64,000 nt of DNA, from positions 62,001 through 126,000 of the forward strand of contig LNEI01000025.1 of NCBI GenBank assembly GCA_001464455.1, given 5' to 3'. This DNA comes from Acidobacteria bacterium Ga0077534. GTDB taxonomy: Bacteria > Acidobacteriota > Blastocatellia > Pyrinomonadales > Pyrinomonadaceae. The notes below the pieces were generated by a model. That model saw only the letters and a list, made by a program, of their open reading frames with translations. It was not told the origin of the DNA and made no database searches. Positions 1-64,000 of the stretch are shown here, one piece after another; within the stretch, counting starts at the first letter, position 1; each line of letters opens with the position of its first letter. A program made the translations under genes and the position numbers.

Positions 1-767
1 TGCGAACGGCCGAGGAACTCGGCATCGTCTCCGAGCATATCCATCTCGACGCAGATGTGACTGACGAAGAGCTGATCGCTACTGTCGAATCGCTAAACGA
101 GCGCAGCGACGTCGACGGCATCCTTGTTCAGCTTCCGCTGCCAAAACACATCGACGAGCGGGAAGTGCTGGAGCGGATCGATCCGGAGAAAGATGTTGAC
201 GGCTTTCACCCCATAAACGCCGGCCGTTTGACGCAGGGCTATCCGGCCCTCGCTCCGTGTACACCGGCGGGCGTGATCGAGATACTTAACCGTTCTGATA
301 TTCCGATAGCGGGTCGCCACGCCGTCGTCGTGGGTCGTAGCAACATCGTCGGTAAGCCGATGGCGATGCTTTTTCTGAAGGAGAATGCGACGGTGACGAT
401 CTGCCATTCCCGGACAAAAGATCTCGCGGCGATCACGCGGCAAGCTGACATCCTGGTTGCGGCAATAGGCCGACCCGCATTTATAACGGGAGAACACATT
501 GGCGAAGGCTCGACGGTTATCGACGTAGGGATCAACAATTTTACGGACAGTTCGAGGGCGAATTCGATGTTCCCTGTAGATGACGTCGATAAACGCCTCG
601 CGACCATCGAGAAACGCGGCTTTACACTCGTTGGCGATGTGAATCCAAAGGATGCGATGGAAAAGGCGGCGAATTTTACTCCGGTTCCGGGCGGCGTCGG
701 GCTTCTGACAGTTGCGATGCTGATGAAGAATACAGTTGAGGCAGCGAAGATCAGGAGAGGACTGTGA
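1..767 (+). CDS. folD: FolD bifunctional methylenetetrahydrofolate dehydrogenase/cyclohydrolase (5'-truncated by window edge)
   Basis: Interconverts 5,10-methylene-THF and 10-formyl-THF with NADP in cytosolic one-carbon metabolism. The frame is open from base 3 to the left edge, so the start and the N-terminal part lie outside the window; the in-frame GTG at 57 is internal. Family signatures visible in order are DVDGILVQLPLPKHI, KDVDGFHP, PCTPAGVIEIL, the NADP-binding GRSNIVGKPMAMLF, DVGIN and the C-terminal TPVPGGVGLLTVAML. About 255 residues are present, against 280-300 usual for the family. The stop lies at the start of a purine-rich repeat that separates it from the MazG-like gene. Confidence 0.97.
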   Translation, partial: RTAEELGIVSEHIHLDADVTDEELIATVESLNERSDVDGILVQLPLPKHIDEREVLERIDPEKDVDGFHPINAGRLTQGYPALAPCTPAGVIEILNRSDIPIAGRHAVVVGRSNIVGKPMAMLFLKENATVTICHSRTKDLAAITRQADILVAAIGRPAFITGEHIGEGSTVIDVGINNFTDSSRANSMFPVDDVDKRLATIEKRGFTLVGDVNPKDAMEKAANFTPVPGGVGLLTVAMLMKNTVEAAKIRRGL

Positions 768-850
768 AAGGGAAAAGTGAAAAAGGGAAAAGGTGAAAAA
801 GCTAAGCAGTCTCACGCGGCGCCAGTTTTTCACGTTTCTGCTTTTTCCGG
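764..850. repeat. Purine-rich tandem and inverted repeat between folD and the MazG-like gene
   Basis: Two near-identical 15-16 bp units (GGGAAAAGTGAAAAA at 770-784 and GGGAAAAGGTGAAAAA at 785-800) follow a partial unit at 764-769. Complementary arms TTTTTCAC (826-833) and CTTTTTCC (841-848) lie across a roughly 25 bp GC-rich centre, so the whole stretch can fold back on itself. It overlaps the folD stop codon and ends just before the next ATG. It could act as a terminator or be a dispersed intergenic repeat; copy number elsewhere in the genome is unknown. Confidence 0.55.
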
Positions 851-859
851 CTTAAATTT

Positions 860-1165
860 ATGAATTTTGAAGAGTATCAAGCTGAAGCAAGCGTAACGGC
901 TCTCTATCCGCGGCGGATGGAGAATCTTGAGTATCCAACTTTGGGGCTCGCGGGTGAGGCGGGCGAGGTCGCGAATATCGTTAAGAAGATCCAACGCGAT
1001 CACGGCGGCGTTATTACTGACGACACGCGTGCGAAGCTCAAAGACGAGCTCGGCGACGTGCTCTGGTATATCTCCGCGTGTGCTGACGAACTTGGGCTGA
1101 CGCTGAACGAGGTTGCAGAGTTCAACGTTCAAAAGCTCGCCAAACGTCATAACCGAGCCGCGTAA
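860..1165 (+). CDS. MazG-like nucleoside triphosphate pyrophosphohydrolase
   Basis: A small all-alpha NTP-PPase of the MazG-like superfamily (101 aa). These enzymes hydrolyse (d)NTPs to NMP and PPi to clean the nucleotide pool. The metal-binding signature is clear: LGLAGEAGEV supplies the first acidic pair, and KDELGDVLWYIS supplies the ExxD helix. The length fits single-domain members rather than two-domain E. coli MazG. It ends 3 bp before coaE and is probably co-transcribed with it. The exact substrate cannot be read from the sequence. Confidence 0.88.
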   Translation: MNFEEYQAEASVTALYPRRMENLEYPTLGLAGEAGEVANIVKKIQRDHGGVITDDTRAKLKDELGDVLWYISACADELGLTLNEVAEFNVQKLAKRHNRAA

Positions 1166-1168
1166 AAG

Positions 1169-1786
1169 ATGGTAAAAGTCGGCTTGACAGGATCGATAGC
1201 GGTTGGAAAATCGTTTGTTTGCGGCGAGTTCGAGAGGCTCGGCTGCTATGTTCTTGATGCCGATCAGACTGCGCGCGAGGTTGTTGCGGCAGGGAGCAAA
1301 GGTCTGGCTGAGATCGTCGAAAAGTTTGGGCCGGATATTCTGACAAGTGCGGGTGAACTCGATCGTCCGAAGATGGGAGCGATCGTTTTCGCTGACGAAG
1401 AAAAGCGAAAACTGCTTAATTCCATCGTCCATCCACGTGTTTTTGAGTCGCAGGATCTGTGGATAAAGGACATCGAAAAACGCGATCCAGACGCGATCGC
1501 GATCATCGATGCGGCATTGATGATCGAGTCGGGCGGGTATCGGCGGTTCGATAAACTGATTGTTGTCTGGTGTGAGCCTGCGATACAATTAAGACGGCTG
1601 ATGTCGCGCGACGGTTTGAGCGAGGCGGATGCCCGGAAACGCATTGCCGCCCAAATGCCGCAGGACGAAAAGAAGCGGTTTGCCGATCATTTGATCGATA
1701 CCTCGCTCGGATTCGAAGATACTCGCCGACAGACGCAAGATGTTTTCCGAAGGCTGAAGAGCTTCAGCGTAGGCCATGATGTTTAG
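1169..1786 (+). CDS. coaE: Dephospho-CoA kinase
   Basis: Last step of CoA synthesis: ATP-dependent phosphorylation of the 3'-hydroxyl of dephospho-CoA. The P-loop GSIAVGKS is at residues 8-15, followed by the VLDADQTAREVV substrate segment, HPRVF in the CoA-binding region and the lid-like SRDGLSEADARKRIAAQ. At 205 aa it has the usual length. The 3' end overlaps the first ATG of oppA1 by 11 bp, so translation of the transporter genes is probably coupled to it. Confidence 0.96.
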   Translation: MVKVGLTGSIAVGKSFVCGEFERLGCYVLDADQTAREVVAAGSKGLAEIVEKFGPDILTSAGELDRPKMGAIVFADEEKRKLLNSIVHPRVFESQDLWIKDIEKRDPDAIAIIDAALMIESGGYRRFDKLIVVWCEPAIQLRRLMSRDGLSEADARKRIAAQMPQDEKKRFADHLIDTSLGFEDTRRQTQDVFRRLKSFSVGHDV

Positions 1787-3644
1787 GTCGATACGAAAGA
1801 TACAGCAGGCATCTATCCGGCAGAAAAGGCTGGTGCTTGTTACCGCGCTTGCTGTTCTCACTTTGGCCTGCGAAGAACTTCGGCCTCCAAAAGTCGAACC
1901 GTTCTATGCCGTCACAGTTCCACCGCGTGTTCAGGAACTCAGATGGAGCAACGGGAACGCACCGAAGTCACTCGACCCGGCGATGGCATCCGCCGCACCT
2001 GAGACAGACATTGTCAGAGCGATCTATGAGGGATTGACCGATCTCGACAGCCGGAGCTTACGAGAGACGCCGGGTGTTGCAGAACGCTGGGAATCGAGTG
2101 AGGACCTGAAGACGTGGACATTTTATCTTCGCAAGGATGCCCGCTGGTCAAACGGAGAACGAGTGACCGCGAAGGATTTTGTCGCTTCCTGGAAACGGCT
2201 CGCCGGGATGCGAGAAAAGGCGACAAGTAACTATCTTTTCCAGAATATTGTAGGAATGAGATCGAGGGGCGCCGATCCGGCTACCGGCGAACCGCTTGAT
2301 TTTCTCCCGCCCGTCGACCCCGCTGCCGTTGGTGTCGAACCGAGAGCGAGCGACGTGATGTCGCAGGTAAAACTATCCCCGGCTGCGGATCCCGCCCAGC
2401 CGCAACAGGCAAGCCCGTCGTCTCCTGTGGCGAAGACGCCAGCCCAATCTGCATTTGGGGTTGAGGCGGTCGATGAGCAAACGCTAAAGGTTTCGCTTGT
2501 CCTACCTGATAAGGACCTGCCCAGGCTTGTAGCTCATCCGGTCTTTCGGCCAGTTTACGAGGGTGGTGCCGGGATGGAGAGCGGTAAGATCACACCGGAT
2601 GTCGTAACGAACGGCGCGTTCAGGATCGTGCGAATTGGCGAAGACGGTGTTTCGCTTGAGCGTTCGGAGAGTTACTGGAACCGAGAAGCGGTCGCGCTGG
2701 AGCGAATTCGATTTGTGCCTGCGAGCTCTGCGGAAAATGCCCTGGAAGCCTATAAGAGAGGCGAAGTCGACATCGTTACCAACGCGGCATTCGAGCCGCT
2801 GGCGTTAAAGCTGCTGGCCCCTTATGAGGATTTTCGACGGACAACGCACAGCGCTCTTAATTTTTACGAGTTCAATACGGAGAAGGCACCGTTTTCCGAT
2901 CGACGCGTTCGCGAGGCTTTGGCTATCGCTATTGACCGAGCAAAGCTGACTGATGGAGATCTCGAAGGGACCAATCAACCTGCGTATTCGTTTTTCCCAC
3001 TTGGCGAGCGCCGGAATGAAGCATTGGCCCTGGATACTCTTAAGGCAAAAGATCTGCTTGAAAAGGCTGGATTCGCAGGCGGCGAAGGATTTCCGGTCAT
3101 CCGTCTGGTCATCAACCGCAACAATACGCAAAACCGCATCGCCCGGTCGGTCGCACGGATGTGGAAGCAAAATCTGAACATTGAAACCGAGATCGTTGTT
3201 CGAGAGGCGAAGGACATGGACGAGGTGCGTCAGCAAAAGGACTATGACCTCCTTCGCCGCGGGATCGTGCTGCCGACCAATGACGAACTGGTTAATCTAG
3301 AATCGGTTCTCGGCTCTGCCCGTAAGCCTCCGACCCCGACACCTGCGGAAGTGCAGCCCGAAGATAAACTGCCTACTCCTGACCCGCGTATCGAGTTTAC
3401 GGACCCCGAACGCGGGCCGCTCGGCCTGACTGCCGAGACGCCAACTCCGTCGCCAACACCTGCAACCGAAGTGCTTTCGGAGGCGGATGCAGTCTTCGAT
3501 CTACGGGTGATTCCGCTCTATTTTCCAACGTCTTATTCGCTCGTTAAACCATACGTTCGAGGTTTTGAGGTCAACGGGCTTGACGCACCATCGCTAAAAG
3601 AGGTTAGTATAGACAGCAATTGGCAACCGCGAACGGCCCGATAG
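1776..3644 (+). CDS. Peptide ABC transporter substrate-binding lipoprotein (OppA/DppA family, SBP_bac_5), first of two
   Basis: Periplasmic solute-binding protein expected to deliver oligopeptides to the OppBC permease. It has a basic N-terminus and hydrophobic stretch ending in a lipobox-like LTLAC near residue 32. The SBP_bac_5 features LRWSNGNAPKSLDP, YEGLTDLD, WTFYLRKDARWSNGE and VTAKDFVASWKRL follow. Two insertions are unusual: a Pro/Ala/Ser-rich stretch near residues 200-225 and a Pro/Thr-rich stretch of about 60 residues near 510-565 (KPPTPTPAEVQPEDK, ETPTPSPTPATEV) within the C-terminal part. The start is ATG 1776, with ATG 1779 as an alternative, both inside the end of coaE. Its sequence differs clearly from the next SBP, so it is not a recent copy. 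Confidence 0.9.
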   Translation: MMFRSIRKIQQASIRQKRLVLVTALAVLTLACEELRPPKVEPFYAVTVPPRVQELRWSNGNAPKSLDPAMASAAPETDIVRAIYEGLTDLDSRSLRETPGVAERWESSEDLKTWTFYLRKDARWSNGERVTAKDFVASWKRLAGMREKATSNYLFQNIVGMRSRGADPATGEPLDFLPPVDPAAVGVEPRASDVMSQVKLSPAADPAQPQQASPSSPVAKTPAQSAFGVEAVDEQTLKVSLVLPDKDLPRLVAHPVFRPVYEGGAGMESGKITPDVVTNGAFRIVRIGEDGVSLERSESYWNREAVALERIRFVPASSAENALEAYKRGEVDIVTNAAFEPLALKLLAPYEDFRRTTHSALNFYEFNTEKAPFSDRRVREALAIAIDRAKLTDGDLEGTNQPAYSFFPLGERRNEALALDTLKAKDLLEKAGFAGGEGFPVIRLVINRNNTQNRIARSVARMWKQNLNIETEIVVREAKDMDEVRQQKDYDLLRRGIVLPTNDELVNLESVLGSARKPPTPTPAEVQPEDKLPTPDPRIEFTDPERGPLGLTAETPTPSPTPATEVLSEADAVFDLRVIPLYFPTSYSLVKPYVRGFEVNGLDAPSLKEVSIDSNWQPRTAR

Positions 3645-3689
3645 CGTTCGTTCTCTCGACCCTAAAGCTCGATACTCATTCGGTCTCGT

Positions 3690-5717
3690 ATGATCAAAGC
3701 TTTGCTTCGCGGATACCGTATAGCCTTGACCGCACTGATAGCGGTGGGGCTGCTGAGCTCGTGTTCCACGTCGGCTGACTCCCGCTATTTTGGCAAAACC
3801 GAACCTCCAGCAGAGAACATTCTAAGGTATATTTCGGGCCCGGAACCTGAGATCCTTGACCCTCAGATCTCTGACGGCCAGCCCGAGGCCCGTATATACA
3901 TGGCCCTTTTCGAAGGGCTGGTCGAATATGGCCCGAAGGACCAGCAGCCGATACCGGCGCTCGCCAAACGTTGGGAGATAAGCAGCAAGGTCGACGAGTT
4001 TGTTTTCCATCTTCGCGACGACGCGAAATGGAGCGACGGCAAGCCGATCACGGCCCGCGATTTTGTTTACAGCTATCGCCGCGGATTTGATCCCAAAACG
4101 ATCTCGCGCACCGCACAACTGGGATTCTTCGTGAAGTATTCCGAAGCTTTCAAGAGCGGCGGGGTTTTTGTGAAGAAAGGCGACAGCTACCTGCTGGAAA
4201 AAGACTTCGGGGCGACGGAGCACGAGCGGGCTCCGCAGCTGGGTCCTGAGACCGAGCACAACAAGTTCATGCGTTCAGCGTCGCGGCTTGTGCTCGACGG
4301 AGACGAAAAGAAACGCGCCAAGGCTCTCGCTGCAGATCCAAAACTGGCTGAGGCGGTAAACGGAGCCGAGCTCGTGCCCGTAAAGGCCGAAGACATCGGC
4401 GTCGAAGCTATCGATGATAGAAGCGTCAGGATAACTCTTCGTCAAAGTGCGCCGTTCTTTCTCGGTTTGCTTGCTCATCAATTTTTCCGGCTGGTCCCCG
4501 AACACGTAGTCGAGAAACATGGGAAAAACTGGACGCGGCCGCAGAATATAGTCACGAATGGGGCATTTAAGGTCAAAGAGCATCGCCCGTACGACGCACT
4601 GATCCTGGAAAAAGACCCGAACTATTGGGACGCGGCAAATGTCGGGCTGGACGGCATTCATTTTTACCCGATCGAAGAACTTTCGACGATCATGAACCTT
4701 TACAAAGCGGGATCGATCGATGCGATGCTCAATCACGTCGTGCCGAGTTCGTGGATCGGTGAGATTCGCCAGTATAAGGACGAGTATCTCGATTTTCCTG
4801 AGATAGCGCTCGCATACTACTCGATGAACACGCAGAAAGCGCCGTTCAATGACATCAAGGTTCGCAAGGCGTTCATCGCCGGCCTTGACCGCGAGGCACT
4901 TTCGAGTTTCCGCAAGATAACGCAGCCGCTTTATGCCATTTCGCCGACAGGTACGTTTCCTGATTATGACAAGGCTCGTGACCGTGTAAGCGAGGAACTG
5001 CGAAAAGAGCAGGGCGTCGCTCCAGAAGAATGGGCCAAGAAAGGACGATTTGACCGCGAACTTGCTCATAAACTGCTCGGCGAAGCGGGGTTTCCAGTGG
5101 TAAAAAAGGGAGACGGCTGGGAATGCCCTACCTTTCCGACGGACACGATATCGATAACGTATAACACGAACGAAAACAACCGGGCGGTGGCCGAGTTTAT
5201 TCAGGCCCAATGGAAGCAGAATCTGGGCATCACGGTTCCGCTCAAAACAATGGAGTTCAAGGCATTTCTGCCCTACATGAAAGGCCTTGAATATTCGGGA
5301 TTTTCGCAATTTCTGTGGTCAGGCGACTATATGGACCCGTATTCGTTCCTGAGTTTGATGTACGGCCCGTCGAACGAGGGGGCCACGGGATACTATGATC
5401 CCAAATTCGATAAAATGCTCGACGAGGCAAATTCGGAACTCGATCCGATAAAGCGGTACGATACACTTGCGAGGGCTGAGTTTTATCTTCTCGATCAGGC
5501 CCCGGTGGTTCCGCTCACGGTGAACGCGACCAACTGGCTCAAAAAGCCGTATTTGAAAGGGATGTACCCGAATCCGGGAACGCTCATCCCATGGAAGTTT
5601 GTCTATATCGAACGCGATCCCGCGAAATGGGACCGCGACGTAAGCAACATAATGACGACGCCGGATGCTAGGGTCGATAAACATTTGGCCGATCTGGTAA
5701 GTTCGAATTCGAAATAA
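3690..5717 (+). CDS. oppA: Peptide ABC transporter substrate-binding lipoprotein (OppA family), second of two
   Basis: SBP_bac_5 protein of 675 aa with lipobox LLSSC near residue 25. Family features are ILRYISGPEPEILDP, MALFEGLVEY, FVFHLRDDAKWSDGKPIT, RDFVYSYRRG, VTNGAFKV and YYSMNTQKAPFNDIKVRKAF. The C-terminal lobe keeps QAQWKQNLGI and the YSFLSLMYGPSNEGATGY segment. It is somewhat longer than E. coli OppA (543 aa) because of an insertion near residues 150-230. It lies 3 bp upstream of oppB and is the more canonical of the two binding proteins, so it is the more likely main partner of the permease. Confidence 0.93.
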   Translation: MIKALLRGYRIALTALIAVGLLSSCSTSADSRYFGKTEPPAENILRYISGPEPEILDPQISDGQPEARIYMALFEGLVEYGPKDQQPIPALAKRWEISSKVDEFVFHLRDDAKWSDGKPITARDFVYSYRRGFDPKTISRTAQLGFFVKYSEAFKSGGVFVKKGDSYLLEKDFGATEHERAPQLGPETEHNKFMRSASRLVLDGDEKKRAKALAADPKLAEAVNGAELVPVKAEDIGVEAIDDRSVRITLRQSAPFFLGLLAHQFFRLVPEHVVEKHGKNWTRPQNIVTNGAFKVKEHRPYDALILEKDPNYWDAANVGLDGIHFYPIEELSTIMNLYKAGSIDAMLNHVVPSSWIGEIRQYKDEYLDFPEIALAYYSMNTQKAPFNDIKVRKAFIAGLDREALSSFRKITQPLYAISPTGTFPDYDKARDRVSEELRKEQGVAPEEWAKKGRFDRELAHKLLGEAGFPVVKKGDGWECPTFPTDTISITYNTNENNRAVAEFIQAQWKQNLGITVPLKTMEFKAFLPYMKGLEYSGFSQFLWSGDYMDPYSFLSLMYGPSNEGATGYYDPKFDKMLDEANSELDPIKRYDTLARAEFYLLDQAPVVPLTVNATNWLKKPYLKGMYPNPGTLIPWKFVYIERDPAKWDRDVSNIMTTPDARVDKHLADLVSSNSK

Positions 5718-5720
5718 TCC

Positions 5721-6638
5721 GTGCTAAGTTTCATACTCCGCCGATTACTGATCATGATCCCGATGGCCCTGCTCGTCGTCTCTTTGACGTGGGGTTTGAT
5801 CCGTATCGCTCCCGGGAATTTTTATTCGACGGAGAGGAAGCTGCCTGCGGCGGTCGAGGCGACGATCCGGGCAAAATATGGACTCGATGACCCTTGGTAC
5901 AAGCAGTATGCGACGATGATGTCGAACGTCGTTCGCGGTGATTTTGGCGACTCGCTCAAGTATCAGGGCCAGACGGTCAACGAAATAATCTGGCGGCACC
6001 TGCCGTATTCGGCGACGATAGGAATTCTCGCTTATTTGTTTGCCTTGATCGTAGGATTGGGTGCAGGTACTTATGCGGCGCTTAAGCAGAATTCGATCCT
6101 CGATTTCGGCCCGATGTCGCTAGCCATGTTCGGGCTATCGATACCTAATTTCGTACTAGCTCCCGTGCTGGTCATGATCTTTGCATTTTGGCTGTATGCC
6201 TTGCCGCCCGCGCGTTGGGGTGGGTTTTCGAGTCTGATACTACCGGTAATAACGCTAGGAGCTATCTACGCAGCCTACATCGCTCGCCTGACTCGTGCCG
6301 GAATGCTCGAGGTCCTTAGATCGGATTTTATACGAACAGCTCGTGCAAAGGGCCTTAATGACCGTACCGTTCTCTTACGGCACGCATTTCGCGGCGGGAT
6401 CCTGCCGGTCATTTCGTTTACCGGCCCGGCGCTCGCGGCTCTGCTGGCGGGAACGGTCGTCGTCGAAAAAGTTTACGCGCTGCCGGGCCTGGGCGATATT
6501 TTTATCAAGGCCGTGCTCAATCGTGACGAGCCTTTGGTGCTCGGGATCGTGGCGTTTCTGTCGATCCTGATCATGGCATTTAATCTGATCGTCGATATCA
6601 GCTACGGATTTCTCGATCCGCGCATTCGCTACGAATAA
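5721..6638 (+). CDS. oppB: Oligopeptide ABC transporter permease OppB
   Basis: Inner-membrane permease subunit (305 aa) with about six transmembrane helices. The N-terminus (LSFILRRLLIMIPMALLVVS) and the cytoplasmic EAA loop TARAKGLNDRTVLLRHAFRG, which docks on the ATPases, are typical of the OppB/DppB type. The C-terminal FLDPRIRYE is the standard family ending. The start codon is GTG at 5721, three bases after the oppA stop, with no good ribosome-binding site, which suggests translational coupling. Its TAA overlaps the oppC ATG by one base. Confidence 0.95.
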   Translation: MLSFILRRLLIMIPMALLVVSLTWGLIRIAPGNFYSTERKLPAAVEATIRAKYGLDDPWYKQYATMMSNVVRGDFGDSLKYQGQTVNEIIWRHLPYSATIGILAYLFALIVGLGAGTYAALKQNSILDFGPMSLAMFGLSIPNFVLAPVLVMIFAFWLYALPPARWGGFSSLILPVITLGAIYAAYIARLTRAGMLEVLRSDFIRTARAKGLNDRTVLLRHAFRGGILPVISFTGPALAALLAGTVVVEKVYALPGLGDIFIKAVLNRDEPLVLGIVAFLSILIMAFNLIVDISYGFLDPRIRYE

Positions 6639-7600
6639 TGGAAGAAGTGGAGAAAACAACGGCAGGAACATCGCTGTGGAGCGATGCCTGGAAACGGCTC
6701 AGGCGTAACAAGCTTGCGTTCGTCAGCCTTTGTTTTCTTGCGTTTATGGTCGTTGCGGTCATCGCCGGCCCGTCAATAATTTTCTGGACGACTGGTTTCA
6801 CCTACGAATCGACACCCACTGATCGAGCACTCGTTAGAGCATTTCCGCCGTCGCTTTTGCATCCGATGGGCACGGATGATCAGGGCCGCGACATGCTGGC
6901 TCGCGTTTTGCAGGGCGGCCGGGTCTCGCTGATGGTCGGTATCATTTCGACGATCGTCTCGCTCATCGTTGGCGTTTCTTACGGGGCGATCGCAGGTTAT
7001 CTGGGCGGAAAGATCGACAACATCATGATGCGGATCGTCGATGTTATCTATGCGATCCCTTACATTTTGATCGTCATCGTTCTGCTTTCAGTTTTTGGCG
7101 GAGCGAGCACGCCGGCGTGGATAAAATGGCTTTCGACCAACATCGGCGGAGCACAGAATCAGGGTTTGAGCCAGCTTTTCCTGCTGTTCTTCGCCCTCGG
7201 GCTGGTGTCGTGGCTGACCATGGCTCGCGTTGTGCGCGGACAGATCTTGAGCCTCAAGAACCAGGACTTTGTAATGGCCGCACGGGCGACGGGCGTTGGA
7301 ACATTTGGGATAATCTTTCGGCACTTGATACCTAACGCTCTCGGCCCCGTCGTCGTTTATGCCACGCTGACGATCCCGAGCGTGATGCTCACCGAGGCGT
7401 TTCTGTCCTTTCTCGGCCTTGGCGTTCAGGCTCCGTACGCTTCGTGGGGAAGCCTTGCCGACATCGGCATTAAGAATCTGGCGATCTATCCGTGGCAGCT
7501 TATTTTTCCCGGCGTGACGATGGCACTCACGCTGTTTGCTTTGAATTTTGTAGGTGATGGCCTGCGTGATGCCCTCGATCCGCAGACCCGCAAGTTTTAG
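6638..7600 (+). CDS. oppC: Oligopeptide ABC transporter permease OppC
   Basis: Second permease subunit (320 aa). It has the OppC_N domain (WKRLRRNKLAFVSLCFLAFM), the family motif HPMGTDDQGRDMLARVLQGG, and the EAA loop AARATGVGTFGIIFRHLIPN. The C-terminus GDGLRDALDPQTRK is typical. The ATG sits in a TAATG overlap with oppB. It pairs with OppB to form the transmembrane pore. Confidence 0.95.
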   Translation: MEEVEKTTAGTSLWSDAWKRLRRNKLAFVSLCFLAFMVVAVIAGPSIIFWTTGFTYESTPTDRALVRAFPPSLLHPMGTDDQGRDMLARVLQGGRVSLMVGIISTIVSLIVGVSYGAIAGYLGGKIDNIMMRIVDVIYAIPYILIVIVLLSVFGGASTPAWIKWLSTNIGGAQNQGLSQLFLLFFALGLVSWLTMARVVRGQILSLKNQDFVMAARATGVGTFGIIFRHLIPNALGPVVVYATLTIPSVMLTEAFLSFLGLGVQAPYASWGSLADIGIKNLAIYPWQLIFPGVTMALTLFALNFVGDGLRDALDPQTRKF

Positions 7601-7611
7601 TTTTTCAAACG

Positions 7612-8103
7612 ATGATAGTCAGGTTCTTTTCTGTTGCGGCGATCGTGCTGGTCGCCTTTGGTTCGGTAAATGCACAGGCTTCAAAGCCGTTGAAAGTGAT
7701 TAGGGAAGGGGTCGGGATCGACGGGATTGTTGTCGGCAGATCTACTTCGGCAGATGTCATAAAAAAATACGGCAAGGTCTATCGATGGGAGATAAACAAA
7801 AAGTACTCGTATCAAATGACCTACTCAGAACTTGGCCTTTCGTTCTACCTGTGTCAGAACGACAAGCGAGAGGAGATCTTTCTGATCGAGATCAAATCGC
7901 CATTTAAGGGTAAAACGTCGAAAGGCGTGACCCTTGCGAGATCGACGAAAGAAGAAACGGAAAAGATATACGGTAAGCCTAAAGAGGGCTTTCAGTATCC
8001 GGGAATCCACTTTTATTACAACAAATACGGCAATCGGAACTTGATCACCGAGATAGATATCGTCGAAAAAACCGGCCTTCGTCAGTGTGACGCCAAGAAA
8101 TGA
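7612..8103 (+). CDS. Exported protein with internal repeat, embedded in the opp operon
   Basis: A 163-aa protein with a clear Sec signal peptide (hydrophobic core, then VNAQA near residues 20-24), so it is periplasmic or secreted. No named family is recognised. The mature part contains two similar units: VGRSTSADVIKKYGKV near 40-55 followed by GLSFYL, and LARSTKEETEKIYGKP near 103-118 followed by GIHFYYN. This looks like an internal duplication of a small beta-rich repeat. Its stop overlaps the oppD ATG in an ATGA arrangement, so the two are translationally coupled. A role in peptide uptake is an inference from position only. Confidence 0.8.
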   Translation: MIVRFFSVAAIVLVAFGSVNAQASKPLKVIREGVGIDGIVVGRSTSADVIKKYGKVYRWEINKKYSYQMTYSELGLSFYLCQNDKREEIFLIEIKSPFKGKTSKGVTLARSTKEETEKIYGKPKEGFQYPGIHFYYNKYGNRNLITEIDIVEKTGLRQCDAKK

Positions 8104-9098
8104 ACGAAAACGGGCATAACATTCTCTCCGTTGACGGCCTTCGCACCCAGTTTGCGACCGAGGATGGCGTGGTCAAGGCGGTCGACGGTGTATCGTTTGA
8201 GCTGCGAAAGGGCGAGACGCTCGGGATCGTCGGCGAATCGGGAAGCGGCAAGTCCGTCACGAGCCTCTCGATCATGCGGCTGATCCAGGAACCGCCGGGC
8301 AAGATCGCGGGCGGAAAGATCACGTTTGACGGCACTGATCTGCTTTCGCTCCCGATGAACGACGTTCGGAAGCTTCGCGGCAAGCGCATTGCGATGATCT
8401 TTCAGGACCCGATGACCTCACTCAATCCGTTCCTGAAGATCTCGACACAGCTCACCGAAGTCACACGTCTCCACCTCGGCCACAACGCTCAGCAGGCCCG
8501 CGACCACGCGATCAAGATGCTCAAACTTGTCGGCATCTCGGATGCCGAAGAGCGGATGGACGGCTACCCGCATGAGTTGTCGGGCGGTATGCGACAGCGT
8601 GTGATGATCGCGATGGCGCTGAGCTGTGACCCGGAACTGCTGATCGCCGACGAACCGACGACCGCTCTCGACGTGACGATCCAGGCCCAGATCCTCGAGT
8701 TGATAAAAGAACTCAAAGACCGGATGGGCACCAGCGTGATCTTGATAACGCACGACCTCGGCGTCGTCGCGGGAATGACCGATCGCGTCATCGTAATGTA
8801 CGCGGGCAAGGTTTTTGAGATCGCCCCGACGGCCGAGCTCTTCAAACGGCCGGCAAACCCTTATACGCGCGGACTGCTTCGCAGCGTTCCCGATCCTGAG
8901 CACGAGCGAGGCGTACCGCTCTATCAGATCCCGGGCCAGCCGCCCGATGTCGCGAACCTGCCTCCCGGCTGTTCGTTTGCGCCGCGGTGCGAGCGGGCTG
9001 AGGACATCTGCCGAAGTGAGTTTCCGCCGTTTGTCGAGATAGATCCGGGGCACCATTCGCTGTGCCATTTTGCACAAGAGGTTTTTAAGGAGGCGTGA
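8100..9098 (+). CDS. oppD: Oligopeptide ABC transporter ATP-binding protein OppD
   Basis: ATPase subunit (332 aa) of the peptide importer. Walker A is GESGSGKS, the ABC signature is LSGGMRQR, Walker B is LLIADEPTTALD and the switch histidine is in LITHDLG. The C-terminal oligopeptide/dipeptide transporter (oligo_HPY) extension includes CSFAPRCERAEDIC, whose cysteines match those of family members with an Fe-S cluster. The start overlaps the upstream gene by four bases. The stop overlaps the next gene's ATG by one base. Confidence 0.96.
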   Translation: MNENGHNILSVDGLRTQFATEDGVVKAVDGVSFELRKGETLGIVGESGSGKSVTSLSIMRLIQEPPGKIAGGKITFDGTDLLSLPMNDVRKLRGKRIAMIFQDPMTSLNPFLKISTQLTEVTRLHLGHNAQQARDHAIKMLKLVGISDAEERMDGYPHELSGGMRQRVMIAMALSCDPELLIADEPTTALDVTIQAQILELIKELKDRMGTSVILITHDLGVVAGMTDRVIVMYAGKVFEIAPTAELFKRPANPYTRGLLRSVPDPEHERGVPLYQIPGQPPDVANLPPGCSFAPRCERAEDICRSEFPPFVEIDPGHHSLCHFAQEVFKEA

Positions 9099-9763
9099 TG
9101 AAAAAATTGACCTTGATGATCCTGCTATTGAGCAGCGCTGCGATCGGCTGCAAATTCATTGATTCCATTCGGGGCGGAGGCTCCGACGGTGGAACAATGG
9201 GCGGCTCGAGCGGAGGTTCGGTAACGGCCAGCAGTGATCCAAGGGCAGACATCGTCGCGGCCGCAAACAAGTTCATTGCGCTGAAAGCGTTCTCGGCAAA
9301 GATGGAAGGCATGGGCCAGACCGAGATCAAGTCGCAGGTCGACTACGTTGCGCCGGACCGTTATCACGTGAAATACCTTGGCGGCACGGGGGCAGGCATG
9401 GAAATGATATTTGTCGGCAGCCAATCTTTTATGAAGGCAGCGGGCGGTTCGTGGAGCAAGATGCCGGGTGACGCCAAGGCGATCCCAACCCTGCGAGATT
9501 CGTTTACGGAGGACGGGTTGAAGTCGCTTACGGACGCTAAGTTCGAGAGCGAAGAAACTGTCGATGGAAAGGCCGCACTTGTCTATTCGTACAAAAATGT
9601 CACGCCGGTCGGAAATTATCCTTTCACATCGAAGATCTGGATAGACAAGGGCTCGGGCCTTCCCTTAAAGGTTTACGTGGAATATTCCAACGGCATGCTA
9701 AAAAATATGACGGTGAAATACGATACCGAAACGCCAATAACGATCGAACCGCCGATCAAGTAA
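9098..9763 (+). CDS. LolA/LppX-like outer lipoprotein embedded in the opp operon
   Basis: A 221-aa predicted lipoprotein with a lipobox near residues 15-18 (AIGC), then a Gly/Ser-rich tether. The rest resembles LolA/LppX-type beta-barrel-half folds: [29 protein letters not shown], a segment around [14 protein letters not shown], and the closing [17 protein letters not shown] typical of DUF-type LolA-like proteins. ATG 9098 is preferred to GTG 9095 because AAGGAGG (9087-9093) is correctly spaced only for the ATG. It sits between oppD and oppF with 0-1 bp gaps. The fold assignment is inference from pattern; the ligand is unknown. Confidence 0.78.
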
Positions 9764-9764
9764 G

Positions 9765-10802
9765 ATGACCGAACCAAACGAGCCAAATCTGATCTCAATC
9801 CAGGACCTCAAGGTCTACTACCGCTCCGGCGGCGGGCTTTTCAGCGCGGCGAAGACCGTCAAGGCGGTCGATGGGGTATCTCTCGAGATAAGAAAAGGCG
9901 AGACGTTGGGGCTCGTCGGGGAATCGGGATGCGGCAAGTCGACGCTTGGCAGGGCGATACTGCGCCTGACCGAACCAACCGCGGGAAAGGTCATCTACAA
10001 CGGCCGCGATCTGGCATCGCTTTCGGGCTCCGAGATGCGTGAGCAGCGAAAGCACTTGCAGATGATATTTCAGGATCCCTATGCCTCATTGAATCCGCGA
10101 ATGACGGTCGCAAACATCATAGGCGAGCCGCTCAGGACCTTTGGCATCGCGAACGGCTCGACCGACGAGCGTGTCGCCGAACTGATGGAAACAGTCGGCC
10201 TCAATCCGCGTTTTGCCCGCCGCTATCCGCATGAATTTTCGGGTGGTCAGCGTCAACGTGTCGGCATCGCCCGAGCTCTTTCAGTCGAGCCCGAGTTCAT
10301 CGTTGCTGACGAACCGATCTCAGCACTCGACGTCTCGATCCAGGCCCAGATCATGAACCTGATGCAGCGGCTGCAGGCGGAAAAGGGGTTGACGTATCTT
10401 TTCATCTCGCATGATCTGCGAGCTGTCCGACATCTCTCGGATCGCGTAGCGGTGATGTACCTCGGTAAGATCGTCGAGGTCGCTGACGGAAAGGTCATCT
10501 ACGACGCTCCGCTGATGCCATACACGCAGGCACTCGTGTCGGCTGTACCCGTCCCAGATCCCGCGATCGAGGCTACACGTGAACGCATTGTCCTCGCAGG
10601 TGACGTACCTTCACCGATCGATCCGCCCAGCGGTTGTCATTTTCATACGCGATGCCAATTCGCGATACCAGAATGTTCGCGGGTCGAGCCGAAGTTGGTT
10701 GAGATCAAGCCGCGCCATTTTGCCGCCTGCATTAGGATAAATGCCGAAAATCCTGACATAAAGGCGAATGCGGCAGCAGGTTTAGGAGCGGTCGGGATCT
10801 AA
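9765..10802 (+). CDS. oppF: Oligopeptide ABC transporter ATP-binding protein OppF
   Basis: Second ATPase subunit (345 aa). Walker A is GESGCGKS, the signature is FSGGQRQR, Walker B is [12 protein letters not shown] and the H-loop is in FISHDLR. The C-terminal extension carries [14 protein letters not shown], like OppD. It starts one base after the preceding stop and is the last gene of the run, ended by a strong hairpin at 10834. With OppD it forms the heterodimeric motor. Confidence 0.96.
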
Positions 10803-10833
10803 GAAATGGCCTTGGCGCGTATCGGACATCAAA

Positions 10834-10861
10834 AAAGGCCTCATCCATCGATGAGGCCTTT
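10834..10861. terminator. Bidirectional terminator between oppF and the DUF2383 gene
   Basis: A perfect 12-bp stem (AAAGGCCTCATC / GATGAGGCCTTT) with a 4-base loop. An A-run precedes it and a T-run follows, so it can serve both converging genes. Confidence 0.92.
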
Positions 10862-10888
10862 CATTATAGAAACTTTATCTAGTTACTA

Positions 10889-11425
10889 TTAGAATCCGGT
10901 CGAAGCGGCCCTGGGTGTCTCATTTTTTGAGCTGTCTCGTAGGGCTTTTACGCGGTTGTGGGCCGCGAGGATGGCTTGTGACTGCTGCTGGAGTACGTCA
11001 CGAACGTTAGATGGAAGCTGGAGCTTGAGAGCCTCAGCATATGCTTCTTTCGCGTAGTCTTCGCCACGCTCGCATTCGTTCAGGATGGCATGTTCGTCCT
11101 TGCCGGTGACGAGCGATTTGATGTCCATCCAACCGCGGTGAACAGCCGCCGAGACGCTGCCGCTGTTTTCCGGATCGCCGCCGAGCGAGCGAACGAGTCC
11201 CTGCAGCACGCCGACAAAGTCAGAACGCTGCTGTGAATATTCGTAGAAGAGTGTCTTCAGTTCGGATCGTTCGATGCCCTCCGCCGCAGTCTTGAAACCT
11301 TCCTGCCCATCGCGGCAATACTGGATGAGGCCGTTGACGGTCGAGATGACATCGTCGTTGGTCGTCGTGTCTGCCACGTTGTCGGTTCCGGTCATTGGTA
11401 CAGTTGCTTCGTAGTCGTTGATCAT
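10889..11425 (-). CDS. PA2169 family four-helix-bundle protein (DUF2383)
   Basis: A 178-aa protein with ferritin-like helical pattern: ISTVNGLIQYCRDGQEGFKT, then ELKTLFYEYSQQRSDFVGVL, a GG turn and LVTGKDEHAILNECERGED, ending with LPSNVRDVLQQQSQAILAAH. This is the DUF2383/PA2169 family, often stress induced and of unknown biochemical role. The start ATG at 11425 is chosen over the upstream 11479 codon because a GGAGG Shine-Dalgarno lies 10 bases before it. It stands alone, convergent with the opp operon and divergent from the GGDEF gene. Confidence 0.88.
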   Translation of the reverse strand: MINDYEATVPMTGTDNVADTTTNDDVISTVNGLIQYCRDGQEGFKTAAEGIERSELKTLFYEYSQQRSDFVGVLQGLVRSLGGDPENSGSVSAAVHRGWMDIKSLVTGKDEHAILNECERGEDYAKEAYAEALKLQLPSNVRDVLQQQSQAILAAHNRVKALRDSSKNETPRAASTGF

Positions 11426-11692
11426 ATTGAAAATTCCTCCGTGAATTAGTGCTAAATACTTAGTTAATGCCATTCGCATAAACCGTTTATCGGATCTGCG
11501 TGCATATTCAGACTATTACTAACCGGAACTCCCGTAAGTACGGAAGCCAACAATGAGATAAAAAATTCGAAAAGTTTCTTGAAATCGGATGGTGATTAGC
11601 TCTTTCTCGACGTACAAACTAAATTATCCGAGGGCACGCGGCGGGCTTACTCCAATGCGTTACGCAAGCTTATTTTTGCAACTAAATTAAAA

Positions 11693-13972
11693 GTGCGGCA
11701 GGAAATTCCCGGAAAAACAGCATTAGACCGTTTAGCCAATGAGAATGGCATCGCGATAGCCCTCATCGACGAAACTGCGCACGAGGTGTATGTCGCGAAC
11801 AACAATTCGATCTGTCGCGAACTAAACCCGAACGGCGAATTCGAAACTCATTGCAAGGCGTTTTGCGGAACGGCGTTCGAGGAAGCGAGCGAGGTTGGTG
11901 AGACGGTGTCATTCACCTGTCACGCAGGGCTCGAGTGTCGCGTAGTGCCGATCGAGGGCGGTGAGCGGCCGCTGGTCGCGATCATCGGACGGACTTTTCT
12001 CAAGGCTGAGAATTATCGACGTGCGACCACACGCGCGATATCTGGCGACTGGAAGGATCACTCGCCGGCGGAATTTTTCGAGAACGTCCTGTTAACAGGT
12101 TCTGCGACGGTGTTAGATCGTACGGCGGCAAGGATCGGAGGGTCGGCCAAAAAGCTGAAAGCCGTCGGCGATGAACGGAAACCTCAAAAGCTGGAAGAGG
12201 TAGCGAAAACCGAAACTGTCGAGGAACCGGCTGCCGAGCCGGTTAGGAAAAATCCTGCTCCGACGGTTTCGAACATCGTCGCCAGATTTAACCGGGAACT
12301 CGGGCTTGGGAAGGAGACTGTAAGAGCGGTGCCCCGTGCAGAGCCCCAGATCACCGAGAAACAGGTTGAGCAAAAGATCGAGCTGCCCGCTCTCGTTCCG
12401 GAAAGAAAGCCCGAACAGGTGGTCGAGCCCGCTCCACAAGTTTTGGCAACGCCCGCACCAGATGTGCCGGTCGCGACAGCGGTTCCCGAAGCCCCTAAAC
12501 CGCGTTCGAACGAACAGCGTGCGGCGGAGGCGAGAGCTTGGCGCTCCTTCTTCGGTTCGCTGCTGAAGACGGATCACGCTAAGGCGGTCGAGTCGGTTTT
12601 GGAGTTTATCTCGCTCCAATACGGGCTTTCAGCGCTTATCTGGCTAGAGCGAAATGATAAGAAACTGGTAAACACATTCGCCTTCGGTGCGATGAAGAAT
12701 CGCAAACTGCGGCTCGGTATTGCGGCGGACGATAAACGGTTGATCGAAGCGGCACAGAATGAAATGCCTCTCGAGCTTGTTGAACGGCCAAAAGATGGTT
12801 CGCCGCAGGGCGACCGCGTAATGAACCTTTTCCCGATCGGCGTTGGCGGCGAGATATCCGCCGGGGTTGCGATATTTGAAAAGATCGAAGACGAACGTGT
12901 CCGCCGTCAGATCGCCCGCTTTTGCCAGTCGATCGCTCCTCAAATGGAGATACTTCGGCTTCGCGGAGCAGTTGCTCGCGGCGAAACGCTTTCGACCGCC
13001 GTCCGGCGCTTTAGCGAGAGTCTTCGCCAGATCGACGCAGAAGACGTCTGGATAAAGCTCACTCAGAACGCCGCCGAACTGCTCAAGGCCGAGCGAGCGT
13101 CGCTGATGGTCATGAACGAACGAACAGGTGCTCTCGAGATCAAGGCACTGATCGGCGGTCTTGGGAAGCCAGGAAAAGACGATGTCGTCGGCGAACGCGT
13201 CGCACGGCTTGTCTTCGATAAAAACAAGCCGATCATCGTACCCGACGTTGCAAAGACCGGGCTACCGCCCGTCGCCGCCAGTCGAAATTATAAGACACCG
13301 TCGTTCATGAGCTGCCCGCTCTCGATCAGCGGAAAGGCGATAGGCGTGATGAGTTTTGCTGACAAAGCTTCGGGCCAGCCTTTCGATCGCGGGTCGCTGA
13401 ACCTGTTTCACGCGATCGCTTCGCAGATCGCCGTTGCGATCGACCGTGCGTCTTTGAAGGAAAAAGCTGGCGAATTCGAGCAGCTTTCAGTCACAGATGC
13501 GTTAACTGGTCTGCTCAACCGCCGCTATATCGAGGCCCGTCTTGCTGAGGAAGTTAAACGCTCAAATCGTCACGGTTTTCCGATGAGTTTTATGATGATC
13601 GATGTCGATCACTTTAAATCTTACAACGACCAGTTTGGCCATCCGGCGGGTGATGAAGCACTCAAGCTTGTGGGCCACGTTATACGTGAGACGCTTCGGG
13701 GAGCGGATGTCGCGGCGCGCTTTGGCGGGGAAGAATTCTCGATCCTGCTGCCTCAAACCGGGCCGGAAGAGGCTTGGGCGATCGGGGAACGCCTGCGTCA
13801 CAATATTGCGGAAACAGTTTTTCCGCACCGCGTCGTCACCGCGAGTATCGGTATTGCCAGTTGTTCGGCTGACCTTTGTTCGGTCGTTCATATCGTCGCC
13901 GCAGCAGACAAGGCTCTTTACGAGGCGAAACGGCGAGGACGCAACCGGATCATGGCTTTTGAACAGATCTAG
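11693..13972 (+). CDS. Diguanylate cyclase with PocR sensory domain, two GAF-like domains and GGDEF
   Basis: A 759-aa cytosolic signalling protein. Residues 1-110 match the PocR ligand-binding domain, including clustered cysteines at about 41, 54, 58, 76 and 82 (CHAGL motif). A Pro/Glu/Val-rich linker covers about 165-275, then GAF-like domains follow at about 290-425 and 435-590. The GGDEF domain (about 594-755) has the DALTGLLNRRY start, an intact GGEEF active site at about 678 and an RGAD inhibitory I-site five residues before it, so it should make c-di-GMP with product inhibition. The proposed GTG start (11693) has no strong RBS. A closely following gene (14000) encodes an ATPase/anti-sigma-like kinase and may share a transcript. 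Confidence 0.9.
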   Translation: MRQEIPGKTALDRLANENGIAIALIDETAHEVYVANNNSICRELNPNGEFETHCKAFCGTAFEEASEVGETVSFTCHAGLECRVVPIEGGERPLVAIIGRTFLKAENYRRATTRAISGDWKDHSPAEFFENVLLTGSATVLDRTAARIGGSAKKLKAVGDERKPQKLEEVAKTETVEEPAAEPVRKNPAPTVSNIVARFNRELGLGKETVRAVPRAEPQITEKQVEQKIELPALVPERKPEQVVEPAPQVLATPAPDVPVATAVPEAPKPRSNEQRAAEARAWRSFFGSLLKTDHAKAVESVLEFISLQYGLSALIWLERNDKKLVNTFAFGAMKNRKLRLGIAADDKRLIEAAQNEMPLELVERPKDGSPQGDRVMNLFPIGVGGEISAGVAIFEKIEDERVRRQIARFCQSIAPQMEILRLRGAVARGETLSTAVRRFSESLRQIDAEDVWIKLTQNAAELLKAERASLMVMNERTGALEIKALIGGLGKPGKDDVVGERVARLVFDKNKPIIVPDVAKTGLPPVAASRNYKTPSFMSCPLSISGKAIGVMSFADKASGQPFDRGSLNLFHAIASQIAVAIDRASLKEKAGEFEQLSVTDALTGLLNRRYIEARLAEEVKRSNRHGFPMSFMMIDVDHFKSYNDQFGHPAGDEALKLVGHVIRETLRGADVAARFGGEEFSILLPQTGPEEAWAIGERLRHNIAETVFPHRVVTASIGIASCSADLCSVVHIVAAADKALYEAKRRGRNRIMAFEQI

Positions 13973-13999
13973 CGTGCGGGACGTATAGTTTAGTTGCGG

Positions 14000-16195
14000 A
14001 TGAGATCAGGATCTGAAAAGAGGATACTTTCACGAGTCGAACCGGGCGATATAGTCGGCCGGTCGACTTATTTTGAGCGCCTGACCGAGCTTTCGAAGGG
14101 CACCGGCGGGTTAGTTCTGCTGTCTGCTCCGTCAGCGGGACTGTCCGAGATACTGAGAACGACTTTTGACCGGCTTTTCAGTGAGCGCGGTGAGGTGATG
14201 CCTTTCTATTTTGAAATACGCAAAACCGACCGCTCGGCAAAGGGCGTCGCCCTGCGTTTCATTAGCGAGTTCATGCTCCATGCGGTCGCGTTTCGCCGTC
14301 ATGATACAAGGATCCTCGATATCGCACCGCAGATGGATGAGATCGCCGATCTCGCATCGCCCGACGATGGCCATTGGATCGACCGACTCGTCGATAGCCT
14401 GGTCGGCGATCATCGATCGTCTGAACCGCGCTCGTGGGTGCGAAATTGTCTGGCAGCACCGCTTCGTGCGGCGGCTAGCGGAGCACGGCCGTTTGTCATG
14501 ATGGACGATATCCATTTGGCAGCCGAGCTCGAAGACGGAGAGGCTCTATTGGGAGATATCCTTGAGATATACGGCCGGGGACAGGTTCCATTTGCCCTCG
14601 GTGGGAACCGCCGAGCACTGTACGCAAAAACTGCATTCGACACAATGGCGGTCGAACCGTTCACATTCTCAGAGGCCGGAGATCTCGTTGAACGGCTCGC
14701 TTCGCGTTCTGGAGTAGAGATAAATGATCAGACCCGTGATCTGCTCGCGGTTCAACTCGGTGGAAATGCCGGAAAGATCGCAAAGCTTCTCGCCGCCGCC
14801 GCATCGACCGAAACACCGCTTACATCGTTTGATAACGTTGAAAAAGTTTATGGCGACGAGATCTTTGGCGGTCGTATCGGGCGTGAATATGACGCGATCC
14901 TTGAGGGTGCCGTTCCGGGGACTTACCCGCGCGAACGTGTCTTGTGGCTCTTGCACGAAAACCTGCACGCGAATGCATCGCGGGTACCGGTCTCTTTTTG
15001 GGAACGCCATGGCTCCAGAGCCGGTTTTGATGCAGCTGAGGTTCTCGACACGCTACATAAAAGCGAGCTTGTAAACATGTCGAGCGGCTCCGTCGATATT
15101 GATCCGAACGATTTTCCGTTTTGCGATTACCTTCGAGCTCGTGCGTCGCTCGAGATCGATCGCAGGCCGCGCGGGCTGGCGGTCGGTGAAGCAGTTTCAA
15201 AATACGTAAACCGTGCCCCTCAGTTGATGGCCCGGTTCTACAGAAAGAGTTCGGCGATCGCTTTGCGAGGCTTGATGGCGACGTTTGACGGACGGAGGAT
15301 ATCGCCCGCGTTCCTCGATTACGCCCGGTTTAAGGAGGAATTCAAGGGGGCTGAAGACGAAAAGATCCTTAAAGCTCTAAAAGAAGATAATTTGTCCGTC
15401 CATCTGCCGCAGATAGTTTATACAGCGGCGACATCGTCGTTTTATCCGACCCTAAGTGAGCTTTGTGACCCGGAACGTTCGGCGACGGCCCTTGGTTTTG
15501 TGGGGAAAGACGGGGTTGCCTGGATAGCCGCACAGATCGATTCGAAGCTCGAAGCTACCAGCGAGCTTGCATCATTTTGGTGTGACCGACTCGAAATGGC
15601 GGCGGTAAACGCGGAATTTGAGAATTTCCGGCTGTGGCTGATAACCACCGAAGGTTTTTCCCCTGACGCAATGAAAATGCTTTCCGAACGTGGGGCGTAC
15701 GGTTCCAGCCGGAAGCAGGTCGATTTGCTTTCGCGGGTTTTGGGTGCGGATCTGACCGGCGAAGTACGTCCCGGAGCGGACGAGTATGAGGTAGTTGTAC
15801 CAATGGGCGAGGATACCGAGATGATCGCGGCCCATACGCTCGAAGAGATCGCAAAACGGCACGACTATCCGCTCAAAGCCATCAATCAGATCAAAACCGC
15901 ACTTGTCGAGGCGTGTATAAACGCCGCAGAACATTCTCTTAGTCCCGACCGGCGCATTCATCAGAAATTCGTTGTAGAGCCCGACCGCATTACCATCACC
16001 ATCACAAATCGTGGTCTGAGACTCGCTGACAAAATGCCCGCGGCATCAACGACCGACGAAAATCGGCGCGGATGGGGGCTCAAACTCATGAAGAGCCTGA
16101 TGAACGAAGTCACCATCGAACGAGCTGACGACGGAACAAAGATCACGATGGTCAAGCTTATCGAACGAGCCGTGGCGGCGCAGGGCGAGTCGTAA
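14000..16195 (+). CDS. AAA/STAND-like ATPase domain fused to an RsbW-type histidine-kinase-like ATPase
   Basis: A 731-aa protein. The N-terminal part resembles an ATPase of the ORC/STAND type: IVGRSTYFERLTEL, then a degenerate P-loop region (LLSAPSAGLSE lacks the GK[ST] ending) and MMDDIHLA, which fits a Walker B. The last roughly 130 residues are an RsbW/SpoIIAB-type HATPase_c_2 domain: N-box ALVEACINAAEHS, G1-like TNRG and G2 RRGWGLKLMKSLM. These are typical of serine kinases that switch anti-sigma-factor antagonists. ATG 14000 is preferred to TTG 13994. It begins 27 bp after the diguanylate cyclase, so the two are probably one operon. The partner sigma factor or STAS protein is not in the window. 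Confidence 0.75.
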   Translation: MRSGSEKRILSRVEPGDIVGRSTYFERLTELSKGTGGLVLLSAPSAGLSEILRTTFDRLFSERGEVMPFYFEIRKTDRSAKGVALRFISEFMLHAVAFRRHDTRILDIAPQMDEIADLASPDDGHWIDRLVDSLVGDHRSSEPRSWVRNCLAAPLRAAASGARPFVMMDDIHLAAELEDGEALLGDILEIYGRGQVPFALGGNRRALYAKTAFDTMAVEPFTFSEAGDLVERLASRSGVEINDQTRDLLAVQLGGNAGKIAKLLAAAASTETPLTSFDNVEKVYGDEIFGGRIGREYDAILEGAVPGTYPRERVLWLLHENLHANASRVPVSFWERHGSRAGFDAAEVLDTLHKSELVNMSSGSVDIDPNDFPFCDYLRARASLEIDRRPRGLAVGEAVSKYVNRAPQLMARFYRKSSAIALRGLMATFDGRRISPAFLDYARFKEEFKGAEDEKILKALKEDNLSVHLPQIVYTAATSSFYPTLSELCDPERSATALGFVGKDGVAWIAAQIDSKLEATSELASFWCDRLEMAAVNAEFENFRLWLITTEGFSPDAMKMLSERGAYGSSRKQVDLLSRVLGADLTGEVRPGADEYEVVVPMGEDTEMIAAHTLEEIAKRHDYPLKAINQIKTALVEACINAAEHSLSPDRRIHQKFVVEPDRITITITNRGLRLADKMPAASTTDENRRGWGLKLMKSLMNEVTIERADDGTKITMVKLIERAVAAQGES

Positions 16196-16429
16196 AAAAT
16201 CCTTTGCTTTTGCCAAAAAGTCGTGTATAAACAAATGTGATCGATGGTATAAGCTATGCAGAGAACTGATTCATCCGGAAATCCAGATCATTCATCAAAC
16301 CCTCGGCCTGTAGTTTGTGGCCGTGAAGTGCAATATCCAAAAATTTGAAAATAGCGCGATCGTTGTGTTATCTTCAATTAAAGCGTCGCGACTGACGCGT
16401 CCCTGCCTTCCGATCCGGCTAGATAATAG

Positions 16430-17863
16430 ATGACAAGGCCCGCCAAAAAAATGATCCAGAGAATACTTGTCGCCATTTTTGCACTTAGTCTGACTCTCCC
16501 GGTTTTCGCCCAGACAAATAGATCTCCGCTTTTACAAGATATAAAGGTTCCGGCCGATCAGCGTCCGACGATAGTTGGCCAGCCAGATAACGCTCCGAAA
16601 TCCGGAAAACCCGGGCCCACGCCTCCGCTGGTAACAAAAACTACAAGCTCTGTTCCAGCGAACCCAAGCGGAATGCGGACTCTGTTTCCAGCCCTTGCCG
16701 AAGTGCAGGTGCCGGGCTACTCGGGAATACTTATCGAATCGCTGGACGGCAACGTTGTTGTCGAAAGCAACCCAAATTTCACGTTTAATCCCGCGTCAAA
16801 TGTAAAGATCGCCACGGCGTTCGCTGTCCTTAAGACTTTTGGCCCCGAGTTTCGTTTCAGTACCAATGTCTACACCGACGGTTCGATCGATCGTGCGACA
16901 GGCACACTCAACGGGAACGTTTACGTTTCGGGAAAGGATCCGATGTTCGGGTCTCAACACGCCGTTGCGATCGCTTATGAGTTGAATCGCCTGGGCATTC
17001 GGACGGTTTCGGGCGACCTGGTGGTTACAGATAATTTTGTGCTGAACTATTCGGGGTCGCCGGTAAGTTCCGCGAGCTCATTGGCCGCGACGATGGATGT
17101 AAACCGGCGGAGTGCCGCAGCGACAAAGGCTTGGCTCAATCATCTCTCGTACTCAGGCCGTTATGGTCAGATCAGCGGTGTTCCCGGCGTTTCGGTTACG
17201 GGCAGGTCGTATGTCCAACCCATCCCCAACAGCCTGCAACTCCTTTTTACCCACGAATCGACGCCGATGCGCGAGATGCTGAAGGCGATCCTCTGCTATT
17301 CGAACAATTTTCTTTCGGAAAAGCTGGGCGAGTTGGTTGGCGGTCCGTTTGCAGTGGCCCGAATTGTGCAGCAGCATGCAGGAGTTCCTCCGCAGGAATT
17401 TTCGCTGGCAACCTCAAGCGGCCTCGGCTACAACCGCGTTACGCCGAACTCGATGATGAAGCTTCTTCGAGCTCTCAGAACCGATCTCGCTCGTTATAAG
17501 ATGACCTTCGCCGATATTATGCCGGTCGCTGGCATCGACAAAGGCACGCTCGAAGGCAGGTTTGTAAGTGATTTTGCCCGCGGAAGTGTGGTTGGTAAGA
17601 CGGGAACGCTACCGAATACGGACGGCGGCGTGAGTTCGCTGGCTGGTGAGATGAATACTCGAAACGGGCGTTTGCTCTTCGTGATCTTTAACATGAAAGG
17701 CGGCGTGCAGCGATTCCGCGGTTTTCAGAACAGCTATGTAACGCTCGTGCAAGGCCAGTTCGGCGGAGCGGTTCCAATGGTTTACGACGTACAATCCATT
17801 GAAACACGGCTCGCTCGTTCGCGGGTCGTTTATCCTGGCAATCAATCTTACGGAAACGACTGA
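16430..17863 (+). CDS. dacB: D-alanyl-D-alanine carboxypeptidase/endopeptidase (PBP4 type, peptidase S13)
   Basis: Periplasmic penicillin-binding protein that trims or opens peptidoglycan peptide cross-links. It has a signal peptide (cleavage probably after PVFAQ), a Pro-rich spacer, then the three active-site motifs: SNVK (in NPASNVKIATAF), SNN (in CYSNNFLSEKL) and KTG (VGKTGTLPNTDGG). At 477 aa it is typical for the S13 family with an inserted domain between the first two motifs. The start may instead be the internal ATG seven codons on (MIQRILV...). A terminator at 17887 separates it from murJ. Confidence 0.93.
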   Translation: MTRPAKKMIQRILVAIFALSLTLPVFAQTNRSPLLQDIKVPADQRPTIVGQPDNAPKSGKPGPTPPLVTKTTSSVPANPSGMRTLFPALAEVQVPGYSGILIESLDGNVVVESNPNFTFNPASNVKIATAFAVLKTFGPEFRFSTNVYTDGSIDRATGTLNGNVYVSGKDPMFGSQHAVAIAYELNRLGIRTVSGDLVVTDNFVLNYSGSPVSSASSLAATMDVNRRSAAATKAWLNHLSYSGRYGQISGVPGVSVTGRSYVQPIPNSLQLLFTHESTPMREMLKAILCYSNNFLSEKLGELVGGPFAVARIVQQHAGVPPQEFSLATSSGLGYNRVTPNSMMKLLRALRTDLARYKMTFADIMPVAGIDKGTLEGRFVSDFARGSVVGKTGTLPNTDGGVSSLAGEMNTRNGRLLFVIFNMKGGVQRFRGFQNSYVTLVQGQFGGAVPMVYDVQSIETRLARSRVVYPGNQSYGND

Positions 17864-17886
17864 TCCTAAACTGAATTCAAGAAAAG

Positions 17887-17910
17887 AGCGGCGCGAAGCC
17901 GCTTTTTTTT
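17887..17910 (+). terminator. Rho-independent terminator after dacB
   Basis: Stem AGCGGC / GCCGCT with a 5-base GCGAA loop followed by eight T residues. Confidence 0.9.
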
Positions 17911-17944
17911 GTTTGGCAGGCGTGAGATAATCCGCCATTAACCG

Positions 17945-19708
17945 ATGCCCGATCTCGAACAGCCCCAAAACCCGGCCGAAGAACCCGAGTCTCTCGCCGA
18001 CCCGGCCCCCGAAGAAGCGATCGAAGCTGAAAAACCCAGGGCGAGCGTTGCCAGGTCAGCCGGCATCGTGTCGATCGCGGTGATGTTTTCGCGGGTTTTG
18101 GGATTGGTTCGCGAAACACTTTTTGCATTCTATTTCGGAGCCGGCTTTCTATACGACGCGTTTATTGTCGGGTTTCGTATTCCCAATCTTCTCCGCGACC
18201 TCTTTGCTGAAGGTGCCCTGTCGAGCGCATTCGTTAAGGTTTTTACCGATTATCAGGTCAAGAACGACGAAAAAGAGGCATGGCGGCTCGCGAGTTTGAT
18301 CTTTAACGGCCTTGCCGTCGTGCTCAGCGTCATCTGCATCGCTGGAATTTTTCTTTCGCCGCTTTTCGTTAAGCTGATCACGTATAACTATTTAGGCGAC
18401 CCGGACCACTATTATCCGCCCGAGAAAGCTGCACTCGCGACGCTGCTGATGCAGATAATGTTCCCGTTCATTCTGCTAGTCGCTCTTGCGGCTTTGGCGA
18501 TGGGGGTTCTGAATACGAAAGGGCGATTCGGGATCCCTGCGTCGGCATCGACGGCATTTAACATCGTGTCGATCGTCGTTGGCCTCGCGATGGCATACTG
18601 GCTTGCGGGCGGGCCTTGGGAAAAAGCCGTCGACAAGATCGCGGTGCCATCCGACGCGTCCCAGTGGGCGGTCATCGGCATGTCGATCGGTACACTTCTG
18701 GGCGGAGCTGCGCAATTGCTGATCCAGGTGCCTTCGTTGTTTAAGGTCGGATTTCGTTTCTCGTTTAAGCTTAGTTTTCGTGACGAAGGGGTGCAGCGTG
18801 TCATGCGGTTGATGGGGCCGGCGATCGTCGGAACAGGGGCGATCCAGATCAAGGTTTTGGTCGACACGGTCGTCGCATCGGGTATAGACGGCGGTGCGTC
18901 CTGGCTTAATTATGCATTTCGTCTGATGCAATTCCCTATCGGCGTCTTTGGCGTGGCGATCGGTACCGCGGCGATACCGACTTTGTCGCGGCTCGCATCT
19001 GAAGGAAAGCTCGACAAATTTCGCAACACGCTATCGGACGCGACAAAGCTTGTCCTGTTGCTCGCCATTCCGTCAGCCTGCGGCCTGATCGCTCTCGGAA
19101 CGCCGATAGTCAGCCTCGTGTACGAACGGGGACAGTTCGATGCGTTTGACACAAATATGACGGCTTGGGCTTTGACGGCATATTCCGTGGGACTCGCTGC
19201 GTACGCCACGATAAAGGTTATTTCGCCCGCTTTCTTCGCTCTCGACGACGCCAAGACACCTATGTACATCAGCGTGGCGTCGATCCTCGTCCACGTTCCA
19301 ACTAGTTTTGGAATGATGATGCTTTTATCGAACGTCGGCGTTTCGCCCGAACGCCCGAACGGCTACGGCCACATCGGCGTCGCCCTCGCGACGTCGGTCG
19401 TTGCGACGGTCAACTTGCTCGTCCTTTCTTACTTCATGCGTCGAAAGATCGAACGGCTGAACGGACGCGAGATCATGGCATCGTTCATCCGGATCGTTAT
19501 TGCGTCGGCAGTAATGTCGGCCGCAGCCTATGCGACCTATCGGTATGTAACGCAGATCTTTGCGGAAAAAACGCTCGTGGTTCAAATGTTCGACGCGTTT
19601 ATCCCGATGGCCATTGCGGGACTCGTTTTCCTCATCGCAGCGAAATTGCTGAGGATAGATGAGCTTGAAAAGCTTTGGAACTCGCTTCGAAGAAAGCTAT
19701 CACGGTAA
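17945..19708 (+). CDS. murJ: Lipid II flippase MurJ
   Basis: Polytopic inner-membrane MVF/MATE-type protein (587 aa) that moves lipid II across the membrane for peptidoglycan synthesis. After a roughly 30-residue acidic, Pro/Glu-rich N-terminal extension comes the conserved start SRVLGLVRETLFAFYFGAG, then YDAFIVGFRIPNLLRDLFAEG and AFVKVFTDY, followed by about 14 hydrophobic segments. FRLMQFPIGVFGVAIGTA and ERGQFDA are further family signatures. The extended N-terminus is unusual but does not disturb the core. It lies just downstream of dacB, another cell-wall gene, but behind a terminator. Confidence 0.95.
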   Translation: MPDLEQPQNPAEEPESLADPAPEEAIEAEKPRASVARSAGIVSIAVMFSRVLGLVRETLFAFYFGAGFLYDAFIVGFRIPNLLRDLFAEGALSSAFVKVFTDYQVKNDEKEAWRLASLIFNGLAVVLSVICIAGIFLSPLFVKLITYNYLGDPDHYYPPEKAALATLLMQIMFPFILLVALAALAMGVLNTKGRFGIPASASTAFNIVSIVVGLAMAYWLAGGPWEKAVDKIAVPSDASQWAVIGMSIGTLLGGAAQLLIQVPSLFKVGFRFSFKLSFRDEGVQRVMRLMGPAIVGTGAIQIKVLVDTVVASGIDGGASWLNYAFRLMQFPIGVFGVAIGTAAIPTLSRLASEGKLDKFRNTLSDATKLVLLLAIPSACGLIALGTPIVSLVYERGQFDAFDTNMTAWALTAYSVGLAAYATIKVISPAFFALDDAKTPMYISVASILVHVPTSFGMMMLLSNVGVSPERPNGYGHIGVALATSVVATVNLLVLSYFMRRKIERLNGREIMASFIRIVIASAVMSAAAYATYRYVTQIFAEKTLVVQMFDAFIPMAIAGLVFLIAAKLLRIDELEKLWNSLRRKLSR

Positions 19709-19749
19709 AAGATCTCAAAGAATCGCGAAAATATGATAATTTTGGATTT

Positions 19750-19992
19750 ATGGAAAATGAGGATCTTCTAAAGCGCATAACGATGAATCCGGACATCTGC
19801 TTCGGTAAGCCAACGATCCGAAACATGCGGTATCCGGTCGAGTTGATTCTTGACCTTCTGAGTGGCGGAATGACGAATGAGGAAATTCTGGCCGACTATC
19901 CGGACCTCGAAGAAAAGGATATCTTCGCGGCCCTCGACTTTGCTGCTCGTCTTATGCGAGTTAACAGCGTATCGAGGGTGCTGGCAGCATAA
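19750..19992 (+). CDS. DUF433 antitoxin-like protein
   Basis: An 80-aa protein with the DUF433 signature: ITMNPDICFGKPTIRNMRYPVELILDLLSGGMTNEEILADYPDLEEKDIFAALDFA, a winged-helix-like fold often paired with DUF5615 proteins. The ATG at 19750 is chosen because upstream in-frame codons lie inside the murJ 3' end and do not match the family. The stop TAA overlaps the ATG of the next gene by one base, the usual arrangement of a toxin-antitoxin pair. DNA binding and autoregulation are inferred from the family. Confidence 0.87.
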   Translation: MENEDLLKRITMNPDICFGKPTIRNMRYPVELILDLLSGGMTNEEILADYPDLEEKDIFAALDFAARLMRVNSVSRVLAA

Positions 19993-20351
19993 TGAAGTTC
20001 ATCGTTGACGCACAGCTTCCTCAGCGTTTGAGCAAATGGCTAAACGAAAATGGTCATGATTCGGTCCACACGCTCGAACTACCTCAGAAAAACAGGACTG
20101 GCGATCTAGAGATAGCCAAGCTAGCCGACCGGCAGGGACGAATTGTAATCAGCAAAGACGGCGATTTTAAGGAGCTAAAATTGCTGCAGCAAAAACCAAA
20201 GAAGTTGCTTGTGGTCAGCACGGGAAATCTTACAAATACGCCTCTGCTTGAGCTTTTTGAAAGCAATCTTGGGGTGATCGAGAAGCTATTCGAGTCATTT
20301 AATGTCGTTGAATTGAATCGGACTATGGTTGTCGGGGGAAACCTGGAATAG
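19992..20351 (+). CDS. DUF5615 PIN-like protein, probable toxin partner
   Basis: A 119-aa protein starting MKFIVDAQLPQRLSKWL, with the acidic D6 and later VISKDGDFKEL and LLVVSTGNLTN segments. This is the DUF5615 (PIN-like, Mut7-C-like) pattern, in which conserved aspartates could form a nuclease site. It is translationally coupled to the DUF433 gene, so a VapBC-like toxin-antitoxin module is the best reading. Toxicity has not been shown for this pair. Confidence 0.85.
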   Translation: MKFIVDAQLPQRLSKWLNENGHDSVHTLELPQKNRTGDLEIAKLADRQGRIVISKDGDFKELKLLQQKPKKLLVVSTGNLTNTPLLELFESNLGVIEKLFESFNVVELNRTMVVGGNLE

Positions 20352-20363
20352 GCGGGCAGCAAA

Positions 20364-20867
20364 TTGATTGGAAATTTCAAGAGTATTCTTCCATCCATCC
20401 ATGAGTCGGCTTTTGTCGCTGATAATGTCGTAATTATCGGCGATGTCGAGATCGGAGAAGATGCCAGCATTTGGTTCGGGTCGATACTGCGAGGGGATGT
20501 TAACTATATTCGCATAGGGGCTCGGACGAACATACAGGACCAAACTATCATCCATGTTAGTTCCCAAGGTTTGCCTACGATAGTCGAGGAAAACGTGACC
20601 GTCGGGCATCGAGTCACGCTGCATGCGTGTCATGTCGAAAGCGGCTGTCTGATAGGCATCGGTTCGATCATCATGGATGGTGCGCGGATCGGCCGGGATT
20701 CGATCGTCGGTGCGGGCACGCTCGTCACGCCCGGAACTCAGATCCCGCCGCGATCACTTGTCATCGGTTCGCCCGGCCGGGTCAAACGCGAGGTAACTGA
20801 CGCTGAACTCGCCGATCTGGAAAGGTCATGGCGGCGTTATGTCGAGCTAAAGGATCATTATAGTTAG
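20364..20867 (+). CDS. Gamma-class carbonic anhydrase-like left-handed beta-helix protein
   Basis: A 167-aa hexapeptide-repeat trimeric enzyme of the gamma-CA/YrdA/PaaY group. Zinc ligand candidates are the histidines in QTIIHVSS, TVGHRVTLHACHV. RGDVNYIRIGARTNIQD is the conserved trimer/active-site motif. The start codon is TTG at 20364, supported because residues 1-12 align with the family N-terminus and no ATG is in frame nearby. Its stop codon TAG forms the first bases of the palindrome at 20865. The physiological substrate in these homologues is uncertain. Confidence 0.9.
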   Translation: MIGNFKSILPSIHESAFVADNVVIIGDVEIGEDASIWFGSILRGDVNYIRIGARTNIQDQTIIHVSSQGLPTIVEENVTVGHRVTLHACHVESGCLIGIGSIIMDGARIGRDSIVGAGTLVTPGTQIPPRSLVIGSPGRVKREVTDAELADLERSWRRYVELKDHYS

Positions 20868-20934
20868 CCACGAATAACACGAATGCCGCGAATAAGAATG
20901 TTTGATTCGTGCGATGCGGGTTATTTCGTGGCTA
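20865..20934. repeat. Palindromic leader repeat, copy 1 (before the HisRS-like gene)
   Basis: Arms TAGCCACGAATAACACGAAT (20865-20884) and the near-reverse complement ending ATTTCGTGGCTA (20923-20934) form a long imperfect palindrome. A second copy with the same arms lies at 21686-21744, in front of hisS. Each is followed within 13 bases by an ATG and nearly the same first codons. No Shine-Dalgarno lies between repeat and start. The unit may be a dispersed repeat, but its duplication with the gene start is clear. Confidence 0.8.
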
Positions 20935-20946
20935 GAATAGTCTCTT

Positions 20947-21678
20947 ATGGCAAGTACCAACCCCGCCCGCAGCACGAGCGATCTTCTGCCCGCCGATGTC
21001 CGCAAACTCAACTACGTCACCGGCATCGTCAGCGAAGTCTTCGAATCACAAGGGTTCGAGCCGCTTGAAAGGGCTGGGTCATTCCAGAAGGAGATCAGCG
21101 GGGATGACAAGTCAGTCGAAGCAAACATGATCCTTGCGGTAACCGGGGCTCTTGAGAAATTGGGCATCAAGAATTTCGCGGTCTATCTCAGCCATAGCGA
21201 CGTTTTGGAGTGCATTCTTGAGACGGTCCGCGTGCCGGACGGAATTCGCGCTAAAACTTTTACCGCTATCCGTGGTTTCAGCAAGTTCAATATCGAAGGC
21301 TTTGTTGGCGAAATGCAGGAGGTTGGCGTTGCTGAACACGCTTCGACCATTCTTGCCGACCTTTTCCTTAAGACCGATGAGATCCTGAATCAGGAACAGG
21401 ACGTTAATCAGACTGTCGTAAGTAATCTACTCAATATAGTCAACATCGACACCCTTTCCGAACTCGGTTCAATTCTACGGTTAACCGGACGCAAGCCGGT
21501 CTTTATTGATCCGGCCCTGCCTTGCGAATCGCCGCTTGGCCCCGGAATTGTGATCGAAGCCCGAACGTCCGGGCTGGATATTCTGGGTGAGGGCGGTTAT
21601 ATAAACAGAGCGGACGGGCAAACGGTCTTCGCGTTCTCCTTCCACATTGAGAATATCGTCGAAGTGATGGAATCGTAA
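20947..21678 (+). CDS. Truncated, catalytically dead histidyl-tRNA synthetase paralogue
   Basis: A 243-aa HisRS-like protein. Its first 41 residues align without gaps to the downstream HisS, with about 30 identities. Then about 110 residues of HisS, including motif 2, are absent. Similarity resumes near residue 52 (LEKLGIKNFAVYL, TDEILNQEQDVNQTVVSNLLNIVN) and stops after the counterpart of motif 3, so the anticodon-binding domain is missing. The histidine-A motif LARGLSYYT is replaced by LPCESPLGP, and motif 3 has lost its arginine (SFHIENIVEVM). It cannot charge tRNA by itself. HisZ is unlikely because HisZ keeps motif 2. The long intact frame despite strong divergence suggests a kept, non-catalytic role. 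Confidence 0.88.
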   Translation: MASTNPARSTSDLLPADVRKLNYVTGIVSEVFESQGFEPLERAGSFQKEISGDDKSVEANMILAVTGALEKLGIKNFAVYLSHSDVLECILETVRVPDGIRAKTFTAIRGFSKFNIEGFVGEMQEVGVAEHASTILADLFLKTDEILNQEQDVNQTVVSNLLNIVNIDTLSELGSILRLTGRKPVFIDPALPCESPLGPGIVIEARTSGLDILGEGGYINRADGQTVFAFSFHIENIVEVMES

Positions 21679-21685
21679 AAAAGAC

Positions 21686-21744
21686 TAGCCTCTAATTACA
21701 CGAATAAAAATGCTGATTCGTGCTATTCGGGTAATTCGTGGCTA
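21686..21744. repeat. Palindromic leader repeat, copy 2 (before hisS)
   Basis: Arms TAGCCTCTAATTACACGAAT (21686-21705) and ATTCGGGTAATTCGTGGCTA (21725-21744) form an imperfect palindrome that closely matches copy 1. It lies 10 bases before the hisS ATG, so the leader RNA can fold into a long hairpin next to the start codon. Confidence 0.8.
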
Positions 21745-21754
21745 AAATGTTTTT

Positions 21755-23122
21755 ATGGCAAGCACAAACCCAGCCCGCGGAATGCGCGACTTCCTTCCCG
21801 CTGATGTCCGAAAACGCAACTACGTCATCGGCATAATCAAGGAAGTCTATGAATGCTACGGCTTTGAACCGCTCGAAACCCCCGCCGTCGAAAATCTCGA
21901 AACACTCACCGGGAAGTACGGTGAAGAGGGGAATCAGTTAATTTTCAAAATTCTCAAACGCGGGGAGAAGCTGAGACAAGAAACAGGTGACGGGAGACAG
22001 GAGTTGAAGGAATCAGATCTTTCAGACCTTGCGCTTCGTTACGACCTAACTGTGCCGCTTGCCCGTGTTGTCGCAAATAATAAGAACGAACTGCCGAGAT
22101 TCTTCAAACGCTATCAGATACAGCCTGTTTGGCGGGCTGACCGTCCGGCTCGTGGGCGGTTCCGCGAGTTTTATCAGTGCGACGTTGACGCGATCGGGTC
22201 GAGTTCGATGGTGGTTGAAGGTGAACTTATCTCTGCGGTTAGCGAGATTTTAAAACGGTTAGGATTTCAAGATTTTACCATTCGCTTGAACGACCGCCGA
22301 GTTTTGACGGACATTCTCAACACCGCTGGGGTTTCCGTCGACGTTCACTCCGACGCTCTTATTGCGATCGACAAATTGGACAAGATCGGTTCCGAGGGTG
22401 TTTCCTCCGAACTTCTTTCCCGGGGCATTTCTGAGGAATCAGCTGCGATGCTGATGCAGATCTTTGCTAAAACGCAGGAGATACTGAACCAAGAGAAAGA
22501 GATCAACCGTGCGATAGTCGCCAACCTGATCAACATCGTGAGCAACGAAACGCTGACCGAGCTCGGCCATGTCCTCAAATTTGCCGCGAATGCCCCGATC
22601 CTCATCGACCCGAGTCTTGCCCGCGGACTTTCATATTATACCGGAGCGATAATGGAGATCAGCGTTCCGGATCTTGCCGGCAGTCTCGGTGGCGGTGGGC
22701 GTTATGACGGGTTGATCGGGATGTTTGGTAAGGAGCAAATACCGGCGTGCGGGTTTAGTCTGGGGCTCGAGCGAATTTTGGTCGTGATGGACGAGCGGGG
22801 AATGTTCCCGCCTGAGATCGCCGAATCGGCCCCGGCGGATGTGCTGGTAACTATTTGGAGTGAAGAAACCGTCGCCCAGTCAATGAAACTTGCCAGCGAA
22901 CTTCGATCAAATGGCCTCCGAGTCACGCTCTATCCCGAACCCGATAAACTTGGCAAGCAGATAAAATACGCCGACTCGATCAAGGTGCCATACGTGTGCG
23001 TGCTCGGTGACAGTGAGATCGCCGAAGGAAAAGTGACAGTTAAAAACCTGAGATCAGGCGTGCAGGAAACCGTCACCTCCGCTGATGCGGCGGAATTGAT
23101 CGATCGAGCCCGGGCTGTCTGA
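21755..23122 (+). CDS. hisS: Histidyl-tRNA synthetase
   Basis: Class II synthetase (455 aa) that charges tRNA-His. Motif 1 is in the N-terminal RDFLPADVRKRNYVI segment, motif 2 is RFREFYQCDVD at about 135-145, the histidine-A motif is LARGLSYYT at about 289, and motif 3 is GFSLGLERIL at about 333. The C-terminal 100 residues form the anticodon-binding domain (ADVLVTIWSE onward). Near residues 74-83 there is a repetitive RQETGDGRQE stretch that looks like a short repeat-derived insertion. The upstream paralogue shares its start and leader. No good Shine-Dalgarno precedes the ATG. Confidence 0.97.
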   Translation: MASTNPARGMRDFLPADVRKRNYVIGIIKEVYECYGFEPLETPAVENLETLTGKYGEEGNQLIFKILKRGEKLRQETGDGRQELKESDLSDLALRYDLTVPLARVVANNKNELPRFFKRYQIQPVWRADRPARGRFREFYQCDVDAIGSSSMVVEGELISAVSEILKRLGFQDFTIRLNDRRVLTDILNTAGVSVDVHSDALIAIDKLDKIGSEGVSSELLSRGISEESAAMLMQIFAKTQEILNQEKEINRAIVANLINIVSNETLTELGHVLKFAANAPILIDPSLARGLSYYTGAIMEISVPDLAGSLGGGGRYDGLIGMFGKEQIPACGFSLGLERILVVMDERGMFPPEIAESAPADVLVTIWSEETVAQSMKLASELRSNGLRVTLYPEPDKLGKQIKYADSIKVPYVCVLGDSEIAEGKVTVKNLRSGVQETVTSADAAELIDRARAV

Positions 23123-23135
23123 AGGAGAAGGCGAT

Positions 23136-23750
23136 TTGATAGAACTGATCACACTCGACGCGACGCTTAAGCTCGACATAAAGTACGCGACTGCTGATAA
23201 CTTTATCGGTCGTCAGGTCTACTCGGAAGCCCGAGCGTTTCTGCAGCCAGCCGCGGCCGAGGGCGTGGTTCGCGTTCATGATCTACTTGGCGAAAAAGGG
23301 CTCGGCCTCGTGATCTACGATGGATATCGTCCGTGGTCGATCACGAAGCTTTTCTGGGAAACAGTAAGTGAGGAAGACAGGATTTTTGTAGCCGATCCGG
23401 CCGAGGGCTCAAAGCATAATCGCGGATGTGCCGTCGACCTCGGCATCTATGACCTCAGTACCGGCGAAGCCGTCCCGATGCCGTCGGAGTTTGACGAGTT
23501 TACCGAACGAGCTTCGCCTGTTTACACTGGGGGCACGCTCAAAGAACGACAAAATCGCGATCTTCTGCGGCAGTTGATGGAATCGAGCGGCTTTACGGTG
23601 AACGAAAACGAGTGGTGGCACTTCGACCTAACAGGCTGGGAGCAGTATCCGATCTACGACATTGCCTTTTCCGAAGTATCGACGCTAACCGAGAGTGTCA
23701 ATGCATCGCGCGGATCTGCATTGAAAGATCCGCGCGAATGCCTTGTTTAA
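23136..23750 (+). CDS. D-alanyl-D-alanine dipeptidase (VanX/DdpX type, peptidase M15D)
   Basis: A zinc dipeptidase of 204 aa. The zinc-binding motif SKHNRGCAVDL (SxHxxGxAxD) and the C-terminal EWWHFD give the catalytic site; YDGYRPW is the substrate loop arginine motif. The start codon is TTG at 23136 with GGAGA (23124-23128) upstream, 13 bases after hisS, so it probably shares the hisS transcript. There is no signal peptide, so cytoplasmic. No vanH or vanA neighbour is present, so a housekeeping role in cell-wall dipeptide recycling is more likely than vancomycin resistance. Confidence 0.92.
   Translation: MIELITLDATLKLDIKYATADNFIGRQVYSEARAFLQPAAAEGVVRVHDLLGEKGLGLVIYDGYRPWSITKLFWETVSEEDRIFVADPAEGSKHNRGCAVDLGIYDLSTGEAVPMPSEFDEFTERASPVYTGGTLKERQNRDLLRQLMESSGFTVNENEWWHFDLTGWEQYPIYDIAFSEVSTLTESVNASRGSALKDPRECLV
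23707..23736. terminator. Strong hairpin inside the 3' end of the dipeptidase gene
   Basis: A perfect 11-bp stem (CGCGCGGATCT / AGATCCGCGCG) with an 8-base loop, 12 bases before the stop and facing the convergent YceI gene. There is no long T-run, so it may be a weak bidirectional terminator or an mRNA-stabilising hairpin. Confidence 0.5.
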
Positions 23751-23754
23751 CGAT

Positions 23755-24429
23755 CTATTCGGTCTTTGGAGCGGCTGCCGCGGGGGCCGTTGGACGCGGC
23801 ATTGTTGCCTCTATCTGCAGATCGACATCGACCTCATCGGCGATCACGGCGGGTACGCCGTAGTTGATGCCGTAATCTCGACGATTTAGCTTCGTGGCAG
23901 CCGTCACGCCCATACGGGCTCCACTTCTTTCGCCAGCCGGGTTGATACCGGCGATGTTGAAGGGGAACGTTATCGATTTTGTGACGCCTTTCATGGTGAA
24001 GTCACCGGTCACCATCCATTGATTGCCTTTCATTTCGACCTTGGTGCTTTTGAAAGTCAGATCAGGGAATTTCTCCACCTCGAAAAAATCTTTCGATCGA
24101 AGGTGATTGTCGCGGCCGTCGACTCCGGTATCGATGCTCGTGATCTTGGCTGTAAATTCGACCGTCGATTTGCTCGGATCAGCTGAGTCATAGTTGATCG
24201 AACCGCTAAAATCGCGAAAATGCCCCGGAAGATAGATCAGGTTGTTGTGCTTGATCTTAAAGCCGATCGCGGTGTGAGCCTTGTCGAAAGTGTAAACACC
24301 AGACGGCCCCTTGGACGGAGCACCTGCAAATTTCTCGGCGATGGTCATGTTGACCGCACCCGCTCCGGTTTGCAGCAGTGCTGCAAAAGCAACAAAAGCG
24401 AGGGCAGTGATTACGGAAAGTCTTTTCAT
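23755..24429 (-). CDS. YceI family periplasmic lipid-binding-like protein
   Basis: A 224-aa secreted protein with a signal peptide (LLQTGAGA cleavage region) and a YceI lipocalin-like barrel. Family signatures: YTFDKAHTAIGFKIKH, FRDFSGSINYD, STVEFTAKITSIDTG, DNHLRSKDFFEVEKFP, WMVTGDFTMKGVTK and LNRRDYGINYG. YceI proteins bind isoprenoid lipids such as ubiquinone analogues, and the ligand here is not known. The start at 24429 has a GGAGAA ribosome site. An Ala/Pro-rich tail closes the protein. It is probably co-transcribed with the small exported protein upstream (35 bp). Confidence 0.92.
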   Translation of the reverse strand: MKRLSVITALAFVAFAALLQTGAGAVNMTIAEKFAGAPSKGPSGVYTFDKAHTAIGFKIKHNNLIYLPGHFRDFSGSINYDSADPSKSTVEFTAKITSIDTGVDGRDNHLRSKDFFEVEKFPDLTFKSTKVEMKGNQWMVTGDFTMKGVTKSITFPFNIAGINPAGERSGARMGVTAATKLNRRDYGINYGVPAVIADEVDVDLQIEATMPRPTAPAAAAPKTE

Positions 24430-24464
24430 TGATAATTCTCCTTGAACGATCTGTGATAGCAAAG

Positions 24465-24848
24465 TTATTTGATAGTCAGGGTTAGCGAAAATCGGGCGGT
24501 TCGGGGCGATCGGACCTGCTTTTTTCGCACGAAGAACATATAGTCGCCCGTTTCAGGTATCTCGAAAGTCAGGCTAGGTGAGCTTTCGAACTCGGTCTCG
24601 AAGTCGAATTCCTGGTTGAAGACTCGAAAGTCAAACAGGTTTCGAGTCGAGTTTTTGATCGTAACTGTCTGGCCCTTGTTCGCCAAAAACACGTACTCCA
24701 TTTCCTGTCCGTTTGAGAGCGAGCCTGAGACGGTCTTGGTTGTTCTGTTCGCAGCAAACTGAATCCGATTCGGCTCCGCCTTGCCGCCCTGAGCCGGAGC
24801 GACGCCCGAAATGAGGGTTAGAAATAGAACGATCAACAAGAGACGCAT
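24465..24848 (-). CDS. Small exported protein with pre-peptidase-like beta domain
   Basis: A 127-aa protein with a Sec signal peptide (MRLLLIVLFLTLISG to APAQG). The mature part contains GQEMEYVFLANKGQTVTI and, near the end, SLTFEIPETGDYMFFVR. This alternating pattern resembles bacterial pre-peptidase C-terminal (PPC) domains that act as small secreted beta-sandwiches; that is inference from pattern. The ATG at 24848 is used because longer upstream frames lie over the divergent promoter region. It is divergent from the DinB gene. Confidence 0.8.
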   Translation of the reverse strand: MRLLLIVLFLTLISGVAPAQGGKAEPNRIQFAANRTTKTVSGSLSNGQEMEYVFLANKGQTVTIKNSTRNLFDFRVFNQEFDFETEFESSPSLTFEIPETGDYMFFVRKKQVRSPRTARFSLTLTIK

Positions 24849-24936
24849 AAGCTGTACGCCGACTTTCTGACTGGTACGGGCCTTTTTGCTAATATTACAC
24901 GTAACCCCGATCGTTTTGAAAGGAGCTTCGAGAATC

Positions 24937-25473
24937 ATGTACAAACCCGAAACCAACGAGTATGACCCGTACTATGCCCATTACGTTTCTTTAGTTACCG
25001 AGGATGACATCCACGATGCCTTCGAACGGCAGCCAGCGGAGCTGCGAGCCGCTTACGTAGGCCTCGGTGAGGCGATGGGCGAATATGCTTATGAGCCGGG
25101 GAAATGGACCCTTAAGGAGATGATCAGCCACCTGATAGATGGCGAGAGGATATTTGCTTACCGGATACTCAGGATATCACGGAACGATACGACTCCGATC
25201 GAGGGCTTTGATCAGGACGGATACATCGAGTTTTCAAATGCCAACGCGAGAAGTTTCGATGACCTGCTCGGAGAGTTCGAAGCGTGTCGGCGGGCCAATG
25301 AGTATCTACTTCGAAACCTGGACGAAGCAGCTCTCACGCGAATGGGCACCGCCAGCGGTGTGCCCGTGTCAGTTCGGGCTCTTGTGAACATTTCCATTGG
25401 CCATGTAAGGCATCATATTAATGTCATCGGCGAACGCTACCTGCCGAACGCAAACGCTTCAGCGGCCAGCTAA
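24937..25473 (+). CDS. DinB family (DinB/YfiT-like) four-helix protein
   Basis: A 178-aa protein of the DinB/YfiT superfamily, which includes metal-dependent thiol S-transferases, among them bacillithiol-linked ones. Metal-ligand histidines fit HLIDGERIFAYRILR and the C-terminal GHVRHHINVIGERY. The start at 24937 follows AGGAG (24921-24925). It overlaps the next gene by one base (TAATG). Since bshB1 is about 3 kb away, a bacillithiol-dependent role is plausible but not shown. Confidence 0.87.
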   Translation: MYKPETNEYDPYYAHYVSLVTEDDIHDAFERQPAELRAAYVGLGEAMGEYAYEPGKWTLKEMISHLIDGERIFAYRILRISRNDTTPIEGFDQDGYIEFSNANARSFDDLLGEFEACRRANEYLLRNLDEAALTRMGTASGVPVSVRALVNISIGHVRHHINVIGERYLPNANASAAS

Positions 25474-26639
25474 TGAAAGGTTTGACTTACGACGTGATCG
25501 TGATCGGCGGCGGAGCGGCGGGACTGTTCTCCGCCTTCACGGCCGCCCGCCGGGGCAAACGGGTGCTGGTCATCGAACACAATCATGAGGTCGGCCGAAA
25601 GATAATCGTCTCAGGCGGCGGACGCTGCAACTTTACGAATATTCACACCCGGGCGGAAAATTTCATCTCGAAGAACCCACACTTCTGTAAATCCGCCCTT
25701 GCCCAATACACGCCGGAAGATTTTGTTAGCCTGGTAAAGTCTCACAAAATAGCGTTCTACGAAAAGAAGCTCGGGCAACTTTTTTGCCGGGAAAGTTCGC
25801 GACAAATCGTTCAGATGCTGCTTGAGGAGTGTCGCCGAAGTAGAGTAACCATCGAAACTTCGTGCTCAGTTAGCGATGTTTCCTCAACTGGCGAGCACGC
25901 TTTTGCAGTCGAAACAAACCGGGCCAGATTCGAAGCTCGAAACGTGATCGTGGCGTGCGGCGGACTTTCGTTCGCGAAGATCGGGGCGAGCGATCTTGGA
26001 TACCGTATCGCCGCTAAATTCGGTCTGAAACGGACGGATACGAGGCCGTCGCTTGTTGCATTGGTCGCCAGAGATAAGTTTGCCGGCCTTGCAGGCGTTT
26101 CGATTGATGCCGTGGCGGCAACCGATAATGTTTCATTTCGAGAGAATATTTTATTTACACACCGCGGCCTTTCCGGGCCCGCCGTTCTGCAAATATCGAA
26201 CTACTGGTCGCCAACCTCGCCGGTCACGATCGATCTCTGTCCGGATGTTGATGTCGAAGAATCGCTTCGGTCACGCTCTAACGGTGTCAGCGTGGCAGTG
26301 TTCTTGTCCAAGTTTCTTCCCGATCGTGTTGCCCGACATATTGCCGAGAGAGCATCGTTTAACGGAAACATCTCAGACCTCAACAAAGGCGAGATCGAAG
26401 AGCTTGTCGGGGCTATAAAGAACTGGGAATTACGATTTATTGATACAGAAGGGTACGATCGGGCAGAAGTAACGCTGGGCGGGGTGTCGACCGACGAGCT
26501 GAATTCTAAGACAATGGCTGCCAAAAAGGTGCCGGGGCTTTACTTTATCGGCGAGGTAGTTGATGTGACAGGCTGGCTCGGCGGGTATAACTTTCAGTGG
26601 GCCTGGTCATCGGGCTACGCGGCTGGAAACGCAATTTAA
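25473..26639 (+). CDS. BaiN/HI0933 family FAD-dependent oxidoreductase
   Basis: A 388-aa flavoprotein. The N-terminal Rossmann dinucleotide motif is VIVIGGGAAGLFSAFTAA, followed by the family signature GRKIIVSGGGRCNFTN and GGLSFAKIGASDLGY. The C-terminal half has GGVSTDELNSKTM and FIGEVVDVTGWLGGYNFQWAW, diagnostic of the HI0933/YhiN/BaiN group. The substrate is not readable from the sequence. Translationally coupled to the DinB-like gene by a one-base overlap. Confidence 0.94.
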   Translation: MKGLTYDVIVIGGGAAGLFSAFTAARRGKRVLVIEHNHEVGRKIIVSGGGRCNFTNIHTRAENFISKNPHFCKSALAQYTPEDFVSLVKSHKIAFYEKKLGQLFCRESSRQIVQMLLEECRRSRVTIETSCSVSDVSSTGEHAFAVETNRARFEARNVIVACGGLSFAKIGASDLGYRIAAKFGLKRTDTRPSLVALVARDKFAGLAGVSIDAVAATDNVSFRENILFTHRGLSGPAVLQISNYWSPTSPVTIDLCPDVDVEESLRSRSNGVSVAVFLSKFLPDRVARHIAERASFNGNISDLNKGEIEELVGAIKNWELRFIDTEGYDRAEVTLGGVSTDELNSKTMAAKKVPGLYFIGEVVDVTGWLGGYNFQWAWSSGYAAGNAI

Positions 26640-26647
26640 AGTAAGGC

Positions 26648-26684
26648 GGGGGAGACGTCTCCCACACCGTCTCCCCCTTTTTTC
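26648..26684 (+). terminator. Rho-independent terminator after the flavoprotein gene
   Basis: Stem GGGGGAGACG / CGTCTCCCCC (10 bp, loop of 10) followed by a run of T residues. Confidence 0.9.
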
Positions 26685-26865
26685 GCGGCGTGCACAGGGC
26701 GTGCACAGTCCACGAAAACTTAACTAAAAACAAGTTTTGAACCAGGGAGTACGCTCGGAAAACCGTTTAACAACTCAGTAAAAGTTTACACAATCAGTGG
26801 ACTATGTCAAATCTTTTGATGTCTTTGGCCGAGCCGATAGCCCGAACTCGAACTGACAAAGCACT

Positions 26866-27681
26866 CTAACGAAAATCCGATATTTCCATTCCATATTTCT
26901 CCTTAACATACTCCTCAGCAGCCTGATTGACGGTCCTTAGGTTTTCGAGCCGTCTCTGTGATTTTCGTATCTGAACGACCGTTCTAGCAGCCATCTGGGC
27001 GACCATGTCGCGGCCTTCGGCCATTTCGGCCCGCATTTTTTCGCGTAGAGTGAACAGTTCCGATGTTTCGGCGGCCTTTAGCTCGGCCTTAAGTTCCTCG
27101 AGTCGCAGCTTGATCTGAAAGATCTGCCTGATCGAGCGGACTAGTTCGTCGCCGACCGAATCGCCTTTGACGAGGTCGGGGCTGTTTCGAAATTCCTCGA
27201 CCAGCTTGTTCAACTTCGTCTGATCGCCTGACGAATAGGCCTGATTTAGCTGTGCCATCAGGCCGTGGCGTTTTTCTTTTTCAGCAGCGTCCAGAGCAAG
27301 GTCGGGGTGGATCGTGCGGGCGAGGTTGTGATATGCCTTTTTGGCTTCGACTGTCGGCTCCCACTTCTTTTCCGCCGCCTCGGCGGCTTCGAGAGCACGG
27401 GCGGCCGATTCCTCGGCTCGTCGTCTCAGCTCCTCGGCTTTTTTCTTGATCTCTTCGTCGTCGGGGACCAGCTTGTATTCCTCTTCGGCAATCTGGGCCT
27501 CGATATCGTCAAGTTCAGCGTATAGCCGGCCGACCTGCATCGAGTAGTTTGCCTCAAACTGAGCGAGTTCCGTACGAAGATCGGTCATTTCCTCCTCACG
27601 GTCGGCAAGCCTGTCCTTGAGGCGTTCGAGCACCGCCCGCTTCTTGTTCAGTTCGATCTCTTCGGGCGCAAGCTGCTGCAT
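26866..27681 (-). CDS. Coiled-coil protein with a central J-domain-like motif
   Basis: A 271-aa, highly charged helical protein. Residues 1-100 and 175-260 are Glu/Lys/Arg-rich coiled coils. Between them, EAKKAYHNLARTIHPDLA (HPD at about 125-127) is a J-domain-like core: helix II, HPD and a following helix with LMAQLNQAY. Such proteins may act as DnaK co-chaperones, but the J helix I seems short, so DnaK stimulation is inference. The ATG lies 2 bp after the bshB1 stop, so it is in the bshB1 transcript. Similar coiled coil-J proteins occur in other phyla without a named function. Confidence 0.8.
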   Translation of the reverse strand: MQQLAPEEIELNKKRAVLERLKDRLADREEEMTDLRTELAQFEANYSMQVGRLYAELDDIEAQIAEEEYKLVPDDEEIKKKAEELRRRAEESAARALEAAEAAEKKWEPTVEAKKAYHNLARTIHPDLALDAAEKEKRHGLMAQLNQAYSSGDQTKLNKLVEEFRNSPDLVKGDSVGDELVRSIRQIFQIKLRLEELKAELKAAETSELFTLREKMRAEMAEGRDMVAQMAARTVVQIRKSQRRLENLRTVNQAAEEYVKEKYGMEISDFR

Positions 27682-27683
27682 AG

Positions 27684-28418
27684 TTACGAGTAAAGATTCA
27701 TCGGCCGCGTCAAAAGCTCGATCGGATCGATGATATTCAGCGTTTCCCTTACAAAAAATGGTTCTCCCGCCGCGACGCCGATCAGTGAACCAAAGTAACG
27801 CGAGCGGTTCTCGAGTTCATCGAGAAAATGCTTGTTTGTGAGCCGTGTTTCGGGTTCGGTCGAGCCGGGATCGTAGAACTGTGACCGGTAGGCCTTGATC
27901 GCCGCCATCTTCTGCTCAAGATGATCGGAGATATCGACAACAAAGGACGGTACGACGTTTCGTGAGAACACGTTGTGAGCCACCATGGGCACCGCGATCT
28001 TTTCGTCGCCGGTCTCTTCGTCGTAGCGTTTCATGCTAGACAGCCGGGCAGATTCCCGGACTAAATGGGCGATGTGGTCGTGATCAGGATGCGGATCGCC
28101 GATCTGGTGAGTGATGATGACGCGAGGTTTTAGCCGTCGCAGCATTTTGACCATAGCGGTGCGTTCCACGTCAGTCACGAAGACGTGGCCGTCGGGCAGC
28201 CCGAGATTTTCACGTATGTCGAGTTTTAATAGCTCCGCTGCATCTGCCGCTTCCTTAGCTCTCGTTTCGGGCGTGCCGCGCGTACCCATTTCACCACGCG
28301 TCACGTCGAGGGCCGCCGTCCTATAGCCGAGCTCCTTCATCTTCAGCATAGTGCCTCCAACGCATAGCTCGACATCGTCTGGATGTGCAAAGATAGCGAG
28401 AATATCAACCTGACTCAT
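27684..28418 (-). CDS. bshB1: Bacillithiol biosynthesis deacetylase BshB1 (PIG-L family)
   Basis: Zinc-dependent deacetylase of N-acetylglucosaminyl-malate, the second step in bacillithiol synthesis. The zinc-binding AHPDDVE motif and the catalytic HPDHD-type segment (PHPDHDHIAHL) are present. DVTRGEMGTRGTPETRAKEA and the BshB1-diagnostic NRSRYFGSLIGVAAGEPF support BshB1 rather than mycothiol MshB. At 244 aa it has the usual length. The start 28418 is supported by GGAG upstream. bshA and bshC are not in the window. Confidence 0.95.
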   Translation of the reverse strand: MSQVDILAIFAHPDDVELCVGGTMLKMKELGYRTAALDVTRGEMGTRGTPETRAKEAADAAELLKLDIRENLGLPDGHVFVTDVERTAMVKMLRRLKPRVIITHQIGDPHPDHDHIAHLVRESARLSSMKRYDEETGDEKIAVPMVAHNVFSRNVVPSFVVDISDHLEQKMAAIKAYRSQFYDPGSTEPETRLTNKHFLDELENRSRYFGSLIGVAAGEPFFVRETLNIIDPIELLTRPMNLYS

Positions 28419-28534
28419 AAACTCCAATCTATCATAATTACTGCACAGGTGGCCGCCCGTGTCCCATCGTGGGATGCCGGCGGTCTTGCTTTATTTGGGC
28501 TGGTCAAACAAAATAAGTTTTAGGAGTTTTAACC

Positions 28535-29002
28535 ATGAGTGATGCTGAAGGAAGTGCGATCTCGCGACGGCGTTGCCGTGAGATAATGACCGGAAACGTG
28601 CGAACGGTGACGTCGGAGACCAGTGTTCGCGACGTTTCGGTGCTGATGCGTGAGGGCGATATCGGAGCGGTTCCGGTCGTCGACGCGGGCAAGCTGGTTG
28701 GCATTGTCACCGACCGAGACATAGTAGTTCGGGTCGTCGCGGAAGGGAATCCGGCTTCGACGCCGGTCGCGGAGGCGATGACGGGCGAGGTCTTTTCGGT
28801 CGGCCCGGATGATTTTGTTTTTGAGGCGATCCGTCTGATGGGCGATAAGCAGGTTCGCCGCGTGCCGGTGGTCGAGCCGTCAGGCGAACTCGTCGGCATC
28901 ATTGCGATGGCCGACGTTGCACTCGAAACAGAAGACGAACGCGAAATCGCCGAAACTCTTGAAGAGATCTCAAGCGGCAGCGCATTTTGGAGCAAGAATT
29001 GA
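28535..29002 (+). CDS. CBS-domain pair protein
   Basis: A 155-aa cytosolic protein made of two CBS motifs: CREIMTGNVRTVTSETSVRDVSV with IGAVPVVDAGKLVGIVTDRDI (residues 15-65) and VAEAMTGEVFSVGPDDFVFE with VRRVPVVEPSGELVGIIAMAD (80-130). Bateman pairs of this type bind adenine nucleotides, and stand-alone members act as energy sensors. A well-spaced AGGAG precedes the ATG. Downstream genes are a 66-aa protein, Hsp20 and Lon. Confidence 0.93.
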   Translation: MSDAEGSAISRRRCREIMTGNVRTVTSETSVRDVSVLMREGDIGAVPVVDAGKLVGIVTDRDIVVRVVAEGNPASTPVAEAMTGEVFSVGPDDFVFEAIRLMGDKQVRRVPVVEPSGELVGIIAMADVALETEDEREIAETLEEISSGSAFWSKN

Positions 29003-29003
29003 T

Positions 29004-29204
29004 ATGACGTACTCAGAAGTTTTACCGACGTTAAGAACATTAGATCGTAGGGATAAGATACGTGCGATCCAGTTTCTGGCGAATGAAGTTGCTAAGGAAG
29101 AGGGAGTTTATTTTACTAGTCAGGATCACGAATTTGTTTCGCAAACGGATGCCTTTGAGGCAAGCTCGATCTTGCAGAATTTGATAAACGAGCAGGTGAG
29201 CTAA
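29004..29204 (+). CDS. Small conserved-looking protein between the CBS and Hsp20 genes
   Basis: A 66-aa protein (MTYSEVLPTLRTLDRRDKI start). It has no named domain. The sequence DKIRAIQFLANEVAKEEGVYF suggests a helix followed by a short charged segment. It starts one base after the CBS-protein stop, which makes it likely real and co-expressed. The upstream extension into the CBS gene is out of frame and ignored. Function unknown; Hsp20 and Lon neighbours hint at stress. Confidence 0.65.
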   Translation: MTYSEVLPTLRTLDRRDKIRAIQFLANEVAKEEGVYFTSQDHEFVSQTDAFEASSILQNLINEQVS

Positions 29205-29228
29205 CCCGACGCTTTTCGGTTTATTTTA

Positions 29229-29585
29229 ATGGCAAGATCCACTAACAAGCTTTTTCAATTTGTCGGGACGTCGAAGACGGTTCATTCGGGGCAGGTTTGG
29301 TACCCGGCGGCGGACGTCTATCAAACGCCTGACGGGTGGGTTGTGAAGGTCGAGCTGGCAGGAGTTTCGGCAGAAGATATCGAGATCGATATTCAAGGCA
29401 ACGTTCTGTACGTCGCAGGCTGTCGAAAGGATAAGTCTTGCGCCGCCGGGGTCTCGTACCAGCAGATGGAGATAACGTACAGTAATTTCGAAAAGACCCT
29501 CCGCTTCCCGGCACCGATCGATAATGCCAAAGTTGACCATCAGTTCGAGAACGGCTTGCTGATCATTAGCCTTCACAAGGCCTGA
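29229..29585 (+). CDS. Hsp20/alpha-crystallin small heat-shock protein
   Basis: A 118-aa ATP-independent holdase chaperone. The alpha-crystallin core runs from PAADVYQTPDGWVVKVELAG through IDIQGNVLYVAGCR to the end, where FENGLLIISLHKA carries a C-terminal beta-strand. The classic GVL-type motif is NGLLIISL. It has short N- and C-terminal arms, as in compact bacterial members. It lies 11 bp upstream of lon, consistent with a proteostasis operon. Confidence 0.93.
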   Translation: MARSTNKLFQFVGTSKTVHSGQVWYPAADVYQTPDGWVVKVELAGVSAEDIEIDIQGNVLYVAGCRKDKSCAAGVSYQQMEITYSNFEKTLRFPAPIDNAKVDHQFENGLLIISLHKA

Positions 29586-29596
29586 ACACAATTTTT

Positions 29597-32035
29597 ATGG
29601 CTGAAGAAAACCAACAAGAAACGCAAGTTCAGATCCCGGCTAGTATGGAAATCGCCGTCCTGCCGCTGCAGAACACGACGCTCTTTCCCGAGACGATAGT
29701 TCCGCTGGCCGTTGGGCGTGAGCGGTCTACTCGGGCGGTTGAGTCGGCTTTGGCTAGTGAGGAGAAGTTGATCGCTTGTGTGACGACGAAGAACGATAAC
29801 GTCACCGGCGACGACGCTACTCCGGGTGATCTTTATCGAATCGGAACGCTTGTAAACATCAAACGAATGATGCGGAACGAGGGCATCATGCAGTTGATCG
29901 TCCAGGGAATGGACCGCTATGAGATCGTCGAATGGACTGGCGAACAGCCATTTCTGAAGGCGAAGATACAGATCCTGCCCGAGCTGCGCCGCGTCGATGA
30001 TGAAGAGATCGAGGCCCTGAAACGAAATATTCAGGGCATGATCCAAGAAGCCCTTGCTTTGCTTCCGCAGGTTCCGCCTGAGATCCGTGCTGCGGTAACT
30101 TCGCAGGAAAATCCAGTGCAACTCGCATATTTTCTCGCTTCGGTGCTCGATCTGGGGACCGAGACCGAGCAGAAAATGCTTGAGTCCTCGACGGTCGACG
30201 GGCTTTTGACGCTTACTCACGCCGCGCTCGCTCGCGAGGTCGAGATCATGCAGATACGCTCGAAGATCGCGACTGAGGCTCAGACCGAGATGGACAAGTC
30301 GCAGCGTGACTACGTCCTTCGCCAGCAGATGAAGGCGATCCAGAAGGAACTCGGCGAAGACGAAGAAGGCGGCGAAAAAGCTGAGGCCGCCCAGTTGCGT
30401 GAACGTTTGGAGAAAGCTGATCTGCCTGACGATGTTCGAAAAGAAGCCGAGCGTGAGCTGAAGAGGATGGAGCAGCTGCCGCAGTCGGCTCCTGATTTTC
30501 ATGTGATCCGCACGTATCTCGAATACGTTCTCGAACTTCCGTGGCGAAAGGGGAGCGAGGAAAAGCTCGACCTGAACGAGGCTCAGAAGATCCTCGACGA
30601 AGATCACTATGGCCTCGAAGACATCAAGGAACGTATCTTGGAATCGCTCGCGGTTGTAAAGCTTCGGCCTGATTCGAAGAGCCCGATCATTCTATTTGTG
30701 GGGCCTCCGGGCGTCGGTAAAACGTCGCTCGGTCGGTCGATCGCTCGTTCGCTTGGCCGCGAATTCGAACGGTTGAGCCTTGGCGGAATGCGTGACGAAG
30801 CCGAGCTTCGCGGACATCGCCGTACGTATATAGGTGCCATGCCGGGCCGTATCATTCAGGCACTGAGACGTGTCGGTGTGAATAATCCGGTGATGATGCT
30901 CGACGAGATCGACAAGCTAGGCAACGATTTCCGCGGCGATCCGGCTTCGGCACTGCTCGAGATACTTGATCCGGCACAGAATCATACTTTTCGTGATAAC
31001 TATCTCGATCTGCCGTTCGACCTTTCAAAGGTCTTCTTTATCGCGACCGCCAACCAGCTAGGGCCGATCCCGATGCCGCTTCGCGATCGTATGGAGATCA
31101 TTCAGCTCGCGGGCTACAGCGATCGCGAAAAATTGAATATCGCGAAACAGTATCTTGTACCGCGTCAGATCACAGAAAATGGTTTGACCGCTGACCAGCT
31201 CGAGATAACGGACGATGCGATTAATCTGCTCACTTCGCGGTATACCCGAGAAGCCGGCGTGCGCCAGCTCGAACGAACGGTTGGAAATCTGGCCAGGAAA
31301 GTAGCGTTGAAAGTCGCCCAGGGGCTGACCGATAAGGTGACCATTTCAGCCGAGGAAATAAAGGGCTATCTCGGCCCGCCACGCGTTTATCCTGAGGAAG
31401 CGAGAAAGGAACTGCCGCCCGGCGTCGCCACCGGTATGGCGTGGACCGAAATGGGCGGCGAGGTTTTGTTCATCGAAGCGACACTTTTGCCCGGCGGCAG
31501 CGGATTGACGCTGACCGGACAGCTCGGAGACGTGATGAAAGAATCGGCGCAGGCGGCCCGCAGCTACCTGTGGTCGCATGCGAGCGACTTTGGAATCGAC
31601 CCGGAGATGATCAAGCAGAACGGCATCCATATACACGTCCCTGCGGGATCGATACCGAAGGACGGCCCTTCCGCCGGCGTCACGATGGCGACGGCAATGG
31701 CCTCACTTTACACGGGACGAAAGGTTCGTTCGGATACGGCGATGACAGGCGAGATCACGCTCTCAGGCCTTGTTTTTCCTGTGGGAGGCATTAAGGAAAA
31801 GGTCCTTGCCGCTCATCGTGCAGGAATTCGACGGATAATCCTTCCAAACCGTAATGAGGCGGATGCGGAGGAGATACCTGAGGATGTTCGTAAGGAACTA
31901 GAAATAATTCCGGCGTCCTGGCTCAGCGACGTTCTCCGGGCGGCCCTCGAGCCGGAAGATACGATCAAGGATAAAAAGCATTTTCCAGTAAATGATCCTG
32001 AGCCGACAGCCGAAGTGGGCGTTATTCAACCGTAA
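29597..32035 (+). CDS. lon: ATP-dependent Lon protease
   Basis: An 812-aa cytosolic AAA+ serine protease that degrades damaged and regulatory proteins. N-terminal LON substrate domain ([20 protein letters not shown]); AAA+ module with Walker [10 protein letters not shown] and Walker [10 protein letters not shown]-terminal protease domain with catalytic Ser in [14 protein letters not shown] and Lys in [14 protein letters not shown]. Length is typical of LonA (bacterial type). The C-terminal 25 residues are hydrophilic. It follows Hsp20 by 11 bp. Confidence 0.98.
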
Positions 32036-32040
32036 AAACG

Positions 32041-32069
32041 TTGACATTTAAGCACTCGTATAACATACT
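32041..32069 (+). promoter_or_regulatory. Candidate sigma70-type promoter for the cohesin-like gene
   Basis: TTGACA (32041-32046) with a 17-base spacer to CATACT (32064-32069, four of six to TATAAT). It lies about 150 bp before the ATG at 32220. A hairpin CTCGG / CCGAG follows at about 32191-32210, close to the start codon. Confidence 0.45.
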
Positions 32070-32219
32070 TATTGAGGATCGCCCCGATCTGATCTACCCG
32101 GTTCATTTGGTTTTGCCTCGGGTTTATCATCTTCGAAAAGCCCTATTTTTTTCGGCTATAACTTGTCACCATCACATTTTATCGTGACCCATGCTCGGGG
32201 AAGTGCCGAGAGTTAATTT

Positions 32220-33035
32220 ATGATTTTAATTTCTGTTGCAAGAAGATCACTCGTCGTCCTGTGTGCGACCGCGTTGGTCGTTACTACGTTTTTCCTAGGT
32301 ACGGACGTTACCCGTAAAACGCTCGCTCAGACCGAAGAGCCGACCGGCGGCAGGACAGTGAGCGTGATCTCGACGGAAGGCGAGGCAGGTTCGCAGGTGA
32401 CGGTTTCCGTCGAGATGGACTCGCAGGGCGATGAGGTTGCGTTAAGCTTTACGCTGCTTTTTGACCCGGCGGTTTTGAGTAACCCGGTCGTTGCTCTTGG
32501 CTCCGGAGCTCCTGCGGGAGCTAATTTGGCCGTGAACGCTACCCAGGCTGGAGCAGGAAGAGTGGGATTGCTGGTGGACTCGGCAAATCCCTTCATCGTT
32601 TCGCCGCCAAATAGGCAGGTCGTAACGGTGACATTCTCCATCCTCTCCGACGCGCCGCTCGGTGCCTCGCCTTTAACATTTGTTTCAATGCCGACGCCAC
32701 TCAGCGTTTCGAGCGCTTTTGGAGCATTGCTGCCTACGGTGTATCAGGCTGGTACCGTAACGGTCAGGGCTCCTGCGGTGCAATTTGTGACTGTCGGTGG
32801 ACGTGTGACCACCCCGAGTGGCCAGAACCTTCGCAATACGACGGTAAACATGATCGACGCCAACGGTGTTCGCCGTGTTGCCACGACCAGTTCGTTCGGG
32901 CTATACAGCTTTACCAACGTCGCGACCGGACAAACATATACCTACACGGTCACGTCGAAGCGATATCGTTTTACGCCACAGGTGGTAAACGTGAACGCAG
33001 CGATAAGCAATCTGGATTTCGTAGGATTGGAATAA
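32220..33035 (+). CDS. Exported cohesin-like protein with a C-terminal carboxypeptidase-regulatory-like domain
   Basis: A 271-aa secreted protein. After the signal peptide comes a cohesin/BACON-like beta-sandwich (GSQVTVSVEMDSQGDEVALSF to the QVVTVTFSIL, ALLPTVYQAGTVTV strands). The C-terminal 75 residues fit a CarboxypepD_reg/SdrD-B-like domain: GRVTTPSGQNLRNTTVNMIDANG, with SFGLYSFTNVATGQTYTYTVTSKRYRF. Such domains often belong to extracellular adhesive or scaffolding proteins. No dockerin partner is visible. A terminator closes it at 33058. Confidence 0.82.
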   Translation: MILISVARRSLVVLCATALVVTTFFLGTDVTRKTLAQTEEPTGGRTVSVISTEGEAGSQVTVSVEMDSQGDEVALSFTLLFDPAVLSNPVVALGSGAPAGANLAVNATQAGAGRVGLLVDSANPFIVSPPNRQVVTVTFSILSDAPLGASPLTFVSMPTPLSVSSAFGALLPTVYQAGTVTVRAPAVQFVTVGGRVTTPSGQNLRNTTVNMIDANGVRRVATTSSFGLYSFTNVATGQTYTYTVTSKRYRFTPQVVNVNAAISNLDFVGLE

Positions 33036-33057
33036 TCGACGGTGTATCTAGTGATTT

Positions 33058-33098
33058 AAGAGCGGCCATCGACGATCGGGGGCCGCTCTTATTTTCTT
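33058..33098. terminator. Bidirectional terminator between the cohesin-like and TPR genes
   Basis: Perfect stem AAGAGCGGCC / GGCCGCTCTT (10 bp) with a 13-base loop followed by a T-rich tail. It lies between two convergent genes. Confidence 0.88.
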
Positions 33099-34374
33099 AA
33101 TTTTTGTTCCCTAGCTCGTTCAGCTTTTGCTTAGCAATGTCGACCTGGATCAGGTCAAATGCGGGATCAAGCTTGATTGCGTCGTTGAGATGACTAACGG
33201 CGGCACGGTTATTTCCGAGAGCGGATTCGATCATTCCCAGTTGGTAGAGCATTCGGGCATCTCTTTTCTTGGTTCTCATCGACCGTTCCATTTCTGCTTT
33301 GGCATCGGCAAAGCGGCCATTCTTATAAAGACACCAGGCCAGAACCGCCTCGCTGTAAAGGTCCTTCTCATGCCCGATCTCTTCAGTTGCGAGAGCTAAA
33401 GCCTCTGTGAGTCTTATCCCTTGATCTGCCCAAAGTTGTGCTTTACGGCTTGGGTCGAGATCATCCATGTCCTCGGCACGCTTATAGAACGCTTTTGCCG
33501 AAACGGCCTCGCCTTGTTTCAAATGGATATCGCCAAGCAAGATCAGGGATTGAGGATCGGGAAGCGTCTCGATCTTCTTTGTGAGAATGGCAATGGCTCC
33601 AGCCAGATCGTTTTGAGCCGCACGCACCCGACCCTTTGCTGTCAACGCCAGATGGTAATCCGGCAGTATGGAAAGGGCTTCATCTATAGAGCTTTCGGCA
33701 GCTGGATATTTGCCGATGCCAAGGTACTGATTTCCAAGCTGAACAAGACTCCAAGCCTGAGCCTCCCGATCGCCCGGATCAGCGGTTCTGGCCGCCATCT
33801 TGAACATCTCGATGGCTCCGTCGATGTCGCCATAAATTGAACGGATGTGAGCGACGCGGGCGTACGAATTGCTGTCCGGTCGCAAATCGACCATTTGTTG
33901 AACCGCTACGACAGCTTCGTCATAGTTACCCAACTCGACATTAGCGTCCGTCAGGATGCCAAAACCAAAGGCGTCACGTGGATATTCGGATATCAGAGAC
34001 TTTCCCCGTTCGAGACCCTCAGGAAAACGGTGGAGTGAAAGCGCAAGCGATGCTTTTAGCTTTCGAGCTGTAAGATCCGTGGCCGATAGCTCAAGAGCCC
34101 TGTCGACGGCTGATTCCGCCTTTATATACGACTCGAAATCACCGCTTTTCCGGGCGTTCTTAATATGCGCGACCGCCAGGTTGTTGTATACGGCCGCAGT
34201 ATTCGGATAACGCTCAATAGTTTCGAGAGCCTTCGCGATCTCAGGATCGAGATCGGAAACGGAAGCAAGCGGAGCCGGGCCGGCTGAAAGCGATTCTGAT
34301 GTCATGCAACCGCTTCCTAAAATTGAAAAGGCAAGCAATATCGCTGTGGGAAATGCAATAAGTTTATTGACCAT
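33097..34374 (-). CDS. TPR-repeat lipoprotein
   Basis: A 425-aa protein with a lipobox (ILGSGCM near residue 23) and about ten TPR-like helix pairs, e.g. AVYNNLAVAHIKNARKSGD, AFGFGILTDANVELGNYDEAV, QAWSLVQLGNQYLGIGKYPAAES and MLYQLGMIESALGNNRAAVSHLNDA. TPRs are protein-protein scaffolds. AGGAGGT lies before the ATG. It is the second gene of an operon with the DUF4331 protein, separated by 47 bp that hold a hairpin. Adjacent DUF4331 and TPR genes are a recurrent pairing in bacteria. Confidence 0.88.
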   Translation of the reverse strand: MVNKLIAFPTAILLAFSILGSGCMTSESLSAGPAPLASVSDLDPEIAKALETIERYPNTAAVYNNLAVAHIKNARKSGDFESYIKAESAVDRALELSATDLTARKLKASLALSLHRFPEGLERGKSLISEYPRDAFGFGILTDANVELGNYDEAVVAVQQMVDLRPDSNSYARVAHIRSIYGDIDGAIEMFKMAARTADPGDREAQAWSLVQLGNQYLGIGKYPAAESSIDEALSILPDYHLALTAKGRVRAAQNDLAGAIAILTKKIETLPDPQSLILLGDIHLKQGEAVSAKAFYKRAEDMDDLDPSRKAQLWADQGIRLTEALALATEEIGHEKDLYSEAVLAWCLYKNGRFADAKAEMERSMRTKKRDARMLYQLGMIESALGNNRAAVSHLNDAIKLDPAFDLIQVDIAKQKLNELGNKN

Positions 34375-34407
34375 ATCTACCTCCTTATAGACTTATAGAG
34401 AAGCGGC

Positions 34408-34423
34408 GAGCGTATGTACGCTC
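34408..34423. terminator. Perfect short palindrome between DUF4331 and TPR genes
   Basis: GAGCGTA / TACGCTC (7 bp, 2-base loop) overlaps the DUF4331 stop codon region. It could be an attenuator or processing site that lowers TPR expression; there is no T-run. Confidence 0.4.
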
Positions 34424-35921
34424 ACAACCCGAAGGAGTCGACCGTAGGGATGATCGACGGATCACGTTCAGGACGCTGTTGATTCGCAGTCCGCGGCTGA
34501 TTGCCTTGATTTGGAGGCAGAAGGTACGGGAAACGCATTAGTAGCGGCCCTTCAGGGTTGGAACTGACCCCGTCACCGAGGGTGTTATTCGGTGCGATGT
34601 TGGTCGCGGGGGTGAATGGCGTACCGCCAGCAACTGCTCTCAGAGCAATGTCAGTCACATCGTCAAAGACCCGGCGACCATTCGGAAATCCGGCCACGTC
34701 CCCGCCCAGCAGCCCAAGTCTGTTCTGATTGGCGATCGGCGTCGGAGGGATGGCGACATTTAGGCGGAGATACTCATGAGCGATACCGTCCGAGAGAAAG
34801 GTTGTGTAATTCGGCCCGGTTATCGGGTTCACCGGAATGCCTGTCGCAAAGATCGAAACCAAGTCGTTTCGTGGCGGCGGCGGCACGGTAATACCATAAA
34901 CTGCGGCAAGTAACCGCGCCAGCTCAGGATCGGTCACCGCCTGAACCACCTGCGGTATCGTTCCGTCAGAAAACGGGGAGAGACTATTGAAGGCATCCTT
35001 AAGCCCCAACGGGATCACAACCTCATTTACCAGCGGATTTCCAAGCCTAGAAACCTGTCTGAAATCGCCTGCTTCGATCCTGGAACCGTCGGGCTGGATA
35101 ACTCGCGTCGTTCGACGGCTGGCGGTTGCCCACACACCGACAACAGCATCAGGAGCGGTTGGCGACGCCGGAACCGCACCAGTACGAGTTAGCTCTTGCA
35201 TTGGAACTTCGATCGCGATGGTGCTGACGTTGTAGCCTTTAGTAGAGTCAATACCACCGCTCATACCGACCGAACGGAGATTGAGAGCGTCGAAAACCCC
35301 GAGATCAATATAAAAGTATTCGTCTCGATTTCCGGCGAAGACCTTGCCCCCGTTAGGCAAATTGTAAACGGCCGGCTGACCTAGATTAGCCTCGTAGTTT
35401 GGTGTAACACGTGGGCCGATATTGGCGGGCGGCGTTCGGAGCCCGCTTGCGAGTACCACCGCTCGTTCTTCCTTACCGGTCGATCTGCGCACCCGATAGG
35501 TTTGAGGAATATTATAATCGGGATCGGTGAGGCTGCCGATAACGCCGTCCTGGTTGACGGTGCTTTGTCCGAGAACTGTGTTGTTGTTGACCCGCGTTGT
35601 CACAAACTCGAACTCGTAGACCACATCTTCCTGACCATCACCGGTGTTGTCGATCTTGATCTCGTAACGAACAGTGTCGTCGAAGCGGAAATACTGAGGC
35701 CCGCCCGATGGCTCCTGCAATGGAATATAGTTCGCTATCAGTGTGACGAAGCCAGCACGCCCCGGTTCGACGCTCCTAAAGGCGTAAGTGTCCGTATTGT
35801 CTGCGAAACGGTCCATGCTTATTAGCGGTGCTTCAGCATGGCTCGATGCGATGGCCGGGATCGCAGATGATGATAGAAGTATCGCCAGCCCGGCGATGCC
35901 TGAAATTAATTGTTTTTTCAT
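34422..35921 (-). CDS. DUF4331 exported protein
   Basis: A 499-aa secreted protein with a signal peptide (AIPAIASSHAEAP) and the DUF4331 hallmark SSHAEAPLISMDRFADNTDTYAF. It continues with repeated beta-rich segments such as FRFDDTVRYEIKIDNTGDGQ and YEFEFVTTRV. The family is secreted and of unknown function, frequently near TPR proteins and heavy-metal or alkane genes. GGGGGAGAA lies before the ATG. It is divergent from lepA across 211 bp. Confidence 0.9.
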   Translation of the reverse strand: MKKQLISGIAGLAILLSSSAIPAIASSHAEAPLISMDRFADNTDTYAFRSVEPGRAGFVTLIANYIPLQEPSGGPQYFRFDDTVRYEIKIDNTGDGQEDVVYEFEFVTTRVNNNTVLGQSTVNQDGVIGSLTDPDYNIPQTYRVRRSTGKEERAVVLASGLRTPPANIGPRVTPNYEANLGQPAVYNLPNGGKVFAGNRDEYFYIDLGVFDALNLRSVGMSGGIDSTKGYNVSTIAIEVPMQELTRTGAVPASPTAPDAVVGVWATASRRTTRVIQPDGSRIEAGDFRQVSRLGNPLVNEVVIPLGLKDAFNSLSPFSDGTIPQVVQAVTDPELARLLAAVYGITVPPPPRNDLVSIFATGIPVNPITGPNYTTFLSDGIAHEYLRLNVAIPPTPIANQNRLGLLGGDVAGFPNGRRVFDDVTDIALRAVAGGTPFTPATNIAPNNTLGDGVSSNPEGPLLMRFPYLLPPNQGNQPRTANQQRPERDPSIIPTVDSFGL

Positions 35922-35947
35922 TTCTCCCCCTTGAAAACTGAGTTGGA

Positions 35948-35965
35948 GGGCACTTTTACGTGCCC
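35948..35965. promoter_or_regulatory. Hairpin in the DUF4331 5' leader
   Basis: GGGCAC / GTGCCC with a 6-base loop, 27 bases upstream of the DUF4331 start on the minus strand. It may affect leader RNA stability; no regulator is known. Confidence 0.35.
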
Positions 35966-36132
35966 GAATGCTGGGCTCAAAACACTGAGTTTCTCACCCT
36001 AATTTTTGACGTTTGTCGCAATGAAATTCGGGTTTCGCAACGATTTAGATTCAGAAACCTTTTCGGAACACGGCGAAATGCGAAAATGCCTTGCTTCTGA
36101 TAGTCTTTAAGGTTGCTGTTTACGGCGTTTTT

Positions 36133-37935
36133 ATGGATCTGGAATTAATAAGGAATTTTTCGATCATTGCCCATATCGACCACGGGAAATCGACGCTTGC
36201 CGATCGCTTGCTACAGTTGACCGGAGCAGTCGCCGAGCGTGATATGGAAGCGCAGCTGCTCGATGATATGGACCTCGAGCGCGAACGCGGCATTACGATC
36301 AAATCGCACGCGGTTCGTCTGGATTACAAAGCCAAGGACGGTAAGGATTACGTGCTAAATCTGATCGATACGCCGGGACACGTGGATTTTACTTATGAGG
36401 TGTCGCGTTCGCTGTCGGCATGCGAAGGTGCATTGCTTATCGTTGATGCGTCGCAGGGAGTCGAGGCGCAGACGCTTGCGAACACATATCTTGCTCTTGA
36501 AAACGACCTTGAACTCGTTCCCGTCCTCAACAAGATCGACCTGCCGTCAGCCGAACCTGACCGAATCAAAGAGCAGATCGAGAACATCATCGGCCTCGAC
36601 GCCAGCGAAGCTGTCCTCACGTCAGCGAAATCGGGCCTTGGGGTAGAGGATGTGCTGGAGGCGATCGTTGCAAAAATTCCGGCGCCGAAAGGCGACCGAA
36701 ATGCTCCGCTGAAAGCTCTGATATTTGATAGTTGGTACGACTCGTATCGGGGCGTGATCGTGCTTTTTCGAGTGATCGACGGCACGCTCAAGAAGGGCAC
36801 AAAGATCAGATTCTTCAACACGGGCCGTGAGTATCTGGTTGAAACCATTGGTGTTAACCGTCCACGTCCAACGCCGATCGCTGAACTCGGCCCCGGCGAG
36901 GTTGGCTTTATCACCGCATCGATCAAGACCGTTGCCGACGTACAGATCGGTGACACGATCACCGAGGCGGCACGTCCCGTGAGCGAGGCTTTGCCGGGAT
37001 TCAAAGAAGTTAAGCCGATGGTTTTCGCCGGGCTTTATCCGATCGACTCGGCACAGTACGAAGACCTGCGCGACGCGATGGACAAGCTGCGGCTGAACGA
37101 TTCGTCGTTTTTTTACGAACCGGAATCGTCAACAGCTCTCGGCTTCGGTTTTCGCTGCGGCTTTCTCGGCTTGCTCCACATGGAGATCATTCAGGAGCGG
37201 CTCGAGCGGGAATTCAACCTCGAACTGATCACGACCGCACCCGGCGTGCGTTATCGCGTAACGACGACGGATGGCGAGGTCGCTGAGATCGACAGCCCGT
37301 CAAAAATGCCCGACACCGGTCGTATCGTGAAGATCGAGGAGCCTTTTATCGAGGCCACGATCCTAACAAATGACTCGTTCCTCGGCGGTATCCTGCCGTT
37401 GCTCGATGAGAAACGCGGCATTCAGAAAAAGTTCGAATATATAACTACCGACCGCGTGATGCTGGTTTATGAACTGCCGCTCAACGAGATCGTGCTTGAT
37501 TTCTACGATCGATTAAAGAGCGTCTCGAAGGGTTACGCGTCGCTCGATTATCATGTCTCGGGCTACCAGGCCAGCAAGCTTGTCAAACTCGACGTGCTCG
37601 TCTCCGGTGAGCCGGTCGATGCACTGTCGATCATCCTGCACACGGACACCGCTACTTCAAAAGGCCGCTTGCTGACCGCCAAGATGAAAGAACTCATCCC
37701 GCGTCAGATGTTCGAGGTCGCCATCCAGGCCGCCATCGGCAACAAGGTCATCGCCCGCGAAACCGTAAAAGCCATGGGCAAAAACGTCATCGCCAAATGC
37801 TACGGCGGCGACATCTCACGCAAACGCAAACTGCTCGAAAAACAAAAAGAGGGCAAAAAACGAATGAAAAAAGTCGGCCGCGTAGAGATTCCGCAGGAAG
37901 CGTTTCTGGCTGTGCTAAAGGTCAATGAGAGTTAG
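36133..37935 (+). CDS. lepA: Elongation factor 4 (LepA)
   Basis: A 600-aa ribosomal back-translocase GTPase. G1 motif [10 protein letters not shown]2 [12 protein letters not shown]3 DTPGHVDF, G4 [10 protein letters not shown]. Domain order matches EF-G domains I-III and V with the LepA-specific C-terminal domain; the end [22 protein letters not shown] is diagnostic. ATG 36133 is chosen because [20 protein letters not shown] is the family start; the upstream 14-codon extension is not. It is one of the best conserved proteins, so it gives a good anchor for strand and frame. Confidence 0.98.
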
Positions 37936-37970
37936 ATTCGGATCGACTTAGCTGGATATACATATAGGGT

Positions 37971-38005
37971 GAAAGAGCAGGAGGAGATTGTCCGCCTGCT
38001 CTTTC
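37971..38005 (+). terminator. Hairpin after lepA, convergent with the serine hydrolase gene
   Basis: Stem GAAAGAGCAGG / CCTGCTCTTTC (11 bp, 13-base loop). It falls between the two converging genes; the 3' tail is short in T. Confidence 0.75.
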
Positions 38006-38029
38006 TGAATCGGTCGTTGGAGGACGCGA

Positions 38030-39403
38030 TCAAAGTTTTTTTAGGGTCGATGTTCGACCCGCTTGGGTGAACTCGATCCCTGTGACGTTGCCGCTTGCAT
38101 CTTTGATGAATTTGAACGTCGCGTCGACAACGGTCAGGAAGAAATCCGTTTCTGATTCCGCATACACAGCCGCTTTGCCCTGGCCGGTTGGTTCGAGGAC
38201 GAGGTTGTCGCCTTCCCGGGTGAATTTGAACTTCATCGCGGGCGATAGTTCGTATTCGCCCACGTATTTGTCGAGGATCGCAGGGTCAACTTTTACGGCG
38301 ACACGCTTTTTCGGAATTTCGTATTTGTCTCCGTCATATATAGCCGTTAACGTGCGGATCACGTCCGAGGCCGGAACGCGATCGTTATTGACGAGGGCCG
38401 CCATGAACAGTTTTTCGTTCGGATAATACGCCGCTTCCGACAAGAAACCTTCGATGCCGCCGCCGTGCGAAACGCGTTTACGGCCTTTTGCGTCGGTACG
38501 GACGTTGACCCCAAATGCATAGTCGCCTTTGCTGGGCGTCAGCATCAGCGTTAGCGTTTCCGGTTTCTTAAAGAGCTTGCCGCTGTGTACTGCGACGTTC
38601 CATTTGTGGAGATCACCGGTCGTCGAATACAGTGATCCGGCCGAGAAGGGCACCATCATGCTCGCGACCTCAGCCGGAACAACATTATTTTCTTTCAGCG
38701 AATAACCCAAAGCGGATTGCTTTAGCCGTTCCTTTCCGTGATCGTAGCCGGTGTTCTTCAGACCGAGCGGATTCAAGATGCGTTCGGTAAGGAATTGCTC
38801 ATACGCTTTACCCGATACTTTCTCGATGATCATCCCGAGGATGATGTAATTCGTATTGCTGTACTCGAATACCTCGCCTGGCTTTGCCTTTAGCGGCAGA
38901 TCCTTTACGGGGGCGATCGATTCGGCGGGCTTCATGTCCTTTTTCCGAAGCTCGCCAAATTCCGGGAGGCCCGTGAAGCTCGGGATGCCGGACGACATCG
39001 TCGCAAGATTTCGGATCGTAACCGGTTTCCACGCGTCCGGGCACGATTCCATATATTTGCAAAACGGATCTTCGACGTTGAGCTTTCCGTCCTCCTGCAG
39101 TAACAGGATCGATGCGGCGGTGAACTGTTTCGTGATCGAGCCAATGCGGAACTTCGTATCAGGGGAGTTCGGCGTGTTCGCGGCAACATCGGCAAGGCCA
39201 TAGCCTTTTGCTACGATTAAGTTGCCGTCTTTGGCAATGAGCACAGAACCGCCCGCATTCTTTGCCGCGAGGCGTGAGTTCATGTACTCATCAACCTTCG
39301 GACGAATGTCTTCGGTCGATACAACGGTTTGGGCAGCGATCGCCGAGACCATCGCCGCAAAAATGGAGAATATCGACGTAATGCGTTGAGGTGATCTTTT
39401 CAT
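38030..39403 (-). CDS. Beta-lactamase-fold serine hydrolase (class C / Pab87-like)
   Basis: A 457-aa secreted protein. After the signal peptide, the beta-lactamase-like catalytic residues are SITK (nucleophile and lysine), YSN (Tyr-x-Asn) and HGGG in the third motif. The N-terminal core ADVAANTPNSPDTKFRIGSITKQFT is typical of the serine hydrolase (peptidase S12) family. The C-terminal 110 residues form a DUF3471-like lipocalin-type domain (EYELSPAMKFKFTREGDNLVL). A Shine-Dalgarno GGAGATGAGG precedes the ATG. Physiological substrate unknown; antibiotic resistance should not be assumed. Confidence 0.9.
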   Translation of the reverse strand: MKRSPQRITSIFSIFAAMVSAIAAQTVVSTEDIRPKVDEYMNSRLAAKNAGGSVLIAKDGNLIVAKGYGLADVAANTPNSPDTKFRIGSITKQFTAASILLLQEDGKLNVEDPFCKYMESCPDAWKPVTIRNLATMSSGIPSFTGLPEFGELRKKDMKPAESIAPVKDLPLKAKPGEVFEYSNTNYIILGMIIEKVSGKAYEQFLTERILNPLGLKNTGYDHGKERLKQSALGYSLKENNVVPAEVASMMVPFSAGSLYSTTGDLHKWNVAVHSGKLFKKPETLTLMLTPSKGDYAFGVNVRTDAKGRKRVSHGGGIEGFLSEAAYYPNEKLFMAALVNNDRVPASDVIRTLTAIYDGDKYEIPKKRVAVKVDPAILDKYVGEYELSPAMKFKFTREGDNLVLEPTGQGKAAVYAESETDFFLTVVDATFKFIKDASGNVTGIEFTQAGRTSTLKKL

Positions 39404-39448
39404 ACCTCATCTCCTACGCGCACACCTCGATCATTGTTCCAAACTTTC

Positions 39449-40843
39449 TTATTTTGCGAGGTCGTTAATGGAGCGTCCGCACTCGGCGATCGTTTCCGCT
39501 ACCTTCGATTCAACCCTCGAGCGGATATCGGCGAGGTGTGTGTGGGAATCAGCCTCAAATCTAAGAACTAAAATAGCTTGCGTGTTCGAAGGGCGAACGA
39601 GGCCCCAGCCGTGTTCGAATGATATGCGGGCACCGTCGATGGTTATTACTTTATTGGTCATTGAAAAGTGGTCGGCCACTTTCCTTACGACCTCGAACTT
39701 TGTTTCGTCCGGGCAATCCACGCGGAGTTCGGGGGTAGAAAAACTAGGTGGAATGTCGGAAAGCAGTTCTGAAAGTGGCTTGTCGGTCTTAGACAAAATT
39801 TCAAGCACGCGGGCACCTGCGTATGTGGCGTCATCAAAACCATAAAATCGATCCGCAAAGAAGATGTGGCCGCTCATCTCGCCGGCCAGCTCGGCTCCGG
39901 TTTCTTTCATTTTGGCTTTGATGATCGAGTGGCCGGCTTTCCACATTAGGGGGTTGCCGCCGTGGGCAGCTATGTCGTCGAAGAGGGTTTGTGAGCATTT
40001 TACTTCGGCGATGATTGTTGCTCCGGGGTTTTCGGCGAGGACGGAGCGTGAGATGGGGATCATTAGTTCGTCGCCCCAGATGATGCGGCCGGTTTCGTCG
40101 ACGATGCCGATGCGGTCTCCGTCGCCGTCGAAGGCGATACCGATATCAGCCTTCTGGTCGCGGACTGCGGCGATGAGGTCGTGGAGATTTTCTTCGACCG
40201 TCGGGTCGGCGTGATGGTTGGGAAACGTTGCGTCGGGCTCGGTGTACAGTTCGATGACCTCGACGCCAAGTTGTCGATAGATGGGGATCGCGGTGATGCC
40301 CGCGACGCCGTTTCCGGAATCGACAACAACTTTCAGTTTTCGCGGGCCGAGGGAAATGCGAGATGTGATATCGGTAATGTAGTGGCCGAGAACATCCAAA
40401 GATCGTTTTACTCCGTCTGACTCACCGCCCGCTAACGCGGGCGGTTCTGACCGTGCGATCTCGCCAATCTCGCGAATCTGATCCCCGAAAAGCGAGTCTG
40501 TGCCGAGGCTGATCTTGAAACCGTTGTGATGATTAGGGTTATGCGATCCGGTTATCATCACGCCGCCGTCGACATCCTGAGTGAAAAGCGTGTAGTAAAG
40601 CACAGGTGTCGGGACCATGCCGATCGCGACTACGTCACAGCCGCGTGCGTTTAATCCCTCGGTAAGGATCTTCGCAAAGACGGGCGAGCTTTCCCTTGCG
40701 TCGTGACCGACAGCGATCCGCCGTGCACCATGGCGAATATAATACGTCCCGAGGGCATTCGCGAGGGTTTTCACGACCTCGGGCGTCAGTTGCTCGCCGA
40801 CGATGCCGCGAATGTCATACTCCCTAAAAATGTGTGGATCCAT
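39449..40843 (-). CDS. Phosphomannomutase/phosphoglucomutase (AlgC type) with an in-frame palindromic insert
   Basis: A 464-aa alpha-D-phosphohexomutase that interconverts hexose-1- and -6-phosphates for sugar nucleotide synthesis. Active-site serine loop TGSHNP, Mg loop DGDGDRIG, sugar loop GEMSGHIFF and phosphate loop RPSNTQAILVLRFE are all present. The start MDPHIFREYDIRG at 40843 fits the family; the longer upstream frame is rejected. Residues 134-140 (PPALAGG) are encoded by a perfect palindrome that looks like an inserted repeat; the frame and all four active loops are intact, so it should be active. Confidence 0.93.
   Translation of the reverse strand: MDPHIFREYDIRGIVGEQLTPEVVKTLANALGTYYIRHGARRIAVGHDARESSPVFAKILTEGLNARGCDVVAIGMVPTPVLYYTLFTQDVDGGVMITGSHNPNHHNGFKISLGTDSLFGDQIREIGEIARSEPPALAGGESDGVKRSLDVLGHYITDITSRISLGPRKLKVVVDSGNGVAGITAIPIYRQLGVEVIELYTEPDATFPNHHADPTVEENLHDLIAAVRDQKADIGIAFDGDGDRIGIVDETGRIIWGDELMIPISRSVLAENPGATIIAEVKCSQTLFDDIAAHGGNPLMWKAGHSIIKAKMKETGAELAGEMSGHIFFADRFYGFDDATYAGARVLEILSKTDKPLSELLSDIPPSFSTPELRVDCPDETKFEVVRKVADHFSMTNKVITIDGARISFEHGWGLVRPSNTQAILVLRFEADSHTHLADIRSRVESKVAETIAECGRSINDLAK
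40425..40444. repeat. Palindrome inside the phosphohexomutase gene
   Basis: CCGCCCGC / GCGGGCGG (8-bp stem, 4-base loop TAAC), GC-rich and flanked by short direct-looking TCAGA/TCTGA segments. It encodes PPALAGG in the linker between the first and second domains. Confidence 0.75.
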
Positions 40844-41010
40844 AACGTTGCATCGATTCTCACGCATTTGGGGGTTGCGAGGCAATAGGCGATCACCGTT
40901 CGGCTGACCGAAACTCCGATATTTGCTATACTTCAGGGTTCGGGCTACGGGCAACAGGCTGTGTCCGAGCGGCATCGAACTATCGGTAAAAGCGAGGCAA
41001 TTTCGTCTGT

Positions 41011-42003
41011 ATGAAAAGATCGGTCTTTCTGTTTGTGGTTAGTCTTTTTGTTGTAACGTTTGGCGCAGCGGCTAATTCGTTCGCCCAGACGGCGAATCCT
41101 GCTCCGACGGCGACGCCGGTTCCGGACGATCCGAATGCGACAAAGGTCTTCGAGGTGCGTCTGCCGGTTACTGTGACGGAGAAGAAAAAGCTCATCACGG
41201 GGCTTGGCAGGAATGACTTCATCATTTTGGAAGACGGCGTGCCGCAGGAAGTCACGTTCTTTTCGGATGAGAAGACCAACCCGCCAGTTTTCGTTGGTGT
41301 TCTGATGGACACATCGCCTTCGGCGGCCGGCAAGCTCAACTTTTCGAAGGAAGCGGCAAAGAATTTTATTTTTACCGTCACGCGGCTCCGAAAGGATAAA
41401 GCGGCTTTTATGACGTTCGATCACGATGTCGTTTTGCAGCAGGATTTCACTGACAAGCTTGACCTTCTCGACCGTGCCGTCGATAAGGTCAAAAAGCCCG
41501 GTTCGCAGACCGCGATGTACGACGCCGTGTGGCAGTTTACTGACGAAAAGCTAAGAAATGTGCCGGGTAGACGTGTGATCGTCATCATTACCGACGGTGA
41601 TGACACTTTTAGCCGAGCCGAACTCAAAGACGCTATCGATATCGCACAGCGAACCGAGACCACGATCTTCGGCATCTCTACAAAGGCAGGTTTTCTCGGC
41701 ACAGTTCCGGGCGTAGAGGCTGGAACGGTCAAAGATAAAGGCGACAAACTGCTGACGCAGCTATGCGAAGAAACCGGCGGCGAAGCATTCTTTACCGGAG
41801 ACATGATCGAACTGGAACGCGCATTTACACGAATTTCGCAGGAACTTCGGTCGCAGTATTTGATCACTTATAAGCCGGCAAATCAGAATTATGATGGCCG
41901 CGAGCGTAAGATCGAGGTCAGACTCGCTGATAAGGATAACGCCAAAAAATACAAGGTTAGGACCAAGTCCAGCTATCGACAGATCAGAGACAGCCTGAAG
42001 TAG
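41011..42003 (+). CDS. Exported VWA-domain protein (VWFA-related Acidobacterial domain), first of two
   Basis: A 330-aa secreted protein with a Sec signal peptide (NSFAQ) and Pro/Thr spacer. The N-terminal part VFEVRLPVTVTEKKKLITGLGRNDFIILEDGVPQEV is typical of the VWFA-related family seen in Acidobacteriota; the MIDAS motif DTSPS follows in LMDTSPSAAGK, then IVIITDGDDTFS. The C-terminus RSQYLITYKPANQNYDGRERK is conserved with the next gene. They seem to be ancient tandem paralogues. Protein or metal-dependent adhesion is inferred. Confidence 0.9.
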   Translation: MKRSVFLFVVSLFVVTFGAAANSFAQTANPAPTATPVPDDPNATKVFEVRLPVTVTEKKKLITGLGRNDFIILEDGVPQEVTFFSDEKTNPPVFVGVLMDTSPSAAGKLNFSKEAAKNFIFTVTRLRKDKAAFMTFDHDVVLQQDFTDKLDLLDRAVDKVKKPGSQTAMYDAVWQFTDEKLRNVPGRRVIVIITDGDDTFSRAELKDAIDIAQRTETTIFGISTKAGFLGTVPGVEAGTVKDKGDKLLTQLCEETGGEAFFTGDMIELERAFTRISQELRSQYLITYKPANQNYDGRERKIEVRLADKDNAKKYKVRTKSSYRQIRDSLK

Positions 42004-42016
42004 GAGTTTTAATAGG

Positions 42017-43102
42017 ATGTTTATACGAACGAGGGTTTTGCTATCGCTTTCCGCGGTGTCTGTGCTTGTCTGGATGGTCGGCTTCGATGTCGCAGGTGCC
42101 CAGCAGCCGCCGAATCCTCCCGCTAAGGTAACGGTAACGCCAACGCCTGTTTCAACGCCTCCGCCGATCGAGGACGATGAGGTCATAAAAGTGGACAGCG
42201 ACGTCGTAAACGTTCTATTCACGGCCCAAGACAAGAATCGTCGCCTACTGACAACGCTCTCGGCAGCCGATGTTAAGCTATTAGAGAATGGCGAAACTCA
42301 GGAGATCGTCTCCTTCTCGCGACAGGTAGACCTACCGCTAAGCCTCGCGATCCTTATCGACGTTAGCGCTTCGCAGGAGAGGACTCTGCCGGAAGAAAAG
42401 GCTGCCGCGATCGCGTTTCTTGAGACTGTGGTGCGGCCTTCGAAAGACGAAGTGTGTATCGTATCCTTCACCGGCGAAGCGACACTCGAACAAGGCTTGA
42501 CGAACAACCTTACACGGCTGCGAAGGGCCGTTAGTTCAGTCCGTTTTAATCCGCCTTCCGGATACATTGGCGGCGGCGTGATGACCGGAACTCCACCCAT
42601 ATCGGGCGATAATCAGGCAGTCCAGGGCTCGACTGCTATCTGGGATGCGATCTGGGTCACTTCTGACGAGATCCTCGGCCCGGCGCCGGAACGAACTCGG
42701 CGAGCGATAATCCTACTAAGCGACGGCGTAAATACTTTTGGAAAGAAAAAGCTCGACGATGCGGTACAGGCGGCTCTTCGGTCCGAAGCGGTCATCTATT
42801 CGATCGGCATCGGCGATAACTTTTATAGTGGTGTCGATAAAGGCTCTCTGAACAAAATATCGGAACGAACTGGTGGGCGGGCGTACTTTCCTCGCGACGA
42901 AGGCGAACTTCGCGACGCGTTCCGACAGATCCAGGACGAGATGCGTTCGCAATACCTGATCGCGTACGAACCCACGAACCAAAATCGCGATGGTTCGTAT
43001 CGCAAGATCGAGATCCAACTCTCAAACTCTCAGCTCAAGAATGATAAGGTTAAGCTCACCCACCGACAGGGATACTTCGCCAAGTCCGGAGCAAAAAAAT
43101 AA
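42017..43102 (+). CDS. Exported VWA-domain protein, second of two
   Basis: A 361-aa paralogue of the preceding protein, 13 bp downstream. MIDAS motif DVSAS is intact; DAKLLENGETQEIVSFSR matches the same N-terminal domain. The end RSQYLIAYEPTNQNRDGSYRKIEIQL is close to that of the first copy, with the same spacing. A signal peptide ends near GAQQPP. The pair may form a hetero-oligomeric surface assembly; not tested. Confidence 0.9.
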   Translation: MFIRTRVLLSLSAVSVLVWMVGFDVAGAQQPPNPPAKVTVTPTPVSTPPPIEDDEVIKVDSDVVNVLFTAQDKNRRLLTTLSAADVKLLENGETQEIVSFSRQVDLPLSLAILIDVSASQERTLPEEKAAAIAFLETVVRPSKDEVCIVSFTGEATLEQGLTNNLTRLRRAVSSVRFNPPSGYIGGGVMTGTPPISGDNQAVQGSTAIWDAIWVTSDEILGPAPERTRRAIILLSDGVNTFGKKKLDDAVQAALRSEAVIYSIGIGDNFYSGVDKGSLNKISERTGGRAYFPRDEGELRDAFRQIQDEMRSQYLIAYEPTNQNRDGSYRKIEIQLSNSQLKNDKVKLTHRQGYFAKSGAKK

Positions 43103-43126
43103 TTCTCGTATAGATCACGCGGATCT

Positions 43127-43160
43127 AGGAGTCGGTTCTTTTTGAACTCGGCTCCTTTTT
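43127..43160 (+). terminator. Terminator-like hairpin after the second VWA gene
   Basis: AGGAG / CTCCT outer stem with imperfect inner pairing (GTCGGTTC / GAACTCGGC) followed by a T-run. Confidence 0.6.
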
Positions 43161-43286
43161 ACTATTTTGCGATCTAGAAACACCTCCAATGCCGATACGC
43201 AGTTGCCAAAACCGGGAACATCAAATAGATTAAGAATCAACTATTTACTTCAATAGTAGATCACACTTTTCAATCGAGGTTTCTGC

Positions 43287-46200
43287 ATGATCCTATCCGT
43301 TCGCAAGCCTTCGCGGCTTTTCGTGTTTGCGTCGCTGTTTCTGCTTCTGGCAGGTTCGTTTGTCATTTCGAGCCAAACTCTACCGTCCTCCGACCCTAAT
43401 GATCCGCTGCGAACCCTGCAGTATCGAACGATCGGGCCGTTTCGCGGCGGTCGGTCTGTTGCGGTTGCAGGCGTTGCGTCGCAGCCGAATGTCTATTATT
43501 TCGGAGCAACGGGAGGCGGGGTTTGGAAAACAACCGATGCCGGAGTGAACTGGCTTCCTGTTTCCGACAAGTTCTTCAAGACTGGCTCGGTTGGTTCGAT
43601 CGACGTCGCGCCGTCTGACCCGAATGTGATCTACGTCGGAATGGGCGAGTCGGCCGTTCGCGGCAACGTCTCGCATGGTGACGGCGTTTACAAATCAGTC
43701 GATGCCGGAAAGACCTGGAAACACGTGGGTCTCGGCGATTCTCGGCAGATAGGCCGCGTTCGTGTGCATCCGAAGAATCCTGATGTCGTCTACGTCACGG
43801 CGATGGGCCACCTATGGGGGCCAAATCGCGAACGCGGCGTATTTCGCACCAAGGACGGCGGCAAAACCTGGCAGAACATTCTTTTTCGCAGCGACAAGGC
43901 GGGTGCATTTGATCTCGCGTGGGATGCGGCGAATCCAAATCTGATGTTCGCCACTTTCTGGCAAGTTCAGCGAACACCGTACAGCCTGATCTCGGGCGGC
44001 GAAGGTTCATCCGTCTATCGTTCTGAAGACGGTGGCGACACATGGACCGATATTTCGAAGAATCGTGGAATACCGGCGGGCGTTCTGGGCAAGATCGGCA
44101 TCTCGGTATCGCCTGTCAATCCGAGCCGCGTATTTGCCATGATCGAGGCCAGGGACGGCGGCCTTTATCGTTCGGACGACGGCGGAGAGAGCTGGCAGCG
44201 AGTTTCAGAAAGCCCGGCGATCCGTCAGCGGCCTTGGTACTACCATCGTGTCTATGCCGATACGCAAAATGCCGATATCGTGTATGTGCTGAACGTCGGG
44301 TTCCATAAATCTATAGACGGCGGCCGCACCTTTAGCACCATAGGCGTTCCCCACTCGGATAATCACGACCTGTGGATCGCACCTGATAACAACCAGAGAA
44401 TGATCAACTCCAACGATGGCGGGGCGAATGTGTCGAACGACGGTGGCCGAACCTGGACCGAACAGGACCAGGCAACGGCGCAGTTCTACCGCGTGGCGTT
44501 GGACAACGACTTTCCATACAACATTTACGGTGCCCAGCAGGATAACTCGACGATCAAGATAAAATCGCGGACCAATGAAGGTTCGATCACCGAGCAGCAT
44601 TGGCATGACGTTGGCGGCGGAGAATCGGGTTGGATCGCCCCGCATCCGGATAATTCGGATATCGTTTTCGCGGGCAGCTACGGCGGCTTATTGACGCGTT
44701 ACGACCACAAGACCAATCAGAGCCGAAACATCAATGTTTATCCCGATAATCCCATGGGAGCCGGGGCGGAAGCGATGAAATACCGATTTCAGTGGAACTT
44801 TCCGATCCTGTTTTCCCCACATAAAAGCGGCGGGAAACATCAGCTCTACACAGCGGGAAACATCCTTTTCCGTTCGCTGGACGAGGGGCAGTCGTGGCAG
44901 CCAATATCGACGGACTTGACCAGAAACGATAAGTCGAAACAGGGAACTTCGGGCGGGCCGATCACGCAGGACAATACGAGCGTTGAGTATTATTCGACCA
45001 TCTTTACCGTCGCTGAATCTGCGTTGACGGCAGGCGTGATCTGGGCGGGCTCGGACGACGGTCTCGTTCACGTCACGCGTGACGGAGGAAAGAATTGGTC
45101 GAAAGTAACGCCCTCGGACCTGCCGGAAGTCGCTCAGATCAACGCGATCGAGGCATCGCCGCATGACGCCGGAACCGCATATTTCGCGGCAACCGCGTAC
45201 AAGTCGGATGACTACAAACCCTACATTTACCGCACGACCGACTATGGCCAGACGTGGAAAAAGCTGGTTTCGGGAATCGCTCCTGATGCGTTCACCCGTG
45301 TTGTCCGAGCGGATCCGAATCGAAAAGGATTTCTATATGCCGGAACCGAAACCGGTATGTACTATTCGACCAATGACGGCGAATCGTGGCAGCCGCTCCA
45401 GCTAAACATGCCGATAGTGCCGATCACGGATCTCGCGGTGCACAAACGTGATATGGACCTGGTCGTCGCGACGCAGGGCCGTTCGTTTTACGTTCTCGAC
45501 AATCTGAACGTGCTCTACCAACTGGCGGATGCAAAGAATGCCGAGGCGACGCTCTTTAAGCCTGAGGACGCGTATCGACAGGCCGGCGGAGGTTTTGGTT
45601 TTTCATCCCCGACCGCGACCGTGGGAGCAAATCCGCCAAACGGTGCGGTGATCCACTACTGGCTAAAGTCGAAGCCTAAAGAGATCGCTCTTGAGTTTCT
45701 AGATTCGACCGGAAAAGTTGTAAGACGTTTTACGGGCCGTGGCGGGCCGGGTGAAATGCCCGTCGCTTCGGACGTTGGCCTAAATCGCTTTGTCTGGAAT
45801 TACCGGATGCCAAACGCCGCCGGGCTTCCCGGCCTGATAATGTGGGCCGGATCGCTCGCAGGGCCGCGTGTCGTACCCGGGAATTATCAGGTTCGGCTAA
45901 CGGTGGACGGAAAGGCCGTTGGGACCGAAAGCTTTGCACTCAAGGCTGATCCACGCCTTACTACGACCCAGGCGGATTTTCAGAAGCAGTACGATTTTCT
46001 GATGAGAACCAATCAGAAAGTGACGGAAACGCATAATTCGATCGCTGAGATACGCGATCTGAAAAAGCAGCTTGATGATCTGAGTGCCCGTCTCAAGGCC
46101 GATCAAAAGGATCTGAAAGATCAGGCTGCCGCGATCGGAAACAAGCTGACGGCGGTCGAAGAAGAGTTGATCCAGACCAAGATCCGCTCATCTCAGGACG

Positions 46201-46424
46201 CGCTGAATTTCCCGATCAAGCTGAACAACAAGCTCGCCGCGCTTCACGCGACGGTCGACGGAGGCGATTTTCCGCCGACAAACCAGGCGTCCGATGTCTA
46301 CGCAGACCTAACGGCGAAGATCGATGCTCAGCTCGCGATCCTCGCCAGAATCAAGGCAGAGGATATAGCCGCATTTAACAAGTCGTTTTCCGGCAAGGGC
46401 TTGCCGGTCGTGGTCGTTCGTTAG
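43287..46424 (+). CDS. Large exported Asp-box (VPS10/sortilin-like, BNR) repeat protein
   Basis: A 1045-aa secreted protein. After the signal peptide, about eleven Asp-box repeats of the S-x-D-x-G-x-x-W type can be read: VWKTTDAGVNW, VYKSVDAGKTWKH, VFRTKDGGKTWQN, VYRSEDGGDTWTD, LYRSDDGGESWQR, LFRSLDEGQSWQP, VHVTRDGGKNWSK, IYRTTDYGQTWKK and MYYSTNDGESWQP among them. These form one or two ten-bladed beta-propellers like sortilin. From about 760 there is a beta-rich FlgD/Ig-like domain, then a helical, coiled-coil-like tail (RDLKKQLDDLSARLKADQK) to the end. No catalytic motif of a sialidase is seen. A propeller with binding role is the safest call. Confidence 0.88.
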   Translation: MILSVRKPSRLFVFASLFLLLAGSFVISSQTLPSSDPNDPLRTLQYRTIGPFRGGRSVAVAGVASQPNVYYFGATGGGVWKTTDAGVNWLPVSDKFFKTGSVGSIDVAPSDPNVIYVGMGESAVRGNVSHGDGVYKSVDAGKTWKHVGLGDSRQIGRVRVHPKNPDVVYVTAMGHLWGPNRERGVFRTKDGGKTWQNILFRSDKAGAFDLAWDAANPNLMFATFWQVQRTPYSLISGGEGSSVYRSEDGGDTWTDISKNRGIPAGVLGKIGISVSPVNPSRVFAMIEARDGGLYRSDDGGESWQRVSESPAIRQRPWYYHRVYADTQNADIVYVLNVGFHKSIDGGRTFSTIGVPHSDNHDLWIAPDNNQRMINSNDGGANVSNDGGRTWTEQDQATAQFYRVALDNDFPYNIYGAQQDNSTIKIKSRTNEGSITEQHWHDVGGGESGWIAPHPDNSDIVFAGSYGGLLTRYDHKTNQSRNINVYPDNPMGAGAEAMKYRFQWNFPILFSPHKSGGKHQLYTAGNILFRSLDEGQSWQPISTDLTRNDKSKQGTSGGPITQDNTSVEYYSTIFTVAESALTAGVIWAGSDDGLVHVTRDGGKNWSKVTPSDLPEVAQINAIEASPHDAGTAYFAATAYKSDDYKPYIYRTTDYGQTWKKLVSGIAPDAFTRVVRADPNRKGFLYAGTETGMYYSTNDGESWQPLQLNMPIVPITDLAVHKRDMDLVVATQGRSFYVLDNLNVLYQLADAKNAEATLFKPEDAYRQAGGGFGFSSPTATVGANPPNGAVIHYWLKSKPKEIALEFLDSTGKVVRRFTGRGGPGEMPVASDVGLNRFVWNYRMPNAAGLPGLIMWAGSLAGPRVVPGNYQVRLTVDGKAVGTESFALKADPRLTTTQADFQKQYDFLMRTNQKVTETHNSIAEIRDLKKQLDDLSARLKADQKDLKDQAAAIGNKLTAVEEELIQTKIRSSQDALNFPIKLNNKLAALHATVDGGDFPPTNQASDVYADLTAKIDAQLAILARIKAEDIAAFNKSFSGKGLPVVVVR

Positions 46425-46435
46425 TCCGCAGTGGC

Positions 46436-46816
46436 TCAATGGCCTGCCGGGTCGTTGAGCCACCATTGATTTCCCCACGGGTCAATAAACCCGGCAGCTC
46501 GTCCATAACCTTGGTCCGAAGGCTCCTGATTCCCAATGGCTCCGTGCTCCAGGCCTTTGGCGTAAACGCCGTCGACATCCGAAACGATGACAAACATCCC
46601 GCACGGAAACGGCTTCCATTCGGCGCTGGCGACGCCAAACATGATCGTGCCGCCGTTTATCGAATACTCGGCGTGGATCACGCCGCCGCCATCGTGATCG
46701 ACTCGCAGTATCTCTCTTGCGCCGAAGATCTCGGTTATAAATTTAATAAATCCCTCGGCATCGTTCGGCAGGACGATATAGGGCATGACCGGTGAATAGT
46801 GTTCAGGTATGCTCAT
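46436..46816 (-). CDS. VOC/glyoxalase-bleomycin resistance superfamily protein (PhnB-like)
   Basis: A 126-aa VOC-fold protein. Family features: VMPYIVLPNDAEGFIKFITEIFGAREI, HAEYSINGGTIMFG, VDGVYAKGLEHGA and the C-terminal GFIDPWGNQWWL. This is the PhnB/YdcE-like subgroup of the glyoxalase superfamily; enzyme activity is not certain. GGAGAAAC lies before the ATG. Convergent with the Asp-box gene (11-bp gap). Confidence 0.88.
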   Translation of the reverse strand: MSIPEHYSPVMPYIVLPNDAEGFIKFITEIFGAREILRVDHDGGGVIHAEYSINGGTIMFGVASAEWKPFPCGMFVIVSDVDGVYAKGLEHGAIGNQEPSDQGYGRAAGFIDPWGNQWWLNDPAGH

Positions 46817-46929
46817 TGGCGTTTCTCCTTTATCGAGGCTTCAGATTCTTTATTGACAGCGGTTATCTGGCTCAGCACTTACAGCCCTTTGCCGTCTCGC
46901 TCTAACAAATACGTCGGATGCCCAAGATC

Positions 46930-47148
46930 CTAGCGCGCTTGTTCTCGCCATGCCGCCATCGCCTCGGCCGCACCTGCGTGCATTATCTCTGGTTTGTGGT
47001 ATTTCCAGTATTTTTCAAACTCTTCTGCTGACATTTGCGTATTTTCTTCGCGAGTCTTTTCTTTGAGAAAATTCTCGGCCCATGCGCGGATGTCCATATC
47101 TTTATTCAACGCCGTGCGGGCGCCGTGCATCATATTGTCACGTTCCAT
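46930..47148 (-). CDS. Small hypothetical protein divergent from the M16 pair
   Basis: A 72-aa, Glu/Lys/Ala-rich helical protein starting MERDNMMHGARTALNKDMD, with a possible Trp-rich segment near the end (YWKYHKPEIMHAGAAEAMAAW). No family recognised. The start at 47148 has a weak GAGGGAT ribosome site and avoids overlap with the M16 gene; the longer upstream frame is rejected for that reason. Confidence 0.5.
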   Translation of the reverse strand: MERDNMMHGARTALNKDMDIRAWAENFLKEKTREENTQMSAEEFEKYWKYHKPEIMHAGAAEAMAAWREQAR

Positions 47149-47213
47149 TCGATATCCCTCTCGTGTGTTACATTTTAGATAAGTCAGATAACAAGCAATT
47201 TTATCGGAGCATT

Positions 47214-48734
47214 GTGAAAAAACTTCTTGTCTCATTTTTGATTCTAACATCGCTTGTCGCGACATCCGCTAGTGCCCAGAAGACGGCCGAATATCTCGGC
47301 CCAAAGATCAAGCCGCCGGCGGCCGGCCAGCAGGCGGCCTATGAGGTTCCGATCGTCACGAAAAAACTGGCGAATGGAATGGAGATCATCGTTCTGCAGG
47401 ATTCCTCGGTGCCGCTCGTAACGATCGAGTTTGCCGTCCGAAACGGCTCGTTTACCGAACCGCCCGAGCTAAATGGCCTTTCGCATCTTTATGAACACAT
47501 GTTCTTTAAGACCAATAAAGCGACGGCGATCTTTCGGTGCGAATATATCCAGTTTCGCAACTTGGCGGCCTTCAGAAATCTCGGCTGTGACAACGATTTC
47601 AGGCTAAAGCCTGAGATAAAGGACTGGAGCTACGTCGGGCTGATAGACCAGCTTGGCATCGTAAATAACGGTACAACTCGTGAGGAGGTCGTCCAGTACT
47701 ACTTCACTACGACGAGCCCCAACATCCTTCCGGCATTGCGTTTTATCAAGGATGCTGCTCGATATCCGGTGTTTGACGAACAGGAATTCGAGGGCGAAAA
47801 GCAGAACGTTCTCGCCGAGCTCGACCGGAACCTTTCGCAGCCCGGCTATTACCTCAATCAGGAGTCGCTCAACCGCCTTTTTTACAAATATCCAACCCGC
47901 AAAAGCCCCGGCGGCACAAAGGCAACCGTTGCAGCCGCAACTACGGATCAAATGCGGCTCATCCAGTCTCGTTACTATGTTCCGAATAATTCGGCACTCA
48001 TCGTGACCGGCGACGTCGATCCGCAGCATATTTTCAAGTTGACCGAAGAGTTGTTTGGCGACTGGAAAAGAGCGGAGGATCCATTTGTGAAATTTCCGCT
48101 GGTCGAGCATCCGCCGCTGACTAAAAGCGAAGGCGTGATCGTCAATCAGCCGGTTCAGAGTGTTCTGGTACAGGTCAGTTGGCAAGGGCCTTCGATAGGA
48201 AAAGACGATGCAGCGACTTACGCGGCGGACGTTTTTTCATTTATTATTCGCCAGCCGGATTCACGTTTTCAACGGGCACTTGTCGATTCCCAGTTAACGA
48301 CGGGTGCGAACATCGGTTATTACACCCAACGAAATGTCGGGCCCATCCAAGCGATCGTTTCGACTAGCCCCGAAAAAGCAAAAGCAGCGATGAAGGCGCT
48401 TTATGCCGAGATCGCCCAGTTCGATAAGCCGAACTATTTCACCGACGAGGAGCTCGAAAGCGCGAAAACGCTGCTCGAGGCGGACGACCTCTACAGCCGT
48501 GACAAACTCAGCGAATACGGCCGTACGCTTAGCTTCTGGTGGTCGACGACCGGCATCGACTATTTCCGCGGCTATCATAAGAATCTGCGAGCGACGACGC
48601 GTGCCGACATTATCAAATACGTGAAAACTTACATCCAGAACAAACCGCGGATCAGCGTCGCGTTAATATCAACCGAACAGCAGGCGATCGCAAAGTTGAC
48701 AACCGAAGACCTTACAGGAGGTGCGGCGAAATGA
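47214..48734 (+). CDS. Exported M16 zinc peptidase, active subunit, with an in-frame insertion
   Basis: A 506-aa secreted insulinase-family peptidase. The GTG at 47214 with GGAG upstream gives a normal signal peptide (LTSLVATSASAQ). The inverted zinc motif HLYEH (residues 91-95) and third ligand E195 in EKQNVLAEL are present. The spacing from H95 to E195 is 100, against about 77 in typical members; the excess falls in residues about 104-138 (FRCEYIQFRNLAAF..., KPEIKDW), which are encoded around a palindrome at 47599. This looks like an in-frame repeat insertion. It is paired with an inactive-looking M16 gene by an ATGA overlap. Confidence 0.87.
   Translation: MKKLLVSFLILTSLVATSASAQKTAEYLGPKIKPPAAGQQAAYEVPIVTKKLANGMEIIVLQDSSVPLVTIEFAVRNGSFTEPPELNGLSHLYEHMFFKTNKATAIFRCEYIQFRNLAAFRNLGCDNDFRLKPEIKDWSYVGLIDQLGIVNNGTTREEVVQYYFTTTSPNILPALRFIKDAARYPVFDEQEFEGEKQNVLAELDRNLSQPGYYLNQESLNRLFYKYPTRKSPGGTKATVAAATTDQMRLIQSRYYVPNNSALIVTGDVDPQHIFKLTEELFGDWKRAEDPFVKFPLVEHPPLTKSEGVIVNQPVQSVLVQVSWQGPSIGKDDAATYAADVFSFIIRQPDSRFQRALVDSQLTTGANIGYYTQRNVGPIQAIVSTSPEKAKAAMKALYAEIAQFDKPNYFTDEELESAKTLLEADDLYSRDKLSEYGRTLSFWWSTTGIDYFRGYHKNLRATTRADIIKYVKTYIQNKPRISVALISTEQQAIAKLTTEDLTGGAAK
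47599..47614. repeat. Palindrome inside the extra segment of the M16 gene
   Basis: TCAGGC / GCCTGA with a TAAA loop. It lies inside the roughly 25-35-codon extra stretch between the HxxEH motif and the third zinc ligand, so the insert is probably derived from a palindromic repeat. Confidence 0.6.
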
Positions 48735-50065
48735 AGAAACTCCTGATCAGGTTTACGCTCTTTTCATTTCTCGTTGTCTCGGCTTTGCAAGGCGTTTCGG
48801 CCCAAACGGGCGTAACGACCGCGGCCGGGCAGATATCCGAATTTGACGTCAACGGGCTAAAAGTTCTGGTAAAACGACGAACCGGAACCCCGACAGTCGC
48901 CGCCGGGCTTTTTTTTCGCGGCGGGGTCAAGGAACTTACGCCCGAGAATGCCGGCATCGAGGCTTTTACCCTAAATGTCGCCGCTGAGGGAACGAAAACC
49001 TACCCGCGTGCGAGGCTGAGAAAGGAAACTTCGAGCGTCGGTACGGTCATCACTTCGGGGTCAAACAGCGATTTCAGTGCGCTCGCGTTGGGATGTACGA
49101 AACAGGATTTCGAACACTCGTGGAAGATCTTTACCGACGTAGTGGTCAATCCTACTTTTCTGCCCGAGGACGTCGAACGCGTTCGTGGTGTGTTTGTTAC
49201 AGGGCTTAGATCCCAGGGCGATTCGCCGGAAGGACTGCTTGAGCTGACCAATGATTCGATATTGTACGCGGGCCATCCATACGCCATCGAGCCGCAGGGG
49301 ACGGTCGCGACGATCTCCAAATTCAAACCTGCCGACCTCGCCGCTTATCACAAACGCTTGGTTGAAACGTCGCGAATGCTCCTCGTCATCGTCGGCGATC
49401 TCGACCCGGCCGCTGTGAAAACGATGGTCGAAAGCTCTTTCGGAAAACTTCCTCGCGGCAATTACGTGGATAAACCGATCCCGGCACTAAACTTCACCAA
49501 GCCGACCGTCGATGTTTCGGCCAAGTCCCTCGAGACGAATTATGTAAAGGGCACTTTCGCCGCACCTTCGCTCCGCGACCCTGATTATTACGCGATGCGA
49601 ACCGCGATCACCGTTTTGCAGTCGAATGTCTTCCAGGAGGTTCGTGTACGTCGCAATCTGTCGTACGCTCCGGATGCCGAGCTCGGTGACAACGCGACGA
49701 ACACCGCCTCGATCTCAGCCTCGACCAGCAGGCCTAACGAAGCAGTAGCCGTAATGCTCGATGAGATACGGAAGATCAAGGCAGGCTCAGTAGACGCAGA
49801 CGAGATCGCCCGGATGAGTGCGTATTTTCTCACGACCTACTACATTAAGCAGGAAACGAATGCCGCACAGGCTTCGGAACTCGCTCAGTATGAAATGCTC
49901 GGCGGCGGCTGGCAAAATTCGCTCGACTTTCTCGGAAAGATGAGAAGAGTAAAACCCGAAGAAATACGGGCTGCCGCAAATAAATACATGAAAAACATTC
50001 GCGTCGTCATCGTCGGAAACCCGGCAGATGTCGACAAGGCGGCGTTGCTAACGAGCCTTCAATAG
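48731..50065 (+). CDS. Exported M16-family protein, probable non-catalytic partner
   Basis: A 444-aa secreted paralogue. The position of HxxEH is NAGIEAF (no histidines), so it lacks the zinc site; the domain pair is otherwise kept (TYPRARLRKETSSVGT, GHPYAIEPQGTVATISKF). It resembles the inactive alpha or core subunits that complete M16 heterodimers such as mitochondrial processing peptidase. Signal peptide ends near SAQTG. Overlaps the active gene by four bases, so one-to-one expression is expected. Confidence 0.88.
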   Translation: MKKLLIRFTLFSFLVVSALQGVSAQTGVTTAAGQISEFDVNGLKVLVKRRTGTPTVAAGLFFRGGVKELTPENAGIEAFTLNVAAEGTKTYPRARLRKETSSVGTVITSGSNSDFSALALGCTKQDFEHSWKIFTDVVVNPTFLPEDVERVRGVFVTGLRSQGDSPEGLLELTNDSILYAGHPYAIEPQGTVATISKFKPADLAAYHKRLVETSRMLLVIVGDLDPAAVKTMVESSFGKLPRGNYVDKPIPALNFTKPTVDVSAKSLETNYVKGTFAAPSLRDPDYYAMRTAITVLQSNVFQEVRVRRNLSYAPDAELGDNATNTASISASTSRPNEAVAVMLDEIRKIKAGSVDADEIARMSAYFLTTYYIKQETNAAQASELAQYEMLGGGWQNSLDFLGKMRRVKPEEIRAAANKYMKNIRVVIVGNPADVDKAALLTSLQ

Positions 50066-50238
50066 GCTCTGCTTTTGCATCTCCTTGGAGACAGGGAATA
50101 CCGACATATAAATTCTAACGATTGCGGCCAAAAAAATTTCATGTCTCGGTCGCTAGGGTCGCGGTGGGTGCTATTTAATGCACAAGATGTGTCATTACGA
50201 CACAAAAAGTACTCAAATTAGGACTGTAAGCTGTAGAA

Positions 50239-50283
50239 AACGCGGATCTCGATCGATATTTAGAACCGATCGGGATCCGCGTT
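50239..50283. terminator. Strong bidirectional hairpin between M16 and FecR genes
   Basis: A 17-bp stem with one G-T pair (AACGCGGATCTCGATCG / CGATCGGGATCCGCGTT) and an 11-base loop, between two convergent genes. There is no long T-run. Confidence 0.8.
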
Positions 50284-50300
50284 ATCTGTTTGGCAGCCAA

Positions 50301-52214
50301 CTAGCGAGTAATTGGTTTTTCCTTCTGTGAGGGAGCTGGCCGCGATACATCCTTCGACGGAGCCTTGGCTGGCGGTGGATCGTTCTTAGGAGCCTGTTTG
50401 ACTGGCGGCTGTGTCCGTTCGATACGCTGCGGCGGATCTTTACGCTCGGTCTGACGGGGCTGCGGCTGTGATTGTGGTCTGGGCGTTCTTGTTCTCTCGA
50501 CCGTCTCGGGAGCCGTGTAGATTGGAGCGGGCTGTCGAACCTTGGTTGGCTCGCTCCCCGGCGGTGTGGCCCTTACCGGGTCGACCGGTTGGCGAAGAAC
50601 AGGCGTGCGTTCGATCGCCCCGGTATTTCTGGGCTGGGTGCCGCGAACCGGTTCACGCGTCTCCGTTTCAGTTGTTTTGGGCGGACGGCCGCCAAACATT
50701 CGTGTCTTCTGCAGCTCGCCATCGAGCGGGGCCTTTGCCTTTCGCGGTGCGGCTCCGACGCGCGTCTGTACCGCCGGATCGATCTTTGGGCGTTCCGTTA
50801 TTACATCGGTTGTACGCTTCTTGTCTTTGTAGTCCGGCAGCATAGGCGATAGATCGCCTTCGGGGTTAAGGAAGACCGTCTTCGCGATCGGCTCAGGGGC
50901 CGTCATTACCCGCATATTTCGTTTTCCGAAGTCTTTAGAATCGGTCGTAATAATGCCGGTCGGAGGAACATCGATCGGATACTTCCCATTTCGAATCTTG
51001 CCCGTCTGGACGGCTCCGGTCAGCGGCGGATTGCGTGGGTCACGGGCGATCGTACCAGGATTGGTGCTGTTGCGACGACGCTGGTAATTCCAGTTGAAAT
51101 TGTTCCGTCGGCGGTGATACGAAAGCGGATACCAGCAGACGTTGTTGTTGTATATGTTGATAACAACCAAGGCGGGCGACCACCAGCTTCGTCGCGATCG
51201 GTAATACCCGTATGGCGACCAGACCCAGCGGCCTCTGTAGTTGAACCATCGTCCGTGGTGGTACGTCGCCCATCCCCACGGTTCGTCGTTTACCCATGTC
51301 CAACCGTAAGGCGGCATCCAACGCCAATGGCCGTAGCGGTAAGGAGACCAATTAGAATACTGAGCTGTGGCAAGCCGGCTCGGCTGCCAAACGTAGCCGT
51401 AATCGTCCGTATCGACCCAGTCACCGTTGTCATTAAGGTCCTCAGCACCATACAGATCCTGATCGTAGTACTTTCCGTAATGGGCGTCCTTTAGCCCGCG
51501 AGCGACACTTTCTTCACGATCAAAGATCCATAGGGCAAAGTTGTCATTCGACGAGAACGAAGCCGACGTTTCCCACTCACCTTCGTTTGGGCCATCGATA
51601 AAGACGCGCGCCGTTCGCTGATCTTTCAAGGTAAAGCCCGCGTTTTCAGAATATACCCTGGCTTCACCGCCATTATCTACGGTCAATTGAACCTCGCCGC
51701 CGCCCTGTTTCCCGGCCTCAAACATGTATCGCCCGGCTTTCTGAACCGCGATCGTGACCTTTGGCCCGTCGATCTCGAAGAACGACCGTTCCTTATCGAA
51801 GTTGTTGGTCAAAAGGCTTGCCCGTCCCGTTGAAAGGCTGGCGGCAATTCCGTGATCCTTAAGAGTCGCGAGTTTCAGGATCGAATTTTTATCCAGCCGC
51901 AGATGGGTATTCTTATCGAACTGAATTTCTAGCCTTGAGTAAGTCTCGGTGATGATCTCATCGCCCTCGACGATCGGCAGATTCAGCGTGACAGTTTCCC
52001 ACTCTTCGGCTCCGCCGCGACGGATCTTTGCATCGCCGGCGACCGAACTTATCCTCGCAACTCGATCGGTTACTTCGGGCGTTTCGTCTTCGTCGTCGAT
52101 GACAAAGTTTCCTCCTGCCGGACGATTGACGTCGCTGGCCGACGAGCCAAAAGATACGACCGAAAGTGAAAAAAGGGCTAGTAAAATGAACGGCAGTTTG
52201 ATGGATAACCTCAT
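50301..52214 (-). CDS. FecR-domain and DUF6600 exported protein with Pro-rich tail
   Basis: A 637-aa secreted protein. Signal peptide near SVVSFGSSAS. The FecR-like sensor domain (about 55-190) reads VARISSVAGDAKIRRGGAEEW, PIVEGDEIITETYSRLEIQF. It is followed by the DUF6600 segment (240-360), very rich in Trp and Tyr (GYVWQPSRLA, NWSPYRYGHWRW, WVWSPYGYYRS). The last 260 residues are a Pro/Arg/Thr-rich unstructured tail with many PRxT pieces. No anti-sigma transmembrane arrangement is seen, so it is likely a surface or periplasmic protein. Confidence 0.88.
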   Translation of the reverse strand: MRLSIKLPFILLALFSLSVVSFGSSASDVNRPAGGNFVIDDEDETPEVTDRVARISSVAGDAKIRRGGAEEWETVTLNLPIVEGDEIITETYSRLEIQFDKNTHLRLDKNSILKLATLKDHGIAASLSTGRASLLTNNFDKERSFFEIDGPKVTIAVQKAGRYMFEAGKQGGGEVQLTVDNGGEARVYSENAGFTLKDQRTARVFIDGPNEGEWETSASFSSNDNFALWIFDREESVARGLKDAHYGKYYDQDLYGAEDLNDNGDWVDTDDYGYVWQPSRLATAQYSNWSPYRYGHWRWMPPYGWTWVNDEPWGWATYHHGRWFNYRGRWVWSPYGYYRSRRSWWSPALVVINIYNNNVCWYPLSYHRRRNNFNWNYQRRRNSTNPGTIARDPRNPPLTGAVQTGKIRNGKYPIDVPPTGIITTDSKDFGKRNMRVMTAPEPIAKTVFLNPEGDLSPMLPDYKDKKRTTDVITERPKIDPAVQTRVGAAPRKAKAPLDGELQKTRMFGGRPPKTTETETREPVRGTQPRNTGAIERTPVLRQPVDPVRATPPGSEPTKVRQPAPIYTAPETVERTRTPRPQSQPQPRQTERKDPPQRIERTQPPVKQAPKNDPPPAKAPSKDVSRPAPSQKEKPITR

Positions 52215-52478
52215 GTTCTTACCTACTCCAGATGGATCTTGAACGTATTGGGAGAGTTCTTAGAAGATTACATGGCAACAAGTATTCCAATGCTCACGAA
52301 GAAAAGAAAACAGCAAAAAATCTGAGGGAAATGCGTTTTCACGACAAAACGATAGCCTGAAATCGTATAGCCCCAGGCCGGCTCCGTAGCAAATCGTGTA
52401 GGGCCGGTATTGCGTGGGTCTTATCTAAAAATATAAACTCAGGGTTGCGGTGGCCGGATAGATAACCGCTGATCATTT

Positions 52479-52988
52479 ATGAATAAAATCGCAATTTTAC
52501 TTACGCTAACTATCTTTTTCGCCGTACCAGGCTTTGCTCAGAAGGCTGCTACTGGAACCTCCGATCCATCGAAGGGGGTTCGAGCTGCATTCGATCGTCT
52601 CGTCGACGGCATCAAGCAGGTCGATGCCGAGAAGGTCATGTCAACCTATGAGAAAAGCGACCGCTTGCTGATCTTTAATAACAACGGAACCGCAACCATC
52701 GGTTGGGAGACGGTCAAGAGCAATGTCGAATCGTCATACGCAAAGGTCGCAAACGTAACGCTCGAGATCACAGGACTGCGGGTTGAGATGCTGGGGAAAA
52801 CCGCTGCCTACGTAAGCTGCAAATGGAAGCAGACTCAGGAATATGATGGCAAGGTCGAAAATTCAGCGGGACGAATGACACTTATTTACAAACTCGTCGG
52901 AAAAGATTGGAAGATCACTCACCGTCACACGTCGCCAGACCGGCCAGATGCTGCACGCCCCGTTTTCCCTTCGGAGCGCATTGATTGA
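52479..52988 (+). CDS. Exported NTF2/SnoaL-like protein (DUF4440-type)
   Basis: A 169-aa secreted protein with a Sec signal peptide (FAVPGFAQ). The NTF2-like fold is suggested by AFDRLVDGIKQVDAEKVMSTY, RLLIFNNNGTATIGWETVKSN, ITGLRVEMLGKTAAYVSCKW and the C-terminal RMTLIYKLVGKDWKITHRHTS. The family is used for small-molecule binding or as ketosteroid-isomerase-like catalysts, with no assigned substrate here. A terminator at 53009 follows. Confidence 0.88.
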   Translation: MNKIAILLTLTIFFAVPGFAQKAATGTSDPSKGVRAAFDRLVDGIKQVDAEKVMSTYEKSDRLLIFNNNGTATIGWETVKSNVESSYAKVANVTLEITGLRVEMLGKTAAYVSCKWKQTQEYDGKVENSAGRMTLIYKLVGKDWKITHRHTSPDRPDAARPVFPSERID

Positions 52989-53008
52989 ACCTCAGACGTT
53001 TCACATCG

Positions 53009-53042
53009 AAAAAAGCCGCCCTTTTTCGGGGCGGCTTTTTTT
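53009..53042. terminator. Bidirectional terminator after the NTF2-like gene
   Basis: Stem AAAAAGCCGCCC / GGGCGGCTTTTT with an internal loop of about 7 bases and flanking A and T runs. It serves two convergent genes. Confidence 0.93.
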
Positions 53043-53061
53043 CTTTGAAAGGTGTTCGAGA

Positions 53062-54993
53062 CTAAACCGTAGCTCCCGGATATCCGGAACCTAGCTTCTC
53101 AGCGTTCCCTTCGGCGAGCGAGTTGACGATCTCGTAATGGAAATAGTCGAACTTTGCAGCGACAGGCGGCTGAACGCGTTTGTCATACATTTCGCGAGAA
53201 CGGTCTATCGCCTCACGAAGACGGACATATAGATCGCTTGCTTCGCGTCCCTCAGTTACCTTCTTCTCGTTGTAAAGTTTGATCTCAGAAACCAGCAAAC
53301 GAGCGAAACGACGCGCGTCGTTGTGAATACGCCTTTCTTCTTCCGGAACCTCGATAGGAAGATCGACATTTCTTTCGCTCAATCGGGGCGTCGGAGCTTT
53401 TACCACCGGAGCCTCCATAACGGGCACTTCCGGCTGATGGACAAAACCACCTCCACCGACAACTGCAGCGGGCTCAAACTGATCTTTTGGCTGTTCAAAT
53501 GGCGATGCTACCGGAGCTTCATCGAACGCAGGTTGCCGATCAAAAACCATCTCGCCGTGCTCGGCTTCGACTGTTTCAGGCGCTTCATCAAACGGAATCG
53601 CAGGGGTCTCGACGACCGGCTGCTCGAAAGAAGCAGGCTGCTCAGCACGGTCAAACTCGGCGTCGCGCTCCCTCATTGCCTCGTCGCCCGGATAAGGCTC
53701 TTCGGCGAATGGGTTATTGTCGTGGGCTAATTCTACGGGTGCCGGTGCGGGCTCTGCCGCCGTCGGCTCGCTGACCTCAAACTGGCCGTAATTTGCAGGC
53801 TCAGCATCGAACGGATTTGACGAAACTTCCTGCGGGAATCCACCTTCATATGAAACGCTTTCGCTGAAGGTAAATGAATCGTTATCTGCCTGGGCTTCAG
53901 TTGCGGGCTCATCGGAGAACGACAACGTCTGCTCAAAGCTCCGCGGCTGATCAAAAGACCCGGCCGGCTCTGTAAAGGCATCACGCGGGTCGACAGCGGG
54001 CGGGGCAAAATGATCGACCTCTTCCGGTTGATGCTGAAATTCTTCCGCTGCCTCAGCTTTTGGCTCTTCGTATTGGATCTGTGTTTCTTCAACTGGTGCC
54101 TGGGGGGCTTCAGCTTGCGTCGGGACGTTTTCGAAATCAGCTGCCGCGACAGCTCGGTTTTCAGCCTTTGCGGTCTGCATGGAAGCGAGCAGTTCAACCG
54201 TCAGACCGGCTACTCGCACTATTGTTTCAAGTGCCTCGCGATTGATCTTCGAGTCGGAGCTATAGCTGCCGGAATCGGCATAAAGGACCGCTACACCCCG
54301 TCCGCGAGCTACAAGTGGTACCGCAACTCCGCCGTCGCCATCAGCAAACTCAAGCGGATTAATGAACGCTCCGTCACCGGGCCGCGATTCGGTAGACGTC
54401 GCTCGCGACGAGATCGCTGAGCCGAGGACCGAGTCTGAAGCAACAGGGAAATGGATATCGCGAATTGCACCGTCCGCCGCCTCACTCGCTCCAAAAACCT
54501 TCCAGCCGGAAAAATGCTCAGACTTAATAATGAAAAAAGCACCTCGCGGGGCAAAACTACCTGCGTGATGAACCAGAGCTTTCAGGATGGCGCTCTGCGA
54601 ATCCTTAGAACTGATATCATCGACCGCGTCCCGGATCGCATCGTATTTGGGCTCAACCGGAGCAGCGGCGGCGACCGGCATACCCGCAAGCGGAGACTGG
54701 CCGAGATTTTCCGCCTCGACCATTGCGTTTGCCGCAACGCGGGCTCCTTCATCGCGGGCAAGTCGAAGATGCTCAGCGAGTGAGCTCTGAAATGCCGGGT
54801 CGAATGTGCGTTCGGAGTCAAAACGAGCCGAGAAGCTCTTAAATGCCTCATCAATTTGAGACTTCTGTTTTTCAAACTCGGCCTCGATCTTGGTTTGAAA
54901 CTCGGCCGTTTCCTGCTTCATTTCCCCAAGGACTGATTTAAGATAGCTCTCAAATTCAGTTCTGAGACTCTGTTCGAGTTCTTCACTATTCAC
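53062..54993 (-). CDS. GAF-like domain protein with coiled-coil N-terminus and conserved C-terminal helical domain
   Basis: A 643-aa cytosolic protein. Residues 1-90 form a coiled coil (EFESYLKSVLGEMKQETAEF). A GAF-like domain spans about 120-265 (ILKALVHHAGSFAPRGAFFI, IHFPVASDSVLGSAIS, GGVAVPLVARGRGVAVLYAD). Residues 280-530 are a long acidic, Pro/Glu/Ala-rich linker. The last 110 residues (RRFARLLVSEIKLYNEKKV, DLYVRLREAIDRSREMYDKRV) match a helical C-terminal region seen in many Acidobacterial multidomain regulators. There is no GGDEF, kinase or DNA-binding domain, so it is probably a sensor scaffold. Confidence 0.72.
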   Translation of the reverse strand: MNSEELEQSLRTEFESYLKSVLGEMKQETAEFQTKIEAEFEKQKSQIDEAFKSFSARFDSERTFDPAFQSSLAEHLRLARDEGARVAANAMVEAENLGQSPLAGMPVAAAAPVEPKYDAIRDAVDDISSKDSQSAILKALVHHAGSFAPRGAFFIIKSEHFSGWKVFGASEAADGAIRDIHFPVASDSVLGSAISSRATSTESRPGDGAFINPLEFADGDGGVAVPLVARGRGVAVLYADSGSYSSDSKINREALETIVRVAGLTVELLASMQTAKAENRAVAAADFENVPTQAEAPQAPVEETQIQYEEPKAEAAEEFQHQPEEVDHFAPPAVDPRDAFTEPAGSFDQPRSFEQTLSFSDEPATEAQADNDSFTFSESVSYEGGFPQEVSSNPFDAEPANYGQFEVSEPTAAEPAPAPVELAHDNNPFAEEPYPGDEAMRERDAEFDRAEQPASFEQPVVETPAIPFDEAPETVEAEHGEMVFDRQPAFDEAPVASPFEQPKDQFEPAAVVGGGGFVHQPEVPVMEAPVVKAPTPRLSERNVDLPIEVPEEERRIHNDARRFARLLVSEIKLYNEKKVTEGREASDLYVRLREAIDRSREMYDKRVQPPVAAKFDYFHYEIVNSLAEGNAEKLGSGYPGATV

Positions 54994-55223
54994 TACGTTT
55001 CTCCTCCATCAAACAAAAAAAAGTGAGTTTTTGAACGGTTATGTATCGGTGGATTTGGGCAGATAGTCGGCCCCAAGGCGGAATGCGGGGTTTGTGCATA
55101 AACCACCGACCATTGGATTATCCACAATAGAGAGCCCAAAAGTCAAGAAAATCTTGTAAAACCAACAAAATAAAGTTTGTTGAACACTGGAAGATTTTAT
55201 TTATTGATCATTTGAAGGAAGGC

Positions 55224-55796
55224 TTAGGTCGCGACCACGGTGATCTCCGGATCGATCTCCTCGCGGATCATATTTTCGATAGCCATGAGTGTCCCGGTCA
55301 GCGAGCTAGGGCAACTACCGCACGCGCCCTCGTACCGTATCTTTAATGTGTTATCTGCGAGTTCAAGGACCTCGAGCCAGCCGCCGTCGCCAGCAAGATA
55401 TGGGCGAATACGGTCGTCGAGCAGTTCGTTTATGGCCGCAAGCTTTGGGTCATCGCTTGCCGCGGCAGCGATAGCTCCGCCAACCGCCGCGGCCGCCGCT
55501 CGTTTGCCGTTGCCATTCGAAACCACAACAGCCTCAGCCGCACGGATCGGCACTGCGAGATCTGGGAGTATCTCGTCCCACTCGGCATCATCTGTCTTTT
55601 CAACCGTGATCATCTTGTCCATGTAGAAGACCGAAACGACCTCGCCGACGTCAAATATCGACTTTGCGAGTGAATTCTCCGACGCATCCTCTGCCTTTTT
55701 GAAAGAGTGCGACGTGCCGTGCGACACCGGTTCCTTCAATATGAACTTGACGGCATTCGGGTTTGGAGTTTCTTGAATGTCTGCGATTTTCGGCAT
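55224..55796 (-). CDS. Nfu/NifU C-terminal-domain Fe-S cluster carrier
   Basis: A 190-aa Fe-S scaffold/carrier. The N-terminal Nfu domain begins DIQETPNPNAVKFILKEP; the C-terminal NifU domain has INELLDDRIRPYLAGDGGWLEVLEL and the cluster-binding CxxC in GACGSCPSSLTGTLMAIENMI. An Ala-rich hinge joins the domains. The start at 55796 (ATG) is preferred to the upstream TTG at 55811. It transfers [4Fe-4S] clusters to target proteins. Confidence 0.94.
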   Translation of the reverse strand: MPKIADIQETPNPNAVKFILKEPVSHGTSHSFKKAEDASENSLAKSIFDVGEVVSVFYMDKMITVEKTDDAEWDEILPDLAVPIRAAEAVVVSNGNGKRAAAAAVGGAIAAAASDDPKLAAINELLDDRIRPYLAGDGGWLEVLELADNTLKIRYEGACGSCPSSLTGTLMAIENMIREEIDPEITVVAT

Positions 55797-55967
55797 CAGT
55801 TTAATTGACAAGAATAAATCATTACATTTTTGTCAACTTTCTACTATGCCACATTGATTCGGCGTTTTCAAGATTATCCGCGATGATTTTTTTCAGATGC
55901 ACGCTTACTGAAATGAGAGTGATTGCCTGCAAAATCTTTGGGCAGAGGAATCCTTTCCTAAGAAAAA

Positions 55968-55987
55968 AAGGCCGAAAATCGGCCTTG
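55968..55987. terminator. Terminator hairpin near the Nfu gene
   Basis: AAGGCCGA / TCGGCCTT (8-bp stem, 3-base loop), preceded by an A-run. On the minus strand it would be followed by a T-run and so terminate the small membrane protein transcript. Confidence 0.85.
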
Positions 55988-56050
55988 TCTAGAGACAAAT
56001 AAGATCTGAATGGCGCACCAATGCCCGGATCGCGAACAAAGGCAGAGAAA

Positions 56051-56242
56051 TTATTCAGTTATATGAATTTCCTCTTTCTTTGCCATCCGTCCCGCGAGGA
56101 ACATACCGCCAAGCCCGACTGTCGCAAGGGCGCAGACGAGAGCGATTACCAAGTACAACTTGTTATCGTTGCTGCTCGTGTATTGATAAAACGAGAAAGC
56201 TGCCGCGACAGCAGCAACCAGAGCCAATAACGCATAGAGCAT
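56051..56242 (-). CDS. Small two-transmembrane-helix protein
   Basis: A 63-aa protein with two hydrophobic segments (LLALVAAVAAAFSFYQY and LVIALVCALATVGLGGMFLAG) and a charged tail ending MAKKEEIHITE. GGAGG lies 7 bases before ATG 56242, so a small membrane protein is likely real. No family recognised. It lies downstream of prmC on the same strand. Confidence 0.7.
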   Translation of the reverse strand: MLYALLALVAAVAAAFSFYQYTSSNDNKLYLVIALVCALATVGLGGMFLAGRMAKKEEIHITE

Positions 56243-56415
56243 ATCAACACCTCCGATCGAATGTGAGCTAAACCGCTCACAGGTTTGGGCCGCAGATGGT
56301 TGAGTGCACAAAAAGCCACGCCAACCGATCCTGACAAAACAGCTACGTTATCAAAAAACTATTTCTTGTAGAGTACCGCAATATTACTCCCGTTCTGGTT
56401 TTAATTGCAAGCTAA

Positions 56416-57276
56416 TTAAGATATGAATCGCGGGCCGGGCAAACTCGCTTTGACTATGCGTGGAATTCTTTGAAGATCTTCGACGAACTCGATGTTTGAC
56501 CATCCGAAGTTATTCAAAAGCGATTCGACTGCGTCAGCCTGTCCGAAACCGATCTCCATAAGCAGCACGCCTCCTGGCAGCAGATGATCTTGCCCATCGC
56601 GGATGATCCTTCGAACCAAGTCGAGTCCGTCAGTGCCAGCAAAAAGCGCTGTATGCGGTTCGAAGTTAGCAACTTCCGGCTGCAATGTCGGTAGGTCAGC
56701 ATCCGGCACATAGGGTGGGTTCGAAACGACCAGATCAAATTTCTCATCAATGCCAGTAAATAGGCCCCCGTGCCGGATGTTGAGTCTATCCGCAACAAGA
56801 TGTCGCCTCGCATTTGACGATGCTACTCGCAGAGCTGTCTCCGAAACATCGACCGCGACCGCCGACGAGTCGGGGACCTCTTTAAGGATGGAGACTGAAA
56901 CACATCCCGAGCCCACACCGATTTCAAAAAAGCGCGGAGCCCCTCTCGAACGAAGGAACTCGATCGAGGCTTCTACGAGCAGCTCCGTCTCGGGCCTGGG
57001 TATCAGAATTCCCGATTCGACAAAAAAATCCCGGCCGAAGAACTCACGTTCACCGGTTATGTAGTGAAACGGTTCGCGCTTCGAGCGTCTCGCGATCAAT
57101 GCATGAAAAGCGGCTATCACTGATGCGTCGGGTTCATCCTCCGGGTGCGCAAATAGAAATGTCCTATTAGTGCCAAGAGCGAAAGCAAGGAAAGACATCG
57201 CTTCCCGCCGCGGCTCGGCGATGCCGGCGTCACGAAGTAGTTCCGATGTCCGATCGATCAGGGTCTTGATATTCAT
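56416..57276 (-). CDS. prmC: Release factor glutamine methyltransferase
   Basis: A 286-aa SAM-dependent methyltransferase that methylates the GGQ glutamine of peptide chain release factors. N-terminal helical domain LLRDAGIAEPRREAMSFLAF; IPRPETELLVE; SAM motif FEIGVGSGCVSVSI; and the catalytic NPPY in DLVVSNPPYVPDADL. Length and motif order are normal. It is divergent from the DUF4149 gene. It normally sits next to prfA, which is not seen here. Confidence 0.96.
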   Translation of the reverse strand: MNIKTLIDRTSELLRDAGIAEPRREAMSFLAFALGTNRTFLFAHPEDEPDASVIAAFHALIARRSKREPFHYITGEREFFGRDFFVESGILIPRPETELLVEASIEFLRSRGAPRFFEIGVGSGCVSVSILKEVPDSSAVAVDVSETALRVASSNARRHLVADRLNIRHGGLFTGIDEKFDLVVSNPPYVPDADLPTLQPEVANFEPHTALFAGTDGLDLVRRIIRDGQDHLLPGGVLLMEIGFGQADAVESLLNNFGWSNIEFVEDLQRIPRIVKASLPGPRFIS

Positions 57277-57360
57277 TGCTTTCTAAAACCGGCTGCCTTT
57301 CAACATTTTGCCCTTTCTGACTAAAAACGCCATAATAGGGCTAATTTATTTGAAGGCTTT

Positions 57361-57891
57361 ATGAAATTTTTCTCCGATATTCGGCTTCTGATGTTAGCGA
57401 TTTGGCTGGGAGCTGCCTTTTTCTTTATCGGAGTTGCTCAATCGGCGTTTGCCGTTCTGCCGCAACGCGAATTGGCCGGTGCGGTCGTTAACCGAAATCT
57501 TGCGATCCTCAACTACAGCGGGCTCGTGATCTCGGTTTTGCTTATCCTGACGTCATTTGTCGCGTCATCGACGGTGAATCGATTTTGGCTGTGGGTAGAG
57601 CGAGTCCTGCTTGGTGTTATCACTATCGCTTGCGTCGTTGGGCAGTTTGTTCTTGGATTTTGGCTCGCGTCGATCCGCACTCAAATCGGCAGGCCGATCG
57701 ATGATGTTGCAGCGGACGACCCTTTGCGGCTGCAGTTCAACATGGTGCACGAATACTCTGTCTGGGTGCTTTTCGTTGGCCTGGCAGCCGGGCTATTAAC
57801 GTTCTTCATTATCGCAAACCGTAAATTTGGTAAAGCGGCACCGGCCGAAAAGGCCGACGTTTACGATTTTTCAAAAGAGTTTAAGGTCTAA
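57361..57891 (+). CDS. DUF4149 integral membrane protein
   Basis: A 176-aa protein with about four transmembrane helices, matching DUF4149 (RLLMLAIWLGAAFFFIGVAQSAF, LNYSGLVISVLLILT, WVERVLLGVITIACVVGQF, VHEYSVWVLFVGLAAGLLTFF). The conserved RxxQFNMVHEYS segment near the C-terminus is typical. Function unknown. Its stop is 5 bp before the GrdB-like gene, so both are probably one operon. Confidence 0.9.
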   Translation: MKFFSDIRLLMLAIWLGAAFFFIGVAQSAFAVLPQRELAGAVVNRNLAILNYSGLVISVLLILTSFVASSTVNRFWLWVERVLLGVITIACVVGQFVLGFWLASIRTQIGRPIDDVAADDPLRLQFNMVHEYSVWVLFVGLAAGLLTFFIIANRKFGKAAPAEKADVYDFSKEFKV

Positions 57892-57896
57892 AAGTT

Positions 57897-58688
57897 ATGG
57901 AATTGATCGAAAATAGCGGCGTATTCGCGGGGCGGTTCTCACGTTGGAACGCAAATGATTCGCTTTCAGGTTACCCGTGGGTTGAGAACATTCACGCCCC
58001 GTTCACGCCCGTTCGCCGAGCGCTGCCGATGCTTAATTTAGCAGTTATTTCATCGGCCGGAGCGTATATCAATGGTATGGATCCTTTCGATATAACGAGT
58101 CGCGATGGCGACCTGAGATACATCGAAATTCCGGTTGAGGTTGAAGCCGAGGATCTGAGTTATTCGGCAAAGGGCTATGACCCGAAAGCCGTTGAGGAAG
58201 ATCGAAACTCACAGATCCCTATCGACCGCCTTCTCGAATATCAATCAAATTCTGTGATCGGTGCATTGAACAGCGTTTGGTGGAGCATCAGCAGCCATAT
58301 TCCAAACGCCGCCCGTGTCGCCGACGAACTCGCCCCGGCGATCGCTGAGAGGCTCCATCGTTACGAAGTGCAGGCCGCACTTCTCATACCGGCTTCACGC
58401 CTCTGTCATCAAACTCTCGGGATTATTGCTCGTGGTATCGAACAAAGCGGTATCCCGACAATGACCATCGCTGTCGATCCAAAATTGACCGATATGGTTC
58501 GCCCTCCGCGTACCGCGTACTACAATGGGGAGCTTGGTTCGGTCGCGGGAAAGCCTAATTTTCGCGAATATCAGCTTAGGATACTTGACGAGGCTTTAAG
58601 GTGGACTGAAACCTTCGACCAACCTGGTTCACGCAAACTAGCGGTCGATCTCGAAACATCCGTCGAGGCTGCCCGCGGGGAACGATAA
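57897..58688 (+). CDS. GrdB-like protein of the glycine/sarcosine/betaine reductase B family (no selenocysteine)
   Basis: A 263-aa protein matching the selenoprotein-B reductase family, with RALPMLNLAVISSAGAYING and ALLIPASRLCHQTLGIIARGIEQSGIPTM, where anaerobic GrdB has its selenocysteine. The frame has no internal TGA, and Cys170 is the only cysteine seen. So the glycine-reductase redox pair is absent, and a different, non-reductive role is likely. There are no grdA, grdC or thioredoxin genes near. Similar stand-alone proteins occur in Acidobacteria and Chloroflexi. It follows the DUF4149 membrane gene by 5 bp. Confidence 0.82.
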   Translation: MELIENSGVFAGRFSRWNANDSLSGYPWVENIHAPFTPVRRALPMLNLAVISSAGAYINGMDPFDITSRDGDLRYIEIPVEVEAEDLSYSAKGYDPKAVEEDRNSQIPIDRLLEYQSNSVIGALNSVWWSISSHIPNAARVADELAPAIAERLHRYEVQAALLIPASRLCHQTLGIIARGIEQSGIPTMTIAVDPKLTDMVRPPRTAYYNGELGSVAGKPNFREYQLRILDEALRWTETFDQPGSRKLAVDLETSVEAARGER

Positions 58689-58701
58689 AATCTCGGTTCT
58701 C

Positions 58702-60135
58702 CTAAGGATTAAGCAAAACATAAAGTCGATCAGCCCAATCAGACTTTGCATTCTTAAGTATCTCGTACTGGGTTTGAGCCATATCACGGTTGCCTAATTT
58801 TAGGTATGCCCGCGCGAGATTGTATCGGGCTTTATCAAAGTCCTGATTGTAGCTGACTGCTGTGTTGAGAGGCTCGACGCTTTCCTCGATCTTTCCGGCT
58901 TCGAGCAAGCTTTCGCCAAGATTGCCGTAGGTTCTCGCGTCAGGCCTGTAGATCTTTAATGACTCAAAGGTGGCAGCCGCGTCGGCGTAACGCTTCTGTT
59001 TGAACAGGGCAAGGCCGAGCTTTTCGATGGCGTTTACGTGATCGGGTTTGAGGGCTATGGTTCGGCGATAGGCCAGGATCTCCTCGTCTGTTCGCGTCAA
59101 CTTGCCCAAAACGAGGCCAAGCGAATACTGGGCTTCCCAGCTGCTTTCGTCGATGCGGATCGCCTGACGAAACGAGTCCGCCGCTTCCTTATACATGGCC
59201 AGAGCGTAGCTCGACGTTCCGACATTTATGTGAGCGGCAGCCCAGTCCGGTCGAAGTTTCGCCGCCTGCCGCGAGGCCTTTAGAGCGTCAATATGTTTGT
59301 CTAGAGCCCCGTAGCAATAGCCAGTTTGATACCATGCCTCGGCATACGTCGGGTCGGTCTCCGCCGCCTTCTCAAAAAGAGCGGCGGCACGCGTGAAGTC
59401 ATCACGCGAAAGCTGAGCGAGCCCCTGCGAATACAGACGTTCGGCCGCGGAGCGCTTATTTCGCTGAGCTTCTGAACTGAAAGACATGAAGGTTTGAAGT
59501 TCGCCGACCTTCAATTGCGAGATCCGTTCGGCAGGAACCGCAAAATTCAAGCTTTGCCCCTCAGCAGCTTGGAGCGTGGCCACGCCTATGACTTGACCCG
59601 CCATATTCACGACTGGCGAACCGGATGAGCCCGGCGAGATCGGAGCAGTGATCTGAATTATCCTGCCGTAACCCGATATTTCGCGAACTGCTGAAACGAT
59701 CCCATTTGAAACGCTGCCCTCAAGTCCGAAAGGATTTCCGACCACCACAACGGATTCCCCTTCTTGGGGTGCTGTTTTCAATATTGGCAATGGCTTCGCG
59801 TCTATTCTCGGCAAATCGACACTGAGCAATGCCAGATCAGCTTCACCGTCGAGGGCCAAAATGCCCTTGACCGCGAATTTCTTGCCGCTCAGGAGGTGAA
59901 CCTCGACCCGGGCCGCTTTCTCGATGACGTGACGGTTTGTGATTACCCTGTCAAATGCGATGAAAAAGCCGCTACCACGCGATATCGGATTGTCCTTCGC
60001 ATCAAAAGTCTCGATCGCGACCGCAGACGGCTTGATGCGTTTAACCAGTTCCGGCAGAAAATCTTGAGACCGCGCCGCGCCCGCAACCACAAGCGTCATT
60101 ATTAGCAAAAGAATAGGCCTTGGCGAAAAGTTCAT
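58702..60135 (-). CDS. Trypsin-like (HtrA-type) serine protease with TPR repeats
   Basis: A 477-aa secreted protein. After the signal peptide, an S1C-type protease domain (30-215) has the triad His69 (TNRHVI), Asp100 (DGEADLALL) and Ser171 (PGSSGSPVV). No PDZ domain follows. Instead about seven TPRs span 235-465 (AERLYSQGLAQLSRDDFTRAA, AEAWYQTGYCYGALDKHIDAL, ARTYGNLGESLLEAGKIEES). TPRs probably recruit substrates in place of PDZ. ATG 60135 is used; the longer frame upstream is rejected. Divergent from tRNA-Asn. Confidence 0.9.
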   Translation of the reverse strand: MNFSPRPILLLIMTLVVAGAARSQDFLPELVKRIKPSAVAIETFDAKDNPISRGSGFFIAFDRVITNRHVIEKAARVEVHLLSGKKFAVKGILALDGEADLALLSVDLPRIDAKPLPILKTAPQEGESVVVVGNPFGLEGSVSNGIVSAVREISGYGRIIQITAPISPGSSGSPVVNMAGQVIGVATLQAAEGQSLNFAVPAERISQLKVGELQTFMSFSSEAQRNKRSAAERLYSQGLAQLSRDDFTRAAALFEKAAETDPTYAEAWYQTGYCYGALDKHIDALKASRQAAKLRPDWAAAHINVGTSSYALAMYKEAADSFRQAIRIDESSWEAQYSLGLVLGKLTRTDEEILAYRRTIALKPDHVNAIEKLGLALFKQKRYADAAATFESLKIYRPDARTYGNLGESLLEAGKIEESVEPLNTAVSYNQDFDKARYNLARAYLKLGNRDMAQTQYEILKNAKSDWADRLYVLLNP

Positions 60136-60359
60136 TCCTATTGCAAAGTATAGCGGAATGATCAATGTCGCGAAAAGAAAATAGTGTGAGCCATCCTAGC
60201 ATGTCTTGTAGTACGCGCTTAAACTAGCCTTGCCAAAAACGAGGAAGACGTCTCAGATGGCTGCCCGTTCGTTCGTATTTTAAGATTGCTCCCACATTTT
60301 TTCCCCGAAAGCGGTCACCGCTATCGAAGGCAGCCCCTCAGAACAAATAACTCCAAAGC

Positions 60360-60386
60360 TTGACAACCGCCCGTGAACTTTTTAAT
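60360..60386 (+). promoter_or_regulatory. Candidate promoter for tRNA-Asn
   Basis: TTGACA (60360-60365) and TTTAAT (60381-60386) with a 15-base spacer, 44 bases before the tRNA. The spacing is short of the ideal 17. Confidence 0.45.
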
Positions 60387-60429
60387 CTTTATGTTCGCCG
60401 TCACGTGAACACGTCGGGGCGAACAGCAT

Positions 60430-60504
<75 letters not shown>

Positions 60505-60520
60505 ATCTTTACAACAACTT

Positions 60521-60554
60521 AGCGGCAGTCCCCAGGACTGCCGCTTTGCTTTTT
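60521..60554 (+). terminator. Terminator after tRNA-Asn
   Basis: Perfect 11-bp stem AGCGGCAGTCC / GGACTGCCGCT with a 3-base CCA loop, followed by a T-rich tail. Confidence 0.92.
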
Positions 60555-60555
60555 C

Positions 60556-61063
60556 CCGTAATCTTTCCCGTTATCCAAAAAACCGGTCATGCGACTGATA
60601 CCATTTAAAAACTACTTTGATATCGAAAAGGGTATTTCTTTAACGTAAAATTGATCTATGCAGGGGGCGATCGATGGTGATTAAAACTATCGGGCTCAGC
60701 GCGATTCGTTAATTTATTGGCTGGATCATATGGCGAGCCGTTACGAAGGTGTCGCTCTGGAGGGGAATACCATCGAATAGAATTATGAAGAGTAGCCGCT
60801 TCCACTAGGCGCTCGCCAAGTTCGGAATCTTCGTTAAGGAGAGCGGGTCCTTGTCAAACAGGTTGTAGCATTGGCAATCCGCTCAGCTAGGCTCTGGGGT
60901 CCACTGGGCAGTGTTTAAGCCTTTTATCTAACGGTTGTTAGGTCCGACATGCTAGAGCAAGTTCTAGATTGCGGTTTTGTGAGCCGCCCCGCACTCCCGG
61001 TTCCGTTCGGGCAGTAGCAGGTGTCAACTCTTGACGCAATCAAGGATGTTGGTATGGAAACTT
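60556..61063. other. Stretch of about 500 bp with no recognised gene
   Basis: No convincing ORF, RNA gene or promoter is seen between the tRNA-Asn terminator and the 3' end of the serine ammonia-lyase gene. A few short inverted repeats occur (for example CCCG / CGGG near 60992-61007). There is no codon-like periodicity and no integrase remnant that can be named. It could be a decayed insertion next to the tRNA, or an unrecognised RNA. Confidence 0.5.
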
Positions 61064-62638
61064 TCAGCAACTCTTGAAATATGCTTGTCGTTCAGTAAGC
61101 GTTTCGCTTATCTTTTGGGCGGCTCTAGTTATCGAAAGTCCGCCTAGATTCGTACATCGTAAGGTGTTGTGGATTCGATCGCCAACCTCTTTCATGGTAT
61201 CTATCACCTCATCAAGAGGGATCAGATGCTCATAGTTGGACAGGGCCATATTGGCACAGGCGACGGCGTTCGTAGCAGCCATGACGTTTCGCCCTAGACA
61301 GGGAGCCTCGACGCGGTTGCCGATCGGGTCGCAGATCAATCCAAGTGAATTTTGCAATGCGAGAGACGCAGCTCCAATCGATTGGGAGAGAGTTCCTCCT
61401 GCCATCTCAACGATTGCCGCGGCGGCCATTCCGCCTCCCGAACCGGTTTCCGCCATACAACCGCCAACCTCAGCTGCAAAGGTTGCTCGGGACGCAATAA
61501 ACACTCCGATAATGCCCGCCCCAAGCATCGCCTTGACGATCTCATTCTCGGACAGTTCGAGCGAATGAGCGACGCCGAACACCGCTCCCGGCAACGCGCC
61601 ACAGGAACCGGCAGTCGGAGCAGCCACGATCACGCCCATCGAGCTCTTTACCTCCATCATTGCCGAAACGTACATGATGACGGTGTTATTTGCGTCGCCG
61701 CCGATAAGTGCCCTACTATCAAGCTGCTGTTTCAACTGGAGTGACTGACTGCCGAGAATACGGTCTGAATATTCGGTTCCTTTCAGCCCCAACCTGATCG
61801 CATTGTCCATTATGCGAACAATCGACCGCATTTTTTCAAAAACTTCTGCCCTAGAGATCCCGCCCCGCGCACTTTCATATTCGGCGGCTAACTCCCAAAG
61901 AGTTAGTTTTTTGCCCTCATTGAATGCCACCATTCCTTCGCAGGTTTCGAAAGGTATCTTCAGTTCCCGGCGTGCTAGCACTGGCAAGACGGGTTTAAGC
62001 TTTCTTACAAATAGAACATCCGGCCGCGCAAGTAGTTCGTCGAGAATCTCAGGCGCGGGAAATTCGCGTGATTTGATCTCGACAAACTGGATCTCTCCGG
62101 CATGGACTTCAACGTATTCGTGCGGGATACGATCGGTTACAAATTCGTGAACCGCTTCGGGGGACGTGGTGTATACCAGTGTCTCAAAATAGTCACCCGC
62201 CATCGACACGACCGCTCCGTCGATCTCAGTGACCTCGATCATCCCGCCACCGGTAGAGATCGCTGTTAGTCGGCGTGTTTCAGAGGAATTTGAAAGGGTG
62301 ATCTTATATGTATTTGGGTGCGTCGCCGCGATATCGACGATCTCAATAGCGACTGAAATTCCGGCATCGGCGAGATATCTTTCCGACTCGGGCAAACGCT
62401 CATCATCGGCGTCCCAACCAAGAAAGCCACCAAACAGGCCCATATCCGAGCCCTGATCTTTGTGGGTAGTGGCGAGCGATCCATTCGGGTCGAATTCGAT
62501 GAGGATGTTATCGACCTGCCCGCCCATCAGGTCGCGACACAGACGCGCGATTCGTAGCGAGGCCGCACAGTGCGAACTTGACGGCCCACGCATGACCGGA
62601 CCGATCACATCGTTGAAGATACTAGGATATGTGGTCAT
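61064..62638 (-). CDS. L-serine ammonia-lyase (iron-sulfur L-serine dehydratase, single chain)
   Basis: A 524-aa enzyme converting L-serine to pyruvate and ammonia through a [4Fe-4S] cluster. N-terminal beta domain: SIFNDVIGPVMRGPSSSHCAASLRIARLC; linker near 200-270; C-terminal alpha domain: APTAGSCGALPGAVFGVA, ASRATFAAEVGGCMAETGSGGGMAAAA, and the cysteine segment LICDPIGNRVEAPCLGRN. These cysteines can ligate the cluster. The start lies 5 bp after the DPP-IV-like stop, so one operon of peptide and amino acid breakdown is likely. Confidence 0.95.
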   Translation of the reverse strand: MTTYPSIFNDVIGPVMRGPSSSHCAASLRIARLCRDLMGGQVDNILIEFDPNGSLATTHKDQGSDMGLFGGFLGWDADDERLPESERYLADAGISVAIEIVDIAATHPNTYKITLSNSSETRRLTAISTGGGMIEVTEIDGAVVSMAGDYFETLVYTTSPEAVHEFVTDRIPHEYVEVHAGEIQFVEIKSREFPAPEILDELLARPDVLFVRKLKPVLPVLARRELKIPFETCEGMVAFNEGKKLTLWELAAEYESARGGISRAEVFEKMRSIVRIMDNAIRLGLKGTEYSDRILGSQSLQLKQQLDSRALIGGDANNTVIMYVSAMMEVKSSMGVIVAAPTAGSCGALPGAVFGVAHSLELSENEIVKAMLGAGIIGVFIASRATFAAEVGGCMAETGSGGGMAAAAIVEMAGGTLSQSIGAASLALQNSLGLICDPIGNRVEAPCLGRNVMAATNAVACANMALSNYEHLIPLDEVIDTMKEVGDRIHNTLRCTNLGGLSITRAAQKISETLTERQAYFKSC

Positions 62639-62643
62639 CTATA

Positions 62644-64000
62644 TTAGAGGTTCGCCAACCAGTATTTTTCCATCGTCCGTCGAAGGTGCAGTGTCGTATT
62701 CGCTCCTTCATTGATACCGTGAGACCGCATCGGGTAAGATATCATCGAGAATAGCTTGTTATGTTTGATCAATTCATTGGTCAGCATTTCAAAGCTCTGA
62801 TAATGAACATTGTCATCGCCGGTTCCGTGGATGATCATCAGGTTGCCCTGCAGATTCTTGGCGTGATTGATCGGTGAACCGTCAAAATAGCCCTTCGCAT
62901 TGGTCTCGAGCATCCCCATGTAGCGTTCCTGATAGGTTGCGTCATAGAGCTTTTGATCTGAGACGAAGGCGATCGCGATGCCTGTCTTGTAGATGTCGGG
63001 GTAACGGAACATACAGTTCAGCGTCATCTGACCACCGCCGCTCCAGCCCCACATGCCGACTCTCGTGGGGTCAAGGAACGAATAGGTGCTAAGGATCTTT
63101 TTCGCCGCTTTGCTCTGATCTTCGGACGCGAGTATTCCGATCTGTCCGTAGATCGATTGCCGCCACTTATGTCCCCGAGGCGTTCGTGTACCGCGGTTAT
63201 CGACGCTTACCACGACGTAACCCTTCTGGGCCAAATACTGGTGCCACAGGCCTTCGCCGCCGTCCCAGTTGTTTTGCACCGTCGTTCCTGCTGGTTCGCC
63301 ATAAACATAGAAAAGCAGCGGATATTTCTTGCTGGGGTCGAAGTTCGCTGGCTTGATCATATAGGCATCGAGCTTGTCTTCACCAATGTCGACCTTAAAG
63401 AACTCCTTCGGCTTAAGGCCGAGGGCGTCGTATTTCGCTCTTAGTTCCCGGTTATCTTCCATCAACTTTGTGCTTTTGTGGTCGGGTACGAAGACGAGCG
63501 AAATGCGGTTTGGCGTTGTCGAGTTATTGTACGTATGGATCGCCCATTTGGCGTCTGCCGACATCTGATACGAATGATGCCCCGGCGTGTTTGGCGGCGT
63601 CACGCGTTCGGCTTTGCCGGTGCCGTCGAGGCGGCTACGGTACAGATAACGTTCAAGAAAACTGTCCGGCGACGCTATGTAATAGACATAGCCGCCCGCG
63701 GGATCGATGCAGTTGATATTTACCACATCGAAATCGCCCTTCGTCACGGCCTTGATCTGCTTGCCGTCACGCGACACACGATAAAGGTGCCGCCATCCGT
63801 CGCGTTCGCTGGTCCACGTGAAGTACTTTTCACCGTCCAGCCAGCGAATATTATCGTGAATGTCGAGAAAGGCGCTGTCCGTCTCCGTGAGGATATTATT
63901 GAGCGTCAGCTTGGCCGCGTCGCCTATCCAGACCTTGTTGGTATTCTGCAAGCGGTTAAGCTGCTGGATCATCAGCTCGTTCGAGTTTGGGATGAAATCC
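62644..64000 (-). CDS. Prolyl oligopeptidase/dipeptidyl peptidase IV family peptidase (S9), 5' part outside window
   Basis: A serine peptidase whose N-terminus lies beyond the right edge; the frame remains open to base 64000. The visible part begins with a beta-propeller segment (NKVWIGDAAKLTLNNI, RWLDGEKYFTWTSERDGWRHLY) and continues into the alpha/beta hydrolase domain. The catalytic triad is visible: Ser in GWSGGGQM, Asp in HGTGDDNVH and His in PMRSHGI. DPP-IV-type S9 enzymes release dipeptides from N-termini. It is upstream of the serine ammonia-lyase in the same direction. Confidence 0.94.
   Translation of the reverse strand, partial: DFIPNSNELMIQQLNRLQNTNKVWIGDAAKLTLNNILTETDSAFLDIHDNIRWLDGEKYFTWTSERDGWRHLYRVSRDGKQIKAVTKGDFDVVNINCIDPAGGYVYYIASPDSFLERYLYRSRLDGTGKAERVTPPNTPGHHSYQMSADAKWAIHTYNNSTTPNRISLVFVPDHKSTKLMEDNRELRAKYDALGLKPKEFFKVDIGEDKLDAYMIKPANFDPSKKYPLLFYVYGEPAGTTVQNNWDGGEGLWHQYLAQKGYVVVSVDNRGTRTPRGHKWRQSIYGQIGILASEDQSKAAKKILSTYSFLDPTRVGMWGWSGGGQMTLNCMFRYPDIYKTGIAIAFVSDQKLYDATYQERYMGMLETNAKGYFDGSPINHAKNLQGNLMIIHGTGDDNVHYQSFEMLTNELIKHNKLFSMISYPMRSHGINEGANTTLHLRRTMEKYWLANL

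Follow-up and report, generated by a model that had tools for sequence, protein, structure and literature searches.

What kind of gene is the 243-codon open reading frame that directly precedes hisS, and begins like it, in the 64,000-nucleotide stretch of acidobacterial DNA analyzed here (the window)? Synthetase paralogues are common and mostly uncharacterized (PMC9437257), and our literature search found no earlier description of a paralogue such as this one. Judged from its sequence, the gene looks like a small repurposed protein, not a decaying gene.

A HisRS copy without its catalytic parts

The paralogue is read from an ATG with zero internal stops, and hisS, the sole other HisRS-core homologue in this 4.2-Mb genome (G000), begins 76 bases further downstream (Table 1). 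Aligned to HisS, residues 1 to 41 are identical at 30 of 41 positions (73%). A 15-residue linker then stands where HisS has residues 42 to 153, a block of 112 residues to which motif 2, the proline of motif 1, and the histidine-binding loop region belong. Residues 57 to 191 align without gaps to HisS residues 154 to 288, with about 36% identity. In the remainder, the HisA motif LARGLSYYTG of HisS has become LPCESPLGPG and the motif-3 GLER has become HIEN, with loss of the motif-3 arginine; the anticodon domain is missing, as the ORF stops where that domain would start. The alignment thus bears out what an earlier note on this DNA had read from the letters, namely, an N-terminal match of 41 residues with about 30 identities, a gap of some 110 residues with motif 2, and loss of the HisA motif, the motif-3 arginine, and the anticodon domain.

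Table 1. Features of the hexapeptide gene-hisS region (window coordinates)
Feature	Coordinates	Strand	Remarks
Hexapeptide-repeat protein gene	20364..20867	+	Conserved upstream of hisS across the genus and of the G008 copy
Dispersed palindromic repeat copy (CACGAAT...ATTCGTG)	20869..20911	.	Between hexapeptide gene and paralogue
TAGAAT, -10-like element	20933..20938	+	14 nt before paralogue ATG
Truncated HisRS paralogue	20947..21678	+	243 codons plus stop; ORF list, HisRS homology, G008 orthologue
Residues 1-41, HisRS N-terminus with motif-1 helix	20947..21069	+	73% identity to HisS; helix 16-34 in model
Residues 42-56, linker replacing HisS 42-153	21070..21114	+	G008 linker recognizably alike
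Residues 57-191, part of core fold plus whole insertion domain	21115..21519	+	Gapless versus HisS 154-288
Residues 192-243, degenerate HisA-motif and motif-3 strands	21520..21675	+	Alignment; strands and last helix modeled
Second copy of CACGAAT...ATTCGTG repeat	21699..21722	.	Between paralogue and hisS
TAAAAT, -10-like element	21743..21748	+	12 nt before hisS ATG
hisS, intact housekeeping HisRS, 455 aa	21755..23122	+	TIGR00442 at 383.6 bits
hisS insertion domain	about 22283-22600		

The histidine- and ATP-binding residues are known from HisRS structures, and they fall in the deleted block or in the altered motifs of the paralogue. Because of this, catalysis and histidine binding are both very unlikely, and the earlier suggestion that the protein could bind histidine fares badly: its motif-2 block is deleted, and neither the HisA motif nor the motif-3 arginine is intact. 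Profile searches place the protein outside the HisRS family (TIGR00442, 28 bits against a cut-off of 286.75), with a partial match to Pfam PF13393 just under the cut-off (E=1.6e-5). With HisS relatives in the alignment, AlphaFold2 predicts a continuous fold (pLDDT 83, pTM 0.80), whose best structural match is the HisRS/Gcn2 HisRS-like fold (Z about 20). The model for the two known paralogues alone is poor (pLDDT 41), so the confident fold rests on the HisS alignment; a HisRS-like class II synthetase core is predicted only with HisS rows included, and we infer the fold of the paralogue from homology.

A second copy with the same deletion, under constraint

The search for orthologues in related genomes that the earlier note had proposed found one, in G008 (Chloracidobacterium sp. 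isolate GL140_2_metabinner_68, a MAG; contig JANYIL010000277.1), another species in the GTDB genus of G000. The G008 protein is 61% identical to the paralogue over 109 residues, up to the contig end, has the same deletion junction and a recognizably homologous linker (RAGSFQKEISGDDKS in the window, GAETFHKQIDDDDKS in G008), and is encoded behind the same murJ and hexapeptide genes. It is the only orthologue among 41 genus genomes, 162 class genomes, and a collection of 84,980 species genomes scanned by pattern, which makes 2 carriers in the 41 genus genomes. A contig search with the single paralogue protein gave zero matches; with a two-row alignment it returned only the G008 contig plus ordinary hisS-like matches from distant organisms.

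Since both copies share the deletion, their divergence postdates it. Over the aligned codons, pairwise dN/dS is 0.22 (dS 1.19, dN 0.27; LRT 28.2 against 1), and residues 42 to 109 alone give 0.19 (LRT 19.2 against 1). The likelihood profile places the dS of the two copies between about 0.75 and 2.1; with dS at about 1.2, the paralogue appears to be old. In neutral simulations at d=0.6 per site, 13 of 4,000 sequences kept the 243 codons open, so the open frame that the earlier note had remarked on despite the divergence is intact beyond chance. Constraint is moderate and weaker than on the neighboring genes, because the paralogue's dN/dS lies above their usable estimates (0.04 to 0.09). Both copies have in common eleven residues that no genus HisS shows at the same columns, a pattern suggestive of an altered role. 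Beyond the G008 fragment (residues 110 to 191), change at HisS-invariant sites amounts to 35, 21, and 71% at codon positions 1, 2, and 3 (p=0.02, few sites). The comparison thus shows common descent of the deletion, an open frame, and purifying selection between the two species.

Would a decaying duplicate, still open by chance, look like this? The catalytic motifs are gone, the gene is confined to 2 of the 41 genus genomes and cleanly absent from close relatives, and it evolves faster than its neighbors, all of which would fit decay. Nevertheless, a pseudogene is unlikely and largely refuted by the significantly low dN/dS after the deletion, by frames open in both copies despite that much synonymous change, and by their shared copy-specific residues; the paralogue has neither frame damage nor a dN/dS near 1. 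The latter value, together with the absence of any orthologue, had been named beforehand as the outcome that would point to a decaying duplicate, and the opposite was obtained. Therefore, the earlier claim that this is no plain pseudogene holds, backed by an orthologue with the same deletion.

Neighborhood and history of the locus

Both copies may be transcribed without a leader. A TAAAAT lies 12 nt before the start of the G008 orthologue, and a TANNNT at -16 to -10 precedes hisS in 23 of 32 relatives versus 5% of all ATGs in the window. A TANNNT 12 to 14 nt before the ATG, as in both copies and most hisS genes of the genus, has the spacing predicted for a leaderless promoter, and these elements suggest that leaderless transcription is common in the genus. 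On such evidence, from sequence or model, the paralogue would be expressed. An Rfam search of positions 19500 to 24500 gave zero matches at E<=1.

The palindromic repeat that flanks the paralogue on both sides recurs between genes some 20 times across the genome, and one side of it often has CACGAAT repeated in tandem as two or three units. Similar DNA upstream of the paralogue and of hisS, considered as a trace of gene conversion, belongs to this dispersed family. Conversion of the paralogue N-terminus from hisS is likewise unneeded: the N-terminus and the insertion domain differ from HisS by a similar multiple of the HisS-HisS distance. A toxin-antitoxin-like, PIN-related DUF433/DUF5615 pair (19675 to 20351) lies between murJ and the hexapeptide gene and is present in some genus genomes and absent in others. 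At the other loci that we read, the hexapeptide gene is followed immediately by hisS, except in five wider gaps where unrelated genes come first. These wider gaps (G025, G012, G005, G001, and G036) were considered as possible sites of diverged paralogues and rejected on their gene content.

The paralogue shares its type of insertion domain with the HisS proteins of G000, G025, G033, G061, G032, and G018. In a tree of the middle region, the two paralogues pair, and the next branch out, which is weakly supported, joins them to HisS sequences of the window's type. The rpoB tree puts G000 and G008, not as sisters, in one eight-genome clade, together with G004, G025, G032, G033, G034, and G061; therefore, the paralogue is either ancestral to this clade and was lost several times or has moved from one member to another. 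Its dS is lower than that of the flanking genes, which may mildly favor exchange. The six other genomes of the clade are without it, so the gene is dispensable or mobile.

A possible partner of HisS

We tentatively favor, as a possibility still short of even chances, that the paralogue is a domesticated noncatalytic HisRS offshoot, kept as a protein that acts by binding and tunes HisS. A tandem hisS copy with an insertion domain of the window's type would have arisen, lost its anticodon domain as well as the 112 residues that comprised motif 2 and the histidine pocket, and then been retained as a truncated protein. Its product would be a compact domain, incapable of histidine activation, in which the insertion domain is combined with the motif-1 helix and some of the class II sheet. 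This compact domain might tune HisS by binding to it with the motif-1/core dimer face that has been kept, or by using the insertion domain to bind tRNA-His. In HisRS, the motif-1 helix, the core sheet, and the insertion domain have roles in dimerization and tRNA contact, and binding to HisS or tRNA-His is therefore the favored mode. The paralogue would thus act by binding to a protein or to tRNA, with HisS itself as the most plausible target, a mechanism that we infer from the parts retained.

Insertion-domain swapping in the genus

Close relatives in this genus have exchanged the HisRS insertion domain as a module, as at loci L077/L072 (G003/G017), L088 (G034), and L087/L084 (G011/G014). Swapped loci lose DNA similarity sharply over the domain, with 82 to 92% identity on both sides. 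Between G003 and G017, DNA identity is 91.5% over the 5.6 kb up to the insertion domain, similarity is absent within it, and identity is 82% beyond. Other genus pairs are 15 to 32% identical in the insertion domain versus 84 to 100% in the N-terminus and motif-2 block.

The paralogue might instead be a decoy or immunity protein that shows the HisRS insertion domain to an attacker of it and so spares HisS. Wholesale replacement of this domain in HisS of close relatives is what attack would be expected to produce; the paralogue retains the domain after losing the active site, and in G008 the paralogue has the window's type of insertion domain whereas HisS has a different one. We nevertheless regard such a protein as quite improbable: there is no known attacker, the connection is circumstantial, and the paralogue is missing from most of the genomes in which the domain has been swapped. 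Somewhat more doubtful still is the combined proposition that the paralogue carries the insertion domain as a decoy, immunity factor, or HisS partner specifically in a genus that swaps this domain as a module.

It is also quite doubtful that the G008 fragment and a truncated hisS contig are the two ends of one gene, which would leave G008 without an independent truncated paralogue. Contig C94 ends at about HisS-equivalent residue 206 and contig C147 starts at about 216, as such a gene would require. However, the C94 gene lacks motif 2, so that with a single joined gene G008 would have no active HisRS, and the ends fit equally well if a contig that carried the paralogue's end and the beginning of hisS is missing; the shared deletion and the dN/dS are independent of this question.

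A HisZ-like regulatory subunit of ATP phosphoribosyltransferase (HisG) is highly improbable, although the best NCBIfam match of the paralogue is hisZ (TIGR00443, E=1.9e-9, partial, 37 bits against a cut-off of 271.65) and, among bacterial HisRS paralogues, the one known to lack synthetase activity is HisZ (PMC9437257): the match is neither full length nor above the cut-off, hisG lies on a different contig, and the paralogue lacks the motif-2 block and derives from the genus's own HisS. The HisZ reading is further disfavored because HisG in this genome is not the short form with which HisZ would co-occur and carries its own C-terminal regulatory domain (HisG_C, PF08029, E=1.3e-24). Long-form HisG is as a rule HisZ independent. 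Among the relatives searched, hisG is of the long form in G000, G008, G033, and G061, gave a partial match in G032, and was not found in G034, G025, and G004, which may reflect histidine auxotrophy or missing contigs.

Comparison with known systems and significance

The proposed HisS-binding offshoot can be set against four relatives. The adjacent HisS represents its direct ancestor, with the same insertion-domain type and the same predicted fold. Unlike HisS, the paralogue would not be expected to activate histidine, as its motif-2 block, HisA motif, motif-3 arginine, and anticodon domain are lost. With HisZ it shares being a noncatalytic bacterial HisRS paralogue without an anticodon domain. 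HisZ, however, forms an old family of its own, in which the motif-2 region is retained and the partner is short HisG, whereas the paralogue branched off within the genus and its genome encodes long HisG. The HisRS-like domain of Gcn2 is likewise a degenerate HisRS that has lost catalysis, and is close in structural score, yet it has retained the complete core and, as part of a kinase, detects uncharged tRNA, unlike this free-standing 243-residue protein without motif 2. The earlier note was therefore correct to distinguish the paralogue from HisZ and Gcn2-type paralogues. Finally, recruited synthetase paralogues followed the same path of duplication, loss of aminoacylation, and retention of the copy, but those covered in PMC9437257 keep the catalytic domain, whereas here a large block of it is deleted.

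Much of the catalytic core has been lost from a protein that is still constrained, so the paralogue isolates what the motif-1 helix and the insertion domain can do without catalysis. If the decoy or immunity reading (or that of a HisS partner) were true, the paralogue would be part of a conflict over an essential synthetase. Insertion-domain swapping may outweigh the paralogue itself in importance, and in a genus that swaps this domain there is a concrete and testable motive for asking what purpose the domain serves in HisRS.
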